DNA of 64,000 nt from Pseudomonas sp. 10S4. Lineage in GTDB: Bacteria; Pseudomonadota; Gammaproteobacteria; Pseudomonadales; Pseudomonadaceae. This document shows, in pieces, positions 1-64,000 of the stretch (the first letter of the stretch is position 1; each line of letters starts with the position of its first letter). The position numbers and the translations under genes were made by a program. The stretch lies in the NCBI RefSeq assembly GCF_034344865.1, contig NZ_CP133774.1, positions 6,448,001 to 6,512,000 of the forward strand, written 5' to 3'. The notes beneath the pieces were generated by a model. That model had not been told where the DNA came from, searched no databases, and worked only from the letters and a program-made list of their open reading frames with translations.

Positions 1-1799
1 CCCACTCGCTGCCATAAGGCAGCACCTGCTGCGCCAACGCCAAACGCAGCTCCGGCGGTAGTAAATGCGCTTTTGTATGTACGTTTATCAAAAAGCTGAT
101 CCCCCGCCCAAACAAAATTCACCCCAGCCACCAACGTCACAATCGACTTGATCGGCGCTTTGCTCAGTGCACTTTTCAAATCAAACACACTACTCAGCTC
201 TATACTTGCCGCCAGATTCACCGGCAACGGTGGCAGCTTGGTGCTGGTCGGGACCAAATTCATGAACGGGATACCGCCAGCCACTCCGTTGGCCAACGGT
301 GAAACGCTCAAATGAGCAGGCGCCGCAGGGCGTGTTCCCATCAAATCGCTATACCACTCGCCTAACTGACGCGGAGTGACGCCCGAGGTCTGAATGCGCT
401 GGTCGCTGCGCGCCAGCGCTGCCGCCATATACAAACGCCCCGCCGTACTGCTGGTCTTTTCACCCTGATGCAATTGCAACCCGGCCACCGGCGCGATGGA
501 CAGAAACAGGGCCTCAATGCTTGAAGCCGATTTGTGTTGCTTCAGTTTGTCGGCAGTCTGGTTGATCGCCCCTGCATAACCGAAAGCCCTGGTGAGTTTG
601 TCGGCGCCCTCTTGCACGGCCGCCATGTTGTCGCGAACCACATCACTGAAGTCCACCAGATATTTAATCTCGCCAACACCCAGCCGAGATGGCAACCCGA
701 GCAATGCCCAAAGCAGCCAAGGCTTGCCGGCCTGGTTACCTTCCAGACTGAAGGTAATGGCCTCAGCCCCGACACTGGTACTCGCCGGCCCCAGACAAGC
801 AGCAGCAAAATGCAATTCCAGTGCCTCACGAGCAATCGCCTGAGTTATATCGAAATGACCGCACGCCGTGTCCATGCTCGACGGGCCAGCCACTTGTTGG
901 GTGTTGAACCATACAACCCAAAGTTGGCCCAGCCGTCGCATATCGGCGGTATATCGATCGTTCTGGATTTCTTGATCTTTCCACGCCCGTTGGAGTTCGT
1001 CATAGCGGGTGATGGACGGCAGTTGTGCGCTCAGTTGGCGGTCGCCTTCGCTCAGTGACTTGATGACACTGGCCATCGCCCACTCTTCAGCGTGATGCTC
1101 CTGATAACTGTCGAAAGCCTCTTTACGCACACGCATCAACGCCGCGAGGTCGAGCAGTACGCCCCATGCGTCATCAATGATCGCGAAGGTTTGTTGTTCG
1201 CAAGCTTTCATCTGACGCTGCAATTTCAGCCAGTCGGGGGCATGTTCCGTTTCCGGCTCAGTGCTCCAACCGTAGCTCGTCGCATCGTTGTATTCGCCAA
1301 TCTGCTTGGCGACGGTGCCGACGTGACCACTGAGCGGCGCAACGCCCGGCACAAAACTGCGCATGATGCGCTGGCGTATGGCGGGATTGGTTTTAGCCGC
1401 TTGGTACTGCGGCTCGCTCCAGCGCACGGGCGACCACACCAACGCGGCCGCATCACCGGCCCTGAGAAGCAGATGCGGTTTGACCCGGGTGTCGATCACC
1501 TTGCCTGCGCGCGGAGTTTGCGTGAGCTGCGCTTTTTCGACCTCATACTCCACCAGTCTGGGTGGGTTGCTCTCCCACACGTAAAGCCAACCGTCACGCA
1601 AAAAACGGGAGGTGTAGTTGAGCGTGTGCGCAGTCAGATCAGGATGCCTCGGCCCCAGTTCGGGAAACTGGCCATTCAGAGCAGGCACGTCATGGGCGCT
1701 GGTATCGACAGCGGTTGTCGGGCCCAAGGCATAACGCAGTGGCAGGACTGCAGCGAACAGCGGGCACGTTCCAACGCGGGTTTTATTCTGGGCGCTCAT
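1..1799 (-). CDS. T6SS effector with MIX motif, VasX-like toxin (3' part beyond window)
   Basis: The frame is open from the ATG at 1799 to the left edge, giving about 599 residues with the C-terminus missing. The N-terminus (CPLFAAVLPLRYALGP) and the segment LRDGWLYVW near residue 65 fit the MIX motif hRxGhhYhh that marks a class of T6SS effectors and the VasX N-terminal region. The last visible part (roughly residues 520-599) is hydrophobic and Gly/Ala-rich, which would suit a membrane-inserting, colicin-like toxin, but the toxin domain itself lies outside the window. Its ATG overlaps the stop of the DUF4123 gene (ATGA), so the two are probably translationally coupled and the effector is loaded on the adjacent VgrG. 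An immunity gene would be expected further left. Family assignment is firm; membrane activity is inference. Confidence 0.8.
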   Translation of the reverse strand, partial: MSAQNKTRVGTCPLFAAVLPLRYALGPTTAVDTSAHDVPALNGQFPELGPRHPDLTAHTLNYTSRFLRDGWLYVWESNPPRLVEYEVEKAQLTQTPRAGKVIDTRVKPHLLLRAGDAAALVWSPVRWSEPQYQAAKTNPAIRQRIMRSFVPGVAPLSGHVGTVAKQIGEYNDATSYGWSTEPETEHAPDWLKLQRQMKACEQQTFAIIDDAWGVLLDLAALMRVRKEAFDSYQEHHAEEWAMASVIKSLSEGDRQLSAQLPSITRYDELQRAWKDQEIQNDRYTADMRRLGQLWVVWFNTQQVAGPSSMDTACGHFDITQAIAREALELHFAAACLGPASTSVGAEAITFSLEGNQAGKPWLLWALLGLPSRLGVGEIKYLVDFSDVVRDNMAAVQEGADKLTRAFGYAGAINQTADKLKQHKSASSIEALFLSIAPVAGLQLHQGEKTSSTAGRLYMAAALARSDQRIQTSGVTPRQLGEWYSDLMGTRPAAPAHLSVSPLANGVAGGIPFMNLVPTSTKLPPLPVNLAASIELSSVFDLKSALSKAPIKSIVTLVAGVNFVWAGDQLFDKRTYKSAFTTAGAAFGVGAAGAALWQRV

Positions 1800-2362
1800 G
1801 CATTTTTCTCCGGGCTGGCGAGCAAACTGAGTGCATGCAGTAGCGACTCAGGCAGAGTGATTTGCGCAGCCAGACCTTTATTGGCCGGTGCCGCGTCGTA
1901 TTCAGGTGCTTCGTTTTCCCAGGCGCACACCGCCGCATTACCATGCCGCAACCAGACGCAATCCACGCCATGCCAAAAACCTGCAGGCCATTGCGCACCG
2001 GCCATCCAGGCACGGCTTAGAACAGAGCCATCCGCCAGACGTAACCAAAATTCACACTGTTGCTCGTCAAAAATGCGTAAGCGACGTTGCAGGATCGGTA
2101 GCAATTGTTGGGCGCTTTGCGCAGAAGCCAGCCACACAGCGTGCTGCAGGTCGGAGCCGCCCCACCATGCGGCATAGGTGGCGCTGCCGAGCGAGGCATT
2201 CAGGAGAAACGGGCCCGTTGCGCAAATGGGCTCGTAAGCGGTGCCCTTGAATAGCGACTGAGGCTGGTCCGGGCCGTAGTGCTCGAGGAGCCAATCCGTA
2301 GCGTTCTCATACTGGGCACCGTCGAGCAGGAGCAGCCCTTTGTTTGGAGTGGCTGGCGTCAT
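1796..2362 (-). CDS. DUF4123 domain protein, T6SS effector adaptor/chaperone
   Basis: This is a 188-aa protein starting MTPATPNKGLLLLDGAQY. The size, the N-terminal LLLLDGAQ strand, the central W-rich part (AAWWGGSDL) and the position between a vgrG and a MIX effector match DUF4123 proteins (Tap/TEC family), which bind an effector and mount it on its cognate VgrG without being secreted themselves. I chose the ATG at 2362 because it overlaps the vgrG stop as ATGA; a longer reading into vgrG is open but has no ribosome-binding site of its own. The gene also overlaps the effector start by ATGA, so vgrG, adaptor and effector form one tightly coupled operon. The domain call rests on context and general pattern, not a profile search. 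Confidence 0.75.
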   Translation of the reverse strand: MTPATPNKGLLLLDGAQYENATDWLLEHYGPDQPQSLFKGTAYEPICATGPFLLNASLGSATYAAWWGGSDLQHAVWLASAQSAQQLLPILQRRLRIFDEQQCEFWLRLADGSVLSRAWMAGAQWPAGFWHGVDCVWLRHGNAAVCAWENEAPEYDAAPANKGLAAQITLPESLLHALSLLASPEKNA

Positions 2363-4451
2363 GCTTGCGCCCCTTCTGCTTCCTGTCTTTGCTGGGCGGC
2401 ATCGCACACCGGGCAGAGGCCGGTATTGGCCTCACGAAAGACGATGGTCTGTTTGAGCAGTGCCTCCATGGAGATGACGTCAATAACCATGGCTGCGGCA
2501 ACCTGCGGTACGACCGACAACGCCGCCTGCGCCGCAATCCCCACCACTGGCGAACCGCCCTCGACAATGGCCACGCTACTGAAGATCCCGCCGGCGTTGA
2601 TGACGATATGGTGACCGCCCGCCGTGAGCGTCAGGCTCGAACCCGCATCAATCACCACGTTGGCCGCGTTGACACGCGCATGCGGCCCAGCCTGAATCAC
2701 CAGCGTTCCGGTCGCCATCGTGCTGCTATTGCCGCTGATGGTGATCAGCTCATCCCCGCCTATCACTGTGTTGCGCAAACCTTGGGTGGTGTGCAACTCG
2801 TCACCCTTGATCAGGCTGGCACTGTGGTTGTCGACCTGCTCAAAACGGTCGTGGCCGATCAGACTGTGGCTGTCGCGGGTGATCTGTTCGCGGCGGTCGT
2901 TACCGATCTGGGTGTCGCTGTCATTGAGGATCAACTGCTCGATATCGCGTTGCGCCCGCAGGTAGATTTTTTCCTGCCCTGCACGGTCTTCAAGCGACAG
3001 TTCGTTGTAGCCACCGGTGTGCGGAGAGCTGTGGCTACGCAACACGGTTTTGGTTTTGTGCTCAGGTAAGGAATGCGGCACGGGCGTGACTTTGTTCGCG
3101 ACACAGCCGGTGATCAACGGTTGATCAGGATCGCCTTCCAGGTAGGTGACGACGACTTCCATACCGATGCGCGGAATGGTCACCGCCCCGAAATCTTGCC
3201 CCGCCCAACTGGAGGACACCCGGAGCCAGCAACTGCTTTTCTCACTGTTGAGTTCCGCTCGATCCCAAGGCAGTTCGACCTTCACACGGCCATATTCATC
3301 GCAATAGATCTCTTCACCGATGGGGCCGGTGACGCGGGCGGTCTGGCTGACCAGCCGTGTTTTTCGTGGACGCAGCGGCGGTCGGTAATGCACGTCCCAC
3401 GGAATGGCGCTGAAGTGGTTGCGATAGCCTTGAGTGAAGCCATCTTCAGGTTTGACGTCGCTGGTGATCGCCTCTTCCAGTGACTGCGGCTGTTTCCCAT
3501 GGTGTGTCACGCTGAGCAATAACCACAGGGCGTTGCCGGTTTTACGCGGGTGCTCGGTCAGGTCAAAAAAGTGACCACTGCGCAGGCACGGCTGGTCGCT
3601 CTGGCCCTCGGCCAATTGGTAATCGGTGCGGTGCCGCTCCAGGGCCTGCCGAGCGAGTTGCTTGCCGCGCGTTTCGTTCTCGATCAGAACGGGGTAGCGA
3701 TAGTCTTCGAGTTCGGGGCTGAACTCGGCAGTGAAACGACTTTCCAGCAGTTGGCTCGGGCGTTGGAAATCGTAGTCCCGGCGCGTGATCGTGTTGGTGC
3801 GGGTGCGAACGCCCATGGCGAACTGGTTGACGACCGGGTTGTCCGCGACCATGCCAGAGTCTTGTTGATAGGGGTTTCGCCCAGTTTCGGGAAGAACGTC
3901 TGATCGTCGGTGAACACCAGCCGATGACCGTCCTGCGAGTGCTGGTGATGCCAGGCGATGCCGTCCTCGGCGCACAGCCGCTGGATGAACTCGAAGTCGC
4001 TTTCCCCATACTGCGTACAGTACTCGCGCACGGGACTGGTGCTGACATGGAAGGTAAACGCATCGCCCTGAATGCCGTGCCCTTTGAACACCTGCATGAT
4101 GATCTGCGGCACGCTCAGGTGCTGGAAAATCCGTTGGTCGTGACTGAACTGCAAGTAGTGCAGCGCCGGCACCAGAGTCAGGTGGTAGCGGGTCAATCGC
4201 TTGCCGGCCTCACCCACCCAAACGTCTTCGATACTGCCGTGAATCCCTTCGCCATTGAATCCAAACTGCAGAAACGCCGGTTGACTGAGCAGGCTCTCCA
4301 GATCGAAATCCGGGTGCTCGCTGACCAGTTCAACGTTGATGGCGTACAAGGCACTGATCGCCTCTGTACCTTCAAAAGCCAGCACCTTGAAATCATTGCG
4401 AACGTTGGGAATTTTTAGTCCGAAGTGCGCAACATTGGCCCGCGCGAACAT
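2359..4451 (-). CDS. vgrG: VgrG T6SS spike protein, frameshifted
   Basis: VgrG trimers form the tip of the T6SS tube and carry effectors. The N-terminal frame (residues 1 to about 200, from MFARANVAHFGLKIPN) is the gp27-like part. The rest lies one frame over and has the gp5 OB-fold region (EIYCDEYGRVKVELPWDR, then SSCWLRVSSSWAGQDFG) and repetitive beta-helix segments, ending in a tail with CPVC. The frame changes at about 3871-3874, where a CCCC run (coding strand) needs one more C to join GETP to YQQDSGM. With that base the protein is 697 aa, normal for a VgrG. Either the base was lost in sequencing or this vgrG is a recent pseudogene; the length-preserving context and similar homopolymer losses elsewhere favour error. 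It is first in the operon with the adaptor and effector. Confidence 0.85.
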
Positions 4452-4553
4452 ACGCTAATCCTTGAGCTGAAAGACAACGCGCGACGCTCAATCCATAGCG
4501 GACATGAGCAGGCGTCAATTGCCGAGCAAGCTAACAAGGAGGAGGAAGAATTA

Positions 4554-4631
4554 ATGTCAGACCGCCCTACAAAGCGCGTAGGAGCTTTCCGTATTTCAGA
4601 ATGTTGCTTTGTGAATGTGAGCTGGCGGTAA
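4554..4631 (+). CDS. Possible 25-aa small protein with strong Shine-Dalgarno
   Basis: An ATG at 4554 opens a 25-codon frame (MSDRPTKRVGAFRISECC and so on) ending TAA. A purine-rich AAGGAGGAGGAAGA immediately upstream is an unusually good ribosome-binding site. It lies in the 277-bp gap between vgrG and the LuxR gene, divergent from vgrG. I recognise no family. It may be a real small protein, a leader peptide or chance. Confidence 0.25.
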   Translation: MSDRPTKRVGAFRISECCFVNVSWR

Positions 4632-4728
4632 AGTGACGTACCTGTTGCCAGTGTTTGGAGGGAAGCCCAAAAAAGCAACGGGCGATAAACCATCGTATCC
4701 ACCCCGAATTGCCAGCGTTCCCGCAGAT

Positions 4729-5742
4729 TTAGCTGCGGCGCATTGCGTCCGCATGGGAGCTTGGCGAACGCAAGACAGAACCCAACTCCACCTTGCTCTT
4801 CACCCCAAGCTGCAAGTAGCAGTTGCGCAGATAAGTGCGCACGGTGGCCGGGCTTAGCCCAAGGATTTTGGCGATTTCTTTGTAGGAATGACCGGCGGCG
4901 AACAACAGCGCAGCCGTGCGTTCCCGTGGTGCCAACACCGCCCCGCGCGACTGGGCTTCAAGGGACAGAATCACATGCTCTGCGTTGGGAGTCAGGGTCA
5001 GCGCGCAGCGACCGAGGCGAATCACGCACGGTGCTTTTGGCAATTGCGATGTCAGCTCAAACGGCAGAACTGAGCCGCCCCACCCCGGCAACTCACGCTG
5101 AATCGCCGCACACACACTCGCCCCGACGTACAGCAAACTGCCGTCCATGCGCGCCACGCCGAAATCGGTTGCACCACTGCCGGTGTCGAAGCGGATCATG
5201 TCTTGCACCTGGAATCGCCAGAGCTGCAACAGGTGATCGCAGAACGCCGAAAACAAATCGGCCTCGACGTCGCTGAACCCCGGTGCATCGATGCCACGGT
5301 AGAGACAGACGAAAAACATCAAGCCGCTTTCGGGCAATTCGAAGGTGATGCACATCGCGTGGAAAAGATCATGACGCCGCGCAAACGAGCCCACCACCTC
5401 ATCGAGATCGTCGAACCCGCTTTCGCGAACGACCTTACCGGGCTGGCTCAACGTGTTATGGGAAAAACCGTCATTGTCCGCGCCCTGGTGCCATTCGACG
5501 GCAAACGATTCCGGCAGATTGATCCGCCCGTGCATCCAGCTTTTCGGCGGTGCATCGGCGTCTAACGCTGACATCTCGCCCCACCAGGCGGATGCGAACG
5601 GCACCAGTTCGCTGAATGCCTGCAAACCACCTTCGATGAATTGAGAAGCGCCGCGCTCCCGGGCAAGACGACCGAGGTGCAGCACGCAGCGATTGAATGC
5701 ATTGAGCGTGGCCGTGGCACCGACTTCGTTACCCTCCCCCAT
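4729..5742 (-). CDS. LuxR-family transcriptional regulator
   Basis: This 337-aa protein has a C-terminal LuxR/GerE-type helix-turn-helix at about residues 265-325 (LAPRERTAALLFAAGHSYKE followed by IAKILGLSPATVRTYLRN). The N-terminal 250 residues resemble no sensor domain I can name; there is no receiver-domain aspartate pattern and no clear autoinducer-binding signature. It therefore probably senses a ligand through a divergent GAF/PAS-like fold, which is inference. The ATG at 5742 is the only plausible start before residue 50, though its ribosome-binding site is weak. It sits between the T6SS module and a TetR gene on the same strand, 33 nt downstream of the TetR stop. Targets cannot be told from sequence. 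Confidence 0.8.
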   Translation of the reverse strand: MGEGNEVGATATLNAFNRCVLHLGRLARERGASQFIEGGLQAFSELVPFASAWWGEMSALDADAPPKSWMHGRINLPESFAVEWHQGADNDGFSHNTLSQPGKVVRESGFDDLDEVVGSFARRHDLFHAMCITFELPESGLMFFVCLYRGIDAPGFSDVEADLFSAFCDHLLQLWRFQVQDMIRFDTGSGATDFGVARMDGSLLYVGASVCAAIQRELPGWGGSVLPFELTSQLPKAPCVIRLGRCALTLTPNAEHVILSLEAQSRGAVLAPRERTAALLFAAGHSYKEIAKILGLSPATVRTYLRNCYLQLGVKSKVELGSVLRSPSSHADAMRRS

Positions 5743-5774
5743 TTGTTCTTATCCTGTTGATTACGTGGCAGGCC

Positions 5775-6356
5775 CTAACCTAAATACGAACAGACCAAGT
5801 GCACAAGCTCTTCTTTCAGCTCCTTGGATTTCAACGTCCCGCTTCTGGCTGCGCTATGAATGACCCCTTCCACGGCGGCGGAGAGCACTTGCGCCACCAT
5901 TGAGTTCGCCGCGTGGCCTCGTGAGCCCGGAAAAGCCTCTACAACGGTTCTATATCGCGCCAGATATTGCGCTTCGAACACGCTATGAGCGGAGATGGAA
6001 CTTGAATGCGGCGGGGCAATATCAAGCAGGACTCGATGAAGTTCTGGCTGAATGCTGTGTGCCGCAATCATACCGTCGACCAGATCGCCCACTAGTTGCC
6101 TGGGATGCTTTTCACCGGTACCCACGGCGCGTATGACCGCTAGAACATCATCAAGGTGACGTTGCCGAATGGCTTCGATCAACGCTTGCTTGTCTGGAAA
6201 GTACTGATAGAGCGATCCAATACTCACGCCAGCCGCCTCCGCGACGTCGTTGGTATTGAAACCCGCCCAACCCCGGTCGCTCAAAACGCGAGCACCGGCC
6301 TGAACAATGGAATCGACCGTGGCACGAGAACGCGCCTGGCGTGGCTCCTTTCGCAT
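5775..6356 (-). CDS. TetR-family transcriptional regulator
   Basis: The 193-aa product starts MRKEPRQARSRATVDSIVQA and shows the N-terminal TetR DNA-binding domain (residues about 10-55: GFNTNDVAEAAGVSIGSLYQ then YFPDKQALIEAI). The C-terminal ligand/dimer domain is unassigned. The ATG at 6356 is chosen because the TetR domain begins directly after it, whereas the longer open frame adds an unrelated leader. The gene is divergent from two DinB-fold genes, with a 103-bp shared gap containing a perfect 8-bp palindrome (TTCTAGAA, 6431-6438), so local repression of those genes and itself is likely. The effector ligand is unknown. Confidence 0.85.
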   Translation of the reverse strand: MRKEPRQARSRATVDSIVQAGARVLSDRGWAGFNTNDVAEAAGVSIGSLYQYFPDKQALIEAIRQRHLDDVLAVIRAVGTGEKHPRQLVGDLVDGMIAAHSIQPELHRVLLDIAPPHSSSISAHSVFEAQYLARYRTVVEAFPGSRGHAANSMVAQVLSAAVEGVIHSAARSGTLKSKELKEELVHLVCSYLG

Positions 6357-6459
6357 CCGGGAATGCGTTGATGAAATGCGAGTAGTCAAAAATCGCTCCC
6401 TGGAATCAAAATATAAACACAGCACTCACATTCTAGAACGTCAAAAGGGGTCACGGATC

Positions 6460-6972
6460 ATGAGCGCATCACCCTTACTTCGTACACTGTTCGGCTATCA
6501 GGCATGGGCCAACAGCGAGTTGTTAAACAAGATGGAAGGCTTTGATCCCGAACGCCACAAAGAAGAGTTCCACAGTGCATTACGGTTGATCAATCACGCC
6601 CATGTCGTCAGCCAGATATTTGCTGCGCATCTGGTTGGCAAGCCACACGGATTTTCCACAGACAACACACCGCAGACACCTTCACTGACTGATCTGCGCG
6701 TCGCTGTAGCAGCCTCCGATCGGTGGTACCTCGAGTACGTAGAGGAAGTGACCCCACAACTGTTGTCCGAATCCGTGCCTTTCGTGTTTACCGATGGAGA
6801 CGCCGGCTATATGTCGCGTGAAGAGATGCTGACCCATGTCGTCACGCATGCCGGTTACCACCGCGGTGAAGTGGGTCAAATCATGAAGCAACTGTCTCTT
6901 GAACTGCCGTGGGATACTTTTGCTGTGTATCTGCATCGCACTGAACCTTCACGTCGATCACACGCATTGTGA
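6460..6972 (+). CDS. DinB-family protein (first of a tandem pair)
   Basis: The 170-aa product MSASPLLRTLFGYQAWANSE fits the DinB/YfiT four-helix fold, whose members bind a divalent metal with three histidines. Candidate ligands are a His in LINHAHVVS and the two in HVVTHAGYHRGE, the usual DinB C-terminal motif. These proteins are mostly uncharacterised thiol- or metal-dependent enzymes; no substrate can be given. The start follows GGGGTCACGGATC. It is transcribed away from the TetR gene and is followed 87 nt later by a paralogue, so the pair probably arose by duplication and may be induced together. Confidence 0.8.
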   Translation: MSASPLLRTLFGYQAWANSELLNKMEGFDPERHKEEFHSALRLINHAHVVSQIFAAHLVGKPHGFSTDNTPQTPSLTDLRVAVAASDRWYLEYVEEVTPQLLSESVPFVFTDGDAGYMSREEMLTHVVTHAGYHRGEVGQIMKQLSLELPWDTFAVYLHRTEPSRRSHAL

Positions 6973-7059
6973 TGGGTGCCCCAAAATAATCAGCAACCAG
7001 GACTGTTGGCGCCTGAGACCTACGCTGTTCCATCCGGTTTGACTCAATAAGGAAATATT

Positions 7060-7557
7060 GTGAACTCGGTACACACTCTCACACGCTACAAGGCGTGGGC
7101 GGACGACACTTTTTTATCCGTACTGGAAAGCCTTCCGGAATCTCAACTGACTGCTCCAGACCCGAGCTTTTTCGGCAATATCATCCGAACGCTCAATCAT
7201 TCGTACTCCATGGATTTTGTGTGGAAGTGCCACTTGCTTGGCGAGCCTCATGGTCTTACCACGCGCAACCCATCCGACCATCCCTCTATCCGGGACCTTG
7301 TCGCTGCTCAACGCGAGATAGACAGTTGGTATGTCGACTATGCGGATTCGCTGTCCCCGGCCCAGTTAAGTGAAGTGATCGAGTTTCATTTCATCGGCGG
7401 CGGCCTTGGTGCCATGTCCCGTGAAGACATTTTTCTGCACGTGGTCAACCACACGACCTATCACCGCGGAAACATCGCGGGCATGTTGTATCACCTCGAC
7501 ATTGCTCCACCGGCAACAGACCTTCCGATCTTTCTTCAGGCTTCAGTGCGCACTTAG
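7060..7557 (+). CDS. DinB-family protein (second of a tandem pair, GTG start)
   Basis: This 165-aa product is a paralogue of the preceding gene: both begin with a TLxxYxAWA-type helix, share GxPHGxxTxNxxxxPS, and end with an HVVxHxxYHRG metal motif (here HVVNHTTYHRGN). It starts with GTG, supported by the AAGGA site seven bases upstream. Identity with its neighbour is moderate, so the duplication is old. Function is unknown beyond the DinB/YfiT metal-binding fold. It is co-directional with the first copy and likely in the same TetR-controlled unit. Confidence 0.8.
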   Translation: MNSVHTLTRYKAWADDTFLSVLESLPESQLTAPDPSFFGNIIRTLNHSYSMDFVWKCHLLGEPHGLTTRNPSDHPSIRDLVAAQREIDSWYVDYADSLSPAQLSEVIEFHFIGGGLGAMSREDIFLHVVNHTTYHRGNIAGMLYHLDIAPPATDLPIFLQASVRT

Positions 7558-7637
7558 GGCTCCCGCAGCACTGACGATTGGCCGAAAAACCTGAACAGTT
7601 CTCCAGCCCAAGTACCTCGCTCTTTACCCGCTACGCC

Positions 7638-8464
7638 TCACCCGTACAACGATGGCCGCCGATCCCGATGCAGGTCATTGCGCTCACTGATCCGCTTGTT
7701 CCGCGCCTCGGCCAGGTTCAACGTTGCCAGCAAAATCTGTTCGCCACCCTGCTCCGCCGGCCCCGCCAAGGGGTAACCATCGGCATCGACGATGACTGAA
7801 CCCTGCACCCAGCTGACGCCGCGCTCGTGGCCATGTCGGTCACAGGCGGCGACGAACATTCGGTTGACCGACGCATTAGCCTGGACCCGTACGACTTCTG
7901 CGGGGCGCTCGGTCAGCGGCCTCGGGCCGTCGGGCCAGTTGACCGGGGCGCAGAGCAAGTCTGCGCCGGCCAGTGCCGGGAGTCGCACCCATTCGGGGAA
8001 CTCCAGGTCGTAGCAAATCAGCATGCCGATGCGTCCGTGGACGGTTTCGACTACTGGCGGCGCGGCGGTGCCGGCGGTGAAAATCTCTCGCTCGGCGTCC
8101 CAGAGGTGCGCCTTGCGGTATACGGCGCGCAGGCCCTGAGCGTCGATCATCGCGGCGCTGTTGGCCAGTTCATTGCCCGCCAGTCGCTCGCAGAACCCGC
8201 CCACCACGACGATGTTCAGCTCCCGGGCGAGTGCCCCCAGCGTTGCAAAGTCGGACCTTCCGAAGTTTCCGATAAGGACAGTGCTTCGCGATGGTCGGCA
8301 AACAGGTAGCCGCTCTGCACCAGTTCTGGCAGGACCACCACGTGCGCGCCCTGGAGCGCCGCCGAACGAATCGCTCGTTCGGTCAACGTCCGATTGAACG
8401 TCAGGTCGCCTATTTTCGGTGCCAATTGGCAGCAGGCAACCACGGTCTGTTTTGCAGTGTTCAA
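7638..8464 (-). CDS. Carbon-nitrogen hydrolase (nitrilase superfamily), frameshifted
   Basis: Joining two frames gives a 275-aa amidase-type enzyme. The catalytic triad is visible: Glu in VVVLPELVQSGY, Lys in AVYRKAHLWDAE and Cys in GMLICYDLEFPEWVRLPA. The frame breaks at a CCCCC run (plus strand 8234-8238), where one more base restores TLQRWGALARELN. The start is a TTG at 8464 behind GGAGGAGGGG, overlapping the stop of the permease gene, so the two are translationally coupled. That coupling suggests the hydrolase acts on the amide or ureide that the permease imports. The family includes N-carbamoyl amide hydrolases and omega-amidases; the exact substrate is not determined by the sequence. 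Confidence 0.8.
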
Positions 8465-9960
8465 CGCCCCTCCTCCACAGAATGATGGGCCATAGCGACG
8501 ATGTCGCTCTCGGTAATCGAATCGATGATCCGGCGTTCGTACTCAAGGTCTATCGAACGGCTGAGGATGTAATACGTCAGGCCCGACACCACCAATCCCA
8601 CCAGCCAGGCGATGTCCACGCCCTCCAGCATCCGCGCCAGCGGCCCGACGAACACTTCTTTGTTGGCGGCGGCATCAAAGATGTAGAAGAACGGCACCAT
8701 GGCGGCGAAGCCGATCAGGTACGAGACAATGCCGCGAAACTGCCAGGCGCCGTAAATGCCTTTGGGGGTGAAGAAATGCGGAATCGCGTAGCGGCCTTTG
8801 CGGACGAAGAAATAGTCCACCAGATTGACCGCGGTCCATGGCACGAGGAAGTACAGGAGCAACACCAGAAAAGTGTTCAGCAAGGCAATGCCATCGCCTT
8901 TGATCGCCAACACGCAGGTCAACAGAATGACGCTGATGGTGGTGATCGACATCACCCGGGCGCGGGGTGTCGGGGTGATCTTTTTGATCGAATCGACCCC
9001 CGTCAACAAGGTCAGCATGGCGCTATAGGTGTTGAGCGCGATGATCGGCAAAAAGCCCGCCACGGAGACCATCACCAACACATTGCCCAGACCCGGAATC
9101 ATCGAAGAGCCAACCTGATTCAGTGCCACCAATGCATCCACGGCTTTCAACTGCTGTGCAAGCCAGGCACCGAGGCCGATCATCCAGCCGCCCGACAACG
9201 AGGCACCGATGAAGACCGCCGCGATCAGTTTCGGTCGGCTGGTGTTTTTGGGCAGGTAGCGAGAATAGTCGGACACATAAGGTGCATAGGAAATGTTGTA
9301 GCTCGCGCCAATCGCAAACAGGGTGGCGAAGGCGACCCAGTTGAAGCCCAGGCCGGCGGCGGGTGTGACGCCCTGCTGACCGGCGCCGAACATCAACGCG
9401 ATCGTGACCAGTGCGTACAGTGGCAACGTGACCAACAGCGCCCACTTGAATGCCTTGTGCATCAGGTCGTGGCCGTAGATCGACAGCAGCGCGCCGATCA
9501 GCACAACCACAACCGCGACGATGGTCGGGTCCAGACCGAAGACGTGTTCGAGGCCGTTCATGATCAGCGAGATGTTCACCACGTTGAAGCCGACAAACAC
9601 AAACATTGTCGCCATCAACGCCAGGATCACCCCGCGATAGCCAAATTGGGCACGGGACTGGATCATTTGCGGAAGGCCCATTTCCGGACCTTGTGAGCCA
9701 TGAAACGCCATGAAAATGGTGCCGAACATGATGCCCAGTGCGCCGGCAATCAGGGTCCACAGCGCCGACAAGCCCAGGCTTGGGCCGACAAACCCGATGG
9801 AAATGGTGAAGAAGTGGAAGTTGCCCAGAAACCAGAAAGGTCCCTGGCTGCTGAGTTTGGCGTGACGTTCGTTTTCCGGAATGTAATCGATCGAGTGGCC
9901 TTCGATGGCCAACCCGCTACTCGCCTCGATGGCGTGCGCAGTTTGAGGGGACCCTGACAT
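8461..9960 (-). CDS. NCS1-family nucleobase/cytosine-type permease
   Basis: The 499-aa protein has about twelve hydrophobic segments and the pattern of nucleobase:cation symporter-1 proteins (purine, cytosine, allantoin, hydantoin permeases), including the N-terminal IDYIPENERHAK and GNFHFFTISIGFVGPSLGLS and the loop YAPYVSDYSRYLPKNTS. It would import a nitrogen-rich ring compound with a proton or sodium ion across the inner membrane. The coupled nitrilase-type hydrolase downstream points to a compound with a hydrolysable amide. The gene is divergent from a LysR regulator. Which compound is carried is unknown; cytosine-specific annotation (codB) would be over-precise. Confidence 0.85.
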   Translation of the reverse strand: MSGSPQTAHAIEASSGLAIEGHSIDYIPENERHAKLSSQGPFWFLGNFHFFTISIGFVGPSLGLSALWTLIAGALGIMFGTIFMAFHGSQGPEMGLPQMIQSRAQFGYRGVILALMATMFVFVGFNVVNISLIMNGLEHVFGLDPTIVAVVVVLIGALLSIYGHDLMHKAFKWALLVTLPLYALVTIALMFGAGQQGVTPAAGLGFNWVAFATLFAIGASYNISYAPYVSDYSRYLPKNTSRPKLIAAVFIGASLSGGWMIGLGAWLAQQLKAVDALVALNQVGSSMIPGLGNVLVMVSVAGFLPIIALNTYSAMLTLLTGVDSIKKITPTPRARVMSITTISVILLTCVLAIKGDGIALLNTFLVLLLYFLVPWTAVNLVDYFFVRKGRYAIPHFFTPKGIYGAWQFRGIVSYLIGFAAMVPFFYIFDAAANKEVFVGPLARMLEGVDIAWLVGLVVSGLTYYILSRSIDLEYERRIIDSITESDIVAMAHHSVEEGR

Positions 9961-10114
9961 ACGATTGTTCCTATGCGGTTAATTGTTTTTTTTGTGGGTG
10001 AAGCAGTCAGTTCGACGTCCAGATCAGGTGAAGCTCCAGAAAAAGCTAACGATGACGCTGATTTCATTGCAATGTAGGGCGTTGGTCGGGGCTATAAAAT
10101 ATTGCAGGCAAACT

Positions 10115-10142
10115 GTTCACATAGACGTTTATCTATGTGAAC
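10115..10142. promoter_or_regulatory. Perfect inverted repeat, likely LysR operator
   Basis: GTTCACATAG and CTATGTGAAC form perfect 10-bp arms separated by 8 bp, ending 18 bp before the LysR start codon. The site lies in the divergent gap between the NCS1 permease and the LysR gene. It is a good candidate for LysR autoregulation and for control of permease/nitrilase expression. Confidence 0.6.
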
Positions 10143-10159
10143 CACTCTCGGGAGTCTCC

Positions 10160-11062
10160 ATGCTGGGATCTGTATCGGAGTTGGATCTACGCCTGATCCG
10201 GGTATTTTTGACCGTTGTTGAAGCGGGCGGCATTTCAGCCGCACAAACGGCGCTCAACACCACGCAACCCACGATCAGCGCGCAATTGGCAACGCTGGAA
10301 GCGCGAGTGGGATTTCGTCTTTGCGAGCGTGGCCGTGGCGGGTTTTCGGTGACGCCCAAGGGCGGTCAGTTTGTCGAGGCGGCCCGCCGATTACTGGCCG
10401 CCGCCGAAGGTTTCCGGATTGAAGTCCAGCACATCAACCGAAAGGTGTCGGGCAACATCAACATTGGCCTGCTCGGTCAAATCGATCCTGTTGCCAATAA
10501 GAAAATCGCCCTGGCCATCGCCCGTTTACGCTCTCGGCATGAGGGCCTGTATTTCCACTTCACCGAGCTGTCGTCATCGCTGCTGGAAGAGAAAATCATC
10601 AACAGCCATATCGATCTGGCGATCGGTTACTTCTGGCACCGCTTGCCCAACATCGACTACTTCCCGCTGTTCCAGGAAACCCAAATCGCTTATTGCGCGC
10701 CCACTCACCCGCTGTTCGAACACGTAGGCGAGTTGACCAGAGAGGAAGTCGCCGGGCATGACTGGGTATGGCCCAGCCATCCTTTGCCGGAAATGCCGGC
10801 ACCGGCCTCAATTGAACGTTTGACGGTGCTCACCGACAGCATGGACGGCGCCGCGCTGCTGATTCTGTCGGGCCAACACTTGGGGTTTCTGCCGCAGCAC
10901 TATGCGGCGAAGCATGAACAATTGGGGCAGTTGCATCCGCTCAATCCTGAGCTTCTACGCTATGAGGTCGGCTTTCACGCGGCAGTACGACACTCTGCCC
11001 GGCAGCGGGATTTGGTGAGTGCCTTCCTGAGCGAGTTGATCGAGATTTTCGGTTCGCCGTAA
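10160..11062 (+). CDS. LysR-family transcriptional regulator
   Basis: A 300-aa LysR regulator with the N-terminal winged helix at residues about 5-65 (RLIRVFLTVVEAGGISAAQT then TTQPTISAQLATLEARVGF) and a type 2 periplasmic-binding-like sensor domain after residue 90. The ATG at 10160 follows a GGGAG site; the longer open frame upstream would include the inverted-repeat operator and is rejected. It is divergent from the NCS1 permease and nitrilase genes, so it probably activates their uptake and hydrolysis pathway when the substrate is present. The inducer is unknown. Confidence 0.9.
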   Translation: MLGSVSELDLRLIRVFLTVVEAGGISAAQTALNTTQPTISAQLATLEARVGFRLCERGRGGFSVTPKGGQFVEAARRLLAAAEGFRIEVQHINRKVSGNINIGLLGQIDPVANKKIALAIARLRSRHEGLYFHFTELSSSLLEEKIINSHIDLAIGYFWHRLPNIDYFPLFQETQIAYCAPTHPLFEHVGELTREEVAGHDWVWPSHPLPEMPAPASIERLTVLTDSMDGAALLILSGQHLGFLPQHYAAKHEQLGQLHPLNPELLRYEVGFHAAVRHSARQRDLVSAFLSELIEIFGSP

Positions 11063-11208
11063 ATTCGCACTTTGCGTGGCAACATCCTTGCTGTGGGAAT
11101 CAGACGATTCGCACGGTCGCATCTGGCTCATTCGCTGTATAGTTTTGTATATTACGAACCCGAATCCCCCCAAGTCCTTCTCATGCCCCTGTCTTTCGTT
11201 CCTTCTCC

Positions 11209-11850
11209 ATGACCAGCATCCGCCAACGCAATCAGCGGCTGATCCTGGCCGCCGCCAGCGAAGAGTTTGCCGCCAAAGGCTTCGACGCCACCCAGACCCT
11301 GGACATCGCGCTGCGCGCGGGGCTGCCGAAGGCGAATCTTTATTACTACTTCCAGAGCAAGGAGAACCTCTACGCCAAGGTGCTGCTCGGGTTTGTCGAG
11401 CCGTTGCTGGAGGCCTCGGCGGTATTGCGCGAGAGCGATGATCCGATGGTGGGGTTGCAGGCTTACATCGCGGCGCGGATACGAATCGCGCGGGAGCATC
11501 CGCACATTGCCAAGGTGTTCAGCGGTGAGTTGTTGCTCGGCGGTCGGCAGTTGCCTGAGGAGTGTCGGGATTTGTTGTATGCCGAGGCTCAGCGCAATGT
11601 CGAGTGCCTGCGCAGCTGGATCGAGCGCGGGCTGCTGGCGCCGGTGGATCCGGAGCATTTGATGTTGTTTATCTGGTCGGCGACGCGCACGTATACCAAT
11701 CTGGGTTGGCAGATGGCGCATATCACTGGTCGGCAGGTGCCGGAGGATGCGGATTATTCACAGGCGGCGGCGACGATTACCCGGTTGGTGTTGGGCGGTG
11801 TGGTGCCGCAGAGGGTTGGGGCGATAGGCGGGTTGTTGTTTGCGACTTGA
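11209..11850 (+). CDS. TetR-family regulator with RutR/YcdC-like C-terminal domain
   Basis: The 213-aa protein starts MTSIRQRNQRLILAAASEEF. Its DNA-binding domain spans residues about 10-55 (TLDIALRAGLPKANLYYYFQ), and the C-terminal half (AREHPHIAKVFSGELLLGG, LFIWSATRTYTNLGWQM) is the YcdC/RutR type found in regulators of pyrimidine or related nitrogen metabolism. This fits the nearby nucleobase-type permease and amidase-type hydrolases, but a link is inference. It is preceded by an AT-rich stretch (TATAGTTTTGTATATTAC) that could hold its promoter, and followed by a REP element. Confidence 0.8.
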   Translation: MTSIRQRNQRLILAAASEEFAAKGFDATQTLDIALRAGLPKANLYYYFQSKENLYAKVLLGFVEPLLEASAVLRESDDPMVGLQAYIAARIRIAREHPHIAKVFSGELLLGGRQLPEECRDLLYAEAQRNVECLRSWIERGLLAPVDPEHLMLFIWSATRTYTNLGWQMAHITGRQVPEDADYSQAAATITRLVLGGVVPQRVGAIGGLLFAT

Positions 11851-11865
11851 GTTTTTTGGGGGGCT

Positions 11866-11915
11866 GCTGCGCAGCCCAGCGCGAGCAAGCTCGCTCGCCA
11901 CAGGGAAGCTCGCTC
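11866..11915. repeat. REP element (degenerate)
   Basis: Contains GCGAGCAAGCTCGCTCGCCA with flanking partial copies, the core of the Pseudomonas REP family seen several times in this window. It lies between two convergent genes. Confidence 0.6.
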
Positions 11916-11937
11916 GACGGAAAATTCTGGAATGGTT

Positions 11938-12471
11938 TTAGAGGTGGATTTTGGCGGTGGGCAGGACGTCGATCCGTGCCACGGGACCCGTCAAATGCGC
12001 CAGGTCTGCGTTGTGCTCGGCGATGATGTCTTCGGCCGAAAGATTACCGTTGTCGACGGTGGAATGCGCATCGGCGACGAGCACAACGTCATAGCCCAGG
12101 TTGAGGGCCTGGCGGACGGTGGCGTTGACGCAATAGTCGGTTTGCAAGCCGCAGATGATCAGTCGATCAGTGCCCTGCTCATGCAGCAATGCTTGTAGAT
12201 GAGTCTGGTAGAACGAATCCCGCGTGGTTTTGCGCACACGCAGGTCTTGCGGCGAAGTCTCCAGGCTTTCGGCCAGTTGCCAACCCGGGGAGCCGTGTTG
12301 CAGCAGATCATCCTTTGCTTCGTGCTGGATCAGGATTACCGGAATCCCGGCTTCTCTGGCCTTGGTGCTCAGGCTGTTGATGTTCTCGATAACGCGTTTG
12401 ATGTCGAAGCATTCGTACTCGCCGGTGCACAAGGCGTGTTGGACGTCGATGATCAGCAGTGCAGTGGTCAT
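11938..12471 (-). CDS. Isochorismatase-like cysteine hydrolase
   Basis: The 177-aa protein has the isochorismatase/nicotinamidase fold signatures: Asp in TALLIIDVQHALCTG, a Lys in DLRVRKTTRDSFYQT, and the nucleophile Cys in IICGLQTDYCVNATVRQAL. Family members hydrolyse amides, ureides or isochorismate; this one is generic. The ATG at 12471 follows an AAGG site and starts directly at the first beta strand; the alternative 8-codon extension is less likely. It is convergent with the TetR gene. Substrate unknown; the presence of another amidase-type gene and a permease nearby makes nitrogen scavenging plausible. Confidence 0.8.
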   Translation of the reverse strand: MTTALLIIDVQHALCTGEYECFDIKRVIENINSLSTKAREAGIPVILIQHEAKDDLLQHGSPGWQLAESLETSPQDLRVRKTTRDSFYQTHLQALLHEQGTDRLIICGLQTDYCVNATVRQALNLGYDVVLVADAHSTVDNGNLSAEDIIAEHNADLAHLTGPVARIDVLPTAKIHL

Positions 12472-12535
12472 GGCGGGGGCCTTAAAGTAGTCCATCAGAT
12501 TAAGGGGTACGCAACCTGCTCACTGGAGGCCGAAC

Positions 12536-13036
12536 ATGGATCGCGTACCGTCGATAATGCCGCAAAACGCTGCTGTATAGAACAGCCCCGCACCGCCGCT
12601 TGCCGATAATGGGACAGCCCTCTCAGCGCCGCTAAGCACCCTCACCGCCGGTTACGGCAGTACCGAAACCGCGGGCAAGGACAGTTCACAAACCGCCGGC
12701 GATCGCAGTAAATTGATCGTTGGTAAGGACAGCACCCAAATCGCCGGCGACCGCGCCAAGCTGACGGCGGGTGATGACTGTACGTTGATGGGCGACGATA
12801 AAAGCGTTTTGACCGCGGGCAAAAACAGCATCCTGGTGGGCGGTGCCCGCAGCAAACTGATTGGCAGCCTGGGTTCGACCCTGACCGGCGGCGAGAACGC
12901 GACGCTGATTTTTCGATGCTGGAACGGCAAGCGCTACAAGAATGTCGTGGCGCGTACGGGCAAGGATGGCGTGGAGGCGCATGTGCCATATCAGGTGGAT
13001 GAGGCGGATAACCTTGTCAGCAAAACAGACGAATAA
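12536..13036 (+). pseudogene. ina: Ice nucleation protein remnant (C-terminal coils and cap), interrupted by TAG
   Basis: The reading frame encodes an ice-nucleation-protein C-terminus. It has five 16-residue coils (GYGSTETAGKDSSQTA, GDRSKLIVGKDSTQIA, GDRAKLTAGDDCTLMG and so on), then SKLIGSLGSTLTGGENATLI and the cap FRCWNGKRYKNVVARTGKDG. This matches the Arg-containing end coils and cap of InaZ/InaK proteins. Only the first coil keeps a TxT water-ordering motif. The N-terminal membrane-associated domain and the dozens of central repeats are gone. An ATG at 12536 with GGAGG upstream is in frame but meets TAG at codon 15 (12578-12580). Without readthrough only a TTG at 12713 or an ATG at 12788 could start a product. 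I call it a decayed gene. Confidence 0.85.
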
Positions 13037-13047
13037 GTAACGCCGCA

Positions 13048-13143
13048 CCTGTAGGAGCTGCCGAAGGTTTGGGCCGCATTCGGACGATCTTTTGATCTTG
13101 TTTTTAGACGCGAAGATCAAAAGATCGTCCGAGCTCCTACGGG
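13048..13143. repeat. Inverted repeat of the GATCTTTTGATC/CTCCTAC type
   Basis: Left arm TCGGACGATCTTTTGATCTT and right arm AAGATCAAAAGATCGTCCGA are complementary, flanked by CTGTAGGAGCTGCCG and GAGCTCCTACGGG. It is a Pseudomonas intergenic repeat hairpin that overlaps the last codons of the Fic gene and could act as a terminator for the convergent genes. Confidence 0.7.
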
Positions 13144-14477
13144 ACAGCGCGCAGGAAGAACACCCACTCTCGCCCCATCTTGCGCTTCTCGAACACCTTC
13201 AACTCGACCAGCCCGTTCAGGGTGGCCGAGGCGGTGTTGTAAGAGCAGTCCAGATTCTCCTTCACATTGACCGCCGTAAACTCTTTGGCCATGCCACTTT
13301 TGGCCACTTGGTAGACGGCTCGTTGCTTTTCGGTGAACTGGTCAAATAAACCTGACGCCATCAGCCATCGATCAAAATCCGCGGTGTACGCCAGACTTTT
13401 TCGATAGGCCTCGGTAAAACCAGTGACGGCTCGCAAGATGACTGAACACTGGAAATCGATAAAGTAAGTCAGGTCCAGATCGTCAGCTTCGGTGTGCAGA
13501 TACGAGCGCCCGTATTTCACCGGTGCATTGCGCAGCAAGATGCTGATGGCTATGTAGCGAAAGGCTGAAAAATCATTCTTGAACATGAACCAATAAAACA
13601 GAGCCCGAGCGACTCGGCCGTTGCCATCGCGAAAAGGATGCTCATAACCCAAGGCGAAATGCAGTGCGATGGCTTTGATCAAAGGATGAATGTAGTCCGG
13701 GTGAGTGGGGGCGTTGTGGGATTGGTTGATCCAACTCGAAAGCACCTGCAAGCGAGAGGCAAGCCCCGCAGCAGGAGGCGGCGTATGAACCGTATTGCCC
13801 TCGCCATCCTGCACCACAACTTCATCGTTTTTCCTGAACGTCGCCGGCGAGTATTGCTCGTCATTGATCCCTTCGACCCCTACCCGATGGATTGCCGCGA
13901 TCAATGCTTCGCTCAAGGGCTCATCGCGTTTTTCCCAGGCAAAATTCATCATCTTGTAGTTGCCGATGACCATTCGCTCATCCGGCGTACGCGGCAGGCG
14001 CTTGCGTTTAAGCATGTCCTTGGCCACGCGGGTGGTGGTTGCCGCCCCTTCCAATTGGCTACTGCTGATGGCTTCGTCTTCGATCAGATCGTTGAGTAGA
14101 TAGCTGAAGTGCGCGTGCTCACCAATCTGACTGGTCATGTACTCCAGCGCCGCGGTCGTGGCTTGGCGGTCGACGGCCGAAATGGCCTTTTGCGCGAGCG
14201 GCGTACACACGAACTTGCCGCACTGGACAGGCTCACCCAATGGCAACAGGGCGGAGTATTGCGCAATCCTGGCCTTCTTGACCAAGGCCCAGCACAAGTT
14301 CGAATCCAGCCCCGGCGCCCAGCGATAACGCAACTCATCAAAAGGAAGGTAGCGCCCCAGATCATCCAGAGGCTTGAGCAGAGCCAGGTAATCCGGGAGG
14401 CGTTCCTTGTGGGGTGATTGCGCCAACAGGTCAAATACCGGATCGAACCTGCCCTTCAGGACGGGGGCCTTTTTCAT
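13137..14477 (-). CDS. Fic-domain protein (probable AMP transferase)
   Basis: The 446-aa protein has the Fic catalytic motif HPFRDGNGR with the catalytic His at about residue 280. An N-terminal inhibitory helix motif of the [S/T]xxxE[G/N] type (SSSQLEG, Glu at about 143) indicates an intramolecularly inhibited class II Fic enzyme that AMPylates target proteins once relieved. A C-terminal winged-helix segment (residues about 385-446) resembles the HTH of DUF4172/Fic-HTH proteins. I use the ATG at 14477 (MKKAPVLKGRFD); a TTG eight codons upstream is the alternative. It is a single gene with no adjacent antitoxin, which fits the built-in inhibitor. Targets are unknown. Confidence 0.88.
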   Translation of the reverse strand: MKKAPVLKGRFDPVFDLLAQSPHKERLPDYLALLKPLDDLGRYLPFDELRYRWAPGLDSNLCWALVKKARIAQYSALLPLGEPVQCGKFVCTPLAQKAISAVDRQATTAALEYMTSQIGEHAHFSYLLNDLIEDEAISSSQLEGAATTTRVAKDMLKRKRLPRTPDERMVIGNYKMMNFAWEKRDEPLSEALIAAIHRVGVEGINDEQYSPATFRKNDEVVVQDGEGNTVHTPPPAAGLASRLQVLSSWINQSHNAPTHPDYIHPLIKAIALHFALGYEHPFRDGNGRVARALFYWFMFKNDFSAFRYIAISILLRNAPVKYGRSYLHTEADDLDLTYFIDFQCSVILRAVTGFTEAYRKSLAYTADFDRWLMASGLFDQFTEKQRAVYQVAKSGMAKEFTAVNVKENLDCSYNTASATLNGLVELKVFEKRKMGREWVFFLRAVP

Positions 14478-14667
14478 AATGGCTGTCTCAAAAGCTCTCA
14501 AAACCGAGGCTCAAGTACAGCATTCAGATAGCTCTGACTCAATATCAGAGCATTCTGAAATACGTGTAGGACTTGCAGCAGGCTACGATTTTTTTGAAAC
14601 AACGCTCCATAAGGCTTGAGGACCACCCTCACCCTGGACGAGGGCTCGGGTGGCCTCCGATCCTGTC

Positions 14668-16395
14668 TCAGTAACCCAACGACAACCCGGTATTCCTGCG
14701 TGGATCATTCGCCCCATAGAAGCGATTCTTGCCCACCGGCTTGCCTCCCAGCGAAGGTGCCCCGACCAGAATCGCCGCCACATGATTGGCATCCTGTGGC
14801 TTGGCAAATTTATGCCCCCAACTTTCGAGGATCTTCACCGTATCCGGACTGGTGGTGAAGGTCTCCAGGTTGGTCTCTTCCGGCAACCACTGCTGGTGGA
14901 AACGCGGCGCATCCACGGCTTCCTGAATGTTCATGCCGTAGTCGATCACGTTGAGGATGGTCAGCAAGGTCGCGGTGATGATGCGGCTACCTCCAGGGGT
15001 GCCGACGACCATGACCACTTTGCCGTCCTTGGTGACGATGGTCGGGCTCATCGACGACAACGGCGCCTTGCCGGGCGCGATGGCATTGGCCTCGCCTTGC
15101 ACCAGGCCGTACATGTTTGGCACGCCGATTTTCGAAGTGAAGTCGTCCATTTCATCGTTGAGGATCACCCCGGTTTTGCTGGCCATGACGCCGGCGCCGA
15201 ACCAGTCGTTGAGGGTGTAGGTCATCGACACCGCGTTGCCCCACTTGTCGACGATGGAGAAGTGCGTGGTGTTGCTGCCCTCATGCGGCGCTACGCCAGG
15301 TTTGATCTCGCGGGACACGCCAGCCTTTTGCGGTTCGATGGCGGCGCGCAGTTTGGTCGCGTAGTTTTTGTCGAGCAGGTGGGCGATCGGATTTTTCACG
15401 AAGTCCGGGTCGCCGAGGTAGCTGTTGCGGTCCACATAGGCGTGGCGCATCGCTTCAATCTGATAATGCATGCCTTGGGCCGAGTGGTAGCCCAAGTCTT
15501 TCATCGGGTAGCCGTCGAGGATGTTCATGATCTCGCAAATCACCACGCCGCCGGAGCTTGGCGGTGGCGCCGAGACCACGTGGTAGCCGCGATAATCGCA
15601 CTCCACCGGGGCCAGTTCACGGGTCTTGTATTTATCGAGGTCGGCCTGGGTGATGATGCCTTTGTTGGCCTGGCTGGACGTGACGATCGCGTCGGCCACC
15701 CAACCTTTATAGAAACCGTCGGCGCCCTTCTCGGAGATCTCCCGCAGGGTTTTGCCCAGGTCTTTTTGCACCAGCTTCTGCCCGACTTGCATCGGCTCGC
15801 CGTTACTCAGGAAGATCGAACCCGAATCGCGCATGTCCTTCTTGAACACGTCAGTCGCGGTTTCCAGCAGATCGACATCTCCCTGCTCCAGCACGAAGCC
15901 TTCTTCGGCGAACTTGATCGCCGGGGCGATCACTTCCTTGCGAGGTTTGGTGCCGTATTTGCTCAGGGCCAGCTCCATGCCGGACACAGTGCCCGGCACG
16001 CCCACGGCCAAGTGGCCACGGGTGCTCAGGTCCGGGACGACATTGCCGTCCTTGTCCAGATACATGTTGGCGGTGGCCGCCAGCGGGGCTTTTTCGCGGA
16101 AATCGAGGAAGGTCTTGCGCCCGTCCGCCAGTTGAATGGTCATGAAACCACCGCCGCCCAGGTTGCCCGCCGCGGGATAAACCACCGCCAGCGCATAGGC
16201 GACCGCGACGGCGGCATCTACGGCGTTGCCGCCGTTCTTGAGTTCATCCACGCCCACGTGAGTGGCCAGATGCTGGGCGGTGACCACCATGCCGTTTTCG
16301 GCTGCAACCGGGGCCACGGAGGCGGCGTAAGCACTGAGGCAACTGAGCGCCAATGAGGTCGCTATCAGCGATTTGGCAAAAGGTTCGAACGTCAT
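14668..16395 (-). CDS. ggt: Gamma-glutamyltransferase precursor
   Basis: The 575-aa preproenzyme carries a signal peptide of about 24 residues (cleavage near SAYA) and is exported to the periplasm, where it autocleaves into two subunits and removes the gamma-glutamyl group from glutathione and related compounds. The nucleophile of the small subunit is the first Thr of TTHFSIVDKWGNAVS at about residue 376, and the glycine-rich substrate loop GGSRIITATLL is present. Length is standard. It has its own promoter region in the 150-bp gap shared with the divergent ogt gene; no operon partner is visible. Confidence 0.95.
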   Translation of the reverse strand: MTFEPFAKSLIATSLALSCLSAYAASVAPVAAENGMVVTAQHLATHVGVDELKNGGNAVDAAVAVAYALAVVYPAAGNLGGGGFMTIQLADGRKTFLDFREKAPLAATANMYLDKDGNVVPDLSTRGHLAVGVPGTVSGMELALSKYGTKPRKEVIAPAIKFAEEGFVLEQGDVDLLETATDVFKKDMRDSGSIFLSNGEPMQVGQKLVQKDLGKTLREISEKGADGFYKGWVADAIVTSSQANKGIITQADLDKYKTRELAPVECDYRGYHVVSAPPPSSGGVVICEIMNILDGYPMKDLGYHSAQGMHYQIEAMRHAYVDRNSYLGDPDFVKNPIAHLLDKNYATKLRAAIEPQKAGVSREIKPGVAPHEGSNTTHFSIVDKWGNAVSMTYTLNDWFGAGVMASKTGVILNDEMDDFTSKIGVPNMYGLVQGEANAIAPGKAPLSSMSPTIVTKDGKVVMVVGTPGGSRIITATLLTILNVIDYGMNIQEAVDAPRFHQQWLPEETNLETFTTSPDTVKILESWGHKFAKPQDANHVAAILVGAPSLGGKPVGKNRFYGANDPRRNTGLSLGY

Positions 16396-16545
16396 GATTC
16401 GGTCTCTTTTTTTGTTTTTAGGCTCTGTATCAAACAGAGGGAACGCTTCAAGAGCACTAGCCAGTATGGCTGGGATTGCGTATTGCGCCTCTCTGATCAG
16501 GCAGTATGCTGAGCGCCTGTTCAGCCTTTTTCGGAGTCCGCCGGC

Positions 16546-17063
16546 ATGACCTACACCTGCACCACCATGCCCTCCCCGGTCGGCGAGTTGAAGCTGGTCG
16601 CGAACGGCTCAAGACTGGCGGCCATCCTCTGGGAAAACGACAAACCAAACCGAGTACGGCTCGGGCCGATGACTGAAGCAGCGGACAATCCGATCCTGAT
16701 GCGCGCGGTTAAACAGTTGCAGGAATACTTTGCCGGCACGCGCAATCAGTTCGATCTGGAGCTGGATTTTGTCGGGACCGAGTTCCAGAAGAAGGTCTGG
16801 CAAGCGCTGCTGACCATTCCCTTTGGCGAGACCCGTAGCTATAGCCAGATTGCCGAACAGATTGGCAATCCGAGTGCAGTTCGGGCCGTGGGTGCGGCGA
16901 ATGGCAAGAACCCGATCTCGATTGTCGCGCCGTGTCATCGGGTGATTGGGGCGTCGGGGAAGTTGACGGGGTTTGCCGGGGGCTTGGGGCGAAGGAGCGA
17001 TTGTTGACGCTGGAAGGATGTGAGTGGTCGGGAGCGGCCAGCAGAACGGGCGATCTGTTTTGA
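16546..17063 (+). CDS. ogt: Methylated-DNA--protein-cysteine methyltransferase, frameshifted near 3' end
   Basis: This enzyme removes methyl groups from O6-methylguanine by transfer to its own cysteine (PCHRV, Cys at about residue 130). As read, the frame stops after 153 aa, at 17007, just past LTGFAGGLG. One more G in the GGGG run at 16986-16989 restores GLGAKERLLTLEG, the usual family ending, and a stop at 17063 (172 aa). The catalytic domain is intact either way. The gene is divergent from ggt and followed by a REP pair. Confidence 0.88.
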
Positions 17064-17074
17064 CAAATCGATCT

Positions 17075-17189
17075 TTGTGGCGAGGGAGCTTGCTCCCGCT
17101 CCAGTGCGCAGCGCTGGCAAAAATCCTTGGTTTAGGCCGCTTCGCAGCCCAGCGTCGGATCGCCGCCCGGAGCAAGCTCGCTCGCCACA
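17075..17189. repeat. REP pair (inverted)
   Basis: TTGTGGCGAGGGAGCTTGCT at the left and an imperfect inverted copy ending CTCGCTCGCCACA at the right surround a roughly 60-bp spacer. It lies between convergent ogt and nudK. Confidence 0.75.
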
Positions 17190-17205
17190 CTGGACCGCGT
17201 CAGTT

Positions 17206-17799
17206 TCAGGATTGGGCGAAGAGGTTTTTCATCGCCGCATACTGCAACAGCATGATGGTCTTCGCATCGCAGATCTCGCCGCGATAAAACGCCTCAAGCG
17301 CCTCGTCGAACTTCCACTCCAGCACTTCAAGCTCTTCAGTCTCGTCTTCCAGCCCACCGCCATCGCTGACTTTCGATGCTGCGTCATATTCGGCGATGAA
17401 GAAGTGCAGTTTTTCGGTGACTGAGCCGGGGCTCATGTAGGACTCGAAGACCTTTTGCACGTGGTGAACGCGATAGCCGGTTTCCTCTTCAGCTTCAGCG
17501 CGGATGCGCTCTTCAGGTGCCGCGCCTTCGAGCAACCCCGCCGCCACTTCAATCAGCAAACCATCGTGGCCGTTGACGAAAACCGGCAGCCGAAACTGAC
17601 GTGTCAGCACGACAGTTCTTTTCTCGCGGTTAAACAGCAGAATCGCCGCACCATTGCCACGGTCATAGACCTCACGGGTCTGGCGCTGCCACTCGCCGTT
17701 ATTGCGCTGGTAGTCGAAGGTGATTTTCTTCAGCAGGTACCAGTCGTGGGACAACACCTGTGATTCGATGATGTTGACCCTATCGGCTGTATTTGCCAT
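17206..17799 (-). CDS. nudK: Nudix hydrolase, NudK-like GDP-mannose/ADP-sugar pyrophosphatase
   Basis: The 197-aa protein starts MANTADRVNIIESQVLSHDW and matches the NudK type: a mixed beta domain followed by a Nudix box at residues about 95-117 (GLLEGAAPEERIRAEAEEET) and the downstream YMSPGSVTEKLHFFIAEY segment typical of nucleotide-sugar pyrophosphatases. It would hydrolyse GDP-mannose or ADP-ribose to the sugar phosphate plus nucleoside monophosphate in the cytoplasm. The box has Ala where Arg is usual in REUxEE, a change also tolerated in homologues. The ATG at 17799 follows AAAAGGATG. It stands alone, with a REP pair downstream. Confidence 0.8.
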   Translation of the reverse strand: MANTADRVNIIESQVLSHDWYLLKKITFDYQRNNGEWQRQTREVYDRGNGAAILLFNREKRTVVLTRQFRLPVFVNGHDGLLIEVAAGLLEGAAPEERIRAEAEEETGYRVHHVQKVFESYMSPGSVTEKLHFFIAEYDAASKVSDGGGLEDETEELEVLEWKFDEALEAFYRGEICDAKTIMLLQYAAMKNLFAQS

Positions 17800-17852
17800 G
17801 ACACCGCATCCTTTTTTTGTCAGAAGAGCCCCCATGGTAGGCGAAAACCAAA

Positions 17853-17876
17853 AAGCCCGGCATCTCTGCCGGGCTT
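17853..17876 (-). terminator. Rho-independent terminator of the chitinase gene
   Basis: AAGCCCGGC and GCCGGGCTT form a 9-bp stem with a 6-base loop. Read on the minus strand it is followed by a T run, so it ends the LPMO-chitinase transcript. Confidence 0.85.
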
Positions 17877-17879
17877 CTT

Positions 17880-18944
17880 TTACGGTTGGCTGGCGACTTC
17901 AGGCGCCGCGTGCTCTTCCTCGTGGGTAGAAAGCCGCTTGCCGTTGATCAACGGCCCGTAGCGACGGCTGAACTCCCAGTTGTACGGCACGTGGTCTTTG
18001 TTGACCCCGTTATCCCAGTTCACCGACCAGGTCATCAGGCCTTTGATCGAAAGCCCTTTGGCGTCGAGACGCTTGAAGGCATTCACCACTGCCGCCGGGT
18101 CGATCACGTAACCCGTGGCCGCGGCATCGACGTTGGTCGGCAAGCCGATCACGAACTTGTCCGCCGGGATTTTGGTGAACCCGCGAGTACCGCTCACCAG
18201 ACTTTCGGTCAGGTAAAACAGGAAGTCCTCTTTCATCGCGTCGTTGTTTTGGGCAATCCACGCGCCAGCGCCGTTATTGGCTTCCTGCACCCAAACCCCG
18301 TCACCGCCCTGGTTGTAATACTGCGGGGCGATGAAGTCGTAATAACCTTCCAGGGCCTGGATATAGCCGACATATTTGCCGGCGGTGGTCAGGTACGGGA
18401 ATTCCGGCGCCATGCTGATGATGAAGTGTTTGCCTTCACCGGCGTAATGGTCTTTGACCAGTTTCAGCGCGGCGGGCAGGACGGTCTTGTTGTCGGCGAA
18501 ATCAATCGCGCTTTGTTCAAGATCGATGTCCAACCCATCGAAGCCGTAGGTTTCCACCAGCCGGATGATTTCGTTGGCCAGTGGCTGTTCGTTGCCTTTG
18601 TGCAACTCAATGTGAGCATCGGCACCGCCGAGGGAAATCAGCACCACCCTACCCTGGCTGTTCAGCACACCGACCTGGCGCCGGAACTCGGCGTCGGACA
18701 GGTTGTACGGTTTGAAGGTCGGAATGCCATTACCCTTCATGAAGGCCACGGCCACCACGTTGTAATCCTTGGGCACGTCCTGCAGCGCGATGTTGGCAAA
18801 TTGGCCACGCTGGTAACCGTCACTCGGCCCGGCGGGCCAGTTATGCCAGAAGCCCATCAGGATTTTTTTGCCGGCAATGCTCGGCATCAACGAAGCAGCG
18901 TCGCTCAGTTGAGATTTCATTAACGTAAAGTCGATCTTTGACAT
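17880..18944 (-). CDS. GH18 chitinase without Sec signal peptide
   Basis: The 354-aa protein is a single glycoside hydrolase family 18 domain. Strand 3 (VVLISLGGADA) and the catalytic DxxDxDxE motif (FDGLDIDLEQ, acid Glu at about residue 143) are intact, as is the YYDFIAPQYYNQGG strand. It cleaves chitin. The N-terminus MSKIDFTLMKSQ is polar and has no hydrophobic signal core, and no binding domain follows. P. aeruginosa ChiC is known, as I recall, to leave the cell slowly with a short non-Sec leader of similar character, so a non-classical route is plausible. It follows the LPMO gene by 41 nt, has its own AAGGA site and ends at a strong terminator, so the two are one chitin-degrading operon. 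Confidence 0.88.
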   Translation of the reverse strand: MSKIDFTLMKSQLSDAASLMPSIAGKKILMGFWHNWPAGPSDGYQRGQFANIALQDVPKDYNVVAVAFMKGNGIPTFKPYNLSDAEFRRQVGVLNSQGRVVLISLGGADAHIELHKGNEQPLANEIIRLVETYGFDGLDIDLEQSAIDFADNKTVLPAALKLVKDHYAGEGKHFIISMAPEFPYLTTAGKYVGYIQALEGYYDFIAPQYYNQGGDGVWVQEANNGAGAWIAQNNDAMKEDFLFYLTESLVSGTRGFTKIPADKFVIGLPTNVDAAATGYVIDPAAVVNAFKRLDAKGLSIKGLMTWSVNWDNGVNKDHVPYNWEFSRRYGPLINGKRLSTHEEEHAAPEVASQP

Positions 18945-18985
18945 GTTCTATTCCTTCAGAACGTGTGGGGGTTAACGCTGTCGGC

Positions 18986-19621
18986 TTACTTGAAGTCCAC
19001 GTCGAACGCTTGATAGAAGGCGTTGCCGGTGTTGGCCACGATCCACACCAGCACGATCACGTGATGGCCGCTTTTATTGCCCGGCAATTTCACTTCGTGG
19101 TTGACCTTGGCCTTCATTTCTTCGGAATGGCTGTAGTACGGAACCTGGGTGTAGAAGTCGTCGAAAAACGATTTCGGCTCCAGTTGCGCACGGCTGATGC
19201 GCTGTTTCGGGTCCCAGCCATCCTTGGTGATAAACCAGCTGTAGCCACGAGTGACGTGGGGAGCGGTGTATTCCCAGGTGACTTTGAAGGTCTGGCCCGG
19301 CTCGACATTCAGCAGTGGCCAGGCGAACGGACGGTTGAGCTTTTTGCTCAGTTCCTCGTTGGTGAAGTTGATGCAGTCACGGGCGTCGACCTTGCCGCCA
19401 CTGAGGATATAACCGTCGGCAGGTGGCACGTCGCTGGCCGTGTCGGTTTGATACGGTGCCGGGAACGGGCCGGCGACCAACGACGGGAAGTTCTTGCCAC
19501 CTTCCATTTCATTGACCTGCCAGTTACCCAGCAGCCCCTGCTCGACGGCCACCGCGCCGCGGCTGGAAGGGGATGTGACACGACCGTGTCGCAGTTGTGA
19601 TTGGGTCTGTGGTTTGTTCAT
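18986..19621 (-). CDS. AA10 lytic polysaccharide monooxygenase, no signal peptide
   Basis: This 211-aa protein is a chitin-active type copper monooxygenase that would cut crystalline chitin oxidatively and help the chitinase. Copper-site residues are present: His12 in LRHGRVTSPSSRG, His122 in TAPHVTRGYSWFITKDGWDP and an axial Phe at about 206 in YQAFDVDF. In active enzymes the first His must be residue 1 after export. Here it is preceded by only eleven polar residues (MNKPQTQSQLR), not a signal peptide. The ATG at 19621 has a GGAG site 8 bases upstream, and the longer open frame adds no signal peptide either. So maturation must be unusual, or a protease removes the 11-residue leader. It is first in the operon with the GH18 gene. 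Confidence 0.87.
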   Translation of the reverse strand: MNKPQTQSQLRHGRVTSPSSRGAVAVEQGLLGNWQVNEMEGGKNFPSLVAGPFPAPYQTDTASDVPPADGYILSGGKVDARDCINFTNEELSKKLNRPFAWPLLNVEPGQTFKVTWEYTAPHVTRGYSWFITKDGWDPKQRISRAQLEPKSFFDDFYTQVPYYSHSEEMKAKVNHEVKLPGNKSGHHVIVLVWIVANTGNAFYQAFDVDFK

Positions 19622-19855
19622 TTTTTCACTCCATTGATTTAAGAACTCTCCTTCCTGAGGAGAGGCCTTCAACCTAACGGAGCTGCTTTTTTTGTCCACC
19701 GGCCGATTTCCCGCCCCGAGTGATGTTTGCTTGGGCAATCGCTCGCAAATACTGGATATATAACCAGTACATTGTGCCAAGTCCTACAACCTGTGTAGCA
19801 GAAGGATTACACCGCAAGGTAGCAATCGGAACCGTTCTCATCTCAGGAAGCCAGC

Positions 19856-20293
19856 TCAGGAAAGTTGAGCCTTGTATTCCTTCTCATATTGGCCGGCCAG
19901 GGATTCTTTCTGTTTTTCATCAAGCAGTTTGCCGGCCATCTGGAAGAACTTCTGCTCTTCTTCCTTGAGGTGGTGATGGACCTTTTCGGACAACTTTTTC
20001 GCCGTCACCAGCCACGTCGGATCAGACATCTGTGTCTCATCCAGCGTCTCCATCATTTCGTCCATTTCATGGTGTTCGGAAATGGCATGACGGCTCAGAT
20101 CGACTCCGTTGTCGAACTCCATCAGCGGAATGTAGAAATACCGTTCTTCCGCGGTTTCGTGGGCCTGGAGCTCGGATTTAAGCCGTTTGTAGGCCTCGGT
20201 CCGTTCCGGGGTGTCACCGCTGGTCTGGATCAGCGCGTCGGCATAGCTGCGCTGGCGGTCGTGGCTTTCGCGCAAGGCTTCGAAAATGTTCAT
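19856..20293 (-). CDS. Hemerythrin HHE-domain protein
   Basis: The 145-aa protein has the histidine/glutamate spacing of the hemerythrin HHE cation-binding domain: His11, His45 with Glu49 (AHETAEE), His69/74/75 (RHAISEHHEMDE) and His106-108 with Glu112 (HHHLKEEE). Such proteins bind a di-iron centre and are tied to oxygen, NO or iron handling. A helical charged tail (KLLDEKQKESLAGQYEKEYK) follows. It stands alone between the LPMO operon and a divergent acetyltransferase gene. Confidence 0.88.
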   Translation of the reverse strand: MNIFEALRESHDRQRSYADALIQTSGDTPERTEAYKRLKSELQAHETAEERYFYIPLMEFDNGVDLSRHAISEHHEMDEMMETLDETQMSDPTWLVTAKKLSEKVHHHLKEEEQKFFQMAGKLLDEKQKESLAGQYEKEYKAQLS

Positions 20294-20441
20294 TGGCTAT
20301 CCTCATGGCCGCGTTTTGAGTTGACGCTCTTGAGGCTAGACATCTGCGTGCAAGCGGCGGTTCCTCCCGGTGGATGGAACGCCGGTCGCTTTTCGGGATA
20401 GGCTTGGGCGTTCTCACTTCATAGCCATAAGGATGTAGCCC

Positions 20442-20873
20442 ATGACGTTGCACGTCGAATGGTCGCCAAACCCCACCAACGAAGAGCGCGAGGCCATCCT
20501 TGCACCGTTGCGCGCCTATAACGCGGCGCAAGCCGGGCCAGCCAACCCGCAACCGTTCGCCTTACTGGTGCGCGACGACCACGGCGAGATTCTCGGCGGG
20601 CTCTACGGCCGGGTGTTTTACCAATGGTTGTTCATCGAATTACTGTCGGTACCGGAACAGGCCCGGGGACAGGGCATGGGCTCCAGGCTGATGAACATGG
20701 CCGAAGAGCTGGCCCGAGAGAAGGAATGCGTGGGGATCTGGCTCGACACCTTCGACTTCCAGGCGCCAGCGTTTTACAAGAAGCTCGGTTATAGCGAATT
20801 GGGCCACATCGCGGACTATCCGCCGGGGCACCAGCGCTTCTTCTTACAGAAACGCCTGATGAATATCGACTAA
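20442..20873 (+). CDS. GNAT-family N-acetyltransferase
   Basis: The 143-aa protein shows the acetyl-CoA-binding motif A (SVPEQARGQGMGSRLMNMAE) at about residues 70-90 and the motif B end (FQAPAFYKKLGYSELG). The acceptor is unknown. It starts at the ATG 20442 behind AAGGATG and is followed directly by a REPIN, which ends the transcription unit. Confidence 0.85.
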   Translation: MTLHVEWSPNPTNEEREAILAPLRAYNAAQAGPANPQPFALLVRDDHGEILGGLYGRVFYQWLFIELLSVPEQARGQGMGSRLMNMAEELAREKECVGIWLDTFDFQAPAFYKKLGYSELGHIADYPPGHQRFFLQKRLMNID

Positions 20874-20885
20874 ATCGCAAAACCC

Positions 20886-20975
20886 TGTGGGAGCGGGCTT
20901 GCTCGCGAAAGCGGCTTATCATTCAACATTGATGTCGACTGACCCGCCGCTTTCGCGAGCAAGCCCGCTCCCACA
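20886..20975. repeat. REPIN (REP doublet hairpin), copy A
   Basis: Perfect 29-bp arms (TGTGGGAGCGGGCTTGCTCG and on, mirrored at 20947-20975) enclose a 32-bp spacer. A second copy with nearly the same spacer lies at 45,695-45,787. This is the typical P. fluorescens REPIN, a RAYT-mobilised element. Confidence 0.9.
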
Positions 20976-20998
20976 AGGGAAATGCATCAGGTCATCAA

Positions 20999-21349
20999 TT
21001 ACAAACAGGTCGCCAACGCCGCCAATCGGCGCTTGGCCACGAAATCATCGTGCTGCGCGTAGTAACTCAGCACCGTGCCGGACGCATTGCTGGACAAGTC
21101 CACAAACGATTCCGCCGAACGGGTGTAGACCGTAGAACCGCCCTTGCGGCCCGGTTGCAGGTAAGCCCCGGCATCAATCCCGAACACCGCCTCGTCCTGC
21201 CAGGCGAATTGCACGCATTGGGCAACGACTTTTTCCGGTTTGTCCGAGTTCAGGACCTTGGTCGGGGATTTGGTGCGGGAGTCATCCATCACCGAGCCCG
21301 CGCATCCCGCCAGCAGGGTTGCGGCCAGCGCCACCATCAGAATTCGCAT
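20999..21349 (-). CDS. Putative lipoprotein
   Basis: The 116-aa precursor has a type II signal peptide with lipobox LLAGC (Cys at about residue 16), so it is predicted to be lipid-anchored in the cell envelope. The remainder contains two further cysteines (Cys45, Cys115), possibly a disulfide, and no domain I recognise. It is divergent from the small hypothetical genes to its right and single. Confidence 0.7.
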   Translation of the reverse strand: MRILMVALAATLLAGCAGSVMDDSRTKSPTKVLNSDKPEKVVAQCVQFAWQDEAVFGIDAGAYLQPGRKGGSTVYTRSAESFVDLSSNASGTVLSYYAQHDDFVAKRRLAALATCL

Positions 21350-21499
21350 TGTGTTCGCTCATCAAGAAAAAGCGGACTGTATCACCGTGGCGCGGCGTAT
21401 CGTTCTGCTTTACTTCATTTATACCGCGACACCGCGTGACGATTCGCGCACCCTGTCGCGCAATTAACAGCGCATCACCTCTTTTTTCTGGAAAGCCAC

Positions 21500-21745
21500 A
21501 TGACACCCAACGCCGAATTTTACAAACCAACCGCCGAATATGCCGACAAGCTGATCAGCCAGATCGGTCAGACACCGTCCTGGATCGCCAAGCGAATCGG
21601 CGTTACCGACAAGCGGATTCGTTACATCCTTGATGGCGAAAGAACCGTCAAAGGCGAAACCACGCCGATCCAGATGACCTACCCCGAGCAGTTCGCCCTC
21701 GAGTGCCTGGCCGCAGCGGCCAAAGCCAAGAAGCAGTCTTCGTAA
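21500..21745 (+). CDS. Small hypothetical protein with HTH-like segment
   Basis: The 81-aa protein (MTPNAEFYKPTAEYADKLIS) contains QTPSWIAKRIGVTDKRIRYI, which reads like a Cro/XRE-type helix-turn-helix, so a DNA-binding role is possible. I do not recognise the family. It is followed 21 nt later by another small gene on the same strand, probably co-transcribed. Confidence 0.6.
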   Translation: MTPNAEFYKPTAEYADKLISQIGQTPSWIAKRIGVTDKRIRYILDGERTVKGETTPIQMTYPEQFALECLAAAAKAKKQSS

Positions 21746-21766
21746 CCTGACGTTCAAGGAGCGACC

Positions 21767-22096
21767 ATGGCAGCCACCGAACAGCAACACGAGCAGGCGC
21801 TGAAGAAGTTTCTCGATGAGCGCCCGGAACTGCGTCACGAGCTCGACAACCTCAACCCGTTGCTCGCCCAGGCCAAGGGTGAAACTGCGGCCGAGTACCG
21901 CGACGAGCGCTTGCACGAAGCCTTCGAAGCCGAGGCCGAGCGCCTGGGATTGTTTGCCTGGGAGCTGACCCTGCAACTGACCGCACCCACTGCCGAGGAC
22001 TACCAGACCCAGCGTCTGGAAGTGCACAAGGAAGTGGCCGAGATGGCCGGCATGGACTGGCTGGAGTATTGCGAGTTATATGGGTTGAGTAAGTGA
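21767..22096 (+). CDS. Small acidic hypothetical protein
   Basis: The 109-aa product is mostly helical and Glu-rich (MAATEQQHEQALKKFLDERP), ending in AEMAGMDWLEYCELYGLSK. A GGAGCGACC site precedes the ATG. It resembles small conserved Pseudomonas proteins of unknown function (possibly DUF6388, not verified). Nothing in it suggests an enzyme. Confidence 0.6.
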   Translation: MAATEQQHEQALKKFLDERPELRHELDNLNPLLAQAKGETAAEYRDERLHEAFEAEAERLGLFAWELTLQLTAPTAEDYQTQRLEVHKEVAEMAGMDWLEYCELYGLSK

Positions 22097-22131
22097 CCGT
22101 CTCTGTCGCTGCCTGAGGAAGACCTGCACCA

Positions 22132-22836
22132 ATGCTGCCATCTGCCTCCACTCACCGCGCCAGCCCTGGCCATCTGCATATCCAGAAATGGCGCGGACGC
22201 ATCGGCATGTCGCTGGTGGCTACACTTTCAGTACTCGCCGGCATGACCGACGCCATTGGCTTCATGGCCAGCGGCGACTTCGTGTCCTTCATGAGCGGTA
22301 ACACCACTCGTCTCGCCGTGGCCATCAGCGATGGTGACCTCGGCCTGACCGTGCGTTTGTTGATCCTCGTGGCTACGTTTATCGTCGGCAATGCCTTGGG
22401 CATTGTCGTCAGCCGACTTGGCGGACGTCGGGCGCTGCCTTTGCTTCTGTGTATCGCCACCCTGCTCTGCGGTGCTGCCGCGTGGCCCTATGACGAGCAA
22501 CTGCCGGCGCTGCTGGCAGCGATCATCTCCATGGGCATGCTCAATGCTGCGGTGGAAGAAGTGAACGGACTGCCGGTCGGCCTGACCTACGTCACCGGCG
22601 CCCTGTCGCGCTTCGGCCGTGGCCTGGGACGCTGGATGCTCGGCGAGCGGCGCAATGGCTGGCGGGTGCAGTTGATTCCCTGGAGCGGCATGTTTGCCGG
22701 CGCGATCCTCGGCGCGGTGCTGGAACACCACCTCGGGCTCAAGTCCCTGTTTGTCAGCGGCCTGCTGGCCGGGGCGGTGGGGTTGCTGTCGCTGAAGATT
22801 CCCCGGCGCTGGCAGTTGGGTTACATGCCGCGCTGA
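22132..22836 (+). CDS. DUF1275 (YoaK-type) membrane protein
   Basis: The 234-aa protein has about six hydrophobic segments and the family pattern VLAGMTDAIGFMASGDFVSF then MSGNTTRLAV near the start, and GLPVGLTYVTGALSRFG near the middle. DUF1275 proteins are inner-membrane proteins of unknown function. The ATG at 22132 follows GAGGAAG; a start at MSLVATLSVLAGM would remove a polar 25-residue leader and is possible. It lies 35 nt after the acidic small gene and ends before two REP elements. Confidence 0.8.
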   Translation: MLPSASTHRASPGHLHIQKWRGRIGMSLVATLSVLAGMTDAIGFMASGDFVSFMSGNTTRLAVAISDGDLGLTVRLLILVATFIVGNALGIVVSRLGGRRALPLLLCIATLLCGAAAWPYDEQLPALLAAIISMGMLNAAVEEVNGLPVGLTYVTGALSRFGRGLGRWMLGERRNGWRVQLIPWSGMFAGAILGAVLEHHLGLKSLFVSGLLAGAVGLLSLKIPRRWQLGYMPR

Positions 22837-22856
22837 ACACCGGTTGCCCCCGATCC

Positions 22857-22910
22857 CTGTAGGAGCTGCCGAACGCGGCCCGAGCCTTCGGCAGCTCCTA
22901 CAGGGTGTTG
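22857..22910. repeat. REP-type hairpin
   Basis: CTGTAGGAGCTGCCGAA and TTCGGCAGCTCCTACAG form a near-perfect hairpin downstream of the DUF1275 gene. A different single REP core (GTGGGAGCGAGCTTGCTCGC) follows at about 22,949-22,968. Confidence 0.8.
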
Positions 22911-23058
22911 TGTTGATCACTAAACCGTGGCTAGACGCAGATCGAATGTGGGAGCGAGCTTGCTCGCGATGGCAGCACCTCGGTCCACGGCTAATCGCCC
23001 TTCGCCGCCCCGCCGATAAAGCTTTATCATGGCCGCAGTTTTGCTGATCGAGTCCGTC

Positions 23059-23451
23059 ATGAAGTTCGCCATCGCGCTGTTTTCCGCCGCCCATGCGCCC
23101 TCCTCGCGCCGTGCCTTGCTGTTCGCCCAGGCCGCGCTGGCCGGCGGGCATGAGATTGTCCGGCTGTTTTTCTATCAGGACGGCGTCTACAACGCGTCCG
23201 GCAGCGTCGTCACGCCCCAGGACGAGCAGGACTTGCCCAAGCAATGGCGCGCCTTTGTTGCCGAGCATCAACTGGACGGCGTCGTCTGCATCGCCGCTGC
23301 CCTGCGGCGTGGGGTGTTGAACGAAGAGGAAGCCAAGCGCTATCAGCGCGAAGCAGTGGCAGTCGGTGCGCCGTGGGAATTGTCCGGCCTCGGCCAACTG
23401 CATGACGCAGTACAAGACGCCGACCGACTGATCTGTTTTGGAGGCGCGTGA
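23059..23451 (+). CDS. tusD: Sulfurtransferase TusD
   Basis: The 130-aa DsrE-like protein MKFAIALFSAAHAPSSRRAL relays persulfide sulfur within the TusBCD hexamer towards TusE and MnmA for 2-thiouridine at the tRNA wobble position. The relay cysteine lies in LDGVVCIAAALRRGV. The ATG at 23059 is preferred over an upstream GTG/ATG-type start because it begins directly at the first strand. It is first of the tusDCBE operon; the tusC start follows its stop by one base. mnmA, its pathway partner, is at 46,330 in the same window. Confidence 0.92.
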   Translation: MKFAIALFSAAHAPSSRRALLFAQAALAGGHEIVRLFFYQDGVYNASGSVVTPQDEQDLPKQWRAFVAEHQLDGVVCIAAALRRGVLNEEEAKRYQREAVAVGAPWELSGLGQLHDAVQDADRLICFGGA

Positions 23452-23452
23452 C

Positions 23453-23816
23453 ATGCCTAAATCCTTGCTGATGATCAGCCGCCAGGCGCCGTGGTCCGGG
23501 CCGAACGCGCGGGAAGCGCTGGACATCGTGCTGGCCGGCGGCGCGTTCGACTTGCCGATCGGCCTGCTGTTTCTCGATGACGGGGTTTTCCAACTCGCGT
23601 CGAAACAGGACGCCAAGGTCCTGCAGCAAAAAGACCTGAGCGCCAACCTGCAAGCGTTGCCGATGTTTGGTGTCGAAGAGCTGTTTGTTTGCGCCGACAG
23701 TGGCCGCCGAGCGCGGCCTCGACCCGACAGCATTGTCGCTGGAAGAAGTCCAGGCACTGACCGCCAAAGAAATCACCGCCCTTATTGACCGTTACGACCA
23801 GGTGATCACCCTCTGA
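23453..23816 (+). CDS. tusC: Sulfurtransferase TusC, frameshifted
   Basis: The N-terminal two thirds (MPKSLLMISRQAPWSGPNAR to VEELFVCADS) are TusC. The frame then shifts near 23,699-23,703 and the family ending (LSLEEVQALTAKEITALIDR) continues in another frame to the TGA at 23814-23816, which overlaps the tusB ATG. The shift needs two bases added or one removed; a CG loss in GACAG-CG-TGGCC fits. Restored length is about 120 aa, normal for TusC, a subunit of the TusBCD sulfur relay. Because the downstream half is well preserved and its stop still couples to tusB, an assembly error is more likely than a real mutation. Confidence 0.85.
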
Positions 23817-24109
23817 TGTCGACTCTGCATGTGTTGTCTCATTCCCCGTTTGGCGACGATCGCCTGACCAGTTGCCTGCGTGTAATCGGCGCTGACGACG
23901 CGCTGCTGCTGTCTGGCGACGCGGCTTATGCCTTGCAGCCAGGCACCGCGCCGTTCAACGCATTGAGCATTCGTGGCCTGAAACTGTTCGTACTGGTTGA
24001 AGACGCCCAGGCTCGCGCGCTCCCAGTGCCCGATTGGGCCCAAGCCATCGACTACCCGTCCTTCGTCGAACTGTCGATTCACTACGACAAGGTCAACAGT
24101 TGGCTATGA
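23816..24109 (+). CDS. tusB: Sulfurtransferase TusB
   Basis: The 97-aa protein MSTLHVLSHSPFGDDRLTSC is the TusB/DsrH subunit of the TusBCD hexamer. It begins inside the tusC stop (TGATG) and its end overlaps the tusE ATG (24106), so the four tus genes are translationally coupled. Confidence 0.9.
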   Translation: MSTLHVLSHSPFGDDRLTSCLRVIGADDALLLSGDAAYALQPGTAPFNALSIRGLKLFVLVEDAQARALPVPDWAQAIDYPSFVELSIHYDKVNSWL

Positions 24110-24441
24110 ACTCCCTGACCGTCGGCGCCCGCGCCATCGAGCTGGACAAGGATGGTTTCCTGGTCGATCTGAGCGACTGGAGCCTGGATGTAGCCAGCGC
24201 CCTAGCGGCCGCCGAAGACCTCGAGCTGAGCCCCGAGCATGTGGAAATCCTCGAATTGCTGCGCAGTTTCTACGCTGAATTCCAGCTGTCCCCGGCCACA
24301 CGCCCGCTGATCAAATACACCGCGTTGAAACTCGGCCCGGAAAAAGGCAACAGCCTGCACCTGAACCGACTGTTCAAAGGCACCCCTGCCAAACTCGCCG
24401 CAAAACTGGCGGGCCTGCCCAAACCGACGAATTGCTTATGA
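24106..24441 (+). CDS. tusE: Sulfurtransferase TusE (DsrC family)
   Basis: The 111-aa DsrC-family protein accepts sulfur from TusBCD and passes it to MnmA. The penultimate-region cysteine of the C-terminal arm (GLPKPTNCL) that carries the persulfide is present, as is the family core (SPATRPLIKYTALKLGPEKG). The start at 24106 overlaps the end of tusB; the stop overlaps the ybiB-like gene (TTATGA). Confidence 0.92.
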   Translation: MNSLTVGARAIELDKDGFLVDLSDWSLDVASALAAAEDLELSPEHVEILELLRSFYAEFQLSPATRPLIKYTALKLGPEKGNSLHLNRLFKGTPAKLAAKLAGLPKPTNCL

Positions 24442-25440
24442 CCGACTACCCAGCACTGACCCTCGAAACGCCCGCCGAGCATCCGTTCGCTCAGTTCGTG
24501 CGGATCCTCGGCAAAGGCAAACGCGGCGCCCGCGACCTGACTCGTGAGGAAGCCCGGCAGGCCATGGGCTTCGTTCTGGACGACAAGGTCGAAGACACCC
24601 AGCTCGGCGCGTTTTTGATGCTGTTGCGACACAAAGAAGAAAGCGCCGAGGAGATGGCGGGGTTTACCGAAGCCCTTCGTGAACGCTTGAAGGCTCCGGC
24701 TTTAAATGTCGATCTGGACTGGCCGACCTACGCCGGCAAGAAGCGTCATCTGCCGTGGTATCTGCTGGCGGCCAAGTGCCTGGCGCAGAACGGCGTGCGG
24801 ATTTTTATGCACGGCGGCGGCGCGCACACGGCAGGTCGGCTGTACAGCGAGCAACTGCTGGAAGAACTGAAAATCCCCTTGTGCCGCAACTGGCAGCAGG
24901 TCGGCGAAGCGCTGGATAACGGCGGCCTGGCATTCATGCCGTTGGTGGATTGGGCGCCACAACTTCAGCGCATGATCGACCTGCGCAACACCCTGGGCCT
25001 GCGCTCACCCATCCACTCCCTCACGCGGATTCTCAATCCGTTGAGTGCGCGCTGTGGCCTGCAAAGCATTTTCCACCCCGGCTACCAAGCCGTGCATCGC
25101 GATGCCAGCGGCTTGCTCGGTGATACGGCAATTGTGGTCAAGGGCGACGGCGGCGAAATAGAGATCAACCCGGACGCCGACAGTCACTTGTACGGCACCA
25201 CCGGCGGCGAAAGCTGGGATGAGGAATGGCCGCAACTGTCGGCACAGCGCCACGTCAAACCGGCGACGCTCGATCCTGAACACATGAAGGCCGTGTGGCG
25301 TGGCGATGTGGTCGACAGCTATCCGCAAATGGCGCTGATTTCGACCATGGCCCTGGCCTTGCGTCGGCCTCGGCCAGACCCGCGAGCAAGCCTTCGAAAC
25401 CGCCCAGCAATACTGGGACGCCCGGGACAAATCGATTTAA
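24438..25440 (+). CDS. ybiB: YbiB-like TrpD2-family protein, frameshifted near 3' end
   Basis: This roughly 333-aa protein resembles anthranilate phosphoribosyltransferase (N-terminal helical domain EHPFAQFVRILGKGKRGARD, then GxGGAHTAGRLYSEQLLE and KGDGGEIEINPDADSHLYG) but belongs to the TrpD2/YbiB group, which binds nucleic acid rather than making phosphoribosylanthranilate. It is coupled to tusE. The frame shifts at about 25,361-25,370: after MALISTMALALR the expected ending (GQTREQAFETAQQYW) continues in the next frame to the TAA at 25440. One extra base, or two missing, explains it. As read, an aberrant tail would run on to 25547. Confidence 0.8.
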
Positions 25441-25530
25441 CCGATCATAACTGCCCAACCTTTGCGCTTTTTGTTCGAACTCATGGGCATAGACTCCTCT
25501 CCAACGCTTATTGGTTAAGGAGTCTTGAAC

Positions 25531-26532
25531 ATGGGTTTGTTAGTTGAAGGCCGCTGGCAAGACCAGTGGTATGAAAGCAGCAAGGACGGCGCGTTCCAAC
25601 GTGAACAAGCGCAGCGCCGCAACTGGCTGACCGCCGACGGCAAGCCAGGCCCGTCCGGTGTCGGTGGCTTTGCGGCCGAAGCCGGTCGCTATCACCTTTA
25701 TGTGTCCCTGGCTTGCCCGTGGGCCCATCGCACGCTGATCCTGCGCAAACTCAAAGGCCTCGACAACCTGATCGATGTGTCGGTGGTCAGTTGGCTGATG
25801 CTGGAAAACGGCTGGACCTTCGACCAGAACCTCGGCTCCACCGGCGACAAACTCGATCACTTCAATTTCATGCACCAACGCTACACCGCCGATACCGCCA
25901 ACTACACCGGCCGCGTCACCGTGCCGGTGCTCTGGGACAAACAGCAGAAACGCATCGTCAACAATGAATCGGCGGAAATCATCCGCATGTTCAACAGCGC
26001 CTTCGATGACCTGACCGGCAATGATCTGGATTTCTATCCGGCGCCGCTGCGGGGCGAGATCGATGCGTTAAATGAACGGATTTATCCGGCGGTGAACAAC
26101 GGCGTGTACCGCGCCGGGTTTGCCACATCGCAGACCGCTTATGAAGAAGCGTTCGATGATGTGTTTGCCGAGCTGGATCGGCTGGAGCTGCTGTTAGACA
26201 AGAACCGCTACCTGGTCGGTGAATACCTGACGGAAGCGGACATTCGGTTGTTCACCACGCTGATCCGCTTCGATGCGGTGTATTACGGGCACTTCAAGTG
26301 CAACCTGCGGCGAATAGCCGATTATCCGAACCTGTCGAACTGGTTGCGGGAAATGTATCAGTGGCCAGGGATTGCCGAGACGGTGGATTTTGAGCACATC
26401 AAGCATCACTACTACGGCAGCCACAAGACCATTAACCCGACGGGGATTGTGCCGAAAGGGCCGGCGCAGGACTTTACCGCGGCGCATGATCGGGCGCGGT
26501 TGAGTGGGAAAGGGGTTTGGCAGAAGCGTTAA
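25531..26532 (+). CDS. yqjG: Glutathionyl-hydroquinone reductase (YqjG/Xi-class GST)
   Basis: The 333-aa protein matches the Xi-class glutathione transferases that reduce glutathionyl-hydroquinones. The catalytic Cys lies in LACPWAHRTL (Cys at about 62), and the substrate/dimer segments YPAVNNGVYRAGFATSQTAY and GEYLTEADIRLFTTLIRFD are typical. It is cytoplasmic. The start is the ATG at 25531 after AAGGAGTC. It is a separate unit from the tus operon and ends at a long perfect hairpin. Confidence 0.92.
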   Translation: MGLLVEGRWQDQWYESSKDGAFQREQAQRRNWLTADGKPGPSGVGGFAAEAGRYHLYVSLACPWAHRTLILRKLKGLDNLIDVSVVSWLMLENGWTFDQNLGSTGDKLDHFNFMHQRYTADTANYTGRVTVPVLWDKQQKRIVNNESAEIIRMFNSAFDDLTGNDLDFYPAPLRGEIDALNERIYPAVNNGVYRAGFATSQTAYEEAFDDVFAELDRLELLLDKNRYLVGEYLTEADIRLFTTLIRFDAVYYGHFKCNLRRIADYPNLSNWLREMYQWPGIAETVDFEHIKHHYYGSHKTINPTGIVPKGPAQDFTAAHDRARLSGKGVWQKR

Positions 26533-26536
26533 GATC

Positions 26537-26613
26537 AAAAGATCGCAGCCTTCGGCAGCTCCTACATGGGATTGCGTAACCCTGTAGGAGCTGCCGAAGG
26601 CTGCGATCTTTTT
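26537..26613. repeat. Perfect 30-bp inverted repeat, probable bidirectional terminator
   Basis: AAAAGATCGCAGCCTTCGGC and the following 10 bases are exactly complementary to the right arm (26584-26613), with a 17-bp loop and A/T runs on both sides. It separates the convergent yqjG and cysG genes and belongs to the GCAGCCTTCGGCAGCTCCTAC repeat family. Confidence 0.85.
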
Positions 26614-26632
26614 CCAACAGGCGACGCAGAAA

Positions 26633-28025
26633 TCAGACTTGCGCCTGAGCCCCCTCGAACCACGCCAGTTTCTCGCGCAATTGCACCACTTCCCCAACAA
26701 TCACCAATGTCGGCGCATGCACTTCATGCTCCGCCACCAGTCGTGGCAAATCAGCCAACGTACCGGTAAACACCCGCTGATTGACCGTGGTGCCCTGCTG
26801 AATCAACGCCGCCGGGGTATCCGCCCCGCGACCATGCTTGATCAACTGCTCGCAGATGATCGGCAAGCCCACCAGCCCCATGTAAAACACCAGGGTTTGC
26901 GCCGGGGCGACCAGGTCGGCCCACGGCAAATCGGTGGAACCATCCTTCAGGTGGCCGGTGACGAACCGCACCGACTGCGCGTAATCACGGTGAGTCAGCG
27001 GAATCCCGGCATACGCCGCGCAACCGCTAGCCGCCGTAATGCCCGGCACGACCTGGAACGGAATGCCATGGGCCGCCAGTTCTTCGATCTCTTCACCGCC
27101 ACGACCGAAGATGAACGGATCACCCCCTTGAGCCGCACCACGCGCTTGCCAGCCTTGGCCAGATCCACCAATTGCTGGTTGATCTGATCCTGCGGCACAG
27201 CGTGATCGGCGCGACGCTTGCCGACGTAAACCCGCTCAGCATCGCGACGACACAAATCCAGAATTGCCGGCGCGACCAGCCGGTCGTAGAGCACCACATC
27301 GGCTTGCTGCATCAGCCGCAACGCACGGAAGGTCAGTAGGTCCGGATCGCCCGGCCCGGCGCCGACCAAATACACTTCACCGGTTTTTTCGGCGGCTCGC
27401 CAGCGATTTTCGCCAGCAGCAAGCGCTCGGCTTCAGCGCCCTGCCCGGCCAGTTGCCGATCGGCAATCGGGCCCTGGAAAACATCCTCCCAGAACGACCG
27501 ACGCTGCTGCACATCCGGAAGCAGGTTTTTGACCTGAGTACGAAAGCGCGCCGCCAGGCCGGCCAGTTGACCGTAGGTGGAAGGAATCCAGGTTTCGATT
27601 TTGGCCCGGATCAGCCGCGCCAGCACCGGCGCATCGCCGCCGCTGGAGATGGCAACGATCAGCGGGGAACGGTCGACAATCGCCGGGAAAATCACGCTGC
27701 ACAGGGCGGGCGCATCCACTACGTTGACCGGCACGCAACGCCGATGAGCGTCGGCGGAGACTTGCGCATTCAGCGGCTCGTCGTCGGTGGCGGCAATGAT
27801 CAGCCCGCAACCGTCCAGGTCCGCCTCGACGTAGCCACGCACCAGGCACTCGCCACCGCTACCGACAACCAGCTCGCGCAATTGCGGTTCGATTTCAGGT
27901 GCGACCACCCGCAGCAGCGCACCGGCTTCGGCCAGCAGGCGGGATTTGCGCAAGGCAATCTCCCCGCCGCCGACGACCAACACACGACTGCCGCGCAGGT
28001 TATGAAACAGCGGCAGATAGTCCAT
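26633..28025 (-). CDS. cysG: Siroheme synthase CysG, two frameshifts
   Basis: CysG is the three-function enzyme of siroheme synthesis (uroporphyrinogen III methylation, precorrin-2 oxidation, ferrochelation) needed for sulfite and nitrite reductases. The N-terminal dehydrogenase/chelatase part ([20 protein letters not shown]) fills the first frame. The methyltransferase part begins [20 protein letters not shown] in a second frame, and its second half ([20 protein letters not shown]) returns to a third. The breaks coincide with a six-T run (27384-27389, needs seven) and a five-C run (27123-27127, needs six, giving KGGDPFIFG). With both bases added it is 464 aa, the normal length. Two independent homopolymer losses in one gene argue for sequencing error. 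Confidence 0.9.
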
Positions 28026-29318
<1,293 letters not shown>

Positions 29319-29321
29319 TTA

Positions 29322-29696
29322 TCAAAGTTTGGTCAGGGACAGGCCGGCCCAGGTGGCGAGCAGCCCGCCGAATACGCTGATGGCCAGATAACCGAAGGCT
29401 ATCGGTGCCTGCCCGCTTTCCAGCAAGCGCAACGTATCCAGAGAAAAGGATGAAAAAGTCGTCAGACCGCCCACAAAACCGACGATCAGGCCGGCGCGGA
29501 TTTCGATTGGTACTTCCGGGCGCGTCAGAAACAGCCCATACAGCAAACCGATAATCAGGCAGCCCACCAGATTGACGGCCAGGGTCGCCGCATAAAAATG
29601 CCGCGGCCAATTGGCGCTGACCCAAGTGCTGGTTGCGAAACGCAGTAATGTACCAGCGATACCGGCCACGGACACCGCAAGAATCGTTCGAATCAC
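29322..29696 (-). CDS. crcB: Fluoride exporter CrcB (Fluc)
   Basis: The 124-aa protein has four membrane segments and the Fluc motifs [11 protein letters not shown] and [20 protein letters not shown] (central TTFSSF). It is a dual-topology dimeric fluoride channel. It overlaps the rarA stop by one base and lies 15 nt before serS. No fluoride riboswitch is visible because it is embedded in the operon. Confidence 0.95.
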
Positions 29697-31021
29697 TATT
29701 TTCTCCGCTGCCGGGGGCTGAGTCGGTCAAGTTGGGCGAGGTGGTTAAGCTTTTCGCCGATTTTCAGTTCCAGGCCTCGCGGCACCGGTTGATAGAACGG
29801 TTGCGGGTCGAGCTCTTCCGGGAAGTAGTCTTCACCAGCCGCGTAGGCGTCCGGTTCATCATGGGCATAACGGTATTCATCGCCGTAACCCAATTGCTTC
29901 ATCAGCTTGGTCGGTGCGTTGCGCAGGTGCAGCGGCACTTCAAGGGAACCGTGTTCGGCGGCGCTGCGCAGCGCGGCTTTGAACCCCATGTACACCGCGT
30001 TGCTTTTCGGCGCGCAAGCCAGATAGGTGATGGCCTGGGCCACCGCCAACTCGCCTTCCGGGCTGCCGAGCCGTTCCTGCACTTCCCACGCCGCCAGACA
30101 CAGGCTCAGGGCGCGAGGGTCGGCGTTGCCGATGTCTTCGCTGGCCATGCGCACCACGCGCCGGGCCAGGTACAACGGATCGCAACCGCCGTCGATCATG
30201 CGGGCAAACCAGTACAGCGCGCCGTCGGGGTTGGAGCCACGTACGGATTTATGCAGCGCGGAAATCTGGTCGTAGAAGGCTTCGCCACCCTTGTCGAAAC
30301 GCCGACGGGTATCGCCGAGCAGACTTTGCAGCAGATCGACGCCGATCTCGCTGCTGTCTTCGGCCAGGTCCGAGGCGTTTTCCAGCAGGTTGAGCAGGCG
30401 TCGGCCATCGCCATCAGCAGCGGACAGCAACATCTGAAAGCCTTCATCGCTGAGGGTCAGTTGCCGCTTGCCCAGGCCACGTTCTTCAGTGAGTGCACGG
30501 TGCACCAGTTTGCGCAGCGCGGCCTCGTCGAGGCTTTTGAGCACGTAAACACGAGCCCGGGAGAGCAAGGCGTTGTTGAGTTCGAAGGACGGGTTTTCGG
30601 TGGTCGCACCGATGAAAATCAGCGTGCCGTCTTCCACATACGGCAGAAAGGCGTCCTGCTGGGATTTGTTGAAGCGGTGTACTTCATCGACAAACAGGAT
30701 CGTGCGCTTGCCGTACTGCCCGGCCTGCTGCTTGGCGATTTCCACCGCCTGACGGATTTCCTTCACACCGGCAAGCACCGCCGAAACCGTTTCGAAGTGC
30801 GCATCCGAGACTTCCGCCAGCAACCGCGCCAGGGTGGTTTTACCTACCCCCGGCGGGCCCCAAAAGATCATCGAATGCAGGGCCCCCTGCTCCAGGGCTT
30901 CGCGCAAAGGCTTGCCGCGAGCGAGCAGGTGTTCCTGACCGACGTACTCATCCAGATTGGCCGCACGCAAACGGGCGGCCAAGGGCTGAGCAATCGGGGC
31001 ACTGCGAAACAGGTCCATCAC
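29696..31021 (-). CDS. rarA: Replication-associated recombination protein A (RarA/MgsA AAA+ ATPase)
   Basis: The 441-aa AAA+ ATPase shows Walker A ([16 protein letters not shown]), Walker B ([16 protein letters not shown]), a sensor segment ([20 protein letters not shown]) and the C-terminal tetramerisation domain ([20 protein letters not shown]). It works at stalled replication forks with single-strand-binding protein. Position between lolA and crcB-serS matches other pseudomonads. Confidence 0.96.
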
Positions 31022-31093
31022 GTAAGGTTCAAACCTCGCTTTATGACATTGCTCTCAAGTCTGGCGAAAATCCTGTGACAAGAGCGACTTACC

Positions 31094-31226
31094 TGTGGCG
31101 AGGGGGCTTGCCCCCGCTCGACTGCGAAGCAGTCGTAAAACCATCGCATGCGGTGTTTTTTGAAAAACCGCGGATGCAGGTTTTAGGGCCGCCTCGCAAC
31201 CCAACGGGGGCAAGCCCCTCGCCACA
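31094..31226. repeat. REP pair around a hairpin
   Basis: TGTGGCGAGGGGGCTTGCCC at the left and GGGGGCAAGCCCCTCGCCAC at the right enclose about 85 bp that includes a second small hairpin. It separates lolA from rarA; one more REP fragment (AAGCCCGCTCCCACAGG) follows. Confidence 0.8.
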
Positions 31227-31253
31227 CAAGCCCGCTCCCACAGGTCCTGGTGT

Positions 31254-31877
31254 TTATTCCTGGATCACGTCCGCCCCTTTAGGGATGTCGAACTTGAACT
31301 TGGACGCCGGGATCGGCTCGTTGGCCTTCACGCCGGTGAACAGGATATTGGTGCGCTGGCCGACGCTGTCGATCAGTTGCATGTCATTGACCAGGCCATT
31401 GCGGAACGACAGGCGCAGGCTGTCGAACAGGGTGTCCTTGGTTTTCGGCTTCAGGGTGAAGTCGATCACGCCGCCGGCTTCCTTGGCACTGATATCGAAG
31501 CTCTGGCTGATCTTGGACACGTCACCGGACAACAGCAGCGCCGGGGTCTGGGTCAGGCGCAGGTCGAGGTTCTTGATGGTGACCTGTTCCAGGTCCGGGT
31601 CCCACAGGGTGACCTTCTTGCCGTCGGAAACCATGGTTTGTTCAGCCGGCGCATTGGTGTGCCAGTAGAACAGGCCCGGACGCTGCAGCGACATGTCACC
31701 GGCGGTTTCCTGCAACTGGGTGCCGCTGCCATCGAGGGTCAACTGGGAGAAGTGTGCGGTCAGGGTCTTGGATGTTTCGAGCAATTGGGTCAGACGCGCC
31801 ACGTCCTTGTCATCGGCGTGGGCCGAGAGTGTGGTCAAAGCCAGAACCGGCAGCAACAGCATGCGGATAAGACGCAT
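31254..31877 (-). CDS. lolA: Outer-membrane lipoprotein carrier LolA
   Basis: The 207-aa precursor has a signal peptide ([21 protein letters not shown]) and the LolA beta-barrel sequence ([40 protein letters not shown]). It carries lipoproteins across the periplasm from LolCDE to LolB. It lies 66 nt after ftsK on the same strand, as in other pseudomonads. Confidence 0.96.
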
Positions 31878-31943
31878 GGGAGTCCTCTTGATATTCGTGG
31901 GAGTTGCGGAGGCGCGTCATTGCGCCACCCTTTTCAATTCAAA

Positions 31944-34349
31944 TCAGTCGCGCACCGGGCCAGGGGCCAGGACTTCGCGCGAACCGTTGGTGTTCATGGA
32001 CGTCACGACCCCGGCCATTTCCATGGCCTCGATCATGCGCGCGGCGCGGTTGTAGCCGATTTTCAGCTTGCGCTGAACCGCCGAAATCGACGCCCGACGA
32101 CTTTCCAGCACGAACTGCACGGCTTCGTCGTAGAGCGCATCGGATTCACTGTCATCATCGCCACCGCTGCCGCCTTCAAAACCACTACCGGGCTCTTCGA
32201 CACCGGCCAGGATCTCGTCGTTGTATTCCGGTGCCCCGCGCAGTTTCCAGGCCTCGACCACCCGGTGAACCTCCTCATCGGAGACGAACGCGCCATGGAC
32301 ACGGATAGGCAGGCTGGTGCCTGGCGGCATGTAGAGCATGTCACCGTGGCCCAGCAGTTGCTCGGCACCGCCCTGGTCGATGATGGTCCGGGAATCGATC
32401 TTGCTCGATACCTGGAACGCCATACGGGTCGGAATGTTGGCCTTGATCAGACCGGTGATCACGTCAACCGACGGACGCTGGGTCGCAAGGATCAAGTGGA
32501 TCCCGGCCGCACGGGCCTTCTGGGCGATACGGGCGATCAGTTCTTCAACCTTTTTGCCGACGATCATCATCATGTCGGCGAATTCGTCCACCACCACGAC
32601 GATGGTCGGCAACTTGTGCAGCAGCGGCGCTTCGTCGTGGATGCTTTCACGCTTGTACAGCGGGTCGGCCAGCGGCGTGCCAGCTTCCTCGGCATCCTTG
32701 ACCTTCTGGTTGAAGCCCGACAGGTTACGCACACCCATCTTCGCCATCAGTTTGTAGCGACGCTCCATCTCCGCCACGCTCCAGCGCAGGGCGTTGGCCG
32801 CGTCCTTCATGTCGGTGACCACGGGGCAGAGCAAGTGCGGAATGCCTTCGTAGATCGACAGCTCAAGCATTTTCGGGTCAATCATGATCAGCTTGGCGTC
32901 TTCCGGGCCGGACTTGAACAGGATCGACAGGATCATCGCGTTCACACCCACCGACTTACCGGAACCGGTGGTACCGGCCACCAGCAAGTGAGGCATTTTC
33001 GCCAGGTCAGTGATGACCGGCTTGCCGCCAATGTCGTGGCCGAGGGCCAGGGTCACCGGGGATTTGAAGTTGTCGTATTCGGGCGACGACAGCACTTCGG
33101 AGAAGCGCACGATCTGCCGGTCTTCGTTAGGAATCTCGATACCGACCGTGGTCTTGCCCGGAATCACTTCAACCACCCGCACACTGGTTACAGCCAGCGA
33201 ACGCGCCAGGTCTTTGGCCAGGTTGGAAATGCGGCTGACCTTGACGCCGGCTGCCGGCTGGATTTCGTAACGGGTAATCACCGGGCCTGGGTGAATCGAA
33301 TCCACGGTGACTTCGACGCCGAACTCCTTGAGCTTGATTTCCAGCAAGTGGCCAACCGCAGCCAGGGATTCAGGCGAGTAATTGAGTTGTTTCTTTTCCG
33401 CCGGATCGAGAATCGAGATCGGCGGCAAGGTGCCTTCCACGGCGCTGTCGACGAACAACGGCGCCTGTTTCTCTTTCTGTACGCGCTTGCTTGGCTCGGG
33501 CGCCTTGATCGGAGCCGGGGCGATGACCGGCGGCACCTGTTTCTCGCGTTCGGACATGTGCTTGCTCAGCGCCTGCTCGCGTTCGATCAGGCGTTCCTTG
33601 ACCTTGGCCTGCTCGCGCTTGTCGGTGACGGTCGGCGCCACCACGTCGTGGACGCGGTCATCGACTTCACGCAACTGGGCGACCAGTTGCTTGCGTTCGG
33701 TACGCGCAGACCACCAGCGATTAGCCGCGCCTTGGAACAGTTCAAACAAGTCGAGTGTAATTTTGCCCGTGACGTCCATCACCTTGAACCACGACAGGTC
33801 GGTGAACACCGTCAGGCCGAACAGGAACAGCGCGATGAACAGCAGCGTGCTGCCCTGGATGTTCAGGGCATTTTTGGCCAGGTCGCCAAGGCTTTCGCCC
33901 AACGCGCCGCCAGCGCCAGCCGGCAAGCCGGTCGCTGCATGGAAATGGATGTGGGCCAGGGCCGCGCCCGACAGCACCAGGAAGACCAAACCGATCAGGC
34001 GCCAGGAGAACAGCCAACCGCTCCACTGCCACGGTTCGTGACGTTGACGGAAGATCTGGTAGATCTTGACCGCCAGTAACAGCGGGAAGATGTAGGCGAA
34101 GTAACCGAGCACCATGAACAGGATATCGGCACTGTAGGAGCCAACCGGCCCGCCGAAGTTCTGCACATCGTCGATCTTGCTGTTGTGGCTCCAGCCCGGA
34201 TCGTCCTTGCCATAGGTCAACAAGGCCATCATCAGGAACAGGCACAAGGCACCGATGGCGATCAGCGCACCTTCCTTGAGTCGGTAGTGCAAATGCTGGC
34301 GCCAGAGCGGAACGACGGCTGGTTTAGGTGCTGCGGTGGATTTCTTCAA
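31944..34349 (-). CDS. ftsK: DNA translocase FtsK
   Basis: The 801-aa protein has four N-terminal membrane segments (residues about 25-190), a linker with charged repeats (about 230-320), the RecA-like motor with Walker A ([19 protein letters not shown]) and Walker B ([18 protein letters not shown]), and a C-terminal winged-helix gamma domain ([20 protein letters not shown]) that reads KOPS sites. It pumps DNA at the septum and activates XerCD recombination at dif. The short linker is usual for Pseudomonas. Start follows the 5' end of the operon; lolA is downstream. Confidence 0.97.
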
Positions 34350-35615
<1,266 letters not shown>

Positions 35616-35679
35616 TGCACGACTTCACGGCGGACCGAAACGTCCGCCCCTGCCCTCCCCTTCTGCAAGCCCGGATGCC

Positions 35680-36360
35680 ATGCTGACTTGGTTACAACGC
35701 AACACCCTGACTTTTCCGCCCCTGGAAAAAGCCATGCGCGATCCCAATGGGCTGCTGGCGGCGGGCGGTGATCTGTCCGCTGATCGGCTGATCCAGGCCT
35801 ATCGCCACGGCTGCTTCCCTTGGTTTTCCGAAGGCCAACCGATTCTCTGGTGGTCGCCCGATCCACGCACCGTGCTGTTTCCCGACGAACTGCACGTTTC
35901 CCGCAGCCTGAACAAGTTGCTGCGCCAACAATGCTATCAAGTGACCTTCGATCAGGATTTTGCCGCGGTCATACGCGCCTGCGCCGCGCCGCGCGATTAC
36001 GCCGACGGCACCTGGATCACGAAAGCCATGCAGAACGCCTACCTGGAGCTGCACAAGCGCGGCTACGCCCATTCGGTGGAAGTCTGGGACCAGGGTGAAC
36101 TGGTCGGCGGCTTGTACGGCCTGGCCATGGGTCAGCTGTTTTTTGGCGAGTCGATGTTCAGTCGCGCCGACAACGCCTCCAAATATGGCTTTGCCACATT
36201 GGTGCAACATCTGAAAGACTCAGGTTTTGTGCTGATCGATTGCCAGATGCCTACCGACCATTTGCACAGCCTCGGCGCCCGAGCGATACCCCGCAGCGAG
36301 TTTGCCGGCTATCTGGCTCGACATCTGGATCAACCTAATCACGCCACCTGGGTTTGCTGA
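35680..36360 (+). CDS. aat: Leucyl/phenylalanyl-tRNA--protein transferase
   Basis: The 226-aa enzyme adds Leu or Phe to N-terminal Arg or Lys, creating N-degrons for ClpS/ClpA/ClpP. Family signatures include [40 protein letters not shown] and [20 protein letters not shown]. It is followed by the bpt gene, and clpA/clpS lie 2 kb away, so three N-end-rule functions are neighbours. Confidence 0.96.
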
Positions 36361-36416
36361 GCGACTTTTGCGCGCGTGGCTTACACTTATTCAAAAGCTT
36401 ATCCCCGAGGTTGATC

Positions 36417-37124
36417 ATGACCGAGTTGGCGCGTTTGAAGTTCTATGCCACTCAGCCCCACTCTTGCAGTTATCTGCCCGAGGAGCAGGCCACAACCCTG
36501 TTTCTCGATCCTAGCCAGCCCATGGATGTGCATGTCTACGCAGACCTGTCGGAAATGGGTTTTCGTCGCAGTGGCGATCATCTCTATCGGCCTCATTGCC
36601 AGAATTGCAATGCGTGCGTGCCTGCACGCATCCCTGTGGCTCAATTTGCGCCCAACCGTCAGCAAAAACGCATTTTCAAGCGCAACGCAGACTTGCAGGT
36701 GCGCCCGGCCAGGCCCGGGTTCAGCGAAGAGTATTTCGACCTCTATCAACGCTATATCGAACAGCGTCACGCCGACGGCGACATGTACCCGCCGAGCCGC
36801 GATCAGTTTTCGACCTTCCTGGTGCGTGACCTGCCGTTTTCGCGGTTCTACGAATTTCGTCTCGACGGCCGGTTGGTGGCCGTGGCGGTTACCGACTTGC
36901 TGCCCAATGGCCTGTCGGCGGTCTACACCTTCTACGAGCCCGCCGAGGACCATCGCAGCCTCGGACGTTACGCAATCCTCTGGCAGATCGCAGAAGCCCA
37001 GCGTCTGGGACTGGAAGCGGTCTACCTCGGCTACTGGATCAAGAACTGCAAAAAGATGAACTACAAGACCCAGTATCGCCCCATCGAATTGCTGATAAAT
37101 CAGCGCTGGGTCATCCTGAACTAA
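36417..37124 (+). CDS. bpt: Aspartate/glutamate leucyl-transferase (Bpt, ATE-like)
   Basis: The 235-aa protein matches the bacterial arginyltransferase-like family whose studied members add Leu to N-terminal Asp or Glu. The N-terminal Cys cluster ([13 protein letters not shown]) and the C-terminal catalytic part ([20 protein letters not shown]) are intact. The ATG at 36417 starts the conserved sequence [20 protein letters not shown]. With aat upstream it feeds the ClpS-ClpAP N-degron pathway. Confidence 0.93.
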
Positions 37125-37141
37125 GGCAATCTGTAAACCGC

Positions 37142-37171
37142 TTGGCGTAAACCCCATTTTTCGGGCACAAT
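37142..37171 (+). promoter_or_regulatory. Candidate sigma-70 promoter of infA
   Basis: TTGGCG and CACAAT are separated by 18 bp, about 65 bp upstream of the infA start. It is a moderate match, positioned in the gap after bpt. Confidence 0.35.
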
Positions 37172-37235
37172 GCACGCCGCTTTTGCCTGGCGCAGTTGCA
37201 CCGGGCCATTCATTGGATACCGAGGGCTTTACTGC

Positions 37236-37454
37236 ATGTCGAAAGAAGACAGCTTCGAAATGGAAGGCACTGTCGTCGACACCCTGCCCAACACCATGTT
37301 TCGTGTGGAGTTGGAAAATGGGCACGTCGTAACCGCGCATATTTCCGGCAAGATGCGCAAGAACTACATTCGTATTCTTACCGGTGACAAAGTGCGCGTC
37401 GAGCTGACGCCCTATGACTTGAGCAAAGGGCGCATTACTTACCGCGCTCGCTAA
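37236..37454 (+). CDS. infA: Translation initiation factor IF-1
   Basis: The 72-aa S1-fold protein ([20 protein letters not shown]) binds the ribosomal A site during initiation. Length and ending ([11 protein letters not shown]) are exactly those of IF-1. The internal ATG at 37236 is the true start; the open frame further upstream is not coding. A strong terminator follows at 37,471. Confidence 0.97.
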
Positions 37455-37470
37455 TCAAGTCAATACAAAA

Positions 37471-37495
37471 CGCCCGGTTTATGCCGGGCGTTTTT
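37471..37495 (+). terminator. Rho-independent terminator of infA
   Basis: CGCCCGG and CCGGGCG with a 6-base loop, followed by TTTTT, 16 bp after the infA stop. Confidence 0.95.
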
Positions 37496-37527
37496 GTGTG
37501 TGCGCTGTTTTAGTGGGCTCTCTAGGG

Positions 37528-38310
37528 TTGGGTGTATATCCGTTGCTGCGGTAACGGCTGCTTAGGGTTTCGCTCTTACAGCGACTCACTTTTCCAAACG
37601 CCGAAAAGTAAGCAAAGGCTTCGCCCCGACGTACGGCATCTCGCTACGCTCGATGTACCCTCGCTACGGTGTCCATCAGGGGGCATCGCCTACGGTCTGC
37701 TTCGCGACGACCTCCTCTCGATGTGTTCGGCTCCGCCGAACGGCGCTACGCGCCTAACCCCCTGATGAACACCTACGCTCGGCCTGCCGAAGGGGCGAGA
37801 GATCAAAAGCAGGATCAAGATCCAGATCAAAAGCCAAAACCAAAGCCAAAGCCAGCTCACACAATTGGACTGAGTACATCCGGTAAATATTGGTCGGCTG
37901 CCCGGCCGCCTTCGCGGGCAAGCCTCGCTCCTACAAAATCAAAAGCAGAATCAAAAACAGACCAGCGTACACCTCTCGCTCTTCACCACTCAACAGGCCG
38001 AGCGTTAGCTCGCCTGCAGCTTTTGATCTTGCTCTGCCCGCCCCTTCGGGAGGCTGAGTGGAGGTGTTCAGCTGGGGGTGGGCGCGTAGCGCCGTGCGGC
38101 GAAGCCGCACACATCGAGAGGAGGTCGTCGCGAAGCAGACCGTAGGCGATGCCCCCAGATGAATACCGGAACGAAGGAACGCCGAGCCTAAGCGAGGGGC
38201 CGGACGCCGGGGCGAGCCTTTTTGGGTACTTTTTTGGCGTTTGAAAAAAGTGCCTCGCCGTAAGGGCGAAACCCTAAGCAGCCGTTACCGCAGCAACGGA
38301 TATACACCCA
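37528..38310. repeat. Long imperfect inverted repeat (arms about 240 bp) between infA and clpA
   Basis: The outer ends match as inverted copies: GGGTGTATATCCGTTGCTGC continuing through CGGTAACGGCTGCTTAGGG on the left, and the complement at about 38,265-38,310. Inner blocks also match, notably GGGGGCATCGCCTACGGTCT plus GCTTCGCGACGACCTCCTCT (37,679-37,718) and its complement at about 38,113-38,152. The centre holds a low-complexity AAAGCC/ATCAAAAGC tract (37,800-37,850) and a REP core (TTCGCGGGCAAGCCTCGCTC). Short open frames inside are byproducts of the repeat, not genes. The element is noncoding; whether it is mobile cannot be told from one copy. Confidence 0.85.
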
Positions 38311-38384
38311 AAAACACCCAACCCACAAAACACAAAAAAGGCGCCCGAAGGCGCCTTTAGCTTTGCTTTACAACCAACCAACCA

Positions 38385-40656
38385 TCAAGCCATTTCAGCC
38401 GTGGTCTCGAACTCGAAGGTCAACTCGCCGTCCTTAAGGTCGATGTGAACCACACCACCATGGTCAGCCAATTCACCAAAGAGAATCTCCTCAGCCAGCG
38501 GACGCTTGATCTTGTCCTGGATCAAACGCGCCATTGGTCGAGCGCCCATTGCCGAGTCGTAGCCACCCGCTGCCAGCCAACTGCGTGCAGCGTCGGTCAC
38601 TTCCAGCTGCACGCGCTTGTCTTCCAACTGCGCCTGAAGTTCGGTAAGGAACTTGTCCACCACGCTTTTGATGACCTCATGACTGAGGCGACCAAACTGG
38701 ATAATGGTGTCCAGACGGTTGCGGAACTCTGGCGTAAAGCTCTTCTTGATCACTTCCATCGCATCGGACGAGTGGTCCTGATGGGTGAAACCGATCGAAG
38801 CGCGGGCTGCGGTTTCGGCGCCGGCGTTGGTCGTCATGATGACAATCACGTTACGGAAATCCGCCTTGCGCCCGTTGTTATCAGTCAGCGTACCGTGATC
38901 CATGACCTGCAACAGCAGGTTGAACACGTCGGGGTGGGCCTTCTCGATCTCGTCGAGCAGCACATACGCAGTGCGGTTGCTTGGTGATGGCTTCGGTCAG
39001 CAGGCCGCCCTGGTCGAACCCGACATAGCCCGGAGGTGCACCGATCAGACGCGATACGGTGTGGCGCTCCATGTACTCGGACATGTCGAAGCGAACCAGC
39101 TCGATGCCCAGCGCCTTGGCCAACTGACGCGCCGCTTCGGTTTTACCGACACCGGTAGGCCCGGCGAACAGGAACGAACCAACTGGCTTGTCAGGCGACT
39201 TGAGGCCGGCACGGGACAGTTTGATCGCAGTCGACAACGAGTCGATCGCGGCATCCTGACCAAACACCGTCAGCTTCAGGTCACGCTCAAGGTTACGCAG
39301 CAGCTCTCTGTCGGAACTGTTGACGTGCTTAGGCGGAATCCGCGCGATTTTCGCGACGATGTCCTCGACCTGAGGCACTTCGATGCGTTTCACGCGTTTC
39401 TCGATTGGCTGCAGGCGCTGGTAGGCACCCGCCTCGTCGATAACGTCGATAGCTTTGTCCGGCATGTGCCGGTCATTGATGTAGCGTGACGCCAGTTCAG
39501 CCGCTGCACGCAGGGCTTCATCGCTGTACTCGATGCCGTGGTGCGTTTCGAAACGCCCTTTCAGGCCGCGCAGGATGCTGATGGTGTCTTCTACCGAAGG
39601 CTCCGACACATCGACCTTCTGGAAGCGTCGTGCCAAGGCACGGTCCTTCTCGAAGATCCCGCGGAATTCCTGGAACGTGGTCGAACCGATGCAGCGGATA
39701 TCGCCGGACGACAGCAACGGCTTGAGCAGGTTCGAGGCATCCATGACGCCACCGGACGCGGCACCCGCACCAATGATGGTATGGATTTCGTCGATGAACA
39801 GGATCGCCTGCGGACGTTTTTTCAGCTCATTGAGCAACGCCTTGAAGCGTTTCTCGAAATCACCGCGGTATTTGGTCCCGGCCAGCAAGGCCCCCAAGTC
39901 AAGGGAGTAAACCACGCTGTTGGCCAGCAGGTCCGGCACCTGATTGTCGACAATGCGCTTGGCCAGGCCTTCGGCAATCGCGGTTTTACCCACGCCAGCC
40001 TCGCCCACCAGCAGCGGATTGTTTTTGCGACGACGCGCCAGGATCTGCGCGACACGCTCGACTTCGAGCTCACGGCCTACCAGCGGATCGATTCGACCCT
40101 GGCGCGCGAGTTCGTTGAGGTTGCTGGCATAAGCATCCAGGGGATTGCCTGAAGAAGAAGACTCACCGCCCTCGTCGTCCTGCATATCTTGCTCACCTTC
40201 AGAGTGATCGCCGTGCCCCGGCACTTTGGAAATGCCATGGGCGATGTAGTTGACGACATCAATGCGGGCAACGCTCTGCTGTTTCAGCAGGAACACCGCC
40301 TGACTTTCTTGCTCACTGAAGATTGCGACCAGCACGTTGGCGCCAGTCACTTCGCGTTTGCCCGAGCTCTGTACGTGAAAGACAGCACGCTGCAGAACAC
40401 GCTGGAAGCCCAGGGTTGGTTGGGTCTCGCGATCCTCGTCATGAACGGGGATCAACGGCGTGGTGGAGTCGATGAACTCCTGCAGGTCATGCTTGAGTTT
40501 GTCGAGGTTTGCGCCGCATGCACGCAAAACGGTGGCGGCAGCCTCATTGTCCAATAGGGCCAGCAAGAGGTGTTCGACGGTCATGAATTCATGACGCTTC
40601 GAACGAGCCTCCTTGAAGGCTAGATTGAGGGTGACTTCGAGCTCGCGGTTTAACAT
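38385..40656 (-). CDS. clpA: ClpA ATPase of the ClpAP protease, frameshifted
   Basis: ClpA unfolds proteins for ClpP. The N-domain with two Clp repeats (residues 1 to about 145), first AAA module (Walker [31 protein letters not shown]) and second module (Walker [19 protein letters not shown]) are present. After [10 protein letters not shown] an extra base at about 38,964-38,966 shifts the frame, and [18 protein letters not shown] continues in the other frame to the normal end. Removing one base gives 756 aa, the family length. The 45 bases after the junction (GAC GAG ATC GAG AAG GCC CAC CCC) are richer in G/C-ending codons than the flanks. clpS, the N-degron adaptor, lies 30 bp upstream on the same strand. 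Confidence 0.92.
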
Positions 40657-40686
40657 AGCTTCACCTCATACCCAAGTGGTCGGCGA

Positions 40687-41070
40687 TTAACCGTCCTTCT
40701 CGATTTCACAGAGTAGCGGATGCTGGCTTTCCCTGGCGTACTGGTTGACCTGCATGGCCTTCGTCTCGGCGATGTCGCGGGTAAACACTCCACATACTGC
40801 CCGTCCTTCTGTGTGGACGGCCAGCATGACCTTGGTCGCCAGCTCGCGATTCAGGTTAAAAAACACCTCGAGCACTTCGACGACGAAATCCATCGGTGTG
40901 TAGTCATCATTAAACAAAACCACCTTGTACATCGGCGGCGCCTGTAAAGCAGGCTTGGCCTCCTGAACAGCAATGCCTGCGGAATCGTCGTCGTGCTCCT
41001 CCGGGAGATCTTTCTGGAGAGTCGGGCGATCCTGATTGAATGTTAGTCGAATCTGGCTGATTGCATGCAT
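40687..41070 (-). CDS. clpS: ClpS adaptor of ClpAP
   Basis: The 127-aa adaptor recognises N-degron residues and delivers substrates to ClpA. The binding-pocket segment [20 protein letters not shown] and the [20 protein letters not shown] part are conserved; the N-terminal 45 residues are the variable ClpA-engaging tail. It lies directly upstream of clpA and divergent from cspD, the standard Pseudomonas arrangement. Confidence 0.95.
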
Positions 41071-41150
41071 GGAAAGAAAGGTTCGTCAGTTGTGCAAATA
41101 CAGTGGTGGGGGCGGCTATCAACGATTTCAACTCCGACTGCCCAGTCACC

Positions 41151-41178
41151 TTGACTATCGGGAAAACGGTGTTACAAC
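41151..41178 (+). promoter_or_regulatory. Candidate promoter of cspD
   Basis: TTGACT and TACAAC with a 16-bp spacer lie about 115 bp before the cspD start, leaving a long leader of the kind cold-shock-domain genes often have. The match is moderate. Confidence 0.3.
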
Positions 41179-41295
41179 CAATAGAGCCCACAGTGGGTAA
41201 AAAAGGTCCGCGGAGTCAATCTTATTTATGAGATTCGACTGCGGATGTACTGGATGATACTCCAGTGATGGAGTCTGTTGCAGAGGGATATGAGC

Positions 41296-41577
41296 ATGGC
41301 AGTCGGTAAGGTGAAGTGGTTCAACAATGCCAAGGGGTTCGGTTTCATTAATACCGACGCCAGAGAAGGACGCGATGAGGACGGCAAAGAGATCGACTTC
41401 TTTGCCCACTATTCGGCCATCGACATGGAGGGCTACAAAACCCTCAAGGCCGGACAATCCGTAAACTTCGAGATCATCCAGGGACCCAAAGGCCTGCACG
41501 CGGTGAAGATCACGGCTGCCACTACTGCGAACGAACACACCGCACCTTCCATCCACAAAGAATCGGTGTCGAGCTGA
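41296..41577 (+). CDS. cspD: Cold-shock-domain protein CspD
   Basis: The 93-aa protein begins [20 protein letters not shown], the RNP1-bearing cold-shock domain that binds single-stranded nucleic acid. Compared with a usual 70-residue CspD it has extra residues in the loop ([13 protein letters not shown]) and a 15-residue C-terminal tail. I chose the ATG at 41296 because AGAGGG sits 8 bases upstream; an ATG two codons earlier is too close to it. Divergent from clpS; followed by a strong terminator. Confidence 0.92.
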
Positions 41578-41604
41578 CGCAACCCGTCATCCAGTCATGA
41601 AAAA

Positions 41605-41626
41605 ACCGCCCGAAGGCGGTTTTTTT
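41605..41626. terminator. Bidirectional terminator cspD/icd
   Basis: ACCGCC-CGAA-GGCGGT is flanked by A5 and T7 runs, so it serves both the plus-strand cspD and the minus-strand icd. Confidence 0.93.
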
Positions 41627-41638
41627 GGTGCAAATTTC

Positions 41639-42895
41639 TTACATGTGCGAAATCAGCGCATCGCCGAAGCCGGAAGAAGACACCAGTTTGGCGCCTTCCA
41701 TCAGACGCTCGAAATCATAGGTCACGGTCTTGGCGGAAATCGCGCCGTTGGTGCCTTTGATGATCAGATCAGCCGCTTCGGTCCAGCCCATATGACGCAG
41801 CATCATCTCGGCGGACAGGATCAGCGAGCCCGGGTTGACCTGGTCTTTGCCGGCATATTTCGGCGCAGTACCGTGGGTCGCTTCGAACATGGCGATAGTG
41901 TCGGACAGGTTGGCACCCGGCGCGATACCGATACCGCCTACTTCAGCCGCCAGGGCGTCGGAGAGGTAGTCGCCGTTCAGGTTCAGGGTCGCGATCACAT
42001 CGTACTCAGCCGGGCGCAGCAGGATCTGCTGGAGCATGGCGTCGGCGATGGCATCCTTGACGATGACGTTCTTGCCGGTTTTCGGGTTCTTGAACTGCAT
42101 CCACGGACCGCCGTCGAGCAGGGTCGCGCCGAACTCTTCAGCCGCCACTTCGTAGGCCCACTCCTTGAAGGCACCTTCGGTGAACTTCATGATGTTGCCT
42201 TTGTGCACGATGGTCAGCGAATCGCGGTCGTTGTCGACCACATATTGCAGAGCCTTGCGCGCCAGACGCTTGGTGCCTTGCAGCGAAACCGGCTTGATAC
42301 CGATACCGCAGTTTTCGTCGAAGCGGATCTTGGTGACGCCCATTTCATCTTTCAGGAACTTGATGACTTTGGTCGCTTCCGGCGAACCGGCCTTCCACTC
42401 GATGCCGGCGTAGATGTCTTCCGAGTTCTCACGGAAGATCGTCATGTCGACGTCGCCCGGCTTCTTGACCGGGCTCGGCACGCCTTCGAACCAGCGTACC
42501 GGACGCAGGCAGACGTAAAGGTCGAGTTGTTGGCGCAGGGCCACGTTCAGCGAACGGATGCCGCCACCGACCGGGGTGGTCAGAGGGCCCTTGATGGAAA
42601 CCACGTAATCCTTGACTGCGTCCAGGGTTTCCTGAGGCAGCCAGGTGTCCTGATCGTAAACCTGAGTCGCTTTTTCCCCGGCGTAGACTTCCATCCAGGA
42701 AATTTTGCGCTCGCCGCCGTAAGCCTTCTTAACAGCAGCATCGACAACCTTGATCATGACCGGGCTGATATCAACGCCGATGCCATCACCTTCAATGAAG
42801 GGGATGATCGGGTTGTTAGGAACATTGAGAGAATGGTCTGCATTGACGGTGATTTTGTCGCCGACTGCTGGAACCTGAATCTTCTTGTATCCCAT
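41639..42895 (-). CDS. icd: NADP-dependent isocitrate dehydrogenase (dimeric)
   Basis: The 418-aa TCA-cycle enzyme converts isocitrate to 2-oxoglutarate. Substrate loop [13 protein letters not shown] is present, with the serine (about residue 115) that AceK phosphorylates in E. coli to divert carbon to AceA. The cofactor part [20 protein letters not shown] and [20 protein letters not shown] follows. The ATG at 42895 begins the conserved [15 protein letters not shown]. It is divergent from the unrelated monomeric idh gene, so the organism has two isocitrate dehydrogenases side by side. Confidence 0.97.
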
Positions 42896-43389
42896 GCTGA
42901 ACTCCATTGTTTGGATTGAACATCTGGCTTCGTTCGAGCGTACCCCAGTTAAATCAGCGCGCAAACCCTATGTTCCACCCATCTGCCGCAAAGCTGTGCA
43001 GTTCGTGATCTACAAGCCTGAAAGCAAAGGGAAAAGCGCCAAACTCAAGCACGGTGCAAGACTCTACGCCGCCCGCCGCCCTGCGACCTTTAGACCAATG
43101 GACGAGAATCGTTGCATATGAACCATCGGCAGATTGCCAGCTACCTATGTATAATGCCGCCGCTGACCGAAGGGTCACAAAGGCCAAGCTCTCTATTACG
43201 AGACTTTCAGCCAGATTGAAGCCGGGTTGTTACCGCAGCCCACCCGCTTGACGCTCGACTGATGCACCCAACATCACCGCGAAGAAACCTCGACATTCGG
43301 CTCATGGATGACTTTGAACGAACGCGCTTACACGGCGCCCCTCGAGTTTCGGCGCACGCTTTAGCAAAGAAGAGAGAGTTAATCCGAAT
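42896..43389. other. Divergent intergenic region icd/idh
   Basis: A 494-bp gap. A TATAAT at 43,150-43,155 preceded by TATG is a possible -10 for idh, with no good -35. Short open frames are not conserved. I see no repeat or RNA structure. Confidence 0.45.
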
Positions 43390-45614
<2,225 letters not shown>

Positions 45615-45630
45615 GGTTGTAAGGATGCAA

Positions 45631-45659
45631 AGAAGCCCCGGCCCCGTGCCGGGGCTTCT
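45631..45659 (+). terminator. Rho-independent terminator of idh
   Basis: AGAAGCCCCGG and CCGGGGCTTCT form an 11-bp stem 16 bp after the idh stop; the trailing T run is short. Confidence 0.8.
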
Positions 45660-45694
45660 GCTTGTGGCACACATTCAAATGTGAACGCTGGACA

Positions 45695-45787
45695 ATGTGG
45701 GAGCGGGCTTGCTCGCGAATGCGGCTTATCATTCAACATCTTTATTGACTGACCCACCGCATTCGCGAGCAAGCCCGCTCCCACATT
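45695..45787. repeat. REPIN (REP doublet hairpin), copy B
   Basis: Arms of about 30 bp (AATGTGGGAGCGGGCTTGCT and on) flank a 32-bp spacer whose ends (CTTATCATTCAACAT and GACTGACCC) match copy A at 20,886. Shared spacers show both descend from one mobile REPIN rather than from independent REPs. Confidence 0.9.
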
Positions 45788-45823
45788 TGATCGTGTTCAA
45801 ACAGTAAGAATCGAGGAAGTCCT

Positions 45824-46270
45824 ATGGCCTGGCTACCCCACATCACCGTCGCCACTATCGTCGAAGACAACGGCCGGTTCCTGATGGTCGAAGAACTCAA
45901 GGGCGGACAAGCGGTACTCAACCAACCCGCCGGCCATCTGGACCCGGACGAAACCCTGATCGAAGCCGCCGTGCGCGAAACCCTCGAAGAAACCGGCTGG
46001 GACGTCGAGCCGACGGGCGTGGTGGGCATTTACCTCTACACCGCACCGAGCAACGGCGTGACCTATCAGCGGGTCTGCTTCACCGCCAAAGCGCTGAAAC
46101 ACCACCCCGACTATCAGCTGGATGACGGCATCGTCGGCGCCAAATGGCTGACCCGTGACGAATTGGTAGAACAGCGCGCAAACTGGCGCAGTGAGCTGAT
46201 CATCCGCTGCATCGATGATTATCTGGACGGTAAACACTTCGGTCTCGAACTGATCCGCCCTTCTCTTTAG
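45824..46270 (+). CDS. Nudix hydrolase, NudJ-like phosphatase
   Basis: The 148-aa protein has a complete Nudix box (GHLDPDETLIEAAVRETLEE then TGWDV) at about residues 39-61. It resembles NudJ, which acts on thiamine pyrophosphate precursors and nucleotides, and lies just upstream of mnmA as NudJ does in E. coli. Substrate is not proven. It begins at MAWLPHITVATIVEDNGRFL behind GAGGAAG, and the mnmA start follows 60 nt after its stop. Confidence 0.88.
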   Translation: MAWLPHITVATIVEDNGRFLMVEELKGGQAVLNQPAGHLDPDETLIEAAVRETLEETGWDVEPTGVVGIYLYTAPSNGVTYQRVCFTAKALKHHPDYQLDDGIVGAKWLTRDELVEQRANWRSELIIRCIDDYLDGKHFGLELIRPSL

Positions 46271-46329
46271 CCTTGCGGGCTTCGGCCTGTTAGAATCGCG
46301 TCCTTTTTCAAGACACTCATTGAATCCCT

Positions 46330-47475
46330 ATGCGTGATCCAGCCCCTTCTGACACACAAAAGAAGCGCGTCATTGTCGGCATGTCCGGCGGCGTGGACTC
46401 TTCCGTTTCCGCTCTCCTGCTGATCGAGCAGGGTTACGAGGTGGAAGGCCTGTTCATGAAGAACTGGGAAGAAGACGATGGAACGGAATACTGCACCGCC
46501 ATGGACGACCTGGCGGATGCGCAGGCTGTGTGCGACAAGATTGGCATCAAGCTGCACACCGCCAACTTCGCCGCCGAGTACTGGGACAACGTGTTCGAAC
46601 ACTTCCTGGCCGAATACAAAGCCGGGCGCACGCCGAATCCGGACATCCTGTGTAACCGCGAGATCAAGTTCAAGGCGTTCCTCGACTACGCCATGATGCT
46701 CGGCGCCGACCTGATCGCCACCGGCCACTACGTGCGCCGCCGCGACATCGATGGCCGCACCGAGTTGCTCAAGGGCCTGGACCCGAACAAGGACCAGAGC
46801 TACTTCCTGCACGCCGTGGGCGGTGAACAGATCGCCAAGACCCTGTTCCCGGTCGGCGAGCTGGAAAAACCCGAAGTCCGCGCGATTGCCGAGAAACACG
46901 AACTGGCCACCGCGAAGAAAAAGGATTCCACCGGGATCTGCTTTATCGGCGAACGCCGCTTCAGCGACTTCCTCAAGCAGTACCTGCCGGCGCAGCCAGG
47001 CGAGATCAAGACCACCGAAGGTGAAGTCATTGGCCGTCACCACGGCTTGATGTACCACACCATCGGTCAGCGCCAGGGCCTGGGCATCGGCGGCTTGAAA
47101 GACGCCAGTGACGAGCCGTGGTATGTGCTGATCAAGGATCTGGTCAACAACGAGCTGATCGTTGGCCAGGGCAATGATCACCCGTATCTGTTCTCCCGCG
47201 CCCTGCTCGCCTCGGACATCTATTGGGTCAACCCGATTGATCTGAGCGAATCCCGCCGTTTGACCGCCAAGGTCCGTTATCGCCAAAGCGACCAGCCTTG
47301 CACGCTGGAAAAGACCGCCACCGGCTACCGCGCGATCTTCGATGACCCGCAACGCGCGGTCACCCCAGGCCAATCCGTGGTGTTCTATGACGGGGAAATC
47401 TGCCTCGGCGGCGGCGTGATCGAAATTGCCGAGCCGTGGACCAGCAAAGGCACTCCTCAAGGCGCACAGCAATGA
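46330..47475 (+). CDS. mnmA: tRNA-specific 2-thiouridylase MnmA
   Basis: The 381-aa enzyme thiolates U34 of tRNA-Glu, -Gln and -Lys with sulfur relayed by TusBCD-TusE, whose genes lie at 23,059-24,441. The PP-loop [19 protein letters not shown] binds ATP. The catalytic cysteine pair is in [14 protein letters not shown] and [13 protein letters not shown]. Its stop overlaps the hflD start (ATGA), so the two are coupled. Confidence 0.96.
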
Positions 47476-48095
47476 GCCCGACTCAGGAGCAATTGACGGC
47501 ACTGGGCGGCGTGTTTCTCGCCGCCGTGCTGGTGGACAAGATCGCCAAGAGCGGCCAGACCAGCGAAGCCGGCCTGACGTGCATGCTCGGCAGCTTGCTG
47601 ATTCGCGACCCCAAGGACACCCTGGAAGTCTACGGCGGCGACGACATCAATCTGCGTGAAGGCTATCGCGCGTTGATCGGTGCCCTGGAACGCGACCCGA
47701 GCACCCTGCAGCGCGAACCACTGCGTTATGCCCTGGCGATGCTGGGTCTTGAGCGTCAATTGGCCAAGCGTGGCGACATGCTCGAGGTGATCGGCAAGCG
47801 CCTGCCACAGATTCAATCCCAGGTTGAGCACTTCGGTCCGGCCCACGAAAACGTGATCGCGGCCTGCGGTGCGCTGTATCAGGACACCCTGAGCACCTTG
47901 CGCCAACGGATCCAGGTCCACGGCGACATGCGTAACTTGCAGCAACCGAGCAACGCCTCGAAGATCCGCGCGCTGTTGCTCGCCGGGATTCGTTCGGCGC
48001 GGTTGTGGCGGCAGTTGGGCGGCCATCGCTGGCAGCTGGTGATTAGCCGTCGCAAGTTGCTCAAAGAGCTTTACCCGCTGATGCGCAGCAGCTGA
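47472..48095 (+). CDS. hflD: HflD (DUF489) protein
   Basis: The 207-aa protein [20 protein letters not shown] is the HflD homologue, known in E. coli as a peripheral membrane protein affecting lambda lysogeny and placed between mnmA and purB. The all-helical sequence with [19 protein letters not shown] matches. Start at 47472 overlaps the mnmA stop. Cellular role beyond this is unclear. Confidence 0.9.
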
Positions 48096-48135
48096 ACCGC
48101 GCCCGCAACACCGCTTTGTAGTCAGTAACGCGTAG

Positions 48136-49594
<1,459 letters not shown>

Positions 49595-49616
49595 TCGACC
49601 GCTTGACCCTTTTGAG

Positions 49617-49641
49617 ACGCCCGGCAGCGCCGGGCGTTTTT
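49617..49641 (+). terminator. Rho-independent terminator of purB
   Basis: ACGCCCGGC-AGC-GCCGGGCGT followed by TTTTT, about 22 bp after the purB stop. Confidence 0.95.
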
Positions 49642-49680
49642 ATTCCCGTCTGAAAAGTGCATTTTTTCAATAGGTTACAC

Positions 49681-50850
49681 ATGAATCCTGATATTCCTCT
49701 TCAACTTCTGGGTGGCATCACGGCACGCGAATTCCTGCGTGACTACTGGCAGAAAAAACCGCTGCTGATCCGCCAGGCGATCCCCGATTTCGAAAGCCCG
49801 ATCGATCCCGACGAACTGGCCGGCCTGGCGCTTGAAGAAGAAGTTGAATCGCGCCTGGTGATCGAGCACGGTGAGCGTCCTTGGGAATTGCGCCGCGGCC
49901 CGTTCGCCGAAGACGAATTCAGCAAGCTGCCGGAAACCGAGTGGACCCTGCTGGTTCAAGCGGTTGACCAATTCGTGCCAGAAGTGGGCGAGTTGCTGGA
50001 GCAGTTCCGCTTCCTGCCGAGCTGGCGCGTCGACGACGTGATGATCAGCTTCGCCGCCCCCGGTGGCAGCGTCGGCCCGCACTTCGATAACTACGACGTG
50101 TTCCTGCTGCAAGGCCACGGCAAGCGCAACTGGAAAATCGGCCAGATGTGCGATTCCGAGAGCAAGCTGCTGCCACACGCAGACCTGCGCATCCTCGCCG
50201 ACTTCGAAGCCACCGATGAGTGGGTTCTGGAACCGGGCGACATGCTCTACCTGCCGCCGCGCCTGGCTCACTGCGGCGTCGCGATTGATGACTGCATGAC
50301 CTACTCGGTCGGCTTCCGCGCCCCAAGCGCCTCTGAAGTGCTGACTCATTTCACCGACTTCCTCAGCCAGTTCCTGACAGATGAAGAGCGTTACACCGAT
50401 GCCGACGCCCTGCCGGCAGTCGATCCGCACCAGATCCAGCACGACGCCCTTGATCGCCTGAAAGCTTTGCTGGCCGAGCACATGAGCGATGAGCGCCTGC
50501 TGCTGACCTGGTTCGGCCAGTACATGACCGAGCCGCGCTACCCGGAACTGGTGGTCGGCCCGGAAGAAATCGAAGAAGAAGACTTCCTCGCCAGCCTGGA
50601 ACAAGGTGCTGTGCTTATTCGCAACCCAAGCGCGCGCATGGCCTGGTCCGAAGTCGATGACGACCTGCTGCTGTTCGCCAGCGGCCAGAGCCGTTACCTG
50701 CCGGGCAAACTGCGCGAGTTGCTGAAGCTGATCTGCGCTGCTGACGCCCTGCACACCGATAACCTTGGTGACTGGCTGAACGACGAAGACGGCCGCGGCC
50801 TGCTGTGCGAGCTGGTCAAGCAAGGCAGCCTGGGGTTTGCTGATGAATAA
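49681..50850 (+). CDS. roxA: RoxA/YcfD-like cupin ribosomal oxygenase
   Basis: The 389-aa JmjC-type protein fits the YcfD/RoxA family, 2-oxoglutarate/Fe(II) oxygenases that hydroxylate an arginine of ribosomal protein L16. The metal-binding HxD (GSVGPHFDNYDVFLLQ, His134 and Asp136) and distal His197 (PPRLAHCGVA) are present, with the helical dimer domain and C-terminal winged helix after about residue 240. The ATG at 49681 begins the conserved MNPDIPLQLLGGITAREFL. The next gene starts 8 nt before its end. Confidence 0.88.
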   Translation: MNPDIPLQLLGGITAREFLRDYWQKKPLLIRQAIPDFESPIDPDELAGLALEEEVESRLVIEHGERPWELRRGPFAEDEFSKLPETEWTLLVQAVDQFVPEVGELLEQFRFLPSWRVDDVMISFAAPGGSVGPHFDNYDVFLLQGHGKRNWKIGQMCDSESKLLPHADLRILADFEATDEWVLEPGDMLYLPPRLAHCGVAIDDCMTYSVGFRAPSASEVLTHFTDFLSQFLTDEERYTDADALPAVDPHQIQHDALDRLKALLAEHMSDERLLLTWFGQYMTEPRYPELVVGPEEIEEEDFLASLEQGAVLIRNPSARMAWSEVDDDLLLFASGQSRYLPGKLRELLKLICAADALHTDNLGDWLNDEDGRGLLCELVKQGSLGFADE

Positions 50851-51268
50851 AATACACGTTCGTGTCGCAGACTGGCAGAAGGATATCGCCGAGATACGGC
50901 GCATTCGTGAGACGGTGTTCATCGCCGAGCAATCCGTTCCGCCTGAGCTGGAATGGGATGCCGATGACGCCACAGCGGTGCATTTCCTCGCTTTCGAAGG
51001 CGACTTTCCGATTGGCACCGCCCGCCTGCTGCCCGATGGTCACATTGGCCGGGTTTCGGTACTCAAGGATTGGCGCGGCTTGAAAGTCGGCGATGCGCTG
51101 ATGCAAGCGGTGATCGGCGAGGCCGAGAAGCGCGGGCTGAAGCAGCAGATGCTGAGTGCACAGGTACAGGCCACAGCGTTCTATGAGCGCTTGGGGTTTA
51201 GCCTGGTCAGTGAGGAATTCCTGGAAGCCGGGATACCGCATGTGGACATGGTTCGGCATTCGGCCTAG
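50843..51268 (+). CDS. GNAT-family N-acetyltransferase (ElaA/YjcF-like)
   Basis: The 141-aa protein has the GNAT core: IGTARLLPDGHIGRVSVLKD, then DWRGLKVGDALMQAVIGEA (acetyl-CoA loop) and ATAFYERLGFSLVSEEFLEA. Acceptor unknown. It overlaps the roxA-like gene by 8 nt and is likely translated with it; a REP pair follows. Confidence 0.88.
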   Translation: MNKIHVRVADWQKDIAEIRRIRETVFIAEQSVPPELEWDADDATAVHFLAFEGDFPIGTARLLPDGHIGRVSVLKDWRGLKVGDALMQAVIGEAEKRGLKQQMLSAQVQATAFYERLGFSLVSEEFLEAGIPHVDMVRHSA

Positions 51269-51271
51269 CCC

Positions 51272-51367
51272 TTGTGGCGAGGGAGCTTGCTCCCGCTGGG
51301 CTGCGCAGCAGACCCAAGATTTTGGGGCCGCTTCGCGCCCCAGCGGGAGCCAGCTCCCTCGCCACAA
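51272..51367. repeat. REP pair (inverted)
   Basis: TTGTGGCGAGGGAGCTTGCT at the left and CCAGCTCCCTCGCCACAA at the right form a nearly perfect 29-bp hairpin with a 38-bp spacer containing a second small stem. Confidence 0.85.
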
Positions 51368-51503
51368 AAACAGCCTGTGAACACCATCAAATCGCCCCGC
51401 CATCCTTGGATGCCGGGGCGTTTTGCTGTCTACGATTCAACTTGCCCCACCCTGGGCCGACAAACTGGCAATATCAAGCCTTTAGAAAGCGGAGATAACG
51501 GAC

Positions 51504-52265
51504 ATGTCCCTACGCACCCTGCTCACCACGCTGTTGTTGACCTGCAGTTTTTCGGTCATGGCCGCCACCGAGATCGTGCCCCTGAGCTACCGCACCAGCG
51601 CCGACATGCTGCCGGTGGCGCAGAATTTTATTGGCAAGGACGGCCAGGTCAGCGCCTATGGCAACCAACTGATCGTCAACGCAGAACCTGACAAGATCGA
51701 CGAACTTAAGACCTTCATCGCCCAACTCGACACCGCACCCAAACGCCTGCTGATCACTGTCGACACCAACGAAAACAACTTCCAGGGCGATCAGGGTTAC
51801 TCCGTGAACGGCGCCGCGCCGAGCCAGACCCGGATCATCAATCGCAGCACCGACAGCCGTGACGGCGGCATCCAGCAGGTTCAGGCCAGCGAAGGTTCGC
51901 CGGCACTGATCCAGGTTGGCCAGAGCGTGCCGCTGACCAGCACGCAAACCGATACTTACGGTCGCGTGCAAAGCCAGACTCAGTATCGCAACGTCACCCA
52001 GGGGTTCTACGTCACCGCCAGCGTCACTGGCGACATCGTTCACCTGGCGATCAGTACCAACCGTGACCGCATGAGCCAGGAACGTCCCGATGTAGTGAAT
52101 GTGCAAAGTACCGACACAACTGTCACGGGGCGCCTGGGCGAGTGGATCACCCTGGCCGGCGTGAATCGCCAGACTCAGGCCGACAAACAGGGCATAACCC
52201 GCAGCTACTCTACTCAGGGCCGGGATGACATGACCTTGCGGGTGAAAGTCGACACGCTGGACTAA
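51504..52265 (+). CDS. Secretin N-domain-like periplasmic protein
   Basis: The 253-aa precursor has a signal peptide (MSLRTLLTTLLLTCSFSVMA). Residues about 24-75 (EIVPLSYRTSADMLPVAQNF, then NQLIVNAEPDKIDELKTFIA) read like the secretin short domain (NolW/STN type) that precedes the outer-membrane pore of type II, III or IV pilus secretins, but no pore domain follows. The C-terminal half (EWITLAGVNRQTQADKQGIT) is unassigned. The start follows GGAGATAACGGAC. It is a conserved Pseudomonas protein upstream of aceA with no known role. Confidence 0.7.
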   Translation: MSLRTLLTTLLLTCSFSVMAATEIVPLSYRTSADMLPVAQNFIGKDGQVSAYGNQLIVNAEPDKIDELKTFIAQLDTAPKRLLITVDTNENNFQGDQGYSVNGAAPSQTRIINRSTDSRDGGIQQVQASEGSPALIQVGQSVPLTSTQTDTYGRVQSQTQYRNVTQGFYVTASVTGDIVHLAISTNRDRMSQERPDVVNVQSTDTTVTGRLGEWITLAGVNRQTQADKQGITRSYSTQGRDDMTLRVKVDTLD

Positions 52266-52764
52266 AGCACCAAAAACTGACTGATTAGTCGTATTAGACT
52301 AAAGATGTAGTGCCTGAAAAAAGCACTACAAAACGTTTGACGAGCCAAAAAAGCAAAGGCATGATGGCCTCGCTCCCGCTAATCAGGGGCCCTGGCAAGG
52401 GCCTTCGAGGCGCTGCTCGCATCTACCCCGCGAGCCGCTTCGTGTCTGTACCGCCCACAAGGTGTGTTTGACGAGGTTGCCGACTGGAACGAAGTTGTCC
52501 CGAGGGACGGAAGCGTAATTAGGTAACCCGGCACCACACTGAAGTTCGTATAGAGGCCCACGACGCCTGAATGCGCTCGCCAGTTCGCCCTTACCTGCTC
52601 ACTTCCCCTCGAGCCCATCGTTCATCCCGTCGCCATCCCCGCCGAATCCGACTTGACCGCCTAAGCTTCTGGTCAGCGAGCAGCCTTTTACGCCTCTCTA
52701 AATATGCGTACTCGGCAGGAGCAGGAATTTTCCACCCCAGACCTATGCGACGAGGTTTATCTCC
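52266..52764 (+). other. 500-bp aceA upstream region with hairpins, possible RNA or leader
   Basis: The stretch has no convincing plus-strand gene. It contains a GTAGTGC-GCACTAC hairpin (52,308-52,331) and a GGCCCT-GGCA-AGGGCC hairpin (52,388-52,403), with further GC-rich complementary bits (TGTCCCGAGGGACG). A 79-codon frame on the minus strand (52,379-52,618) is the only longer frame. It could be a long aceA leader, an sRNA, or both; sequence alone does not decide. Confidence 0.4.
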
Positions 52765-54094
52765 ATGGCACTGACACGCGAACAGCAAATTGCAGCCCTT
52801 GAAAAAGATTGGGCTGAAAACCCACGCTGGAAAGGCGTGACACGCGCTTACTCCGCTGCTGACGTCGTCCGTCTGCGTGGCTCGGTTCAACCTGAGCACA
52901 CCTTTGCAAAACTGGGCGCCGAGAAGCTCTGGAACCTGGTGACCCAGGGTGCCAAGCCGTCCTTCCGTCCTGAGAAAGATTTCGTCAACTGCATGGGCGC
53001 CCTGACTGGCGGCCAGGCTGTACAACAAGTTAAAGCCGGTATCCAGGCGATCTACCTGTCGGGCTGGCAAGTAGCTGCGGACAACAACTCCGCCGAATCG
53101 ATGTACCCGGACCAGTCGCTGTACCCGGTGGACTCGGTTCCAACCGTGGTCAAGCGCATCAACAACTCGTTCCGTCGTGCTGACCAGATCCAGTGGAAAG
53201 CCGGCAAAGGCCCGGGCGACGAAGGTTACATCGACTACTTCGCCCCAATCGTGGCTGACGCTGAGGCCGGTTTCGGCGGCCCGCTCAACGCCTACGAGCT
53301 GATGAAGTCGCATGATCGAGGCCGGAGCGGCCGGCGTGCACTGCGAAGACCAGCTCGCGAGCGAGAAGAAGTGCGGCCACATGGGCGGCAAGGTCCTCGT
53401 CCCGACCGGCCAGCACATCCGCACCCTGAACGCCGCCCGTCTCGCAGCGGATGTCGCCGGCGTGCCGACGATCATCATCGCGCGCACCGACTGCCCTCGC
53501 CGCCACGCTCATCACGAGCGACATCGACGAGCGCGACCAGCGAGTTCCTCACCGGCGGGCGCACCGCGGAGGGCTTCTACGACACCCAGAACGGCATCGA
53601 CGTCGTCATCGCCCGCGGTCTCGCATACGCGCCGTACGCCGACCTGCTCTGGTGTCGAAACCGCCAAGCCGGACCTGGACGAAGCTCGTCGCTTCGCCGA
53701 AGCGATCAAAAAGGAATACCCGGACCAACTGCTGTCGTACAACTGCTCGCCTTCCTTCAACTGGAAGAAAAACCTGGACGACGCGACCATCGCCAAGTTC
53801 CAGCGCGAACTGTCCGCCATGGGTTACAAGCACCAGTTCATCACCCTGGCCGGCATTCACAACATGTGGCACAGCATGTTCAACCTGGCGCACGACTACG
53901 CCCGCAACGACATGACTGCCTACGTGAAGCTGCAAGAGCAAGAGTTCGCTGACGCTGCCAAGGGTTACACCTTCGTGGCTCACCAGCAGGAAGTGGGCAC
54001 CGGCTACTTCGACGACATGACCACCGTAATTCAAGGTGGCTCGTCTTCGGTCACCGCGCTGACCGGTTCGACTGAAGAAGAACAGTTCCACTGA
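52765..54094 (+). CDS. aceA: Isocitrate lyase, mosaic and frameshifted by four extra bases
   Basis: AceA splits isocitrate into glyoxylate and succinate (glyoxylate shunt). The first 170 codons ([20 protein letters not shown] on) and last 145 codons are normal Pseudomonas AceA. From about 53,280 to 53,655 the sequence changes: codons end in C or G, Leu is CTC and Val GTC. The protein there ([51 protein letters not shown]) reads like actinobacterial isocitrate lyase. Single extra bases at about 53,311 (C), 53,492 (T), 53,541 (C) and 53,655 (T) shift the frame at the edges and inside. Removing the four gives exactly 441 aa. The active-site KKCGH is kept. As printed it cannot make AceA; a chimeric or mis-corrected consensus is the likeliest cause. 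Confidence 0.85.
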
Positions 54095-54162
54095 TTGGCT
54101 GTAACTGAGCAAACGGCCGTTGCGGATCGGATAGAAAACTAACCGCAGCGTCGCACCTCTAG

Positions 54163-54191
54163 ACGCCCCGACTGGTTCGGGGCGTTTTTTT
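54163..54191 (+). terminator. Rho-independent terminator of aceA
   Basis: ACGCCCCGA and TCGGGGCGT (4-5 base loop) followed by T7, about 70 bp after the aceA stop. Confidence 0.95.
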
Positions 54192-54445
54192 GCCTGGAAT
54201 TTCACCCAATCCTGGAGGAGCGAAGAATGCGCCGCGGTTTTTCAGGGATACCGCGTCATCGTTTTTCGCGGGCAAGTCGGATCGCCGCACCGCTCGCTCC
54301 TACAAGGGCAAAAAATATTGATCCAGAGCAGCATGGCGATCAGAAAACTGCGGTAAAACGACCTAGGCTGCTACTTGCAGTAACAGCTATATAAGACAAC
54401 TTCCCGGCCACCCACCCGTTAAACAGTTTAAAAACCAGCACAAAC

Positions 54446-54466
54446 GATACTGATTATCATTTATCA
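54446..54466. promoter_or_regulatory. Fur-box-like site upstream of nuoA
   Basis: GATACTGATTATCATTTATC closely follows the Fur consensus GATAATGATAATCATTATC, with one mismatch in each half and one extra T. It lies about 250 bp before nuoA in the probable promoter zone. Iron control of complex I, rich in Fe-S clusters, would make sense but is not shown. Confidence 0.4.
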
Positions 54467-54568
54467 ACAACTTTGTTCGTTACATTCCCTACAAAACATA
54501 ATTGATGAAATGCCCCCTAATGCCCGAACCGCATGGGCTGCAGGCCCGTGGAGGTGCGCTATGTCCTT

Positions 54569-54597
54569 ATTCCTATAAATAATTTCGCTATAGGAAT
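54569..54597 (+). promoter_or_regulatory. Perfect inverted repeat in nuo leader
   Basis: ATTCCTATA and TATAGGAAT are perfect 9-bp arms with an 11-bp loop, about 120 bp before the nuoA start. It may be an operator or an RNA hairpin. Confidence 0.4.
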
Positions 54598-54713
54598 TTT
54601 ACTTGCTCGGTGTTTAGCCATAAAATCACCGCGATTGATTGCTGCGACATATCGTCACTGCTTTGTTTCTTTTCAAGCTCAGAGACCTTTGCTCTCTGTT
54701 AAGGATTACCAGC

Positions 54714-55127
54714 ATGCCCGAAGCGACAGGACTCATGGCCCACAACTGGGGCTTTGCCATTTTCCTTCTGGGCGTCGTCGGCCTCTGCGCCTTCATGCTC
54801 GGCGTCTCCAGCCTCCTAGGGTCAAAAGCCTGGGGCCGCAGCAAAAACGAACCGTTCGAGTCCGGCATGCTACCTACAGGTGGCGCCCGCTTGCGGCTCT
54901 CAGCCAAATTCTATCTGGTCGCGATGCTCTTCGTGATCTTCGATATCGAAGCCCTCTTTCTCTTTGCCTGGTCTGTGTCCGTCCGCGAAAGCGGCTGGAC
55001 CGGATTCGTCGAAGCTCTCGTTTTCATAGCAATTCTGTTGGCAGGTCTTGTCTACCTGTTCCGAGTGGGCGCCCTTGACTGGGCTCCGGAAGCTCGTCGC
55101 AAGCGGCAGGCGAAGCTGAAACAATGA
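54714..55127 (+). CDS. nuoA: NADH-quinone oxidoreductase subunit A
   Basis: The 137-aa subunit has three membrane helices and the family loop ([40 protein letters not shown] then EALFLFAW). It is a membrane-arm subunit of complex I near the quinone site. The ATG at 54714 follows AAGGATT; the upstream open frame is noncoding. First gene of the operon; nuoB starts 10 nt after its stop. Confidence 0.95.
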
Positions 55128-55137
55128 GGCTTTGGCA

Positions 55138-55812
55138 ATGCAATACAATCTCACCAGGATCGACCCCGATGCTCCTAACGAGCAGTATCCGATTGGCGAG
55201 CGGGAAACCGTTTCCGATCCGTTAGAAGATCAAGTCCACAAAAACATCTTCATGGGCAAGCTCGAAGACGTGCTTAACGGCACGATCAACTGGGGGCGCA
55301 AGAACTCCCTGTGGCCGTATAACTTCGGTCTTTCGTGCTGCTACGTGGAAATGACCACCGCCTTCACGGCGCCCCACGACATCGCGCGCTTTGGCGCCGA
55401 GGTTATCCGGGCATCGCCGCGTCAGGCGGATTTCATGGTTATCGCCGGTACCTGCTTCATCAAGATGGCGCCGATCATTCAGCGTCTCTACGAGCAAATG
55501 CTCGAACCTAAATGGGTTATCTCCATGGGTTCGTGCGCCAACTCCGGTGGCATGTACGACATCTACTCCGTCGTTCAAGGGGTGGACAAGTTCCTGCCCG
55601 TGGACGTCTACGTGCCTGGCTGCCCGCCCCGCCCTGAAGCTTTTCTGCAAGGCTTGATGCTCTTGCAAGAGTCGATTGGACAGGAGCGTCGTCCGCTTTC
55701 CTGGGTCGTCGGCGATCAAGGCGTGTACCGCGCCGAGATGCCTTCGCAAAAGGAACAGCGCCGCGAACAGCGAATCGCAGTCACCAACCTGCGCAGCCCC
55801 GACGAAGTCTGA
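55138..55812 (+). CDS. nuoB: NADH-quinone oxidoreductase subunit B
   Basis: The 224-aa subunit holds the terminal N2 [4Fe-4S] cluster, with ligands in [22 protein letters not shown] and [13 protein letters not shown]. It passes electrons to quinone at the junction with NuoCD, A and H. The ATG at 55138 is used; a GTG/TTG two codons earlier is less likely. The nuoCD start follows after 72 bp. Confidence 0.97.
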
Positions 55813-55884
55813 TCCAGATCTGCTTCTTTTATAGAACGAGACACTGGCTTCATTCTTTACGTTGACCGAAAGCGATAAATAACC

Positions 55885-57669
55885 ATGACTACAGGCAGCG
55901 CTCTGTACATCCCGCCTTATAAGGCAGACGACCAGGATGTGGTCGTCGAACTGAACAATCGTTTTGGCCCTGAGGCGTTCACCGCCCAGCCTACCCGCAC
56001 CGGCATGCCGGTGCTTTGGGTTGCCCGCGCCAAACTCGTCGAAGTCCTGACCTTCCTGCGCAACCTGCCCAAGCCGTACGTCATGCTCTATGACCTGCAC
56101 GGCGTGGACGAGCGTCTGCGCACCAAGCGTCAAGGGCTGCCAAGCGGCGCCGACTTCACTGTGTTCTATCACTTGATGTCGATCGAACGTAATAGTGACG
56201 TAATGATCAAGGTCGCCTTGTCCGAGAGCGACCTCAGCCTGCCGACCGTCACCAGCATCTGGCCGAACGCCAACTGGTACGAGCGTGAAGTGTGGGACAT
56301 GTACGGGATCGACTTCAAAGGTCACCCGCACCTGACCCGCATCATGATGCCGCCGACCTGGGAAGGTCACCCGCTGCGCAAGGACTTCCCGGCCCGTGCT
56401 ACCGAGTTCGACCCGTTCACCCTGAACCTGGCCAAGCAACAGCTTGAGGAAGAAGCCGCGCGCTTCAAGCCTGAAGACTGGGGCATGAAGCGTTCCGGTG
56501 CGAACGAGGACTACATGTTCCTCAACCTCGGCCCAAACCACCCTTCCGCGCACGGTGCGTTCCGCATCATCCTGCAGCTGGACGGTGAAGAGATCGTCGA
56601 TTGCGTACCGGACGTTGGCTACCACCACCGTGGTGCCGAGAAGATGGCCGAGCGTCAGTCCTGGCACAGCTTCATCCCGTACACCGACCGTATCGACTAC
56701 CTCGGCGGCGTGATGAACAACCTGCCGTACGTGCTCTCGGTCGAGAAGCTGGCCGGCATCAAGGTGCCCGAGAAGGTCGACGTCATCCGCATCATGATGG
56801 CCGAGTTCTTCCGGATCACCAGCCACCTGCTGTTCCTGGGCACCTACATCCAGGACGTCGGCGCAATGACTCCGGTGTTCTTCACCTTCACCGACCGCCA
56901 GAAGGCGTACACGGTGATCGAAGCCATCACCGGTTTCCGTCTGCACCCGGCCTGGTATCGCATCGGTGGCGTTGCTCACGACCTGCCACGCGGCTGGGAA
57001 AAACTGGTTAAAGACTTCGTCGAGTGGATGCCAAAGCGTCTGGACGAATACCAGAAAGCCGCGCTGGACAACAGCATCCTCAAAGGCCGGACCATCGGCG
57101 TCGCGGCCTACAACACCAAAGAAGCCCTGGAATGGGGCGTCACCGGTGCAGGCTTGCGTTCGACCGGTTGCGACTTCGACTTGCGTAAAGCTCGCCCGTA
57201 CTCCGGCTACGAGAACTTCGAATTCGAAGTCCCGCTGGCGGCCAATGGCGATGCCTACGACCGTTGCATCGTGCGCGTCGAAGAAATGCGCCAGAGCCTG
57301 AAAATCATCGAGCAGTGCATGCGCAACATGCCGGAAGGCCCGTACAAGGCGGATCACCCGCTGACGACGCCGCCGCCGAAAGAACGCACGCTGCAGCACA
57401 TCGAGACCCTGATCACGCACTTCCTGCAAGTTTCGTGGGGCCCGGTCATGCCGGCCAACGAGTCCTTCCAGATGATTGAAGCGACCAAGGGCATCAACAG
57501 TTATTACCTGACGAGCGATGGCGGCACCATGAGCTACCGCACCCGGATTCGCACCCCAAGCTTCCCGCACTTGCAGCAGATCCCTTCGGTGATCAAAGGC
57601 AGCATGGTCGCGGACTTGATCGCGTACCTGGGTAGTATCGATTTCGTTATGGCCGACGTGGACCGCTAA
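55885..57669 (+). CDS. nuoCD: NADH-quinone oxidoreductase subunit C/D (fused)
   Basis: The 594-aa protein joins NuoC (residues 1 to about 190; [20 protein letters not shown]) with NuoD (after [20 protein letters not shown]), the normal fusion in gamma-proteobacteria. The NuoD part carries quinone-site residues ([40 protein letters not shown]). It forms the Q-binding module with NuoB. Confidence 0.97.
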
Positions 57670-57671
57670 GC

Positions 57672-58169
57672 ATGAACAGCACGCTTATCCAGACAGACCG
57701 TTTCGCCCTGAGCGAAACCGAGCGCTCGGCCATCGAGCACGAGCTGCATCACTACGAAGACCCGCGCGCGGCGTCGATCGAAGCCCTGAAGATCGTCCAG
57801 AAGGAACGTGGCTGGGTGCCTGACGGCGCGCTCTACGCCATCGGCGAGATGCTCGGCATCCCGGCCAGCGACGTTGAAGGGGTGGCTACTTTCTATAGCC
57901 AGATCTTCCGTCAGCCAGTGGGCCGTCACATCATTCGCGTCTGCGACAGCATGGTCTGCTACATCGGCGGCCATGAATCCGTGGTCAGCGAAATCCAGAG
58001 CAAGCTTGGCATCGGCCTGGGTCAGACCACCGCCGACGGTCGTTTCACCCTGCTGCCGGTTTGCTGCCTCGGCAACTGCGACAAGGCGCCGGCGTTGATG
58101 ATCGACGACGACACATTCGGTGATGTGCAGCCTGCTGGCGTCGCCAAATTGCTCGAGGGCTACGTATGA
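57672..58169 (+). CDS. nuoE: NADH-quinone oxidoreductase subunit E
   Basis: The 165-aa thioredoxin-fold subunit binds the N1a [2Fe-2S] cluster through Cys-x4-Cys ([12 protein letters not shown]) and Cys-x3-Cys ([13 protein letters not shown]). With NuoF and NuoG it forms the NADH-oxidising module. It starts 2 nt after nuoCD and its stop overlaps the nuoF ATG. Confidence 0.97.
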
Positions 58170-59521
58170 CCCTGACTTCCTTCGGTCCTGCCAACCGCAT
58201 CAAGCGTTCGGCCGAGACTCATCCGCTGACCTGGCGTCTGCGTGACGACGGCGAGGCTGTGTGGCTCGACGAGTACCAGGCCAAGAACGGTTACGCAGCT
58301 GCGCGCAAAGCCTTCGCCGACATGGCCCAGGACGACATCGTCCAGACCGTGAAAGACGCCGGCCTGAAAGGTCGCGGCGGTGCAGGCTTCCCCACTGGAG
58401 TCAAGTGGGGCCTGATGCCCAAGGACGAATCCATCAACATCCGCTACCTGCTGTGCAACGCGGATGAAATGGAGCCGAACACCTGGAAAGACCGCATGCT
58501 GATGGAGCAACTGCCCCATCTGCTGATCGAAGGCATGCTGATCAGTGCTCGCGCGCTGAAAACCTACCGTGGCTACATCTTCCTGCGTGGCGAATACACC
58601 ACCGCCGCCAAGCACTTGAACCGTGCCGTGGAAGAAGCCAAGGCAGCAGGTCTGCTGGGCAAGAACATCCTGGGCAGCGGCTTCGATTTCGAGCTGTTCG
58701 TCCACACCGGCGCCGGGCGTTACATCTGCGGTGAAGAAACCGCACTGATCAACTCCCTCGAAGGCCGCCGCGCCAACCCGCGCTCCAAGCCGCCCTTCCC
58801 TGCCGCCGTTGGCGTTTGGGGCAAGCCGACTTGCGTGAACAACGTTGAAACCCTGTGCAACGTGCCGGCAATCATTGCCGACGGCGTGGACTGGTACAAA
58901 TCGTTGGCGCGTGAAGGCAGCGAAGACATGGGCACCAAGCTCATGGGCTTCTCTGGCAAGGTCAAGAACCCGGGCCTGTGGGAACTGCCATTCGGCGTGA
59001 CCGCTCGCGAGTTGTTCGAAGACTACGCCGGCGGCATGCGCGACGGCTTCAAGCTCAAGTGCTGGCAGCCCGGCGGCGCCGGTACCGGTTTCCTGTTGCC
59101 GGAACACCTGGACGCACAAATGTACGCCGGCGGCATCGCCAAGGTTGGCACCCGGATGGGTACCGGCCTGGCCATGGCTGTGGACGACAGCGTCAACATG
59201 GTTTCCCTTCTGCGCAACATGGAAGAGTTCTTCTCCCGCGAGTCGTGCGGCTTCTGCACCCCGTGCCGTGACGGTTTGCCGTGGAGCGTCAAGCTTCTGC
59301 GTGCGATCGAGAACGGTGAAGGGCAAGCCGGCGATATCGAGACCCTGCTGGGTCTGGTCGGTTTCCTCGGCCCTGGCAAGACCTTCTGTGCTCACGCACC
59401 GGGCGCCGTGGAGCCATTGGGCAGCGCAATCAAATACTTCCGCCCAGAGTTCGAAGCCGGCATCGCGCCTACCAGCGCCGCCGTCCCGCCTCTGGCAAGG
59501 CCGATCGTAGTCGGCGCGTAA
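58166..59521 (+). CDS. nuoF: NADH-quinone oxidoreductase subunit F
   Basis: The 451-aa subunit binds NADH and FMN ([29 protein letters not shown]-type loop [20 protein letters not shown]) and the N3 [4Fe-4S] cluster ([14 protein letters not shown] with a distal Cys in [10 protein letters not shown]). It is the electron entry point of complex I. It overlaps nuoE and is separated from nuoG by 137 bp. Confidence 0.97.
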
Positions 59522-59530
59522 ACACTTAAA

Positions 59531-59558
59531 AAGGCGAAGGGTCCGTGCCCTTCGCCTT
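59531..59558 (+). promoter_or_regulatory. Hairpin between nuoF and nuoG
   Basis: AAGGCGAAGGG and CCCTTCGCCTT form an 11-bp stem with a 6-base loop, 10 bp after the nuoF stop. The T run after it is weak (TTCTCG), so it looks like an attenuator or mRNA-stability element inside the operon rather than a full stop. Confidence 0.55.
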
Positions 59559-59658
59559 CTCGTGTGATGACGCCTTAAACGGCTGTGTTGATTCACGCGA
59601 ATAACAAGATTCCATTAGCCACGCCCGCTGACACCGGGCCAACGAAGAACTTTGAACC

Positions 59659-62373
59659 ATGGCCACTATCCACGTAGACGGCAAAGAGCTCGAAGTCGAT
59701 GGGGCAGACAACCTGTTACAGGCATGTCTGTCGCTAGGCCTCGATATCCCTTATTTCTGCTGGCACCCAGCCCTGGGCAGTGTTGGCGCTTGCCGCCAGT
59801 GCGCGGTCAAGCAGTACACCGACGCCAACGACACCCGTGGTCGGATCGTCATGTCCTGCATGACCCCCGCCACCGACGGCAGCTGGATCTCCATCGAAGA
59901 CGAAGAAGCGAAAGTGTTTCGCGCCAGCGTCGTCGAATGGCTGATGACCAACCACCCTCACGACTGCCCGGTCTGTGAAGAAGGCGGTCACTGCCACCTG
60001 CAAGACATGACGGTGATGACCGGCCACAACGAGCGCCGTTATCGCTTCACCAAGCGTACTCACCAGAACCAGCAACTGGGCCCGTTCATTTCCCACGAAA
60101 TGAACCGCTGCATCGCTTGCTACCGCTGCGTGCGCTTCTATAAGGATTACGCTGGCGGCACCGACCTCGGTGTATTCGGCGCCCACGACAACGTGTACTT
60201 CGGTCGCGTTGAAGACGGCGTGCTGGAAAGCGAGTTCTCCGGCAACCTCACCGAGGTCTGCCCGACCGGTGTGTTCACCGACAAGACTCACTCCGAGCGC
60301 TACAACCGCAAGTGGGACATGCAGTTCTCGCCGAGCATCTGCCATGGCTGCTCCAGCGGTTGCAACATCTCCCCGGGCGAGCGCTACGGTGAACTGCGTC
60401 GTATCGAAAACCGCTTCAACGGTTCGGTAAACCAGTACTTCCTGTGCGACCGTGGCCGTTTCGGCTATGGCTACGTCAACCGCGAAGACCGCCCGCGTCA
60501 GCCACTGCTGGCCAACGGCGCCAAGCTGAGCCTCGACGAAGCACTGGATAAAGCCTCTGACCTGCTGCGCGGTCGCAATATCGTCGGTATCGGTTCGCCG
60601 CGTGCCAGCCTCGAAAGCAACTTCGCGTTGCGTGAACTGGTCGGCGCCGAGCACTTCTACTCCGGTATCGAAGCCGCCGAGCTGGATCGCATCCGCCTGG
60701 TCATGCAAGTTCTGAAAGACAGCCCGCTGCCGATCCCGAACATGCGCGACATCGAAGACCACGACGCGATCTTCGTCCTCGGTGAAGACCTGACCCAGAC
60801 CGCCGCCCGTATGGCCCTGTCCCTGCGTCAATCGGTCAAGGGCAAAGCCGAAGACATGGCCGACGCGATGCGCGTTCAGCCGTGGCTCGACGCTGCGGTG
60901 AAGAACATCGGTCAGCACGAGCTGAACCCGCTGTTTATCGCCAGCCTGGCTGAAACCAAGCTCGACGACATCGCTGAAGAATGCGTACACGCGGCCCCGG
61001 ACGACCTGGCCCGCATCGGTTTCGCTGTGGCTCACGCCCTCGACGCCAGCGCACCCGCCGTTGAAGGCCTGGACGCGGAAGCCGTTGAACTGGCTCAACG
61101 TATCGCCAATGCCCTGCTGGCCGCCAAGCGTCCGCTGATCATTGCCGGTACTTCGTTGGGTTCCAAAGCGCTGATCGAAGCGGCGGCGAACATTGCCAAA
61201 GCCCTGAAGCTGCGCGAGAAGAACGGTTCCATCAGCCTGATCGTGCCAGAGGCCAACAGCCTCGGCCTGGCCATGCTCGGTGGCAACTCGGTCGACGATG
61301 CGCTGCAAGCGGTGATCGACGGTAAGGCCGACGCCATCGTCGTGCTGGAAAACGATCTGTACACCCGCACCGACAAAGCGAAGGTCGATGCTGCCCTGAA
61401 CGCCGCGAAAGTGGTGATCGTTGCAGACCATCAGAAGACTGCCACCAGCGATCGCGCGGACCTGGTTCTGCCAGCCGCCAGCTTCGCTGAAGGCGACGGT
61501 ACGCTGGTCAGCCAGGAAGGCCGCGCCCAGCGCTTCTTCCAAGTGTTCGACCCGAAATACATGGACGCAAGCATCCTGGTTCACGAAGGCTGGCGCTGGC
61601 TGCATGCCCTGCGCGCAACCCTGCTGAATCAGCCGATCGACTGGACCCAACTGGACCACGTCACCGCTGCCGTTGCTTCGAGCACGCCGCAACTGGCGCG
61701 TATCGTTGACGCCGCACCGTCCGCCGCGTTCCGCATCAAGGGCATGAAACTGGCCCGCGAACCGCTGCGTTACTCCGGTCGTACCGCCATGCGCGCTGAC
61801 ATCAGCGTGCACGAACCGCGTACCCCGCAAGACAACGACACCGCGTTCAACTTCTCGATGGAAGGTTACTCGGGCTCGGTCGAACCGCGTCAGCAAGTGC
61901 CATTCGCCTGGTCGCCGGGCTGGAACTCGCCGCAAGCCTGGAACAAGTTCCAGGACGAAGTCGGTGGTCACATCCGCGCTGGCGACCCGGGCACCCGCCT
62001 GATCGAAAGTGCTGGTGATTCGCTGAACTGGTTCGCCAGTGTTCCGCGCGCGTTCAACCCGGCGCCAGGTACCTGGCAGGTCGTGCCGTTCTTCCACCTG
62101 CTCGGCAGCGAAGAGACCTCTTCCAAAGCCGCACCGGTTCAGGAACGCATCCCGGCCGCCTACGTCGCTTTGGCCAAATCCGAAGCCGACCGTCTGGGTG
62201 TCAACGATGGCGCAATGCTCAGCTTGACCGTAGCCGGCCAGACCTTGCGTCTACCACTGCGCATCAACGAAGAGCTGGGTGCTGGCCTGGTGGCATTGCC
62301 TGCGGGTATCGCCGGCATTCCAGCGGCAATCTTTGGCAAAACCGTTGACGGTCTGCAGGAGGCAGCTCAATGA
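59659..62373 (+). CDS. nuoG: NADH-quinone oxidoreductase subunit G
   Basis: The 904-aa subunit carries the N1b [2Fe-2S] cluster ([18 protein letters not shown]), a His-Cys3 N5 cluster ([17 protein letters not shown]), N4 and the distal N7 cluster ([13 protein letters not shown]) and an inactive molybdopterin-oxidoreductase-like domain. It leads electrons from NuoF towards NuoI. ATG at 59659; its stop overlaps the nuoH ATG by four bases. Confidence 0.96.
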
Positions 62374-63377
62374 CCTGGTTCACGCCTGAAGTGATCGACG
62401 TAATCATCGCCGTCCTCAAGGCCATCGTGATTCTGCTCGCCGTGGTGGTTTGCGGCGCGCTGCTGAGCTGGGTCGAGCGTCGTTTGCTCGCCCTCTGGCA
62501 GGACCGTTACGGTCCGAACCGCGTGGGCCCGTTCGGCGCGTTCCAGATCGCGGCCGACATGATCAAGATGTTCTTCAAGGAAGACTGGACGCCTCCATTC
62601 GCCGACAAGATGATCTTCACCCTGGCACCGGTTGTGGCCATGAGCGCCCTGCTGATTGCCTTCGCGATCATCCCGATCACCCCGACCTGGGGCGTCGCGG
62701 ATCTGAACATCGGCATCCTGTTCTTCTTCGCCATGGCCGGTCTGTCGGTCTACGCGGTGTTGTTCGCCGGTTGGTCGAGTAACAACAAGTTCGCCCTGTT
62801 GGGCAGCTTGCGGGCCTCGGCACAAACCGTGTCGTACGAAGTGTTCATGGGCCTGTCGTTGATGGGCATCGTGATCCAGGTCGGCTCGTTCAACATGCGC
62901 GACATCGTCGATTATCAAGCCCAGCACCTTTGGTTCATCATTCCGCAGATCTTCGGCTTCCTGACCTTCTTCATCGCTGGCGTCGCCGTGACTCACCGTC
63001 ACCCGTTCGACCAACCGGAAGCGGAGCAGGAACTGGCCGACGGTTACCACATTGAATACGCCGGCATGAAATGGGGCATGTTCTTCGTCGGTGAGTACAT
63101 CGGCATCGTGTTGATTTCGGCGCTGCTGGTGACCTTGTTCTTCGGTGGCTGGCACGGTCCGTTCGGCATTCTGCCGCAGATCCCGTTCATCTGGTTCGCG
63201 CTTAAAACCGCGTTCTTCATCATGATCTTCATCCTGCTGCGCGCCTCGATTCCGCGCCCACGGTATGACCAAGTGATGGATTTCAGCTGGAAGTTCTGCC
63301 TGCCGCTGACCCTCGTCAACATGCTGGTGACCGCTGCGATCGTGTTGCTCAACACGCCCGCCGTCGCGGCTCAGTGA
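62370..63377 (+). CDS. nuoH: NADH-quinone oxidoreductase subunit H
   Basis: The 335-aa membrane subunit with about eight helices forms the quinone tunnel. Family segments [40 protein letters not shown] and [20 protein letters not shown] are exact. It starts at 62370 inside the nuoG stop (ATGA). Confidence 0.97.
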
Positions 63378-63389
63378 GGATAGAGAATC

Positions 63390-63935
63390 ATGAAGTACAT
63401 TTTTGACATCGTGCATGGCTTCTTCACCCAGCTTCGCAGCCTGGTGATGATCTTCGGCCATGCCTTCCGCAAGCGCGACACGCTGCAGTACCCGGAAGAA
63501 GCCGTGTACCTGCCGCCGCGCTACCGTGGCCGTATCGTCCTGACCCGCGACCCTGATGGCGAAGAGCGTTGTGTAGCCTGCAACCTGTGCGCCGTAGCGT
63601 GCCCGGTCGGTTGCATCTCGCTGCAGAAAGCCGAAACCGAAGACGGTCGCTGGTACCCGGACTTCTTCCGCATCAACTTCTCGCGCTGCATCTTTTGCGG
63701 CCTCTGCGAGGAAGCCTGCCCGACCACCGCGATCCAGCTGACACCGGATTTCGAGATGGCCGAGTTCAAACGTCAGGACCTGGTTTACGAGAAAGAAGAT
63801 CTGCTGATCTCCGGCCCCGGCAAAAACCCTGATTACAACTTCTATCGTGTTGCAGGTATGGCGATTGCCGGTAAGCCCAAAGGCGCCGCGCAGAATGAAG
63901 CCGAACCGATCAACGTGAAGAGCTTGCTGCCTTAA
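63390..63935 (+). CDS. nuoI: NADH-quinone oxidoreductase subunit I
   Basis: The 181-aa subunit holds clusters N6a and N6b in two CxxCxxCxxxCP motifs ([15 protein letters not shown] and [14 protein letters not shown]). It bridges NuoG to NuoB. It starts 12 nt after nuoH behind GAGGATAGAG. Confidence 0.97.
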
Positions 63936-63945
63936 GGAAGAAAGA

Positions 63946-64000
63946 TGGAATTCGCTTTCTATTTCGCATCGGGTATCGCTGTGGTGTCCACGCTTCGCGT
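63946..64000 (+). CDS. nuoJ: NADH-quinone oxidoreductase subunit J (5' end only)
   Basis: Only 18 codons are inside the window (MEFAFYFASGIAVVSTLR), matching the start of NuoJ, a membrane-arm subunit. It follows nuoI by 10 nt with a GGAAGAAAG site, continuing the operon past the right edge. Confidence 0.9.

Follow-up and report, generated by a model that had tools for sequence, protein, structure and literature searches.

A Cryobacterium-like tract with four surplus bases in aceA of Pseudomonas sp. 10S4 suggests that the assembly was corrected with foreign reads

The window analysed in this study, a stretch of 64,000 nucleotides from Pseudomonas sp. 10S4 (contig NZ_CP133774.1, positions 6,448,001 to 6,512,000), carries an isocitrate lyase gene, aceA, which is broken into overlapping frames, as well as three further genes with smaller lesions (Table 1). 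With 1330 nt, aceA exceeds the 1326 nt (441 aa plus stop codon) obtained by reading out the intact frame in five relatives, and thus contains a surplus of four bases. When scored with the NF011645 profile, for which the cut-off is 562 bits, the open reading frames 52765-53952 and 53312-54094 reached 331 and 365.7 bits, respectively, so that no single open frame attains the score of a functional isocitrate lyase; with the TIGR01346 profile (cut-off 275.9) the second frame passes at 315.2 while the first fails at 246.8. The host ends and the donor-derived middle of the gene all read as isocitrate lyase by comparison with these two families, yet, unlike their members, the gene as written encodes no single continuous enzyme. 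A second isocitrate lyase above the TIGR01346 cut-off was not found in the genome, where two weak matches elsewhere scored 58.6 and 19.7 bits.

Table 1. Position of the features within the window, and the observations by which they were defined.
Feature	Position	Strand	Basis
aceA (isocitrate lyase), broken, both ends host sequence	52765..54094	+	overlapping frames
Cryobacterium-derived tract in aceA with four extra single bases	53281..53655	+	site counts, 99% match to C. glucosi
Short Cryobacterium-like patch in clpA, one extra base at the edge (38965)	38925..38965	-	alignments, pattern search
Short Cryobacterium-like patch in purB, one extra base (48560)	48560..48609	+	alignments, pattern search
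A run shortened by one base in the monomeric isocitrate dehydrogenase gene	44631..44632	+	comparison with relative G005

The middle of aceA differs markedly from its surroundings. Between 53300 and 53649, identity to seven aligned relatives falls to 0.54-0.88 in bins of 50 nt, in which two relatives compared with each other score 0.84-1.00. In the rest of the frame, identity to the seven relatives amounts to 84-100% per bin (a single bin against a single relative: 0.80), and outside the tract there is no indel with respect to the relative L009. A 150-nt scan of the window identified eight stretches with a GC content of at least 69%, and the highest peak belongs to 53265-53699 (0.727; median 0.593). 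In a three-way alignment with a host relative (G005) and Cryobacterium glucosi as parents, the tract carries the donor-type letter at 117 of 120 informative sites, the host-type sites being 53301, 53305 and 53344. Four bases of the tract correspond to a gap in both parents. They are located at 53311, 53493, 53541 and 53653 in this alignment and at 53308, 53492, 53542 and 53655 in comparison with one relative, a shift which reflects alignment ambiguity. Hence, the original prediction of an actinobacterial-looking high-GC segment of about 370 bp with four single extra bases was confirmed, apart from the proposal that the two internal extra bases mark joins, as donor sequence is found on both sides of each.

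Searched on its own, as had been suggested, the tract found a match in all 15 Cryobacterium genomes that were picked by their 16S sequence: identity was 99% in C. glucosi (G044; locus L074), 96% in C. algoricola (G042) and 95% in C. breve (G038); three further genomes reached 86-88%, and the matches in the remaining nine were weak and mostly partial. The comparison of aceA with half of the C. breve genome gave 390 nt at 0.954. An exact 27-mer from the tract, which spans the host-type site 53344, had no match in public genome contigs.

The notion that clpA and purB are affected in a similar way also stands, with the same donor, albeit in the form of short patches (about 40 nt in clpA and 30-50 nt in purB). 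A 38-base stretch of clpA (38926-38963) occurs with two mismatches (36/38) in C. glucosi, C. breve and C. algoricola, two of which contain another site that differs at three positions; the clpA reading frames span positions 1-561 and 561-747 of the 758-position model. In purB, whose frames align with positions 1-112 and 109-455 of a 456-position model, donor-type sites extend over 48560-48589, followed up to about 48609 by letters common to host and donor. C. glucosi and C. breve both contain the 44-base stretch 48566-48609 exactly (44/44), and C. algoricola has it with one mismatch. The C. breve sites of both genes lie in the other half of its genome than the half first compared. At up to three mismatches, the two stretches were absent from the same-genus relatives G005 and G019, and a reversed control pattern yielded 0 sites. 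In the monomeric isocitrate dehydrogenase gene, of which the reading frame 43390-44883 covers positions 5-419 of 744 of TIGR00178, comparison with G005 revealed no donor patch at the shortened A run; this lesion looks like a residual homopolymer error of long reads.

All six 16S rRNA genes of the genome (L002-L007) are hybrids of host and Cryobacterium sequence. About 280 nt match the 16S of the relative before the sequence switches, and one copy has one base missing. At sites informative between the relative and C. glucosi, all six copies have the host letter throughout positions 1-200 (78/78) and the donor letter throughout positions 301-900 (130/130); the host letter is again found at 28 of 32 sites in positions 1001-1100 and the donor letter at 46 of 49 sites in positions 1101-1400, while past 1400 the mixture of host and donor varies from copy to copy. 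The copies differ from each other mostly beyond position 1390, with the 3' end (1503-1510) among the variable parts. In the relative G005, the three complete 16S copies vary at one site. Two 100-nt segments of the 23S rRNA match Cryobacterium, whose loci cover only part of the 23S, at 94-98 of 100 positions, as compared to 81 and 89 for E. coli, which is at most suggestive of a donor contribution there.

A 48-base stretch of the genome's own 16S was present in 64 stretches of public genomes, including one Nocardioides MAG and one 'Corynebacterium-like bacterium'; most of the 64 come from genera of the Microbacteriaceae. Of the best 30 matches listed, 29 were Cryobacterium. Among the matches listed, seven Cryobacterium loci showed 1 mismatch in 680 positions and 3 in 345, and C. 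glucosi showed 1 and 4. By 16S, C. glucosi is therefore no closer than seven other loci, which fixes the donor to the genus Cryobacterium and not to a species. The foreign tracts at several unlinked loci, namely aceA, purB, clpA, acnA and the six 16S genes, are all explained by this one donor genus, which supports the earlier proposal that contaminant or reference-derived sequence has replaced conserved stretches.

The effect is also evident beyond the window, in acnA as well as in the six rRNA operons, and is accompanied by a second class of errors near homopolymers. The genome (G000) consists of one contig of 7.27 Mb with a completeness of 99.55 and a contamination of 1.23, and stands as the genome of one species in the searched set. 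A screen of 40 spaced 20-kb pieces and the window against half of the C. breve genome yielded two long tracts, that of aceA and one of 485 nt at 0.928 in L153. The latter is located in acnA (aconitate hydratase A; L153:17108-19632), which has several frame breaks. Shorter candidates comprise 42 nt exact in L160, 68 nt at 0.956 in L166, 35 nt exact in L155 and L153, and 30-32 nt exact in L158, L136 and L146; in a smaller E. coli control of 150 kb, the longest exact run reached 27 nt. When run at 88% identity over 60 nt, the screen returned no tract, as the alignments extended past the tracts, and stricter scoring together with scoring of sub-segments revealed those in aceA and acnA.

Reading frames from half of the C. 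breve genome were further compared with 864 kb of the 7.27-Mb host genome. A frame change was detected in 23 of 125 conserved-gene chains, as opposed to 0 of 34 in E. coli K-12 (150 kb, same procedure), and this survey undercounts, since it failed to detect the breaks already established in aceA, clpA and purB. As two of the 23 chains belong to acnA and three to carB (the third by position only), about 20 distinct genes are concerned. Among the breaks are those in carB, encoding the large subunit of carbamoyl-phosphate synthase (L146:13288-16467), and in leuC (L169:18685-19718). The leuC break adjoins a 23-nt exact match to C. breve. Exact donor runs of at least 20 nt were found within 60 nt of 4 of 29 break points, compared to 17 of 870 background tiles (the aceA and acnA tracts being part of this background), and runs of at least five identical bases occurred within 25 nt of 7 of 29 break points, compared to 101 of 1663 background windows. 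Overwriting is not the sole error class, as exact donor runs of 20 nt were lacking at 25 of the 29 break points; rather, the sequence points to two classes, donor patches and homopolymer-type errors free of donor sequence. Within the window, frame breaks at 8243 and 27127 are situated near five-base homopolymers with no long donor match, and are probably residual homopolymer errors.

We propose, with a probability of roughly 0.8, that a long-read assembly of the host was 'corrected' with reads of a Cryobacterium near C. glucosi and that conserved stretches were rewritten thereby. The chromosome would have been assembled from long reads, followed by correction of the consensus with reads of this other organism, most likely because a wrong short-read file was used. 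Donor reads would align at conserved stretches alone (rRNA, aceA, acnA, purB, clpA) and would place donor letters there; that only conserved stretches are rewritten would thus follow from foreign reads aligning only where both genomes are conserved. Where adjacent host and donor codons of aceA differ, an alignment might represent them by an insertion next to a deletion, and if the insertion was applied and the deletion skipped, one surplus base would remain at each of the four points. We infer a consensus or correction step, short reads, a swapped file instead of a mixed culture, and such insertion-only bookkeeping from what is directly observed: a single donor genus recurs at several loci, each 16S copy is affected (6/6), the four aceA bases are indels present in neither parent, and frame breaks are numerous. 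The homopolymer-linked breaks fit errors of long reads that were not corrected by accurate reads of the host itself. Several observations count against this proposal, among them the break points that lack a donor run and the 16S comparison, which does not single out C. glucosi. Host and donor are identical in 251 of 371 columns across the aceA tract (67.7%), which is low for one ordinary round of short-read mapping, so that overwriting must have begun at a conserved core and extended from there, which repeated rounds or local reassembly would make possible. In addition, the alignment used shows the donor letter at the extra base of purB, in contrast to the four surplus bases of aceA.

In a mixed culture, host reads and those of a co-isolated Cryobacterium would have been jointly assembled and corrected, with the donor prevailing over the host in conserved stretches, where reads of both kinds accumulate. 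This would also account for a single donor genus at the tested loci, and errors next to homopolymers would likewise be expected from mixed long reads alone. We nevertheless consider this scenario rather unlikely: donor letters at 130 of 130 sites in all six 16S genes would require that donor reads exceed those from six host copies, the genome consists of a single contig with a contamination value of 1.23, and patches of about 40-50 nt are better suited to short reads. True recombination between phyla, by which Cryobacterium segments were gained through gene conversion, agrees with the tract being bounded by host sequence on both sides and with replacement of the homologue in place. However, gene conversion would leave only letters of one or the other parent, and the four aceA bases occur in neither of those used, even if the true parents may differ slightly from C. 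glucosi and G005. Furthermore, frames are broken in aceA, purB, clpA, acnA, carB and leuC within one genome, and loss of purB and carB would block the synthesis of purines, pyrimidines and arginine; six 16S genes converted alike alongside broken purB and carB do not make credible biology, and recombination is regarded as highly improbable. Ordinary pseudogene decay of aceA through random frameshifts would be in line with its broken frame and with the lack of another site above the TIGR01346 cut-off in the genome, but can virtually be dismissed, given a tract 99% identical to a Cryobacterium gene within a frame whose identity to relatives otherwise stays at 84-100% in almost every bin, with no indel against L009.

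Correction with foreign reads remains the preferred explanation, and on sequence grounds the broken aceA is almost certainly an artefact of the assembly and not evidence of gene loss. The original caution that loss of the glyoxylate shunt should not be deduced from this copy therefore stands, and nothing follows with regard to growth on acetate, despite the lack of a second isocitrate lyase above the cut-off.

Two known problems of genome assemblies are related to the present case. GUNC uses the genes of a genome to assess whether its contigs are homogeneous in lineage (PMC8201837); the chimerism it addresses, as set out at the start of that report, likewise places sequence of two lineages in one assembly, whereas the foreign pieces described here are located inside genes, measure down to about 40 nt and replace the host homologue. 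Residual consensus errors of long-read bacterial assemblies are the target of Trycycler and subsequent polishing (PMC8442456), and, as far as the opening of that report describes them, resemble the frame breaks enriched near homopolymers in this genome, with the difference that here the correction step itself seems to be the source of sequence from another species. The titles and first lines of abstracts on correction with wrong reads, or of a matching study, did not yield this case, from which no absence is claimed. It might tentatively be speculated that wrong-read correction forms a recognisable error class in public genomes, in which conserved genes and every 16S copy are rewritten while quality scores stay good, although we would at present rather doubt than expect this. 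If true, species-representative genomes may hide hybrid 16S genes and false gene losses. In the present genome, a large part of every 16S gene is of Cryobacterium type and several central genes look broken, so that its use for metabolic reconstruction, as a 16S reference or for counting pseudogenes would mislead.

A further stretch of about 80 bases in the window (around 26529-26612) has dozens of matches in the relative G019 and few in G005, and, from this distribution, resembles a dispersed repeat whose copy number varies.
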